Source of the DNA: Pseudomonadota bacterium
GTDB lineage: Bacteria; Desulfobacterota; Desulfobulbia; Desulfobulbales; SURF-16
Reading direction: 5' to 3'
DNA length: 32,371 nt
Assembly (NCBI GenBank): GCA_030597865.1
Contig: JAUVQZ010000004.1
Span: 1-32,371, forward strand
Shown here: piece by piece, positions 1 to 32,371 of the stretch
How positions within the stretch are numbered: the stretch's first letter is position 1
How the letters are laid out: each line of letters begins with the position of its first letter
Made by a program: the position numbers and the translations under genes
Notes under the pieces: generated by a model
What the model was told of the DNA's origin: nothing
The model's input: the letters and a program-made list of their open reading frames with translations, nothing else
Database searches by the model: none

Positions 1-164
1 GCAATGACCTGTAATCCCTGGAGGCAGGAGCCGTCACCGACATCAAGAAAGGAAAAACTCTTGGCGTCACGTTTTGACTTGAGCCAGCCCTTTATCTCCA
101 AGGTGGCGCCCCAGGGGGGTGCTGAAATTATTTTCTTAATGCGTTGCGAGTTGATATCTGTCAT
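1..164 (-). CDS. asnS: Asparaginyl-tRNA synthetase, N-terminal part only (runs off window edge)
   Basis: Own translation of the minus strand from ATG at 164: MTDINSQRIKKIISAPPWGATLEIKGWLKSKRDAKSFSFLDVGDGSCLQGLQVI, matching the OB-fold anticodon-binding N-terminus of AsnRS (GW.kskRdaksfsFl...DGSc...lQvi). Not in the supplied ORF track. Confidence 0.8.
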   Translation of the reverse strand, partial: MTDINSQRIKKIISAPPWGATLEIKGWLKSKRDAKSFSFLDVGDGSCLQGLQVI

Positions 165-280
165 GGCAATGTTTGGATGGTTGGTGAATATTTTTGATGG
201 GCCCTTGGTCTTATCAAGACAGACGAAATTGTCAATTACTATGATACCTGGATAACAATCAATTTGAGGAGGATTTTTTT

Positions 281-838
281 ATGACAACTATAAAACGATT
301 GGACCCGGAGCATTGCGGCCTGTTGGTGGTGGATATCCAGGAGCGGATGATGGGGGTTATTGCCGCCAGGGACGAGGTGGTTCGTAACTCCGTCCTGCTC
401 ATCAAGACAGCCAGGGAGCTTGGCCTGCCCATCGTTGCCACCACCCAATATGTGGCCCGGATCGGTGAACTCCTGCCAGAGATCGTTGCTGAGATGCCTG
501 ATGTGACGGCCATTGATAAACTTGAATTTGGTTGTTTTGACAATGGGGATGCTGCGGCTGCCCTGAAATCCTATAGGAATGTCGATACCTGGATTGCCTG
601 TGGGGTGGAAACCCATATCTGCATGTACCAGACGGTGATGGGGGGAATAAATGCCGGCTACGGCATGTGGCTTCCTGCTGATGCGGTTTCATCCCGCACT
701 GAGAAAAATTATGAGACAGGCCTGGCGCGTATTCGTGAGATTGGCGGTATTGTCGCCAATACGGAGATGATCATCTACGAGTTGCTGGGCAAGGCTGGCA
801 GCCCAAGCTTTAAGACCCTGCTGCCCTTCCTAAAATAA
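281..838 (+). CDS. Isochorismatase-family cysteine hydrolase
   Basis: LLVVDIQERMM, ATTQY, and CGVETHICMYQT nucleophile motif; RBS-like aggagga upstream. Confidence 0.85.
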   Translation: MTTIKRLDPEHCGLLVVDIQERMMGVIAARDEVVRNSVLLIKTARELGLPIVATTQYVARIGELLPEIVAEMPDVTAIDKLEFGCFDNGDAAAALKSYRNVDTWIACGVETHICMYQTVMGGINAGYGMWLPADAVSSRTEKNYETGLARIREIGGIVANTEMIIYELLGKAGSPSFKTLLPFLK

Positions 839-1099
839 TAAAAAAACAGCATCCATAACAGCCACAATCTGCTGTTAAGGGGCGGAGGGAAACAGGAAAA
901 CTGAAAAAAATATCAAGATTTCAGAATGTTGTGCCGATATGTTCGCCTAAGAGCAGTCCAGTTCTGCAAAGACGGCTGCACATCGTGAAACAACCATGCC
1001 TTAGGGTGCCTGGAAAAAGTTATTTTTTAAAGGGGCCTGTATAGGCTTTTTTCCCCAGGAAAATGTCCGAGGGGAGAATACCGAGAAAGGGGGAGTGTC

Positions 1100-2605
1100 G
1101 TGGCAGACAAGCCGGAAGTTTTTCTGGAAATCGGGGCAGGGTATCTTCGTATACCCACAGCTGAGGTCAATTATAATATTACTCTCATCGGAGAATCTGT
1201 CGCCACCTCAACGGAAAAGGCGGTTATTCCTCCACCTGTGCCACCCATGCCTTCTGCTGAGCCAGGGCCAGGCGAGGGGGATTACTATCGACAGGTTTCG
1301 GAAGACCTCTATCATGATATTGGTCACCTTGCCAAATCTCTCAGCTCCACCATCATGGAAATTCCGGCTGAGGACCGGCGCCAAGAGCGGGCCACCCTGG
1401 ATGAGGCCGGTGATAAGCTGGAAAGTGCCAAGACCCAGCTGAAGGACATCGTCGCCATGACGGAAAAGGCCGCCATGGAGATCATGGATAATGTCGAGAA
1501 GGTCCAGGGGGGTACCGGGGATGTGCAGGGACTTCTCTCACAACTTAAAAACCATCCGGCCTTTGCGCTAAACGACATTGAGGAAACCGATGGGGCCGAG
1601 GCAGAGTCGCCGCTTGCCACTGAAATTGAGGCCCTCAACGGGGATATAGGCGGGGCCCTTAATCTCCTGGCGGAAGTTAAGGCGGATGCCCAGCAGGGTG
1701 CCGCCCCTGAGGCTGTGGTTCCGCTTGAAAAACAGCAGCGCTATCTCTTTGATCTCGATGTTATTTTTCAAACCCTGTATGAGCTATGCACCAATGAAAC
1801 GGTGAAGGATCATATCTCTGCTGCCCGGGAAAAGGCAGGGGAGTTTTTTGATCTCCCAGGCTTCCAGGATAAAATCAGCGATAAGGCTGCCGGTTATGAG
1901 GCAGATGGGGATAATTATTTCAATGTGCCCATGTCGGATGTCTTCCAGGCCCTGTTTGCCGCCTGCAGTGATAAGGGAACGAAGAATCTGCTTAAAAAAA
2001 TGGATGCGGGACAAAGCACCATCTTTCTCGATCAGGCCATTCCCCTGGAGGCGCCAGAGATCGAAGAGGTGGAAGGTGCCGCATCTGTGGCCACAGCAGA
2101 GCCTGTAGCGCCGGCTGCCAGTGATCCCCGTTTGGATGAAGTTGTTCAGTCTCTGCAGAAATGCCAGGAAGCCCTGACTCGTCTTCCAGAGGCAGCCGAT
2201 AAGGCAAGGGCCGCAGCTGCTGCGGGTAGTGTGATGACCCTTGATGACAAAAGTGATATCTTCGCCAAGATTGAAGCGGCCTTTGGCTTGTCCTCCGGTA
2301 TAACAGTGGATGTCTCGAAAATAACAGAGGCCTTGAGTTTTCAGGATCTCTCCGGTCAGCAGATTATGAAGATTCTCAAACTGCTCAGTGATTTCCAGGT
2401 TCAGCTCCTGGCCATTGTCGTTAGCTTCGGTTCTCAGCTGAAACAAAAGAAAAAAAATGAAGATATTTCCGTTGAGGAGAGTAAGAGTCTGGCCCAGGAT
2501 GATGTGGACAAGTACCTAAACGCCATTCCCGTAGAAGGAAAGGACGATGACGGCATGCTCGATCAGGATACGGTCAACCAGATGCTTGAGGAGTTCGGTT
2601 TTTAG
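1100..2605 (+). CDS. CheZ-family protein phosphatase, enlarged (501 aa)
   Basis: CheZ-like helix 'LDEAGDKLESAKTQLKDIVAMTEKAAMEIMDNVEKVQ', later 'LSFQDLSGQQIMKILKLLSDFQVQLL', and C-terminal 'LDQDTVNQMLEEFGF' resembling the CheY-binding CheZ tail. Confidence 0.75.
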   Translation: MADKPEVFLEIGAGYLRIPTAEVNYNITLIGESVATSTEKAVIPPPVPPMPSAEPGPGEGDYYRQVSEDLYHDIGHLAKSLSSTIMEIPAEDRRQERATLDEAGDKLESAKTQLKDIVAMTEKAAMEIMDNVEKVQGGTGDVQGLLSQLKNHPAFALNDIEETDGAEAESPLATEIEALNGDIGGALNLLAEVKADAQQGAAPEAVVPLEKQQRYLFDLDVIFQTLYELCTNETVKDHISAAREKAGEFFDLPGFQDKISDKAAGYEADGDNYFNVPMSDVFQALFAACSDKGTKNLLKKMDAGQSTIFLDQAIPLEAPEIEEVEGAASVATAEPVAPAASDPRLDEVVQSLQKCQEALTRLPEAADKARAAAAAGSVMTLDDKSDIFAKIEAAFGLSSGITVDVSKITEALSFQDLSGQQIMKILKLLSDFQVQLLAIVVSFGSQLKQKKKNEDISVEESKSLAQDDVDKYLNAIPVEGKDDDGMLDQDTVNQMLEEFGF

Positions 2606-2631
2606 CAGATTTTAAAAAAAAATCTGTCTTT

Positions 2632-2671
2632 AAAAAGGTGGCTGGGGAAATATTCTCCAGCCACCTTTTTT
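2632..2671 (+). terminator. Rho-independent terminator after the CheZ-like gene
   Basis: GGTGGCTGG...CCAGCCACC stem followed by a T run. Confidence 0.85.
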
Positions 2672-2725
2672 ATGGATAAACGCATCCTGGCGTGGCAATC
2701 CACATGGCAAGGTATGTCCAAGGCA

Positions 2726-2763
2726 TAAAAAAAAGGGTTTAGAGATAGATCTCTAAACCCTTG
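2726..2763 (-). terminator. Rho-independent terminator downstream of tRNA-Cys
   Basis: GGGTTTAGAGAT/ATCTCTAAACCC stem; T run on the minus strand (aaaaaaaa at about 2727-2734 on +). Confidence 0.8.
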
Positions 2764-2771
2764 AATAAGCA

Positions 2772-2847
2772 TGGAGGCGGCACCCAGAGTCGAACTGGGG
2801 AATAATGGTTTTGCAGACCACTGCCTTAGCCACTTGGCTATGCCGCC
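2772..2847 (-). tRNA. tRNA-Cys (GCA anticodon)
   Basis: Reverse complement GGCGGCATAGCCAAGTGGCTAAGGCAGTGGTCTGCAAAACCATTATTCCCCAGTTCGACTCTGGGTGCCGCCTCCA: 7-bp acceptor GGCGGCA/TGCCGCC, anticodon loop CTGCAAA, GTTCGACTC T-loop, discriminator U and encoded CCA. Confidence 0.95.
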
Positions 2848-3122
2848 TCAAATCTCCTGTAGCAGAAGAGGCGCAATAATATACGCTTGCCAAAATTTTG
2901 ACAAGGGAAAAGGTGGAATTGTTTCCTGATATATGGTTTGAATTTCTAAAAGGAGTAATGGCTTAATGTCCAGTGCAGGTAAGCCCCTTAAAATATTTTG
3001 AAAAATGATTAGATCGTAGCGCGGAGAATGGCTACAATGGCTGTTGAGTTTTTTAATTACCTGAGAGGCGGATCGCCAGGACATGATGTCCGGAAGGCCC
3101 ACCAGTCCACAGGAGGCAGTTT

Positions 3123-3521
3123 ATGTACGGGGTAACCCAGGAACAACTCGATCAGATTGATGCGCTCATAGTTTCAGACCTTATTGGCATCGGTGTTCAC
3201 AGCGTTATCGTTGTTGATGTTGCCGGTAATGTCATTGCCGAACATGATGACGGCAAGACAGATATCCAGGTCCATGCCTTTGCCGCCCTTGCCGCAGGGA
3301 ATTTTGCGGCGGTGGATGCCATGGCCCAGCTTGTTGGTGAACAGGAATTCTCCCTCCATTTTCATAAGGGTGAGGATGAGTCGATTCATTTCAGCAAGAT
3401 CAATGATGATATCTTGTTAATCACCATTTTTGGTAATGATGTTTCGTTAGGCTTCCTACGCCTGAAAACAACAGAAGTTATCGATAAGATTAAAGAAATG
3501 TGGCAGACTACAGAGTTTTAA
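3123..3521 (+). CDS. Roadblock/LC7 (MglB-like) protein
   Basis: 132 aa, 'SVIVVDVAGNVIAEHDDG...FAALAAGNFAAVDAMAQLVGE...FHKGEDESIHFSKINDDILLITIFG', typical Roadblock pattern; immediately upstream of an MglA-like GTPase. Confidence 0.8.
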   Translation: MYGVTQEQLDQIDALIVSDLIGIGVHSVIVVDVAGNVIAEHDDGKTDIQVHAFAALAAGNFAAVDAMAQLVGEQEFSLHFHKGEDESIHFSKINDDILLITIFGNDVSLGFLRLKTTEVIDKIKEMWQTTEF

Positions 3522-3552
3522 GGGTGGCGCTCTGTGGGTAAAAAAGTTTATT

Positions 3553-4170
3553 GTGAGGTGTGTTTTGGGATTTGTAAATGTTAAGAAACAGGAGGTTCTG
3601 GTCAAACTCGTTTATTACGGGCCGGGCCGCGGTGGCAAAACCAGTAACCTCGATTACATCAATAACAAGTTTAAAGAACGCATAAAAACGGACATGGTCA
3701 GTATTAAGACCCATGGCGACCGGACCCTGTTTTTTGATTTTCTTCCTGTTGATATCGGTAAGATCAAGGGGTTTGATATCAAGATCCAGCTCTATACCGT
3801 ACCTGGCCAGGTTAAGTATAATGCCACTCGGAAGCTTGTTTTAAAAGGGGTTGATGGCCTGGTCTTTGTTGCGGATTCCCAGGTCGAGATGAGGGAAAAG
3901 AATATCAGCTCCTTTAACCAGATGAAGGAAAATCTGGTTGCCATGAATAAGGACATCGCTAAGATCCCCCTGGTGCTTCAGTATAATAAGGTCGATCTGG
4001 CAGAGGAGGGGGTGCCTCTTCTTGGTTTTGATACCATGGAGGCTGATCTTAATAGTGAAATTAAGGTGCCCTCCTTTGAGGGTAGTGCTGTCACTGGCTA
4101 CAACGTCGTTAATACCTTGAAAAAAGCCATCTCGCTCACCATGGTTTCATTCAAAAAAGAGTTGCTGTAG
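3553..4170 (+). CDS. MglA-type Ras-like small GTPase
   Basis: P-loop GPGRGGKTSN, LYTVPGQVKYNATRKLVLKGVDGLVFVADSQ, and YNKVDL (NKxD). GTG start given by the ORF track; exact start uncertain. Confidence 0.9.
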   Translation: MRCVLGFVNVKKQEVLVKLVYYGPGRGGKTSNLDYINNKFKERIKTDMVSIKTHGDRTLFFDFLPVDIGKIKGFDIKIQLYTVPGQVKYNATRKLVLKGVDGLVFVADSQVEMREKNISSFNQMKENLVAMNKDIAKIPLVLQYNKVDLAEEGVPLLGFDTMEADLNSEIKVPSFEGSAVTGYNVVNTLKKAISLTMVSFKKELL

Positions 4171-4182
4171 GAGAGTTAATTT

Positions 4183-5925
4183 ATGTCCGCCCAAGATTCT
4201 GCCCAGACCGTTGATATTCTTGAGAAGCTGAAGTCGGCAATTCTCAATATAGATTGGGAAATTTCTGATGATAATATCGGGATTCTAGATCAGGAGATTG
4301 CTGCGCTGCGTCCTGTCTGGCAAGGGCAAAAGGTCCATATGATTTATTTGCAGATTATGGGGGCCCTGAGTCAATACATTGCCAGCACCCGTGAGCAGGC
4401 CACTCCTGCAGCCTTTCCCATGCTGCGCAATGTCTTTGACAGCCTTGAGGATATGGTTGTTAATCCCAGCGATGAAGATCAGCAGACTGAGAAGGCCATG
4501 GTGCATGTTGATGCCTATAATGAGCTGAAAAAGTCGGTTTCCTCAGGCAAAACAGAGCCTGCTCCTACTCCTGAGCCGGAACCGGAACCTGAAGTGGAAG
4601 TTGTTGAGGCCCAAGGGCAAGGGGAAAAAGAGGCGGATGAGGAGCAGCCCTCGACCATTAATAGTCTCCTGAATGACAAAGAAGATCATACCACGGACTC
4701 TATTTTTGATTCTATGCTTGATGAGATGGTTCAGGTGGAGCCACCGGAACAGGAGGCGTCGGCACCACCACCGAAGGCCCCGCCTGCCCGTCCACCGGTG
4801 CAGACCGCCTATAACAAGGATGACGGTACTGAGGTTGAAGCTGATCGTAATATTGATGGTCAGTTTGCCGAGGCAGATGAGCTCCTGGATGATTTTTTTG
4901 TGGATGATGTGCCTGCCCCTGGCGCTGCAGGCCAAAAGGATGGCGATGAGTTTGATTTAGGCGCCCTTGATGGGGGTGAAGAGGCTGGCCTGGAGCTGGA
5001 TCTGGCGGATGATGGTGATACCACAGAGACGGCGGGGGGGGAGCTTGGTGAGGATCTGACCTCTGACGCCCTTGCTGATGTGGAGGACAGTGATCTCGAT
5101 ATCTTTAAGGTTGAGGAAGAATCAGATAAGGTGGAGATTTCTGAGCCAGAGCCAGAGGCAGCAGAGTTTCCAGAGGTGGAATCTGCCCTTGATGACTTCT
5201 TTGCCGGCGAGGAGGAGGCCACACCTTCCCAGGTGGTTTCTGCGTCCCTTGGGGACGCTGGTGCTGGAGGGGACCTTGGTGAGGTCGATGCCGCCCTGGA
5301 TGATTTCTTTGATGATGAAGAGCCCAAGGCCGCCAAGCCAGGGGGTGAAGTGGTTCCAGAGACAGCTAAGGAGGCCGTCTCGGTTGTCGAGGGTGGTTCA
5401 GCCGTTACGGTTGCAGGCCTCAAGACATTGCTGCTGTCCGTTGACTGGGAGGTGGATGACCAGCTCCTTGACCGGGTTGACCTGGAGATTTCCGCCCTGT
5501 CTGAGAACCTGACCGGAAATGATAGCGCCCTTATCCACCTCAACTTCCTGCAGACGGTTATTCGTCATGTCAGCAGGGAGCAGTCCCAGGTGATTTCCGA
5601 GTCCATGGCCTGCTTGAACATGCTCACGGAAAGTCTCGAAGAGCTCCTGGCCGATGAGGGGGGAAGGGAAGCCTGGTATGCGGCCAAGGCAGTTTCCTCC
5701 TTTGTTGACTGGCATGAACTGGTGGTTGCCGAGTTTGAAAAGCGTCTTGATGCGGCCAAGGGGCAGGGTGGCGAGGTAGCAGAGGGTATAGAGGGATTAG
5801 CACTCTCTGCAGAAGGTGAAATCTCTGAGACCCAGAGGCTGAAGAAGGAAATTCTCTCTGAGGTTCGTGACATTCTCTCCAAGGAGATGCAGATCATGCG
5901 CCAGGAACTATCGGCTAAAGGCTGA
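4183..5925 (+). CDS. Acidic low-complexity protein with duplicated terminal domain and three LDDFF motifs
   Basis: N-terminal 'LEKLKSAILNIDWEISDDNIGILDQEIAAL' is repeated near the C-terminus as 'VAGLKTLLLSVDWEVDDQLLDRVDLEISAL'; linker contains LLDDFF, ALDDFF, ALDDFF. Confidence 0.8.
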   Translation: MSAQDSAQTVDILEKLKSAILNIDWEISDDNIGILDQEIAALRPVWQGQKVHMIYLQIMGALSQYIASTREQATPAAFPMLRNVFDSLEDMVVNPSDEDQQTEKAMVHVDAYNELKKSVSSGKTEPAPTPEPEPEPEVEVVEAQGQGEKEADEEQPSTINSLLNDKEDHTTDSIFDSMLDEMVQVEPPEQEASAPPPKAPPARPPVQTAYNKDDGTEVEADRNIDGQFAEADELLDDFFVDDVPAPGAAGQKDGDEFDLGALDGGEEAGLELDLADDGDTTETAGGELGEDLTSDALADVEDSDLDIFKVEEESDKVEISEPEPEAAEFPEVESALDDFFAGEEEATPSQVVSASLGDAGAGGDLGEVDAALDDFFDDEEPKAAKPGGEVVPETAKEAVSVVEGGSAVTVAGLKTLLLSVDWEVDDQLLDRVDLEISALSENLTGNDSALIHLNFLQTVIRHVSREQSQVISESMACLNMLTESLEELLADEGGREAWYAAKAVSSFVDWHELVVAEFEKRLDAAKGQGGEVAEGIEGLALSAEGEISETQRLKKEILSEVRDILSKEMQIMRQELSAKG

Positions 5926-5939
5926 GTGTAAGTGACGCC

Positions 5940-6749
5940 ATGTTAGTATTTTGTGAAGATTGCGGCAAAAGGCACTCTGTCAAGGGGGGCGGTGATGAGA
6001 ATGGTCGCCTGCAGTTTCGGTGCGATGCCTGTGGTTTCCTCATAACAGTCACCTCGGTACCGCCCCAAAAGCGGCAGGCAAGCGCGCCTGATTCCTCTGT
6101 GGAGCTCACTTGTTCCCATGCTGAACTTGATTTGGGCTGCGCCCTTGGCGATGATGAACCGGCTACGAACCTTTTTTTGGCCGCCAGTGATGGCCGCAAG
6201 GTTGAGCTTGAGGTCAAGGTTCTCCCAGAGGTGCAGGGCAATATTGCCGTGGAGCAGATATCTGCCAACGTCTTTAAGGTTCGCGTTGTCGCCTCGGCAA
6301 AAATGGGGGCTGATTTCCTCAACGGCTATGATGGTCCCTGTCTGGGATTTTTCGATGGTATCTCCGGCGCCCTTCATACGGTGACGGTTATTTTCAGTCG
6401 GATTAAACCCTCTTTTGCCCTGAAACCCACCACGGTTTATTTGGGCAAAATAGGTGCTGATACCCTTGCTGAGGGCAGTTTTGTTGTTGAAAATTGTACA
6501 GCTGCGCCCCTTGCCGTCACCGTTACCCCTGATCCGCAATGTTTTTCTTTAACGAGTTTCTTTACCCTTATTTCTGATACCAGCTTGATTCTGGCTGGGG
6601 GAGAGGAGAGGGTGATCTCTTTTTCCGTGCGTTTAAGTGAGGGGGCGGACAGTGATGAGCCGTTTGACCAGGTTGTCCTTGTGACCGCCAGTGACAGTGA
6701 TGAGCGGCCGGCGCAAAAGGTCCGCATTATTGCAAGCCTGGAGGTGTAG
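5940..6749 (+). CDS. Zn-ribbon (CxxC...CxxC) plus beta-rich domain protein
   Basis: MLVFCEDCGKRHSV...LQFRCDACGFLITV at the N-terminus (MJ0042-like finger), remainder beta-sandwich-like; no signal peptide evident. Confidence 0.6.
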   Translation: MLVFCEDCGKRHSVKGGGDENGRLQFRCDACGFLITVTSVPPQKRQASAPDSSVELTCSHAELDLGCALGDDEPATNLFLAASDGRKVELEVKVLPEVQGNIAVEQISANVFKVRVVASAKMGADFLNGYDGPCLGFFDGISGALHTVTVIFSRIKPSFALKPTTVYLGKIGADTLAEGSFVVENCTAAPLAVTVTPDPQCFSLTSFFTLISDTSLILAGGEERVISFSVRLSEGADSDEPFDQVVLVTASDSDERPAQKVRIIASLEV

Positions 6750-6889
6750 AGCAGTTCCCCCGTAATGGCAGGGCAGTTTTATTGGACAGCCCAGGGGATA
6801 ATCATGATATTTCTGGCCTAGGAGCCTGGCGGACGCAGATAGAAGCGCTACAGCAGTAGCGATAGGTCAAAAGGGGAATAGTTGAGGGT

Positions 6890-7243
6890 ATGGAGCGTAT
6901 TATTGACGGGTTGGTGCATTCGGTGAAGGAAATAGGTGGGGTCTATCTCTACGATTTCCATAAAAATATTATCTTAAATCGGATGCCTGAGACATTCAGT
7001 GAAGAGAGTCTCATTGTCCTGGCAGAAAAAATGGTTCGCAACCTGAATTTAGGGAAGAGCCGCTATACCGATATTGCCGAGGTGTCGCTCCATTTTGGTG
7101 ATAGTAATATAACCGCAAAGGAGATGCGGAGCGACCGCCTCCTCATTGTTATGTTTAATCCGTCTGTCAACAAGCAAAAGCTGCACATGTCCCTGGAGCT
7201 TGCCTTGGAAAGCCTGGCAGAGGCTGCAGTGGAGGGACTCTGA
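6890..7243 (+). CDS. Small Roadblock-like protein
   Basis: 117 aa, 'IDGLVHSVKEIGGVYLYDFHKNIILNRMP...LHFGDSNITAKEMRSDRLLIVMFNPSVN', Roadblock-like pattern; co-directional in the operon. Confidence 0.55.
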   Translation: MERIIDGLVHSVKEIGGVYLYDFHKNIILNRMPETFSEESLIVLAEKMVRNLNLGKSRYTDIAEVSLHFGDSNITAKEMRSDRLLIVMFNPSVNKQKLHMSLELALESLAEAAVEGL

Positions 7244-7245
7244 TC

Positions 7246-7599
7246 ATGACGACCCTGTATGATTTTACCAAGGTGAAAGGGGTTGTTGGTGTTGCTGAAT
7301 ATGTCCTTGTCCGCCAAGATGGTCATCTCATGGTGCACGATGCCCAGGACCATGAGGCTCTTGCCCAACTTGTTCTGTTATGCGGAAGTAATTGTGACGC
7401 AATTAAGGCCGACATTCCCAGCCGTTTCCACTATTTTCTCTTCAGCAGGGAGTGCGGTGAACATCTTATGGTTTTTCCGGTTGGTGGTTATTATCTCGGT
7501 GTTGTGCAAACATCTGCAGTGGAAAGCTCCCATGTGGCCACGACAGTAATAGACTTTATCCGCAAGCTTGTCCGCCAATCAAGACAATCTGAGTCTTAA
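7246..7599 (+). CDS. Small Roadblock-like protein
   Basis: 117 aa, starts 3 bp after the preceding stop codon; 'VVGVAEYVLVRQDGHLMVHDAQDHEALAQLVLLCGSNCDAI...HYFLFSRECGEHLMVFPVGGYYLGVVQ'. Confidence 0.5.
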   Translation: MTTLYDFTKVKGVVGVAEYVLVRQDGHLMVHDAQDHEALAQLVLLCGSNCDAIKADIPSRFHYFLFSRECGEHLMVFPVGGYYLGVVQTSAVESSHVATTVIDFIRKLVRQSRQSES

Positions 7600-7662
7600 T
7601 ATGTAAACGGGCAGGCCGCTGCTTGCCCCCCCGTGACAGCAGCAGCCTTTTCTTGAGGTTCT

Positions 7663-7858
7663 TTAGCAACCTTCGATGGCCTTTTGTTTTTTTGCCGCCT
7701 TTATTATTACCTTTACCTTATCACCAATTTTAAAGGATTCTGCCTTGGTGCCGCAATCAAGGGTGATGACTTCGCCATTGACAGCGGTAACCGTACATCT
7801 TGCCTTTGCCGCCAAGGCCTGGCTTGAGGTAGTTGCCAGGGCCAGCTTAGGGTAAATG
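7663..7858 (-). pseudogene. Start-less remnant of a small exported protein (ExtJ-like)
   Basis: Own translation: ..YPKLALATTSSQALAAKARCTVTAVNGEVITLDCGTKAESFKIGDKVKVIIKAAKKQKAIEGC*. Resembles the end of a signal peptide plus a small beta domain; no ATG/GTG/TTG before the mature part in this frame. Confidence 0.4.
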
Positions 7859-8308
7859 TTACAGGGGTGTGTGGCATCCTTTGCAGGAGGTGGGGCCGGT
7901 GCTGAGGGCCGCTTTTTTCATACTCTTGTGGCAATCGAGGCAGAGGGTATGCATATATTTTTTGACGCCCCCGGCATTAACTACCTCCTCGGCCTGTCTC
8001 TGCTTGGTCGTCTCGGAACGAATATCCCCACCACTCTCCACCCCTGCATGGCAGGCTGTACAGGTAAACCCATTGTCATAGGGCCTGCTGGCATGGGCGC
8101 TGTTATTGGTAAGATAGGTTGTGGTGTGCTTGGCATGGCTAAAGGCTGGTGCTGATTTACTGTCCTTGCCCATTGCACTTAATGCCGGGTTTGATGCCTG
8201 GAGGTTGATATCGATGGTCTCAGGAATATCAAGGGCCAGACAATGTGTGCTGAGTCCTAAAACCAGGATTGCCGCTGTGAATAATGATGTGGGTACTGTG
8301 TTTTTCAT
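7859..8308 (-). CDS. Small triheme c-type cytochrome (c3/c7-like), exported
   Basis: Signal peptide MKNTVPTSLFTAAILVLGLSTHCLALD; CTACH, CLDCH, CKGCH. Confidence 0.8.
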   Translation of the reverse strand: MKNTVPTSLFTAAILVLGLSTHCLALDIPETIDINLQASNPALSAMGKDSKSAPAFSHAKHTTTYLTNNSAHASRPYDNGFTCTACHAGVESGGDIRSETTKQRQAEEVVNAGGVKKYMHTLCLDCHKSMKKAALSTGPTSCKGCHTPL

Positions 8309-8534
8309 GTCCTCTCCTTGGTGGATGGTTGCTCAAGAAAACCTTTCCTTTGTCAACACTCTACGGGTCGGAAAGAAAAAGAAAAAGCTGACATGGGGTG
8401 ATATGGGGTGTAAGGGTAGGGCGATGTCAGGTCTAAATCTCGTAAGTTCAATGGGTTATGGATGTCTGTGTCGGGTGGTGTTGGGATGGGGCCTGGGAAA
8501 TCCTGCTTGAAAAAACCCTGTGAAGGCGTAATAT

Positions 8535-9491
8535 GTGGCGAAATTATCAACCCAAAAAAATGAAAAAACATCCTTGAAAGATAAAGCTCCCGCATCAGCT
8601 CTCACCATGGTCCGTATTGATGGCAGCCTTGTTCGCCAACTGCGCGAAGAAAAGGGGTTGACCCAGCTCTACCTTGCCACTGCCGTGGAGGTAACCACGG
8701 ACACCGTTTCCCGCTGGGAAAACAGGCATTATCAATCCGTTAAAATGGAAAACGCCCAGCGGCTGGCTGAGGCCCTGGGGCTAGAGCTTGGGGCCATCCT
8801 TGAGGCCGAGCATGGGAGTGATCATACAGAAGTCACTGCACCAGAAGGGACTCCCCTGCCCGCTGGCAATGGAAAAAAACAGCCTGCCCTGCTTCTGCCT
8901 TTGCTGGCCCTCCTCTTTATATTCCTCGCCTCTGTTGTCTACCTCTGGCTGCAGGAGCCGACGCCGGAAATTACCCTTGAGGCAACCCGGAAAACTCCCA
9001 GCCATGCCATGCCCGGCTATCCCTTCCCCGTGTTGATCACGGTTGAGACCATGTCTCCCCCCCTTTCCGTGGTGATTAAGGAGATCCTGCCGGCCCACGT
9101 CCGGATAACATCCTCCTCCGCCACCCTGCAGCCCGTGGACAGGGCTGAGTTGAAATGGATTGTCAAACATATGGCAGGCCAGCAGCGTTTTGGCTATATG
9201 GTCATGGCCTCCGGCAGGGAGAGTCTCCATTTTCAAGGTTCGGTGACCACCAGGGCGGGCCGGAAAAAGGAGGTTGTCATCGCTGGCAGGCAGTCCTTGG
9301 TCATGGCTCCCTATCACTGGGCGGACAGCAACCAAGACGGCATCATCAGTGACGATGAGATCCTGGTGGTCTATGACGATTTTGATGATGTTGCCGGTCT
9401 AAACGTGGATGTGGAGCTGGTGGAGGAGATGTGGATGGGCAGTGGCTATAGCTGGAATAAGGCGAAGGGACTCTTTGAGGTCATTCCGTAA
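8535..9491 (+). CDS. Membrane-anchored XRE/HTH protein with C-terminal EF-hand-like loop
   Basis: HTH 'LVRQLREEKGLTQLYLATAVEVTTDTVSRWENRHYQSVKMENAQRLAEALGLEL', TM 'ALLLPLLALLFIFLASVVYLWL', C-terminal DSNQDGIISDDE. GTG start. Confidence 0.8.
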   Translation: MAKLSTQKNEKTSLKDKAPASALTMVRIDGSLVRQLREEKGLTQLYLATAVEVTTDTVSRWENRHYQSVKMENAQRLAEALGLELGAILEAEHGSDHTEVTAPEGTPLPAGNGKKQPALLLPLLALLFIFLASVVYLWLQEPTPEITLEATRKTPSHAMPGYPFPVLITVETMSPPLSVVIKEILPAHVRITSSSATLQPVDRAELKWIVKHMAGQQRFGYMVMASGRESLHFQGSVTTRAGRKKEVVIAGRQSLVMAPYHWADSNQDGIISDDEILVVYDDFDDVAGLNVDVELVEEMWMGSGYSWNKAKGLFEVIP

Positions 9492-9531
9492 GAGTTCACC
9501 CGCGGCTGGAAACCAGGTGTAACTCTGGACT

Positions 9532-9627
9532 GTAAAAGTTCAGCAGTGCACCCCAAGGGCACTCGAAGTCTTCGCTTATCTGCGAGACTCCGAAATGGGA
9601 GAAGATGAGGTGCTGCTGAACTTTTAC
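9532..9627. repeat. Inverted-repeat element between convergent genes
   Basis: GTAAAAGTTCAGCAG(TG)CACC ... GGTGCTGCTGAACTTTTAC with an inner imperfect hairpin TCGAAGTCTTCGC/GCGAGACTCCGA. Confidence 0.75.
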
Positions 9628-9628
9628 G

Positions 9629-9799
9629 TCATTCCTTAGGGCTGAAGAGCTGGCATTCCATGCCGGAATTTTTGAAGACCACCAGGGCCGGGGCCTGCTT
9701 TGACTTGAAACCCATGGCCTGACAGGCATATGGGGTGGCTGACTCGTGGGTGATGGAAAAGTGGCGGCATTTAAAACAGTTTGGCCTTTTGCTGCTCAT
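9629..9799 (-). CDS. Small four-Cys protein (putative Zn-binding)
   Basis: MSSKRPNCFKCRHFSITHESATPYACQAMGFKSKQAPALVVFKNSGMECQLFSPKE; CxxC..C..C; ATG overlaps the preceding TGA (ATGA). Confidence 0.6.
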   Translation of the reverse strand: MSSKRPNCFKCRHFSITHESATPYACQAMGFKSKQAPALVVFKNSGMECQLFSPKE

Positions 9800-10461
9800 G
9801 GCCAGCCATTTTCCTTCTTTGCCAGCACCGCAAGTCCCTTCAGAAGGACAAAACGGCCCAGGCCCATAACGTCCCCTGGAAAACTTTTGACAAAGAGCGG
9901 GTTGTCGCACAGCCCGCCGGAGAGGTAGAGCCTGTCCGGCTCACCGCTAAAGCGGTAGGCGTTAATGGCAATGGATTTGACAAAACTGGCCACTGCATTT
10001 TCCTCACCGCTGCCAGCGGTAATCTCATCAAAGATCTGGCTCATGCCAAGGACACCGCAGGTCACGGAAAAGGATTTTTTCGGAACCGGCAGCTGATTAT
10101 AGTCAATATTATAATAGCGTCCTAAAAGCTCAATGGTAAAGCCCATTGAGGCCCCGCATTCCGCATTCCACCCCATATCTGCCAGACGTCCCTTCTCATA
10201 GCGGACAAATTTTATATCGCGACTGCCGCAGTCAAGCAGGGTGAAGTCTTCCTCATCGATGAGGTGCTCGCCACCCCGGGCCAGGGCGGTCAGTTCATTG
10301 ATATAATGGTCGGTAAAGCGCGTGCCGTTATGGCCGGTGGCCATATCCACCCGCAACTCCCGGCTGATGTTTTTGGCAGGTTCAAGATAGGGGGTAGGAT
10401 TGGCGGCGGCCAGGTCGATAAATTTGGCATAGGTGGTGCCAAAATCAGCAAGAAGCATCAT
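9796..10461 (-). CDS. BadF/BadG/BcrA/HgdC-type ASKHA ATPase (dehydratase-activator-like)
   Basis: MMLLADFGTTYAKFIDL, LLDCGSRDIKFVRYEKGRLADMGWNAECGASMGFTIELLG, SVTCGVLGMSQI, LYLSGGLCDNPLF. Internal start at 10461 chosen because homology-like sequence begins there. Confidence 0.75.
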   Translation of the reverse strand: MMLLADFGTTYAKFIDLAAANPTPYLEPAKNISRELRVDMATGHNGTRFTDHYINELTALARGGEHLIDEEDFTLLDCGSRDIKFVRYEKGRLADMGWNAECGASMGFTIELLGRYYNIDYNQLPVPKKSFSVTCGVLGMSQIFDEITAGSGEENAVASFVKSIAINAYRFSGEPDRLYLSGGLCDNPLFVKSFPGDVMGLGRFVLLKGLAVLAKKENGWP

Positions 10462-11236
10462 AGACCCCCGATAGTTCGAGAAAGGCCTGGATCTTGGCCC
10501 GGACAGAGCTGCCCGCAGTGATATCGCAGTCGAGGAAAAGTGCCCTGGGGTGTTGGCTGGCCAGATGTTTGGCCAGGGCCGTCTTGGCGCAGAATGACTG
10601 GGCAAAAAAGATGGTGGGCAGGGCGGGGTTGAAGTGGGATTCAAGCTCCAGGTCTGCCGGGGTCTTATTTTCCATGCAGCGGCTCCAGCCATAGACATGG
10701 GTGGTGTCGGGAAAGAGGCTCAGCATGGAGAAATCACGGGGTGGCACGCCCCAGAAGCCGGCGGTTGCCTGGCAGGCCGGTAGCTGCCCATGGCCGGCCG
10801 TGGTCTGGATGGATGTGCATATCCGTTCAATTTTTTCCGGCAGGGCCAGTTCTGCCTTGCAGAGGGGGGTGCCAAAGGGAGTTGCTTCTATGTTTCTCGT
10901 CGTCATAACAGGGATTGCCAGCCGGTCTGCCAGGATGGTGGCAACATGGAGGGCGCAGTCGCATTAGCCCGGGCCCACGTCAATGACAATGGCCTGCAGG
11001 TCAAGATGAAAGCTGTTCATCACCACGGTGCGCAGGATGGCGCAGTAGACCCTGGGCAGGTAGAGGATGGTCTCCTCCATGTCCCGTTTGACAATGCTTT
11101 CATCAAGGTCAAAAATGGTTGCCCGCTTCTTTTCCAGGAGGGCCATGACCGGCAGGGGGGGGACACCGACAATGCCCACAGGGGCCCCGGGGGGTAAGGT
11201 CTCAAGAAATGAGATGTCATTGGGGCAAGGTCGCAT
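10445..11236 (-). pseudogene. Cys-rich protein gene interrupted by an in-frame TAA
   Basis: ORF 10964-11236 ends ...LQAIVIDVGPG*; the same frame continues CDCALHVATILADRLAIPVMTTRNIEATPFGTPLCKAEL... to 10445. Confidence 0.6.
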
Positions 11237-11239
11237 TAC

Positions 11240-12319
11240 TCAGCCTCCCTGGTTCATGCGGAAAGTCCAAACGGTACCTAAGAAGGTGAGGCCACAATGA
11301 ATTGACCAGGCCGCTGCCATGGGGCCTAAGACGCCGGTCTGGGCCATGGATTGCAAGGTTGACCAGATGCCCCAGAAGACAAAGGCCAGGCAACAGCTCA
11401 GGGGGATGGCAACGGTGAGGTCACGGCCCCAGCGTTGATGGACGTGGATGGTGAGGGGGATGGCAAAGATGAGCAGGGGTATGCCAAGAAAAATAAAGGA
11501 GAGGCGGGCGTAAAGATCTAGTATGCCAGTCATAATACCCTCTTGCCTGGCCTTTTTTGCCCTGTGCCAGAGAAAGGTGAGGGAATGCTCATCGGCCCGG
11601 AAAATGGGGGCAAAAAACTCCTCTGGTCCCTCCTTGAGGTGGACCTGGCGCTCATCAAAGGTGGTAATGGCATAGCCCCCTTGCTGGGTGAGGGATTTCT
11701 GCAGGCCATTATTGAGGTGCCAGCCTCCCTCATATCGACCCTGTTCCGCTGTCAGAAAGTTTGTCAGGGTGTGTTTGTCATCCCAGGCCGAATAAATCAG
11801 ACCCTGATAGGTATTGTTGTCCTTACTGAGTCGAAAGCTGTAGATGCCTTCCGAGCCCCGGTAAAAGATACGGCCGGCCTGGACGATGCCGCTGGTGGTC
11901 GGCTCTTTGATAATCGTGTACCAGATTTTATTTGTTTTGCTGGTGGTAATGGGCAGGAGCCATTGGGCCATGGCCATGGTGAGCATGGTAAGAAGCAGAG
12001 AGGCCAGGACCACCGGCGCAATGATACGCACCAGGCTGATGCCGCCGGCATTAAGGGCCATGGCCTCACGGTTATGGTTGAGGATTCCCAGGGTGATGAT
12101 CCCGGCCAGGAGAATGGATACCGGTGAAAGTTGATAATAGATGCCTGGGATTTTCATGATAAAAAACCGCAGGGCAAAGCCAATGGTCTGGCCCTTTTCA
12201 GTGAAGCGGTCAATCTGTTCGAAAAAATCGATGAGCAGATAGAGGGAAAGGAGCCCCCCCAAGACCATGAGCAGGTTCCAGAAAAACTGTCTGAAGATAT
12301 AGCGGTCAAGGAGATTCAT
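11240..12319 (-). CDS. LptF/LptG (YjgP/YjgQ)-family permease
   Basis: MNLLDRYIFRQFFWNLLMVLGGLLSLYLLIDFFEQIDRF... NHNREAMALNAGGISLVRIIAPV, typical of LptF/G. Start set at internal ATG 12319. Confidence 0.85.
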   Translation of the reverse strand: MNLLDRYIFRQFFWNLLMVLGGLLSLYLLIDFFEQIDRFTEKGQTIGFALRFFIMKIPGIYYQLSPVSILLAGIITLGILNHNREAMALNAGGISLVRIIAPVVLASLLLTMLTMAMAQWLLPITTSKTNKIWYTIIKEPTTSGIVQAGRIFYRGSEGIYSFRLSKDNNTYQGLIYSAWDDKHTLTNFLTAEQGRYEGGWHLNNGLQKSLTQQGGYAITTFDERQVHLKEGPEEFFAPIFRADEHSLTFLWHRAKKARQEGIMTGILDLYARLSFIFLGIPLLIFAIPLTIHVHQRWGRDLTVAIPLSCCLAFVFWGIWSTLQSMAQTGVLGPMAAAWSIHCGLTFLGTVWTFRMNQGG

Positions 12320-12323
12320 GGCC

Positions 12324-12710
12324 TCAGGCTCCGGTTTCCATGAGTCGTCGGGCCAGTAGATAACCGGCAAAGACAAGTAAGACGCCGAGGATGTTACTGG
12401 TCAAGGCATAGACGATAACGGTCTTCACGTCCCCCACCTTGAGCAGTTCCGCCTTTTCCCTGGCAAAGGTGGAAAATGTCGTAAAGGAGCCGAAAAAACC
12501 GGTGAGCAGAAAGAGGCGGTATTCGGCCGCGACTTTGTAATGTTCGAGCAGGGCGCCGCACAGGCCGATGAGAAAGGAGCCGATCATGTTCACGGTAATG
12601 GTGCCAATGGGGAAATTGCCAACGGCAAAGCGCTGGACAAAGATATTGACCCCGTGGCGGCTCGTGGCCCCTAAGCCGCCGCCAAGCATTATGGCAAGTA
12701 TTTCTTTCAT
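12324..12710 (-). CDS. crcB: CrcB/FluC fluoride channel family protein
   Basis: GGGLGATSRHGVNIF...FPIGTITVNMIGSFLIGL...LTGFFGSFTTFSTF. Confidence 0.92.
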   Translation of the reverse strand: MKEILAIMLGGGLGATSRHGVNIFVQRFAVGNFPIGTITVNMIGSFLIGLCGALLEHYKVAAEYRLFLLTGFFGSFTTFSTFAREKAELLKVGDVKTVIVYALTSNILGVLLVFAGYLLARRLMETGA

Positions 12711-12811
12711 GGCTGATCAGAGGGGGATTTGGTAAGGTGGCCGATTAAAGAAGATGGCAGCATGAAGAGTCTCTGGGGGGCTAAGGTGCCCTGAAATCTG
12801 TTCGGTAAATA

Positions 12812-12870
12812 AGGGGGCTGGCTGTCTTTTCGCAAAAGCAGCAACCCTGTGTTCGTCGGCCTTTGCCGAC
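12812..12870 (+). promoter_or_regulatory. Structured 5' leader: two hairpins upstream of the RACo-like gene
   Basis: GCTGTCTTTT-CGC-AAAAGCAGC (12821-12842, extended by AGGG/CCCT) and GTCGGC-CTTT-GCCGAC (12855-12870). Confidence 0.45.
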
Positions 12871-12901
12871 AGAAATATCCCTGAAAAAAAGAAAGGAATC
12901 C

Positions 12902-14440
12902 ATGGCGTCCCTTGTCCAGCTTATCACCGTTGATTGCCCGAAGCCAAGCTTGCAAGATAACACAGGTGATATAGATAGACTAAAAAAAAATGTCACGGAA
13001 AAATGTGGAGGCCCTCTGGTCGTGCCCCATGGGGCCATGGCTAGGGTTGCCAAGGCGTTCCGCCAGGCAGGGTTTGCCGGTTCTGCCGTGGTTAATGACC
13101 ACGGCAGCCATTTTGAGCTTGTCGATTTTCTGGGCAAAAAGCCCGATATCCTGCCGGCTGTTGCCCTTGATCTTGGCACCACCCACCTGGAGGCATCCCT
13201 GCTTGATTTGTTGACCGGGGATGTCCTGGCCCAGGCCAATATTGCCAATGGCCAGATTGAATATGGCACCGATATCCTGACCCGTATCCATTTTGCCGCC
13301 ACAGACACGGGATTGCAGACCCTGCAGCAGGGCGTCATTTCCTGTATCAATATCCTCTTTGAACAGCTGAGCACGGGGGCGGATATCTCACCCTGTGACC
13401 TGCGCGCCCTTGCGGTTTCCGGCAACACCACCATGGTCCATTTTCTGTTACAGATCGATCCGGCCACCCTCTGCCGTGAGCCCTATATTCCCCTGGTTAA
13501 TAGCCCTGATATCTGTCATGGCAGGGACCTTGGTCTTGCCATGGATGGTTGGGCGCCGGTCTGGATTATGCCCAGTGTGGGCAGCTATTTTGGCGGCGAT
13601 CTCATCTCTGGGATCATTGCCAGTGGCCTTGATGATCGAGCGGGGATTGCCATGCTCATTGATGTGGGCACCAATGCCGAGGTGGTTCTTGGCAATGGGG
13701 AGTGGCTCATTGCCTGTGCCGGTGCTGCCGGACCGGCCCTGGAGGGTGGAATTGCCAAAATGGGCATGCGGGCCGGGCCAGGGGCCATTGATAAGGTCCG
13801 CATTGACCCTGGCATGGGCCAGGTATCCTATGAAACCCTTGGCGGCGGGAGGCCTGTGGGGATTTGCGGTTCCGGCATTATCGATTTGGTGGCTGCCCTC
13901 TATCTGGCCCGGATAATTGATGTGCGCGGCAAGTTCCAGCGGAAGTTTGGCGGCGACCGGCTCATTGACGGTCCGGATGGCCCGGCATTTGTGGTGGCCC
14001 CTGCCAGGGAGGCCGCCGGCAATCAGCCCGTCACCTTTACCCAGGTTGATCTTGATGCCATGATGCGCTCCAAGGCGGCCATGTATTCCATTCTGACCAC
14101 CCTCATCGCCCAGGTTGGCCTCGAGTTCACAGACCTGGAGCAGATTTTTGTGGCCGGCTCCTTTGGTAAGCATATTGATCCCCGCCAGGCCATTACCTTG
14201 GGTATGATGCCGGATCTGCCCCTGCATGTGTTTAATCCCATCGGCAACAGTTCCCTGGCCGGTGCTGAAGAGGTGCTGCGTAGCCGCCAGAGTAGAGAGC
14301 GTTGTCTGGCCCTGCCGGGGAAGATCACCTACCTGGAGCTCAACGTCAACCAGGAGTTCATGATCCGTTTTTCCGGTTGCCGTTTTATCCCCCATACCGA
14401 TCCATCCCTTTTTCCCTCAGTACCTGTTTTTTCCGATTAG
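12902..14440 (+). CDS. RACo-like ASKHA-domain ATPase (corrinoid-protein reductive activator family)
   Basis: ALDLGTTHLEASLLDLLTGDVLAQANIANGQIEYGTDILTRIHFA, AVSGNTTMVHFLL, IDVGTNAEVVLGNGEWLIACAGAAGPALEGG, ICGSGIIDLVAALY. Start at ATG 12902 after gaaagga. Confidence 0.85.
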   Translation: MASLVQLITVDCPKPSLQDNTGDIDRLKKNVTEKCGGPLVVPHGAMARVAKAFRQAGFAGSAVVNDHGSHFELVDFLGKKPDILPAVALDLGTTHLEASLLDLLTGDVLAQANIANGQIEYGTDILTRIHFAATDTGLQTLQQGVISCINILFEQLSTGADISPCDLRALAVSGNTTMVHFLLQIDPATLCREPYIPLVNSPDICHGRDLGLAMDGWAPVWIMPSVGSYFGGDLISGIIASGLDDRAGIAMLIDVGTNAEVVLGNGEWLIACAGAAGPALEGGIAKMGMRAGPGAIDKVRIDPGMGQVSYETLGGGRPVGICGSGIIDLVAALYLARIIDVRGKFQRKFGGDRLIDGPDGPAFVVAPAREAAGNQPVTFTQVDLDAMMRSKAAMYSILTTLIAQVGLEFTDLEQIFVAGSFGKHIDPRQAITLGMMPDLPLHVFNPIGNSSLAGAEEVLRSRQSRERCLALPGKITYLELNVNQEFMIRFSGCRFIPHTDPSLFPSVPVFSD

Positions 14441-14470
14441 GTAAGGATCTGTAACTATCCAGCGTATTAG

Positions 14471-14661
14471 CTGTTTAGGCTGTAGGTGCCCCGCCGGAGA
14501 TAAGCGTAGACTTCGAATCCTTTGGGTGCTATGAGGTGAAGATGATTCTTAGCCTTTGCTCTGTTTTTCAAGCCATATGATTCATGAGCCTTGTTATCAT
14601 AGATGATAAAAGATTCTTTCCTGCGTTTTGACTAACAGCCTTTAGCCTTCAGCCTAAACAA
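14471..14661. repeat. Intergenic element with imperfect terminal inverted repeats
   Basis: GTTTAGGCTGTAGG (14473-14486) and CCTTCAGCCTAAAC (14646-14659), 13/14 inverted match; interior shares a motif with the 9532-9627 element. Confidence 0.55.
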
Positions 14662-14903
14662 CCTGAATAGATATCGTTTTTCTATCTTTCCCTTGCTTTT
14701 TCGAATTGCCGATTTGTATGATTGGAGAGGATTGATTGGGTCAGGGCCTGTCTGCCAGGCCCCTTGCAACTTTTGGGGGCTTTGACTATTATCCACTTCT
14801 TAAGAAGTCCGAGTTCGCCCGCCTTTTATTCGTCCAGGGCGTTTTGCGGCGCTAGAGATTTTTTTGCTATTCAGCAAGTTTGAACTATGGAGAGTCGGCT
14901 GCA

Positions 14904-15218
14904 ATGAGTGAAGATAAACCAAATTTGATAACCTGTGTCGTTCAACGGGGCGAGGCTGACAAGGTGGTGGATGCCGCTCTGGATGCCGGGGCAGAAGGGG
15001 CAACAATCTATTTCGGGCGGGGGCGTGGAGTACGGGAACGGATGGGTTTTCTTGGCCGCTTTATTAAGCCGGAGAAAGAGGTCATCCTTATTATCACCCG
15101 GCAAGACCAGACAGATGCCGTCTTTGATGCGGTGCGGGTTGCTGCTAAGTTGAATGATCAGGGGACTGGGTTTGCCTTCCTCCATAAGCTTGATCGTGCC
15201 ATTGGTTTTTTGTCTTGA
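14904..15218 (+). CDS. P-II-like (GlnB-fold) signalling protein
   Basis: MSEDKPNLITCVVQRGEADKVVDAALDAGAEGATIYFGRGRGVRERMGFLGRFIKPEKEVILIITRQDQTDAVFDAV. Confidence 0.75.
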   Translation: MSEDKPNLITCVVQRGEADKVVDAALDAGAEGATIYFGRGRGVRERMGFLGRFIKPEKEVILIITRQDQTDAVFDAVRVAAKLNDQGTGFAFLHKLDRAIGFLS

Positions 15219-15249
15219 CGATCAATTTGCCTGGAGCTGATTAAAAAAA

Positions 15250-15714
15250 ATGTGTATCCATCTCCTGATACTTGGCGGCACCCTGGGGTTCAGTGCTGCC
15301 TATAATGTCGATATGGCAGGTTGGTATGAGACAGCTGCCAGCCATATGGCCACTTCCCAGATAGAAATCTGCGTACAGGCCCTTATTGCCGGCTGTGTGT
15401 TGGTTCTCATCTCTGTGATAATGGCCCAGATGAATGCCTACTCCCTGATGCTCCCCTTGGCCAGGTTGGTTTTAGAGATCAGTCTTTTCGGGGTCAGCAT
15501 ACTTTCCTTTGGGGCGCTCTACTTATCTTGGGTATTGTTGGAAAATGCCTGGCTTGATATGGGGCTTGCTGCCATGGTGCCCTTTTTGGGAGTTGGCACG
15601 GCCAGTATCGCGCTTTATATCTTCGATTTTAACTATCCCTTTATGCAGAAAATTCTGGGCTACCTCATTCTGACCCTCTTTTCCCTTGCCCTGGTCTTTG
15701 TCCGCGTCATGTAG
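15250..15714 (+). CDS. Small multi-TM protein of unknown function
   Basis: 154 aa, four hydrophobic helices; follows the PII-like gene by about 30 bp. Confidence 0.6.
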   Translation: MCIHLLILGGTLGFSAAYNVDMAGWYETAASHMATSQIEICVQALIAGCVLVLISVIMAQMNAYSLMLPLARLVLEISLFGVSILSFGALYLSWVLLENAWLDMGLAAMVPFLGVGTASIALYIFDFNYPFMQKILGYLILTLFSLALVFVRVM

Positions 15715-15825
15715 CTTCCGCCTTCCGTAGGCTTTCCCTGTCAGGCTAGGAGTCTGTCGGGCTAAGACATAAATCTACGTCAATTTCTCAAATTTTCGCT
15801 GCAATTCCCTGCTTCCCACTGACCC

Positions 15826-17094
15826 CTAAATCGTTTCTCCGGATGGGATGGTTGAAGCGGGGAAGTCTGCCATGCTGGTCCAGGGTTCGATAATACAGTT
15901 GCGGCCGATTTTTGTATGGGCCGGGATGTTGGCATCTTTGCCAACCAGGGTAATGCCTGTGTAGAGATGGGATGGATATTTCTTGTTGATGGTCTCCCTG
16001 TCCTCGCCACAGCCCACAATAGCACCTTTCCCCACCTGCACCCGCTTATCCAGAATGGCGAGATCAATAACACCATTTTCTCCCACATTTACATCATGAA
16101 AGAGAATGGAGTCACGGATTGTGGCACCCCTTGCCACCCTGACTCCAGGCGAGAGTACCGAATTATACACCTCGCCCTCAATGACACATCCTGCTGAAAT
16201 CATGGAGCCCTGAACCTTGGAACCCCTTAAAAAATGGGCTGGTGGCCGATCAGCGCTGGTGTTGACGCTGGACTCGATATTGGGCCTGATTCCCCAGCCT
16301 TCAGGGGAGATCCCTGAGTGTTCATCCAGGATGTCCATATTGGCCTGCCAGTAGGACTGGATGGTCCCCACATCACGCCAATAATCATGGAAGGGGTAGG
16401 CAAAGACGTTGTCGCGCTCAATGGCCTTGGGAATGAGGTGCATGCCAAAGTCCACCTCTTGCCGGTTTTCTTCGAGGATATTGAGCAGGTATTCGGTGTC
16501 AAAGACGTAGATGCCCATGGATGCCAGGTCGGTCCGCGGTTCCTTGGGTTTTTCCTCCCACTCGATGATGCGGCCTTCCTCGTTGGTGATGCCTGCCCCG
16601 AACTGATGGATATCCTCCTTGGGAACCACCATCATGGCGATGGTGACATCAGCCCTTTTGCGGCGGTGAAATTCCAGCAGCTCGGCAAGGTCCATGCGGT
16701 AGATGTGGTCTCCGGAGAGGATAATAATTTCCTTAGAGGGATGGGCCTTGATGAAATCAATATTCTGGCGCACTGCATCGGCCGTGCCCTTATACCAGTC
16801 GGAATCATGGGCGCCGGTGCGCGGCGGCAGGATCTTGATGCCGCGCCTGCGGCCGATAAAGTCCCACGCCTCACCGCCGCCCAGGTGGCGCATAAGGCTG
16901 AGGGGTTTATACTGGGTCAGGACGCCGATCTGCGACAGGCCGGAGTTCATGACATTGGAGAGGCTAAAATCGATAATCCGGTAGATGCCGCCAAAGGGGA
17001 CGGCCGGCTTGGCCCGGGTCTGCACCAGGTTGTTGAGGCGGCTGCCAACCCCGCCGGCCAGCAGAAGAACCAGGGTCCTGTCGTTGTCTGTCAT
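15826..17094 (-). CDS. glgC: Glucose-1-phosphate adenylyltransferase
   Basis: LLLAGGVGSRLNNLVQTRAKPAVPFGGIYRIIDFSLSNVMNSG, WYKGTADAVRQN, LSGDHIYRMD, left-handed beta-helix-like C-terminus. Confidence 0.92.
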   Translation of the reverse strand: MTDNDRTLVLLLAGGVGSRLNNLVQTRAKPAVPFGGIYRIIDFSLSNVMNSGLSQIGVLTQYKPLSLMRHLGGGEAWDFIGRRRGIKILPPRTGAHDSDWYKGTADAVRQNIDFIKAHPSKEIIILSGDHIYRMDLAELLEFHRRKRADVTIAMMVVPKEDIHQFGAGITNEEGRIIEWEEKPKEPRTDLASMGIYVFDTEYLLNILEENRQEVDFGMHLIPKAIERDNVFAYPFHDYWRDVGTIQSYWQANMDILDEHSGISPEGWGIRPNIESSVNTSADRPPAHFLRGSKVQGSMISAGCVIEGEVYNSVLSPGVRVARGATIRDSILFHDVNVGENGVIDLAILDKRVQVGKGAIVGCGEDRETINKKYPSHLYTGITLVGKDANIPAHTKIGRNCIIEPWTSMADFPASTIPSGETI

Positions 17095-18350
17095 CGTACC
17101 ACCTCCCCGGACTCAATATGTTTGGTGAGCTTGGTTAACTCGATGTTGGGATGGATGGTGCAGTCTGCGCCAATGACGATTCCGTCTGGGAAATAATTAT
17201 TCCAGCCCAGCACCGTGACATTCTCGCCGCCCATGCCGCTGCCATTGCCTATCTGAACACCGTTTCCCATGGTGACATTGACATCGCTGATGGTCTTCTC
17301 GATGCGTGAATCCCGGCCCACCACATTATTGAAGAAGAGAATCGAGTCCTTGACCACGGCCCCAGCTTTGACATGGACGCCTGGGAAGATGATGGAGTTC
17401 TCCACCTTGCCCTCAATCAGGCAACCGTTATAGATAAGGCTGTCCTCAATTTGGGCCTGGCTTCCCACTTTAAGGGGTTGGCAGTCGCGGATGTCCCTAT
17501 GTTCAAGGTTGGTGCGCACCCCCCACTGGTCCAGACGTATTTTGGGGGACGGGCCCAGGAGGTCCATGTTGGTCTGCCAATACTCGGCAATGGTCCGGCT
17601 GTAGCCCCAGTAATCATGGAATTTATAGCCGTAAACCTTCCGTTTGTCTGACATCATTCGAGGGATAATGTCACGGCCAAACTCAAAGGAGTCGTCCTCC
17701 CTGGCGTTGGTGGTGAGCAATTCATGCAGAACCTTGGGGTTAAAGCAGAAAACGGTCATGGAGGCCCAGTGGAAGCTGGAATCAACGGGCTTCTCTTCAT
17801 ACTGGAGCATGCGGCCGCCACGATCATCATCCTCATCGTCAATATCAGCAACCCCGAAGCGCTGGGCCTTGCCATGGGGAACCTGAAGGCAGGCGATGGT
17901 CAGGTCCGCGTCTTTCTCCCGATGATAGGAGATCATGTCCCGGTAATCCATATTATAGATATGGTCGCCGGAGAGGATGAGGACCTCGTCTGGATCGTGA
18001 TAATCGATAAAATCGGAAGTCTGGAAGACCGCGTCCGCCGATCCCTTGTACCAGGAGGAGCTCCCGTAACCGGTGGAGGGGGGCAGGATGGAGACACCTC
18101 GGTATTTGCCGAGCATATCCCAGGCAGCGCCAATGCCGATATGATTAATGAGGGAGAAACTACGATGCTGGCTGAGGATGGCAACCTGTTCGAGGCCTGA
18201 GTTCATCAGGTTGCTGAGGGGGAAATCGATAACCCTGGCAAAACCGCCAAAGGGAACTGCCGATTTAGGCCGGTAATGGGTGAGGACGTTCAGTTCATCC
18301 ACCCTGCCACCGGCTAATATCATGGCAAGGGTTCTGGGCTTCAGCTTCAT
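17091..18350 (-). CDS. GlgC paralogue with altered nucleotide-binding motif
   Basis: MKLKPRTLAMILAGGRVDELNVLTHYRPKSAVPFGGFARVIDFPLSNLMNSG, WYKGSADAVFQT, LSGDHIYNMDY. Overlaps downstream glgC by 4 bp. Start at 18350. Confidence 0.88.
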   Translation of the reverse strand: MKLKPRTLAMILAGGRVDELNVLTHYRPKSAVPFGGFARVIDFPLSNLMNSGLEQVAILSQHRSFSLINHIGIGAAWDMLGKYRGVSILPPSTGYGSSSWYKGSADAVFQTSDFIDYHDPDEVLILSGDHIYNMDYRDMISYHREKDADLTIACLQVPHGKAQRFGVADIDDEDDDRGGRMLQYEEKPVDSSFHWASMTVFCFNPKVLHELLTTNAREDDSFEFGRDIIPRMMSDKRKVYGYKFHDYWGYSRTIAEYWQTNMDLLGPSPKIRLDQWGVRTNLEHRDIRDCQPLKVGSQAQIEDSLIYNGCLIEGKVENSIIFPGVHVKAGAVVKDSILFFNNVVGRDSRIEKTISDVNVTMGNGVQIGNGSGMGGENVTVLGWNNYFPDGIVIGADCTIHPNIELTKLTKHIESGEVVR

Positions 18351-18377
18351 GGAAACCTCTGGTCTAAAGGAAGGAAA

Positions 18378-18404
18378 AGCCGGCAGGGTGGGTTCTGCCG
18401 GTTT
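18378..18404 (-). terminator. Hairpin, possible terminator/intergenic stem in the glgC leader
   Basis: GCCGGCAG...CTGCCGGT with TTTT on the minus strand following the stem. Confidence 0.45.
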
Positions 18405-18502
18405 AACTATTGTATTCCTCAAGTCGGGTAACGAGCCCGAAGTCATTGCCCGCCGCTGTGCTGCTACCTGCAAGACACCTGAAGCTTAATTTTCAAGGTA
18501 CC

Positions 18503-19534
18503 TCACAGGTGACGCCGGGTAAGTCTTCTGAGGATATGGGTGTTAAAATCCTGATCCTGCTTGTCGAGATTTTTGAGGGGAACCTCAGCCCGGGCCGCCT
18601 CACGGTGACCTCCAGCCGATCCTATCTCGCCAAAGACCTTTTTGGCCAAAACACCGGCATTCTTGCGGTAGCCGTCACAGCGGTATATGACGACCAGGCG
18701 CTCGCCATGGATGCCGGAGATGAAAACCCAGGAAACCGGATGAACCCGATTGAAAAAATCAGCTATGATCACCAGAACGTCCGGGCTGAATACCCGGCCA
18801 ACATGGGCGTAGAGCCGATTGTTGCTGATTTTCATGGTTTCGAAGGCGGTCTTGAAATAGTTTAACTCAGAAAGGCGTAATTCTGAAAGCTCAATTTTAC
18901 GCACCAGGTTCTGGTTGGCAATATTAAAGAGATACCTGAAGGAGATGACGTCGGCCAGCTTCGACTTTTTCTCGAAATTATGGGTGTCCACCTTGATGGC
19001 ATAGAAGAGGGCGGTGGCAATGGCAACCGACGGTTTAATGGCGGCGGCCCTGAGATATTCAACCATCATGGAGGCGGTTGCCCCATAGTCGGGACGGATG
19101 TCAATGAAACAGGCCTGCCACGAGCCGGAAACTGGATGGTGATCAATGATCACATCAAAGGTAATATCGTCAAAAAAGGGATTGTGGGACGGCTGGGAGT
19201 CAATAATGACGAATTTAGTGTATTCATCCTTATTAATACACTTAACCCGCTCAGCATTAATCTTGAGCAGCTCCACCATGGCAATATTGCTTAACCTTCT
19301 GATCTCGTTAGGGTAAACAATGGAAACCCTCTTGGTCCGATAGCGCAGGAGACGTTTTGCCGCCATGGCGCTGGACAGGGAGTCCGGATCTGCGGAAATG
19401 ACTATGAGAACGCTATCTTCCTTGGAGAAGATATCCCAAAAATCCTGGAGACGATCTTTGGCGGTTTTCTTGATGCGTTGATGCTTCTTTTTAAACTGGT
19501 TGGAACTTATTACTTCAGTCAATACATTCACCAT
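18503..19534 (-). CDS. DHH/DHHA1-family phosphoesterase (NrnA-like)
   Basis: FVIIDSQPSHN, VIIDHHPVSGSW (DHH), DYGATASMMVEYL, GSAGGHREAARAEV (DHHA1 GGH). Confidence 0.85.
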   Translation of the reverse strand: MVNVLTEVISSNQFKKKHQRIKKTAKDRLQDFWDIFSKEDSVLIVISADPDSLSSAMAAKRLLRYRTKRVSIVYPNEIRRLSNIAMVELLKINAERVKCINKDEYTKFVIIDSQPSHNPFFDDITFDVIIDHHPVSGSWQACFIDIRPDYGATASMMVEYLRAAAIKPSVAIATALFYAIKVDTHNFEKKSKLADVISFRYLFNIANQNLVRKIELSELRLSELNYFKTAFETMKISNNRLYAHVGRVFSPDVLVIIADFFNRVHPVSWVFISGIHGERLVVIYRCDGYRKNAGVLAKKVFGEIGSAGGHREAARAEVPLKNLDKQDQDFNTHILRRLTRRHL

Positions 19535-19822
19535 GCAGGATCAGCCTGCAAGCCCTTTTTGCTGACCAGTCGCCTGGTCTACCCCGTGGACAAAATAAAA
19601 AAATGGTAAATGATTCGTTTCAACAGAGTAAATCGAATCACCACCATTCTTTTTGTCATGTTGCTTTTACCACAGACAAAACGAAAGATGCAAGTGCCAG
19701 GGAAGAAAATAATTCTTCTTTAAAAACAAGATGTTACGGGCTGAGAAGGTGGTTTGGGCGAAGAATTTTTAATATTATCGGATGTTTTTTCACCCTGTTG
19801 GCTGGTGTGACAGCGGACTTAT

Positions 19823-20593
19823 CTAACGCAGGCTGGCAATAAAGGGGCCCACTGCCTCGGGGCCCTTGTCATCAACGAGATTGATGGTTGCCGTGCCGAT
19901 GACGCCAATGTCAGCCTTGCCGGTGAGATAGGCAATGTCATCGCGGCAGCTGATGCCAAAGCCCACCGCCAGGGGCAGGCTGGTGTTTCTGCGGCAGCGC
20001 GCCATGTACTGGTCAAAGGAGGCGTCAAAATCGGTCTGTTTGCCGGTGACCCCCTTTCTGGCCACACAATAGATAAAACCCCTGGCATTGGCAGCCAGCT
20101 CCTGCATGCGCTCCTCAGTGGAGGTGGGGGCATAGATCAGGGTGGGGGCAATATCATATTGGGAGGCCAGGGCCCAGAACTCCTCACCCTCCTCAGGGGG
20201 CAGATCCGGGATAATAAAGCCCTTGATGCCGATCTCCTTGGCCTTCTTGAAAAAGGCCTCCACACCATACTTGTAGAGGATATTGTAATAGGTCATGAAC
20301 AGAAAGCTGATATCATGCTCCTTGCACATATCCTCGGCAAATTCCAGGCACTCCCTAACGGTGGTGCCTGCCTCAAGGGCCTCCTGATTGGCCCTGACAA
20401 TGGTGGGGCCGTCGGCCATGGGCTCGGAAAAGGGGATCTGCATCTCAATGATCTCAACGCCGTTATCCACCATCTGCCTGACCACCTCACGGTTGATATC
20501 CAGGGAGGGGTAGCCCAGCACAATGTGGGTCATGAGGAGGATATCTTTGCCCGGACGGTCAAGCTCTGCCCGGATGGACTGTTCAAGCTGCAT
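19823..20593 (-). CDS. trpA: Tryptophan synthase alpha subunit
   Basis: IIEMQIPFSEPMADGPTIVRANQEAL, GFIIPDLPPEE, PTLIYAPTSTEERM, LAVGFGIS. Start at 20593. Confidence 0.92.
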   Translation of the reverse strand: MQLEQSIRAELDRPGKDILLMTHIVLGYPSLDINREVVRQMVDNGVEIIEMQIPFSEPMADGPTIVRANQEALEAGTTVRECLEFAEDMCKEHDISFLFMTYYNILYKYGVEAFFKKAKEIGIKGFIIPDLPPEEGEEFWALASQYDIAPTLIYAPTSTEERMQELAANARGFIYCVARKGVTGKQTDFDASFDQYMARCRRNTSLPLAVGFGISCRDDIAYLTGKADIGVIGTATINLVDDKGPEAVGPFIASLR

Positions 20594-21812
20594 ATTCAGC
20601 TCCCTTTTTGATGATAAATTCTTTCCAGGACGGATCATCAAAGGCATGGGCCACGGTGAAGATGTCCTTGTCGCCCCGGCCGCTCATATTGATGATAATG
20701 GCCTCATCCGCCTCCATGTCGCCCGCCTCCTTATAGGCCTGGACAAAGGCGTGGCTCGATTCCAGGGCCGGGATAATTCCTTCCCGTTTCATGGTGAGCT
20801 CCAGGGCCTCCATGACCTCCTGGTCCGTGGCGGCCTCAAAGCGGACTTTGCCCTGTTGCCAGAGATCGGTGAGGATGGGGGAGACGCCGACATAGTCAAG
20901 GCCGGCGGCAACGGAATGGGTGTCCATCATCTGGCCGTCATCATTCTGGAGAAACATGGTGTGATAGCCCTGGGCCACCCCGGCTGAGGCGTCCTTGGAG
21001 GCCAGGCGGGCCGCATGCTGGCCCGAGTCGATGCCGTGGCCGCCCGCCTCAACGCCGATAAGCTCCACCTCACCATGATCGAGAAAACCCTGGAAGATGC
21101 CCATGGCATTGGAGCCGCCGCCCACACAGGCATAGACCCTGGCAGGCAGGGAGCCAAACTGTTTGATGATCTGCTGGTGGGCCTCCTGGCCGATAATGGA
21201 CTGGAACCAGGCCACCATCTCCGGAAAGGGATGGGGGCCGCACACCGTGCCCATCACGTAATGGGTGTCATCCATGCGGGTCACCCAGTCGCGGAAGGCC
21301 TCGTTGATGGCATCCTTCAGGGTCTTGGAACCGGAGGTCACCGGCACCACCTTTGCACCCAGTTTTTCCATCCAGAAGACATTGGGGCGCTGGCGCATGA
21401 CGTCCTCCTCGCCCATGTAAATGGTACACTCCAGGCCGAATTTGGCGGCCATGGTGGCCGTTGCCACGCCGTGCTGGCCGGCGCCGGTTTCGGCAATCAC
21501 CCGTTTTTTGCCCATCCTTTTGACCAGCAGGCCCTGGCCCATGACGTTGTTTGCCTTGTGGGCCCCGGTGTGGTTGAGGTCTTCACGTTTAATGAAGATC
21601 TGGGCGCCGCCAAAATGTCTGGAGAGATTGTCGGCGTGGGTAAGGGGGGTGGCCCGGCATGAGTAGGTGGCCATAAGGTCCACGTATTCCTGCCAGAAGG
21701 CGGGATCTGCCTTGGCGGCAGTAAAGGCAGCATTAAGCTCCTTAAAGGTCTCATAGAGGACCTCGGGGATAAAGGCCCCGCCCCACTGCCCGTAATAACC
21801 TGGTTTTTGCAT
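20583..21812 (-). CDS. trpB: Tryptophan synthase beta subunit
   Basis: YYGQWGGAFIPEVLYETF, KREDLNHTGAHKANN, ETGAGQHGVATA, GGGSNAMGIF. Start at 21812; overlaps trpA start. Confidence 0.95.
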   Translation of the reverse strand: MQKPGYYGQWGGAFIPEVLYETFKELNAAFTAAKADPAFWQEYVDLMATYSCRATPLTHADNLSRHFGGAQIFIKREDLNHTGAHKANNVMGQGLLVKRMGKKRVIAETGAGQHGVATATMAAKFGLECTIYMGEEDVMRQRPNVFWMEKLGAKVVPVTSGSKTLKDAINEAFRDWVTRMDDTHYVMGTVCGPHPFPEMVAWFQSIIGQEAHQQIIKQFGSLPARVYACVGGGSNAMGIFQGFLDHGEVELIGVEAGGHGIDSGQHAARLASKDASAGVAQGYHTMFLQNDDGQMMDTHSVAAGLDYVGVSPILTDLWQQGKVRFEAATDQEVMEALELTMKREGIIPALESSHAFVQAYKEAGDMEADEAIIINMSGRGDKDIFTVAHAFDDPSWKEFIIKKGAEYAA

Positions 21813-22102
21813 CTGTCGTACCTGAATATGTTGGCAGCACCGAGAGGTATCTGTACAACTCCGGTGCCTTATAATGTTGCTCAAAAAAAGATTTTTATCA
21901 TAACCATAAAGGTGCAAAGACACAAAGGGAAAACCGTTAAGGGGTTTCCTTCCGGCCCTTGTAAAATTTGCAGGTAATTACATACCGATATAATTCATAA
22001 AAAAAATCACTGAAAAACCATCTCTTGACTTACGGAAAAGTCAGGTTCAGACTGATTCTGTTAGGAATTTTTTTTAATTTTTTCATTAATGGGAGAGGAA
22101 TT

Positions 22103-23410
22103 ATGAAGAAAATGAAATGGATGGTCGGCCTGGTTGGTGTCGGCCTCATGGCCCTGGCCTCGCCGGTCCTGGCCAAGGATGCCTGTGTATCCTGCCATGA
22201 GAAGATTTCCCCTGGCCAGGTCCAGGATTGGCGGGTCAGCCGTCATGCCGGCGAAGGCATAGGCTGTGATACCTGTCACGGTGATGAACATAACTCCAAG
22301 GCCGATTACAAGGAGGCAAAGATGCCTTCGGAACAGGTCTGTCAGGAGTGTCATGAGGAGCAGTTTGACCAGTTCAGCCATGGCAAACATAATTTTGGTT
22401 GGAAGGTTATGAATGCTCTCCCTGCCACCCATCTGGCTCCAGATGAGCTCATGGAGGGAGGCCGTGGTTGTGGCGGCTGTCATAATATGGGCATCAAGAC
22501 AGAGGAGGAAAAGGCTGAGCAGCTGGCCAAGGGCTATCGTTACCAGACTAACTCCTGTGACGAGTGCCATACCCGGCATGCCTTCTCCAAGAAAGAGGCC
22601 CAGAATCCCAAGGCCTGTCAGCAATGCCACATGGGCTACGATCATCCCCAGTGGGAGATGTGGTCAAGCTCCAAGCATGGCATGCGTTATTTTGCCCAAA
22701 AGGCGGGTGATCTGCCGGAAGGCGCGGCCGCACCCACCTGCCAGACCTGTCATCTGGGTGATGGCAGCCATAGTAACCATACGGCCTGGGGCTTCCTGGG
22801 TGTCCGTCTGCCCCTGCCCGAGGATCCTCAATGGGCCGCTGACCGGGTGACCATCCTCAAGGCCCTTGCCGTCCTGAATCCTGAGACCGGCGAGCCTGGT
22901 CCGGTGTATCAGGTCGTTGTCGATTTGGATATGGCCCGTGTCACCGAAGAGGCCTGGCAAAAAGAGCGTAATAAGATGATAGCCACCTGCTCCCAATGTC
23001 ACTCTGAGGAGTATGTTAAGGAGCAGCTTGCCATGGGCGATTCCATGATGCAGAAGGTTGACCGGGTGATGGCTGATGCCATTGAGGTGGTTGCCGGGCT
23101 CTATAAGGATGGTCTCATTGAAAAGCCCGCTGATTATCCCTATAACTACCCATTCCTGCTCACCTTTATGGAGACCGGAGGACTGGCAGGCACCAAGGAC
23201 TCGAGCAAGCTCTCCTATATCGATCAGGTGCTATTGGAGATGTACATGAAGCATCGCATGCGGGCCTACCAGGCCTTCTTCCATGTCAATCCCGACTATG
23301 CCTACTGGTATGGCTGGAATGAGATGCGCAAGGACATGGGCGAGATTCAGGAGCTGGCCAAGACCATGCGCGCCACCCATAAGAAGAAGCCTTTTTACAT
23401 TTTTTGGTAA
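22103..23410 (+). CDS. Octaheme c-type cytochrome, hydroxylamine-oxidoreductase-like (HAO/OCC family)
   Basis: Signal peptide MKKMKWMVGLVGVGLMALASPVLA; eight CxxCH: CVSCH, CDTCH, CQECH, CGGCH, CDECH, CQQCH, CQTCH, CSQCH. Confidence 0.85.
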   Translation: MKKMKWMVGLVGVGLMALASPVLAKDACVSCHEKISPGQVQDWRVSRHAGEGIGCDTCHGDEHNSKADYKEAKMPSEQVCQECHEEQFDQFSHGKHNFGWKVMNALPATHLAPDELMEGGRGCGGCHNMGIKTEEEKAEQLAKGYRYQTNSCDECHTRHAFSKKEAQNPKACQQCHMGYDHPQWEMWSSSKHGMRYFAQKAGDLPEGAAAPTCQTCHLGDGSHSNHTAWGFLGVRLPLPEDPQWAADRVTILKALAVLNPETGEPGPVYQVVVDLDMARVTEEAWQKERNKMIATCSQCHSEEYVKEQLAMGDSMMQKVDRVMADAIEVVAGLYKDGLIEKPADYPYNYPFLLTFMETGGLAGTKDSSKLSYIDQVLLEMYMKHRMRAYQAFFHVNPDYAYWYGWNEMRKDMGEIQELAKTMRATHKKKPFYIFW

Positions 23411-23422
23411 AAGCGTAAAAAA

Positions 23423-23461
23423 GGGGAGTAAGGATATTAGATCCCTACTCCCCCTTTTTTT
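23423..23461 (+). terminator. Rho-independent terminator
   Basis: GGGGAGTA...TACTCCCC followed by T7. Confidence 0.85.
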
Positions 23462-23568
23462 GCTCTTCGTCTTGTGGGAATGACTTTGTTTTTGGCACGG
23501 AAACCACGGCAGAAAGGCCTGGGAGGGGGAGGGTGTCAGCCTTCAAAGTCGCGGCTAACCATCTTTGC

Positions 23569-23638
23569 AAACACAGAGGCACAAAGACACAGAGGCTTTC
23601 TTTTTGCAATCCCTCTGTGTCTTTGTGCCTTTGTGTTT
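23569..23638. repeat. Long intergenic palindrome
   Basis: AAACACAGAGGCACAAAGACACAGAGG / CCTCTGTGTCTTTGTGCCTTTGTGTTT, 27-bp arms with one mismatch, 16-nt loop. Confidence 0.9.
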
Positions 23639-23713
23639 TAACTTAACAAAGAGTCTTCCCGGACTTCGATGATGAACCTTTTTTGGTTTTGCTCCCTGAT
23701 TTTTCAAGGCAGC

Positions 23714-25051
23714 CTATATGCTGTAATTCTTCATCTTCTCCCATAGGTTTTTACGGCTGATGCCCAGCAGTTTGGCCGCCTCACTTTTTTTGCCCCCTGT
23801 TTTTTGAAGGGCCCGGAGGATACATGATTTTTCTGCCTGGGCCACGGCTGCGGCAAGGAGCAGGCTGTGGCCACTGCTCTGGGGCACGTCGGCAGTGAGG
23901 TCAGCGGGCAGGTTCCAGGGCTGGATGGTCTCACCGGGCTGAAGAACCAGCAGCCGTTCAATGATATTGTGGAGCTCCCTGATGTTGCTGGGATAGTCAT
24001 AGGACAACAGAACGTCCATGGCATCCTTGCTGAGGGTGATGGCTGTTTCGCCCTGGCCCAGCTCAGCAATGAAATGATCGCATAATTCCGGGATGTCCCC
24101 CCTGCGCTCGCGAAGGGGCGGCACAACAAGGGGAATAACCTTGAGTCGGAAAAAGAGATCCTCGCGGAAGGTGCCCCTTTTCACCTCGTCAGCCAGGTCC
24201 TTGGCCGTGGCGCAGAGAATCCTGACATCCACCCTGATACTCTTGGTGCCGCCCACCCTTTCAATCTCCTTTTCCTGGAGAACGCGCAACAGTTTGGCCT
24301 GCAGGTTCAGGGGCATTTCGCCGATCTCATCAAGGAGAATGGTGCCGCCGTTTGCCATCTCAAAGCGCCCGGTCTTTTTGGCCTCGGCACCGGTAAAGGC
24401 GCCTTTCTCATGGCCGAAGAGTTCCGATTCGATGAGGCCCTCGGGGATGGCCGCGCAGTTTAGGCGGACGTAAGGTCCATTCGCCCTGGGGCTGTTGTAA
24501 TGAATGGCAGAGGCCACCAGCTCCTTGCCGGTGCCCGACTCGCCGCTGATAAGTATGGTGGCGGCCGAGGCGGCAACCTGATTGATCAAGGCATGCATGT
24601 CCTGGGTACTCTTGCTGCTGCCGATAATGGGTTTGTGAAATTGTTGGCAGCAGTCCTGCAGGGCGATAAAGCGGGCCTTGACCGTCTGCATCTCCAGAAT
24701 CCTTTTGATGCGGATAATGAGGTCATCCATATCAAAGGGCTTGATGAGATAATCGTGGGCCCCCTGTTTAAGGCAGTCCACCGCATCCTCGACGCTGCCA
24801 TAGGCGGTCATGAAGATGATATCGGTGGGCACGGCAGCCTTCTGGAGTGCTTCGAGGATGTCAAAGCCCGTGGCATGGGGCATGCGGATGTCGGAGATCA
24901 CCACATTATACTGTTCGGTCTTGATCTTCTCCAGGGCCTGGCGGCCATCCTCGGCCTCATCCACCTGCCAGCCATTTTTTTGAAGGTGGTCGGAGAGGGT
25001 GATCCGCATGATTTCATCATCTTCGGCAAGCAAAATACGGACAGAGGTCAT
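23714..25051 (-). CDS. Sigma54-dependent response regulator (NtrC family)
   Basis: REC domain (LAEDDEIMRITLSDHL...VISDIRMP...FMTAY), AAA+ GESGTGKELVASAIH and GAFTGA, Fis-type HTH C-terminus. Confidence 0.95.
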   Translation of the reverse strand: MTSVRILLAEDDEIMRITLSDHLQKNGWQVDEAEDGRQALEKIKTEQYNVVISDIRMPHATGFDILEALQKAAVPTDIIFMTAYGSVEDAVDCLKQGAHDYLIKPFDMDDLIIRIKRILEMQTVKARFIALQDCCQQFHKPIIGSSKSTQDMHALINQVAASAATILISGESGTGKELVASAIHYNSPRANGPYVRLNCAAIPEGLIESELFGHEKGAFTGAEAKKTGRFEMANGGTILLDEIGEMPLNLQAKLLRVLQEKEIERVGGTKSIRVDVRILCATAKDLADEVKRGTFREDLFFRLKVIPLVVPPLRERRGDIPELCDHFIAELGQGETAITLSKDAMDVLLSYDYPSNIRELHNIIERLLVLQPGETIQPWNLPADLTADVPQSSGHSLLLAAAVAQAEKSCILRALQKTGGKKSEAAKLLGISRKNLWEKMKNYSI

Positions 25052-26625
25052 GGGTTAGCCTCCTTTGTTTTTGGGTTGAGTGGCAGTCGTATAATGAAGC
25101 AGGTGCCTTTGCCCACCTCGCTCTCCACCAGGATTGAGCCATGCATCTGCTGGACCAGTGCATAGGTCACGGCCAGGCCCAGGCCCGTACCCTCGCCAAC
25201 ATCCTTGGTGGTGAAAAAGGGATCAAATATCCGCGGCAGATTTTCTTCGGCAATACCCGGGCCGCTATCCTGGAAGGCAAGAACCGCCATCTCTCCCTCC
25301 ACCCTGGTGGTGACCCTGAAAGACGCGCCTTCAGGCATGGCCTGCATGGCATTCATGGTGATATTGACGATGATCTGTTGCAGGGCCGCCGAATCAATGG
25401 GGTGGGAATCGTGGATGCCGAGATCAAGCTGGACATCTAGTTTTTTCAGGCCGTATTCAAGGAGAACAAAGGATTCTCTGATCAGGTCGTCAATGGAGGC
25501 CACCCTGTACTGCAGGGGTTCCCGGCGTCCGAAATTTAAGAGCTGCTGGACGATCTTGCCGATACGTTTTAACCCCTTTTCCATCAGATTGAGATAGCGG
25601 TTGTGCAGGGCCTTATCATGTGGGTTTTCGCCCATGGATTTGACACAGTTGAGCATGCCCCCCAAGGGATTGTTGACCTCATGGGCCACTCCGGCGGCCA
25701 GGCGGCCCAGGGCCGCCAGTTTTTCACTCTGGAATACCTGTTTTCTGCTGTTGTCCAGTTCAGCCTGGGAGGTGTCGAGGCGCTGGCAGAAATCATCAAA
25801 CTTGCTGGCCAGGCGGCCAATTTCGTCGCCGCCATCAGGGAGATTTGCCTTTGAAGGCCGCTTTTGGGGATAATTCTCCATGGCCCTTTCGAGAATACCC
25901 AGGCGGCGAACCACCAGGACATCAATGAGCAGATAGATGGTGAGCCCGACAACCAGAATAGTAATGGTGGCAATAAAGAGCAGCATGCGGTTGTTCCGGG
26001 CAATGCTCTCAAAGGCCCAATCCACCGGGATGGTCACGCTGAGGCCGCCGCGGATGTCGCCGATCTTATAGCCCTGGTGGGAATGGCATTCCAGGCAGGA
26101 TTGTTCCACGGGAAGCGGGGCAATATAGCGCAGGGTGGGGCGGTTATTGACCTCGGTGAATTCGATGACCTCTTCCACCCCTTCCTCGAAGAGGAGGAGG
26201 CTTTTTTCCTCCCAGGGGTCAGGGGCGTTTGCCGGATTAATAGTTTTCAGGGTGGTAACCCGGTAGTCGCAAAAGCCCGCCTGGTCGGCATAGGCGGAAA
26301 GCTCCCTGGTCACCATGGCCGGGTTTCTCTTCACATATCTGACCCCCTTGGCATCCACCATTTCAGGGTCTTTTAAAAAGGGATTGGGTTCAACGCCGGG
26401 CTGGCGCATGAAGAAGAGACCGTTATGGTCGGCCACCCATTTACGGGTCATCAGGATCTGCTGGTGGAGCATGCGGGCCTGGCGGGCGGCCTGGGAGAGG
26501 ACAAGCTCGTTCTGAAATTGCGAGGTCCTGTAAAAGGTGATGCCGTAGGAGATGACCACGACAATACCGATGAGGAGGATGAATTTAAGTCTCAGGCTCA
26601 TTTTGTTCCACTGCACATGTTTCAT
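25048..26625 (-). CDS. Membrane sensor histidine kinase with c-type-heme-like (DUF3365/Tll0287-like) sensor domain
   Basis: N-terminal TM, periplasmic CLECH motif, second [17 protein letters not shown]-box, [22 protein letters not shown] and GTGLGLAV. Confidence 0.9.
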
Positions 26626-26647
26626 AGCCGCTTAGGTTTTCTCCTTA

Positions 26648-26788
26648 GGCTACCTTGAATAATTGCTTTTTCGTCCAATCTCTGCGTTATGCTCTGAAAA
26701 TAATGCTCGGAATATCAAACATATGCCTGCGCTTATTTTTTTCGCATGCCTTGATATTGAACGAAAAATATAATTATTCAAGATACCC
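26648..26788. mobile_element. MITE-like element with terminal inverted repeats and CTTA flanking duplication
   Basis: GGCTACCTTGAATAATT... and ...AATTATTCAAGATACCC, complementarity continuing inward; CTTA at 26644-26647 and 26789-26792. Confidence 0.6.
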
Positions 26789-26888
26789 CTTAGTTGATGT
26801 GCATAATGTATTCCTCAGGATGAGGCAGATCCTCTTTGGGCCTATTCCTCTGTTTAGCCGACTTCTCGTCCCCCGTCTTTAAAATAAT

Positions 26889-26937
26889 GTTACTGTTTGG
26901 TAGCGGTTGGTTGTGACAGTGTCACTGTTTGGTAGCG
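26889..26937. repeat. Short direct repeat, 32-bp period
   Basis: GTTACTGTTTGGTAGCG (26889-26905) and GTCACTGTTTGGTAGCG (26921-26937), 16/17 identical. Confidence 0.75.
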
Positions 26938-28520
26938 TTTTGGCTTGGCGGTAAGCTGGCCCGCAGGGCCGTGGCCAGATCCTCGGAGAAATGGCCGTTG
27001 ATCCAGCGCAGTTGGGACTCGCTGAAGGCCCCGGGGGAATTGGGGAGTTTGGGGAGCAGGGCGTAGAGCAGCCGTTGGTCGTGGTCCCTGCTGGTGAATC
27101 GTTTTGAGTACTCGATGCTACACATCAGCTTGACGCCGATATTGTCCAGGGCCTTGACCGCCAGGTAGAAGGCCATGTCCAGGGAGCGGCGGGCCTCGCT
27201 GGAGAGTTCAAGGATATTGCCCACCTGGCCGGTGGTCATGATCTGCACCTCCCACTGGGAGGTCTGGGCCTTGGGGACAAAGACCATGACATAGTCGTCC
27301 TCATGGATGATGAGACTCTTTTCGCCCTGGTGGCCGTCCATGCGGCTGTTGGCCCGGATGGCCTCAATATAATCGCTGAAAAAGGGGGTGCCTGTCTCTG
27401 CCCGGTATTGCTCGCAGAAGCTGGCAACCAGGTCGCCGCAGGCAAAGCTTGTCTGGCTGTCGGTGCTGTCAGTAACAACAGCAGGGATGAGGGCGAACTG
27501 CTGATGGAGCATCTGATGGGAGGCGTTGAGCCGGTAGCCGCTGGCGGCAAAATCAAAGCCGTAGTTCCAGCCCCAGAGGGTGGCGGTGAATGTCGGCTCA
27601 GCCCCATTCGCCAGGGTGTTGACGATGTGTTGCCGTACTGACTCAAGCTCGGCAGGGCTTGCCATCCTGCGGCCCTTGAAGCCGGTGAGGCCCAGATCCA
27701 CAGCCAGCCGTTCATAGCTCCTCTGGTAGTAGAGATGGCGCATGCCGATCATGTCATCCAGGCAGAGCTCAGCCAGGCTGTAACGCACGCTGTCATTGGC
27801 CATATTGGCGGCATAATGGCCCCAGGGAATATAGGAGTTGCGGCGCAGATACTCAAAGACATGGCTGCCCTCACCATGGAACTCGCCAATGATCTCACTG
27901 TTGCCCTGGGCCCCGGGTCTCAGCACCATGGCCTGCATATAGTCGTCGGGCAGGTGGGGGTTATTGGCCACGGCCTCGTAGAGGTCATGGTTATAGATTA
28001 CCGGACGGGATTGGCCGTTGAGCTGTTCATAATGGAGGCCGCTGACCTCGCCGCTGTCGTTGATGGTAAAGGAGGCCGCCTGCCTGGCCAGACGGATGAG
28101 GTCCTCAGGGTCGGTGGAGGTGGTGGCCAGGGAGAAGAGCAGGGGCTCGGGCAGGGCCTTGAATATCGCATCAATATCCTCCTCCTCCACATTATGGCGC
28201 AGTGAGTCGGACATGGAGACAGGTTCTGCTTCAGCCAGTCTGATCCCCAAGGGATTGTCGGCCTGGCGGTCTGCCCAGGCGGCATTGATAAAGGTGGTGC
28301 CCTTGAAGGAAAAGGGGTTGGCTATCTCATAGACCCAATCGCATTTTTCCACCTCCAGGTCGTCCTCGGGGAAGTTGCGGCTGTTGAAAACCGCTTCCCC
28401 CTGGCAGGCGCCGAGCTCAATGACCTCGTCATTGTCGCGCAGATTGGTGACGCGGTAGGAGGGCTTGTGGATGGCAAAGGCAAAACAGCCGTTGGGCCGG
28501 ACGCAGGTGTGTAATTTCAT
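26922..28520 (-). CDS. Conserved-looking protein of unknown function (532 aa)
   Basis: Long clean ORF with codon-consistent composition; start MKLHTCVRPNG at 28520. No family recognised with confidence. Confidence 0.65.
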   Translation of the reverse strand: MKLHTCVRPNGCFAFAIHKPSYRVTNLRDNDEVIELGACQGEAVFNSRNFPEDDLEVEKCDWVYEIANPFSFKGTTFINAAWADRQADNPLGIRLAEAEPVSMSDSLRHNVEEEDIDAIFKALPEPLLFSLATTSTDPEDLIRLARQAASFTINDSGEVSGLHYEQLNGQSRPVIYNHDLYEAVANNPHLPDDYMQAMVLRPGAQGNSEIIGEFHGEGSHVFEYLRRNSYIPWGHYAANMANDSVRYSLAELCLDDMIGMRHLYYQRSYERLAVDLGLTGFKGRRMASPAELESVRQHIVNTLANGAEPTFTATLWGWNYGFDFAASGYRLNASHQMLHQQFALIPAVVTDSTDSQTSFACGDLVASFCEQYRAETGTPFFSDYIEAIRANSRMDGHQGEKSLIIHEDDYVMVFVPKAQTSQWEVQIMTTGQVGNILELSSEARRSLDMAFYLAVKALDNIGVKLMCSIEYSKRFTSRDHDQRLLYALLPKLPNSPGAFSESQLRWINGHFSEDLATALRASLPPSQNATKQ

Positions 28521-28851
28521 AATGGCAGTGGGACCTGTTAAGGGCTGAGCATGATTGCATAATGATGGCGTTACCAACTGCTGATAGATTACCGTTCTTT
28601 ACCGGCAAGTGCCAGCCAAGAGGTGAAAAAAATGCCATGTATGCAGCGCTGCCATGGCACCCCAGTAATGACTGAGGGTTTTGTTGGTAATGGGCTTGGC
28701 AAGTGGCCAATATTTCTTTAGATTGAGGGAGTAAATTCCGGGATTATCTCTCCGGCAGCCCTGAATGGGGCAGAACGAAAAACATTTTGAACCAAAGATC
28801 CCATGGATTCGTGATGGACCATTATTTCAAAAAAACCATGGAGACTCGTCT

Positions 28852-31800
28852 GTGAGTTTTACTATCTATTCCAGTAATAGAATGGAGTTGCTGGTTGAAT
28901 ATCTTGCCCAGGTCTTAGGCCGGCAGCCCTTGCCCCCCCTGGTCCCGGAGACCGTGGTGGTCCAGAGCCAGGGCATGGCCCGCTGGCTGGCCATGGAGCT
29001 GGCCAAACGCTACGGCGTCTGGGCCAACGGCACCTTTCCCTTTCCCAATGCCTTTCTGGGCCAGGTCTTTGCCCAGGTCCTGGACGAGAAACAGGTCTTG
29101 GATGGCTGGCAGCGGCCGGTGCTGGTCTGGCGGATCATGGAGCTCCTGCCTGAGCTTTGCACAGGCGACTCCTTTAGACAGGTGGCCGCCTATGTCTCCA
29201 CGCCCCTGAAGAGCTATCAGCTTGCCGTCGCCATGGCCGATCTCTTTGACCAGTATGTGATCTACCGTCCTGATCTTATCAAGGCCTGGGAGGCAGGCAA
29301 GGAGGGTGACTTATGGCAGGCCATTCTCTGGAGAAGGCTGCGGGCCGACATTTCCCAGCCCCACCGGGCTGATCTCTTTGGGCGCTGCCTTGGGGTTCTT
29401 AACCGCGATCAGTGTCGCCTCGGCACCTTGCCGTCCCGGGTCTCCATCTTTGGCATTTCCTCCATGCCGCCCAGTCACCTCGAAATTTTGCACGCCCTGG
29501 GGCGTCACCTGGAGGTAAATATATTTTTCCTAAACCCCTGCCAGATGGAGTGGGGGGATATCATCCCTGAGACGACAATCAGTCGCCTGGCACGGAACAG
29601 CGGAGGTGACAGGGATGCCCACTTCCTTGGTCAGGACAATCCGCTTCTGGCCTCCATGGGCCGTCTGGGCCGGGATTTTTTCCACCTGCTCCTTGATTAT
29701 GGGGCCGAAGAGCAGGCCTTTCCCCTGGAACCGGAACCAGATACCCTGCTGACTGCTATCCAGGGCGATATCCTCAAACTGCGGGACGCATCAAGCGGGC
29801 ACGGCGGCGATGATTCAATCCGCTTTATCTCCTGCCATGGCCCCATGCGCGAGGTGGAGACCCTCCATGACCACCTCCTCGGCCTCTTCTCCGAGCATGC
29901 CGATCTTGAGCCGCGGCATATCCTGGTCATGGCCCCTGATATCAGCAGCTATGCCCCCCTGGTCGAGGCGGTCTTTGCCGGTGATGATCAGCAGTTTCTG
30001 CCCTATACCATTGCTGATCAGGGTCACAATGAGGAGGAGTGCATAGCCGGTTTTTTCCAGGTCCTGGCCCTGGTCCCCAGCCGCTTTAAGGCCCTTGATC
30101 TGGTTGCCCTGTTAGAGATTGGCGCCCTGCGCCGTTGCTTTCAACTGGGCCTGGATGATGTCAGCCTGATTACCAGCTGGTTTGCTGAGCTGCGGATCTG
30201 CTGGGGCCGCGATGGTGAAGATCGGGCCCGTTTCGGCCTGCCGCCTTATGGTGATAATAGCTGGCAGGCCGGGCTGGATCGCCTTCTCCTGGGTTTTGCC
30301 ATGGCAGATGACCAGCTCTTTGCCGGCATCCTACCCTATGACGGCGCCCATCTTGAGCCGGAGCTGGCCGACCGTTTTCTGACCTTCTATCATGCCATTG
30401 CCGACTGGTCAGACCGGCTCCAGGGCCAGTATGACCTGTCAACCTGGAGCAGCCTCCTCCTCCAACTGACCACTGATCTGTTCAGCCCTGACCAGGATGA
30501 AGAAGGTCAGATGCAGGTGCTGCGCACGGCCTTGGCCGCCTTGGGCCAGGAGGCGGTCCTGGCCGGTTTCGACCAGGACCTGGGCCTTGATGTGGTGGAG
30601 GACAGGGTGCGCAGGGCGGTGGGCCAGGATCTGTCACCCTATGGATTCATGGGCGGCGGTATCACCTTCTGCTCGCTGCTGCCCATGCGGGCCGTGCCCT
30701 TTAAGGTCATCTGCCTCCTTGGTATGAATGATGGTGATTTTCCCCGCTCACCGGCCCGCTTTGGTTTTGATCTCATGGCCAAGGAGTTTCGGCGCGGTGA
30801 TCGCAGCATGCGTTTTGATGATCGCTACCTCTTTCTTGAGGCCCTGCTGTCGGCCCGCAGGCAGCTCTACGTCTCCTATCTGGGCCGTTCCGTCCTGGAT
30901 GACTCGGAACGGGCCCCGTCAGTGCTGGTCCGTGAACGTCTGGAGTACGTGGCCCGGATGCGCAGTCCGGCTGGGGCAACGGAGAGAGATGAACAGGCCA
31001 TGCAAAGGGACCTGGTGACCCAGCATCATTTGCAGCCCTTTCATGCCGATTATTTCCATGGCCGGGGGGGAAGTTTTTCTGAAAAAAATCTGAGCGCGGC
31101 CCAGGAGCTCATCCGTCACCGCCAGGGGCGCGTTGATTTTGGCGCCAATCTGCCCCTGCCAGAGGCCGGTGGGGAGAAACGTCATCTTGATCTGGCCGCC
31201 TTCCTGCGTTTCTGGGACTCTCCGGCCCGGTTTTTTTGTGAGCAGCGCCTTGGTCTGCGTCTGCAGAGGGAGGAAGAATCCCTGGCCGAGGATGAACCCT
31301 TTAGTCTTAAGGGTCTTGATCGTTATGGGGTGAGCCGGGACCTGGTCCATGGCCTGTTGGCCGCCAAACCCCTGAGCCTCGATGAGGTCAGGGCCAGGGG
31401 TATTCTGCCCCATGGCGCCATGGGCCAAGTGGTCTATGGTGAGGCCAGGGACAAGGCCAGCTCCTTTGCCCGGAAGGTTGAAGGGTTGGGGGGCGGCGCC
31501 TTCACCAATCAGTCCGGCACCCTTGCGCTCGGCAACTATGAGCTGGAGGTGGAGCTTGCCAATATTAACAGCCTGGGCCAGTTCCACTACCGTTTCGGCA
31601 GGTTGGATGGCCGTCACATCCTGCGGACATGGATCAGCCATCTGGCCCTAAACAGCCTCAATCTTCCGGCCCATGGCCGCCATTCGCTGTTGATCGCCGA
31701 TGACGGGGTAATTCGCCTGGCGCCCCTTGAGGACGCCCAAGATTATCTCCATGCACTCCTGGAGCTTTACTGGCAGGGGTTGCAGCAGCCCTTGCCGTTT

Positions 31801-32034
31801 TTTGCCAAGGCGTCTTACCTCTTTGCCGAAGAATGCAGAAGGGGCAAGAAGGAAGAAAAGGCCATCAGTAAAGCGTTTGACGTCCTCTGGGGCACGGATT
31901 TTAAAAGGGGCGAATGTCATTGGGATCCCTGTCTCCGGCGCTGCTTTTCTGAGAAGTCGGAGCTGGGCGAAGATTTTGTCAGGCTGGCCCGGGCCGTTTA
32001 CGATCCTGTGTATCCGCTCATGGAGAGGGAATAA
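28852..32034 (+). CDS. recC: Exodeoxyribonuclease V gamma chain
   Basis: VVVQSQGMARWLAMELAKRYGVWANGTFPFPNAFLGQVF, LPSRVSIFGISSMPPSHLEILHALG, GGGITFCSLLPMRAVPFKVICLLGMNDGDFPR. Start probably GTG 28852 rather than 28765. Confidence 0.9.
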   Translation: MSFTIYSSNRMELLVEYLAQVLGRQPLPPLVPETVVVQSQGMARWLAMELAKRYGVWANGTFPFPNAFLGQVFAQVLDEKQVLDGWQRPVLVWRIMELLPELCTGDSFRQVAAYVSTPLKSYQLAVAMADLFDQYVIYRPDLIKAWEAGKEGDLWQAILWRRLRADISQPHRADLFGRCLGVLNRDQCRLGTLPSRVSIFGISSMPPSHLEILHALGRHLEVNIFFLNPCQMEWGDIIPETTISRLARNSGGDRDAHFLGQDNPLLASMGRLGRDFFHLLLDYGAEEQAFPLEPEPDTLLTAIQGDILKLRDASSGHGGDDSIRFISCHGPMREVETLHDHLLGLFSEHADLEPRHILVMAPDISSYAPLVEAVFAGDDQQFLPYTIADQGHNEEECIAGFFQVLALVPSRFKALDLVALLEIGALRRCFQLGLDDVSLITSWFAELRICWGRDGEDRARFGLPPYGDNSWQAGLDRLLLGFAMADDQLFAGILPYDGAHLEPELADRFLTFYHAIADWSDRLQGQYDLSTWSSLLLQLTTDLFSPDQDEEGQMQVLRTALAALGQEAVLAGFDQDLGLDVVEDRVRRAVGQDLSPYGFMGGGITFCSLLPMRAVPFKVICLLGMNDGDFPRSPARFGFDLMAKEFRRGDRSMRFDDRYLFLEALLSARRQLYVSYLGRSVLDDSERAPSVLVRERLEYVARMRSPAGATERDEQAMQRDLVTQHHLQPFHADYFHGRGGSFSEKNLSAAQELIRHRQGRVDFGANLPLPEAGGEKRHLDLAAFLRFWDSPARFFCEQRLGLRLQREEESLAEDEPFSLKGLDRYGVSRDLVHGLLAAKPLSLDEVRARGILPHGAMGQVVYGEARDKASSFARKVEGLGGGAFTNQSGTLALGNYELEVELANINSLGQFHYRFGRLDGRHILRTWISHLALNSLNLPAHGRHSLLIADDGVIRLAPLEDAQDYLHALLELYWQGLQQPLPFFAKASYLFAEECRRGKKEEKAISKAFDVLWGTDFKRGECHWDPCLRRCFSEKSELGEDFVRLARAVYDPVYPLMERE

Positions 32035-32042
32035 GAAAACAG

Positions 32043-32371
32043 ATGGCTGATCTTCCGGATAAAAAACGTCAAGGCTTTGACCTTCAAGGCCTTCATCTTA
32101 TCGATGCCAGTGCTGGCACGGGAAAGACCTATACCATCACCGCCCTGGTGATCCGCCTCCTTCTTGAGGAACGGCTGACCATCCAGAAGATCCTGGTGGT
32201 TACCTATACCGAGGCGGCTGCCACGGATCTGCGGGTGCGGATCCGGGAGATGCTCACCAAGGCCCGGGCCTGTTTCAGCGGCCATGGCTGCACGGAAAAG
32301 TTCCTGGATCAGCTCCATACGACGATTGGCGATCATGACCAGGCCCGCCGCGATCTTGTCTGTGCCCTCAA
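32043..32371 (+). CDS. recB: Exodeoxyribonuclease V beta chain, N-terminal part (runs off window edge)
   Basis: MADLPDKKRQGFDLQGLHLIDASAGTGKTYTITALVIRLLLEE...ILVVTYTEAAATDLRVRI: UvrD/RecB Walker A and motif Ia. Confidence 0.9.
   Translation, partial: MADLPDKKRQGFDLQGLHLIDASAGTGKTYTITALVIRLLLEERLTIQKILVVTYTEAAATDLRVRIREMLTKARACFSGHGCTEKFLDQLHTTIGDHDQARRDLVCAL

Follow-up and report, generated by a model that had tools for sequence, protein, structure and literature searches.

An MglA/MglB operon with an acidic DOM-domain scaffold, a zinc-ribbon protein and a Roadblock pair in Desulfobacterota, and its possible link to type IV pili

The window analysed here, a stretch of 32,371 nucleotides from the genome of a sulfate-reducer-like bacterium of the Desulfobacterota order Desulfobulbales, contains six open reading frames between positions 3123 and 7599. 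All six lie on the forward strand, as the initial annotation had described, and are separated by gaps of, in order, 43, 12, 14, 140 and 2 bp (the first counted to a TTG codon at 3565). In two relatives the 140-bp gap before the fifth gene, R1 (6750-6889 in the window), is replaced by a 3-bp spacer or by overlapping genes. Comparison with two congeners reveals purifying selection on every gene (dN/dS 0.01-0.27); none is therefore a chance reading frame, including those of the scaffold, R1 and R2, for which the Pfam search gave no credible match.

The first gene, mglB (3123-3521, 132 aa), encodes a Roadblock/LC7 protein (Pfam PF03259, Robl_LC7, 1.7e-8; NCBIfam MglB, 8.9e-16, below the cut-off of that model) and putative GAP of MglA, and it is found directly 5' of mglA in relatives as well. 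The second, mglA, encodes a small Ras-like GTPase (Pfam Ras, 2.4e-8), and the pairing of an MglB-like Roadblock protein with an MglA-type GTPase that had been read from the sequence is thereby confirmed; being encoded together with an MglB homologue is itself a mark of the MglA family. The reading frame had been called from a GTG at 3553 (3553-4170), which is right as to the presence and place of the gene but probably not as to its start: the orthologues begin at GF[VI]NVKK and are 201 aa long, and the likely start is thus the TTG at 3565 (3565-4170, 201 aa). The GTPase motifs are intact, comprising the GxxxxGKT/S P-loop, the intrinsic Arg in GDRTLFFDFLP, the catalytic Gln in TVPGQ and NKxD, and alignment A3 shows no variation in this Arg, in TVPGQ or in most of the P-loop. 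Against the same congeners, dN/dS of mglA is 0.03-0.04.

The third gene (4183-5925) encodes an acidic protein of 580 aa whose homologues follow mglA across the phylum. It was originally termed an acidic repeat protein, and its composition (24% Asp and Glu) and three acidic-aromatic LDDFF motifs located by motif scan in the linker (4885-4899, 5188-5202 and 5296-5310) agree with this; what was overlooked is that a conserved helical domain is present at both ends of the protein, on either side of the acidic linker. This unnamed five-helix domain of about 102 aa is here given the name DOM. Copy 1, with the motif LK..IL.IDWEI.D, lies at 4219-4518 (profile E 4.1e-30) and copy 2 at 5413-5670 (profile E 4.9e-19); DWE within this motif is nearly invariant in DOM. 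The LDDFF motif recurs in 11 of 11 family-f1 scaffolds scanned, with one to three copies each versus 0.01-0.22 expected. Domain searches of the scaffold gave no Response_reg match, the N-terminal receiver domain by which RomR would be recognised, and no description of a DOM operon was found in the open-access literature.

Searched against the PDB, the DOM sequence profile returned only scattered helical matches. The AlphaFold model of copy 1 (pLDDT 93.5, pTM 0.86) has as its nearest PDB fold the CheA P1/Hpt helical bundle, with TM scores of 0.6-0.7 and a Foldseek E of 0.15 or worse. An assignment of DOM as an Hpt domain was rejected on these E values and because no phospho-His is conserved on a bundle helix; the commonest His (73%) is in the loop between helices H3 and H4 (alignment column 69), and copy 1 in the window has a Thr there.

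The product of the fourth gene, ZNR (5940-6749, 269 aa), combines an N-terminal zinc ribbon with a beta (ASH/HYDIN-like) region, in keeping with its earlier description as a Zn-ribbon/beta-domain protein. The ribbon occupies residues 1-35 and has four Cys in the pattern CEDCG...CDACG (CxxC...CxxC), with a weak Pfam match to Zn_ribbon_4 (0.0029, below cut-off), while the beta region is indicated by an HYDIN Ig-like match in the homologue at locus L255 (6.2e-5, just under cut-off). Pfam gave no match in ZNR to DUF3426, the C-terminal domain of ZitP.

R1 (6890-7243) and R2 (7246-7599), both of 117 aa, occur in tandem in 34 of 39 places. R1 is predicted to have a Roadblock fold: its AlphaFold model (pLDDT 79.7; element order alpha-beta-beta-alpha-beta-beta-beta-alpha) finds as its best Foldseek matches nearly all Roadblock proteins, with E from 9e-7 and 13-20% identity to MglB structures. 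For R2, 13 of 14 profile matches in the PDB are dynein roadblock chains, a weak (best E 0.018) but consistent signal that points to a Roadblock relative. The proposal that the two 117-aa proteins are related to Roadblock is thus upheld. A Roadblock fold of very low identity to MglB is one mark of MglC; the R1 model displays it, making R1 an MglC-like candidate, and R2 does so by its weak profile only. The R1 profile retrieved nothing relevant from the PDB, and hhalign comparison of R1 and R2 with MglB was not significant. An iterated R1 profile captured all MglBs, which was judged to be drift and not proof, and a hand-trimmed R1 profile missed them; for this reason the fold call for R1 rests on the AlphaFold model. 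MglC is further marked by FDI and KRR surface motifs and by binding to MglB and an acidic scaffold but not to MglA; in R1 an NKQK cluster is confined to family f1.

The order mglB-mglA-DOM is retained across the order and the phylum. Among loci selected for mglA, DOM lies within 2 kb of mglA in 47 of the 55 coupled to MglB versus 3 of the 26 without MglB, and of 40 loci retrieved with DOM as the only query, 32 have mglA next to it. The trio is also carried by cultured relatives such as Desulfogranum marinum DSM 2058 (L109) and D. mediterraneum DSM 13871 (L124). Recurrence of this gene order in distant relatives supports the view that the scaffold is a genuine conserved partner of MglBA; the word "dedicated", first applied to it, proves too narrow for a protein whose DOM domain is found phylum-wide. 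The R1-R2 pair and ZNR are missing from most members of the family and are thus accessory.

The neighbourhood survey bore out conservation of the whole six-gene set, which extends to distant relatives in which some of the genes are fused. More specifically, the gene order of the operon is seen again in family f6 (L250) and among Desulfobacterales (L142, L145, L154, and L149 with R2 only), and the zinc ribbon forms one protein with R1 in L142, L145, L154 and L250 and with R2 in L149, these fusions sitting right after or near DOM. This shared order argues against the view that two unrelated units happen to stand side by side, the mglB-mglA-DOM triad being ancient and the R1-R2 pair (with the zinc ribbon) an accessory that works elsewhere. 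Such a division would suit family f4, in which R1-R2 is unlinked to mgl, and L255, in which ZNR and R2 are present with no mgl, yet it appears improbable given two further observations. R1-type genes are also found in a second mgl locus (L241, L256, L257), where R2-like domains fused to receiver-DUF4388 stand beside R1, and genome G118 has lost mglB, most of mglA, ZNR, R1 and R2 with the scaffold retained.

Elsewhere, DOM operons repeatedly include genes for receiver-PATAN regulators and for a type IV pilus ATPase resembling PilB. The ATPase lies within 8 kb on the same strand in 18 of 53 DOM loci of other orders, and the genome of the window itself has a second mglB-mglA locus with a PilB-like ATPase of TPR+MshEN+T2SSE architecture (L074:7414-9585). 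In 27 relatives within its order, the first-locus (window-type) operon has no PilB-like gene within 8 kb, and evidence for the pilus link is therefore drawn from paralogous loci and from distant ones. PilT-family genes are present in 59 of 59 genomes tested, and their co-occurrence is thus uninformative. In known systems, MglA recruits PilB via SgmX (PMC11580455), and PATAN regulators are tied to pili in cyanobacteria, with PixE-PilB1 as an example (PMC7690835).

The same complex might alternatively place another polar or envelope machine, such as type II secretion, chemoreceptors or cell-wall synthesis, with the PilB-like ATPase elsewhere belonging to a different assembly. Loci of the Desulfobulbales type keep the core without PilB nearby, and GspE also gives good scores for the linked ATPases. 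Nevertheless PilB is the best-scoring NCBIfam model for 6 of 6 linked ATPases tested (with scores below the PilB equivalog cut-off) and pilus-tied PATAN regulators recur at PilB-linked loci, so that this other output is somewhat unlikely. Flagella or flagellar chemotaxis as the output is opposed by the distribution of flagellin, which fails to follow that of the mgl core: genomes without a flagellin match still have the core, and the genome of the window likewise gave no match. Chemoreceptor positioning, as initially suggested, loses ground on this result and on the recurrence of PilB-like ATPases and PATAN regulators elsewhere. The suggested coupling to the CheZ-like gene is not supported, as a tRNA-Cys gene on the opposite strand (2772-2847) intervenes between that gene and mglB, and CheZ was seen beside mgl only within the genus (L034, L038).

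Zinc ribbons are able to bind nucleic acid, and a helix-turn-helix gene (8535-9491) follows the operon downstream, as it does in several relatives. The zinc-ribbon and Roadblock proteins could on these grounds be regulators in a transcriptional signalling operon comparable to actinobacterial conservons or to Group 3 MglA systems, the latter of which include a predicted winged-HTH protein (PMC4316618). This appears highly improbable, because the helix-turn-helix gene lies beyond an opposite-strand cytochrome gene and is not found beside distant loci, and because Pfam and NCBIfam detect no kinase or credible DNA-binding domain in the six proteins besides the weak zinc ribbon. The present operon shares with conservons and Group 3 systems a conserved arrangement of extra partners around MglA and MglB, but it has no histidine kinase (CvnA), CvnC or winged-HTH gene, and its extra members are the DOM scaffold, the zinc ribbon and the Roadblock pair.

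The operon also resembles the MglA/MglB/MglC/RomR/RomX module of Myxococcus xanthus, in which RomR, MglC and MglB form a complex and the C-terminus of RomR is acidic (PMC10329633, PMC12719032). Both combine MglA and MglB with divergent extra Roadblock proteins and an acidic protein with a long linker as hub, a role that is putative for the DOM scaffold. In contrast to the M. xanthus module, all genes here share one operon. The scaffold lacks a receiver and has DOM domains instead, the place of the single MglC is taken by a Roadblock pair together with a zinc-ribbon protein, and no RomX or RomY was identified. Similar to MglA/SgmX/PilB (PMC11580455), MglA is linked to a TPR element and a PilB extension ATPase, but the second mgl locus encodes, beside mglBA, a single protein that joins the TPR region to the PilB-like MshEN ATPase. 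The zinc ribbon of ZitP binds the hub PopZ, and pili require ZitP (PMC5182065); ZNR likewise has an N-terminal ribbon and may be an adaptor to a polar scaffold with a link to pili. ZitP is a membrane protein with DUF3426, whereas the ribbon here is joined to a beta region, Roadblock, FHA or Cache-HAMP, and the likeness of PopZ to the DOM scaffold is one of possible role and does not imply relatedness.

The balance of evidence leans slightly toward the six genes being a lineage-specific variant, within Desulfobacterota, of the MglA polarity module, with type IV pili under its control. Because the MglBA-DOM core recurs phylum-wide and often beside pilus-motor genes, it probably determines the site or the timing of surface pilus assembly. 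In the mechanism that we infer, from its binding contacts and GAP activity to its polar location and pilus output, MglA-GTP would be the switch and MglB its GAP, and the DOM protein would be the scaffold that gathers MglA, MglB and partners, its long acidic linker offering possible docking motifs. R1 and R2 would form an MglC-like Roadblock pair that connects the scaffold with MglB and relays an input signal to the MglA switch, with the zinc ribbon as an adaptor through which R1-R2, or other sensory domains, join the complex. Most likely, the system would serve to assemble or extend type IV pili at a single site in the cell. More tentatively, and with some doubt, DOM may be an undescribed family that serves MglA switches as their standing scaffold in all of Desulfobacterota, together with a plug-in arrangement in which the zinc ribbon docks interchangeable inputs (Roadblock pair, FHA, Cache-HAMP, beta domain) onto a single GTPase switch licensing a PilB-type pilus motor.

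According to published work, the neighbourhoods of Group 1 MglA differ widely (PMC4316618). Among bacterial polarity switches of the Ras type, MglA/MglB has been studied best, but the depth of knowledge comes mainly from Myxococcus, where mglA lies apart from the genes of its partners. The probable partners can here be read from a neighbourhood that is strongly conserved across the phylum: the unnamed scaffold domain, the Roadblock pair, the zinc-ribbon adaptor, the PATAN regulators and the PilB-like motor. They are direct, testable candidates for the route from the MglA switch to the pilus machine.

All six genes of the operon (mglB, mglA, the 580-aa scaffold gene, the zinc-ribbon gene, R1 and R2) lie at 3123-7599 on the plus strand, and the co-directional arrangement given in the initial annotation is borne out. 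In Pfam, MglB matches Robl_LC7 (1.7e-8) and MglA matches Ras (2.4e-8); the zinc-ribbon protein has a weak zinc-ribbon match as its sole hit, and no credible Pfam match was obtained for the scaffold, R1 or R2. Because MglA orthologues are 201 aa long and begin with GF[VI]NVKK, the mglA start is placed at TTG 3565. The P-loop, conserved arginine, TVPGQ and NKxD motifs of MglA are intact, and the GTPase should therefore be active. Values of dN/dS against two congeners are 0.01-0.04 for MglB and MglA, 0.06-0.19 for R1 and R2, 0.16 for the zinc-ribbon protein and 0.20-0.27 for the scaffold; thus, all six are real genes.

The strongest point of the case is the conserved, unnamed domain of the scaffold (here DOM, ~102 aa), present in two copies at 4219-4518 (profile E 4e-30) and 5413-5670 (5e-19). 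Its predicted structure has five helices at high confidence (pLDDT 93.5, pTM 0.86), and the W-E pair in ILSIDWEI is near-invariant. The model has no significant fold match in the PDB; the closest fold is that of CheA P1/Hpt (TM 0.6-0.7, E 0.15 or worse), and identity with Hpt was rejected because the phospho-histidine is not conserved. The scaffold was likewise rejected as a RomR, since it is without a receiver. The whole protein is acidic (D+E 24%, K+R 7%) and carries three LDDFF motifs between the two DOM copies; every family-f1 scaffold scanned has 1-3 such motifs, against 0.01-0.22 expected. Scaffold genes of ~2500-2640 aa at three loci (L057, L058, L060) have very long extra regions and just two detected DOM copies.

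The association of this scaffold with mglB and mglA is widespread. A search of 246 class genomes with the scaffold gave homologues in 176, and these come after mglB and mglA in nearly all neighbourhoods examined. Among 80 named loci chosen by MglA alone, a DOM gene lies within 2 kb of 47/55 MglB-coupled mglA genes versus 3/26 uncoupled ones. To judge by its named relatives (Desulfogranum, Desulfobulbus, Desulfocapsa, Desulfoprunum), the window belongs in or close to Desulfobulbales. Reciprocally, a DOM profile search of the phylum, blind to MglA, matched 53 of 247 genomes, and mglA adjoins DOM in 32 of the 40 loci fetched from these matches. G006 and the congener G118 have DOM genes with no mglA detected beside them; the latter genome (L038, 7009-9174) carries a natural deletion of mglB, the zinc-ribbon gene, R1, R2 and the whole of mglA except its last codons, keeping the scaffold ORF and only the second type of mglA. 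A separate mglA class without adjoining mglB (L155-L177) includes several genes followed directly by a DUF4388/PATAN-like protein of ~390 aa.

The two 117-aa proteins are Roadblock relatives, as the initial annotation had proposed, R1 by its AlphaFold model and R2 by profile matches. Built from four sequences, the R1 model (mean pLDDT 79.7, pTM 0.70) runs alpha-beta-beta-alpha-beta-beta-beta-alpha, and its top PDB matches, with E 9e-7 to 6e-5 within the first fifty, are nearly all Roadblock proteins or Roadblock-containing complexes, including MglB. Of the 14 PDB chains matched by the R2 profile (best E 0.018), 13 are dynein roadblock light chains; these matches are weak one by one but consistent as a set. 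A further resemblance of R2 is to the C-terminal portion of DUF4388 proteins; at L072 an R1-like gene adjoins the gene for one such protein. Of 39 places in the class where R2 occurs, 34 have R1 directly beside it, usually in first position; the pairing also holds at places unlinked to mgl, two of which (L252, L253) have receiver-DUF4388 genes as neighbours, and one of these two a histidine kinase as well.

In G021, G162 and G068 the scaffold gene is followed by those for the zinc-ribbon protein, R1 and R2. Distant Desulfobacterales carry a zinc ribbon-R1 fusion with R2 following (L142, L145, L154) or a zinc ribbon-R2 fusion (L149), and a family-f6 locus (L250) reads mglB-mglA-DOM-[zinc ribbon-R1]-R2. 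Fusion and constant gene order are good evidence that the three products work together. Other zinc-ribbon genes after DOM encode FHA (L106, L116, L129, L136), often with a second MglB gene, or Cache/HAMP proteins (L110, L121, L138, L140, L147). In the FHA operons with two MglB genes, these flank mglA, and DOM and the zinc ribbon-FHA gene come next. A zinc ribbon lies within 3 kb of 29 of 134 DOM genes; as this kind of zinc ribbon is common, single cases prove little.

Upstream of the operon, a plus-strand gene (1100-2605) encodes a 501-aa CheZ-like protein with a long N-terminal extension, its best CheZ match being the last ~100 residues; an opposite-strand tRNA-Cys separates it from mglB. Downstream, an Xre-type HTH protein (8535-9491, plus strand) bears a C-terminal EF-hand-like DxNxDGxIxDEE stretch. 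Most family-f1 relatives inspected have the HTH gene on the downstream side of the operon; in the window, a minus-strand gene for a small multihaem class III cytochrome c-type protein (7859-8308) lies between.

Function is the weakest point, and is suggested by linkage in paralogous and distant loci. A second mglB-mglA pair in the same genome (contig C264, L074) is followed by a scaffold-like gene, whose DOM resemblance is limited to the first helix, and further on by the gene for an ATPase that combines TPR, MshEN and T2SSE regions. In relatives (L256, L257) the second mgl locus extends into receiver-DUF4388-R2-like and R1 genes. A same-strand PilB-like gene lies no more than 8 kb away at 18/53 DOM loci of other orders (9/29 and 9/24) and at 0/27 loci of the window's type in its own order; the top NCBIfam model for these ATPases is PilB, with scores under the equivalog cut-off. 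The window's genome (assembly ~93% complete) has no flagellin match. MglA of M. xanthus recruits PilB to the pole via the TPR protein SgmX (PMC11580455), and a cyanobacterial PATAN regulator-PilB1 interaction is related, citing Jakob et al. 2019, in PMC7690835.

We infer every binding step in the mechanism proposed here. MglA would cycle between GTP and GDP under the governance of MglB, the DOM scaffold would gather the components, and the zinc ribbon may link the complex to an input or an adaptor, by analogy with the ZitP zinc ribbon, which ties to PopZ (PMC5182065). The output would probably be local pilus assembly. The operon would work in a manner like that of the Myxococcus polarity module, but departs from it in how the genes are organised into an operon, in the domain of its scaffold, and in having a Roadblock pair and a zinc-ribbon adaptor.
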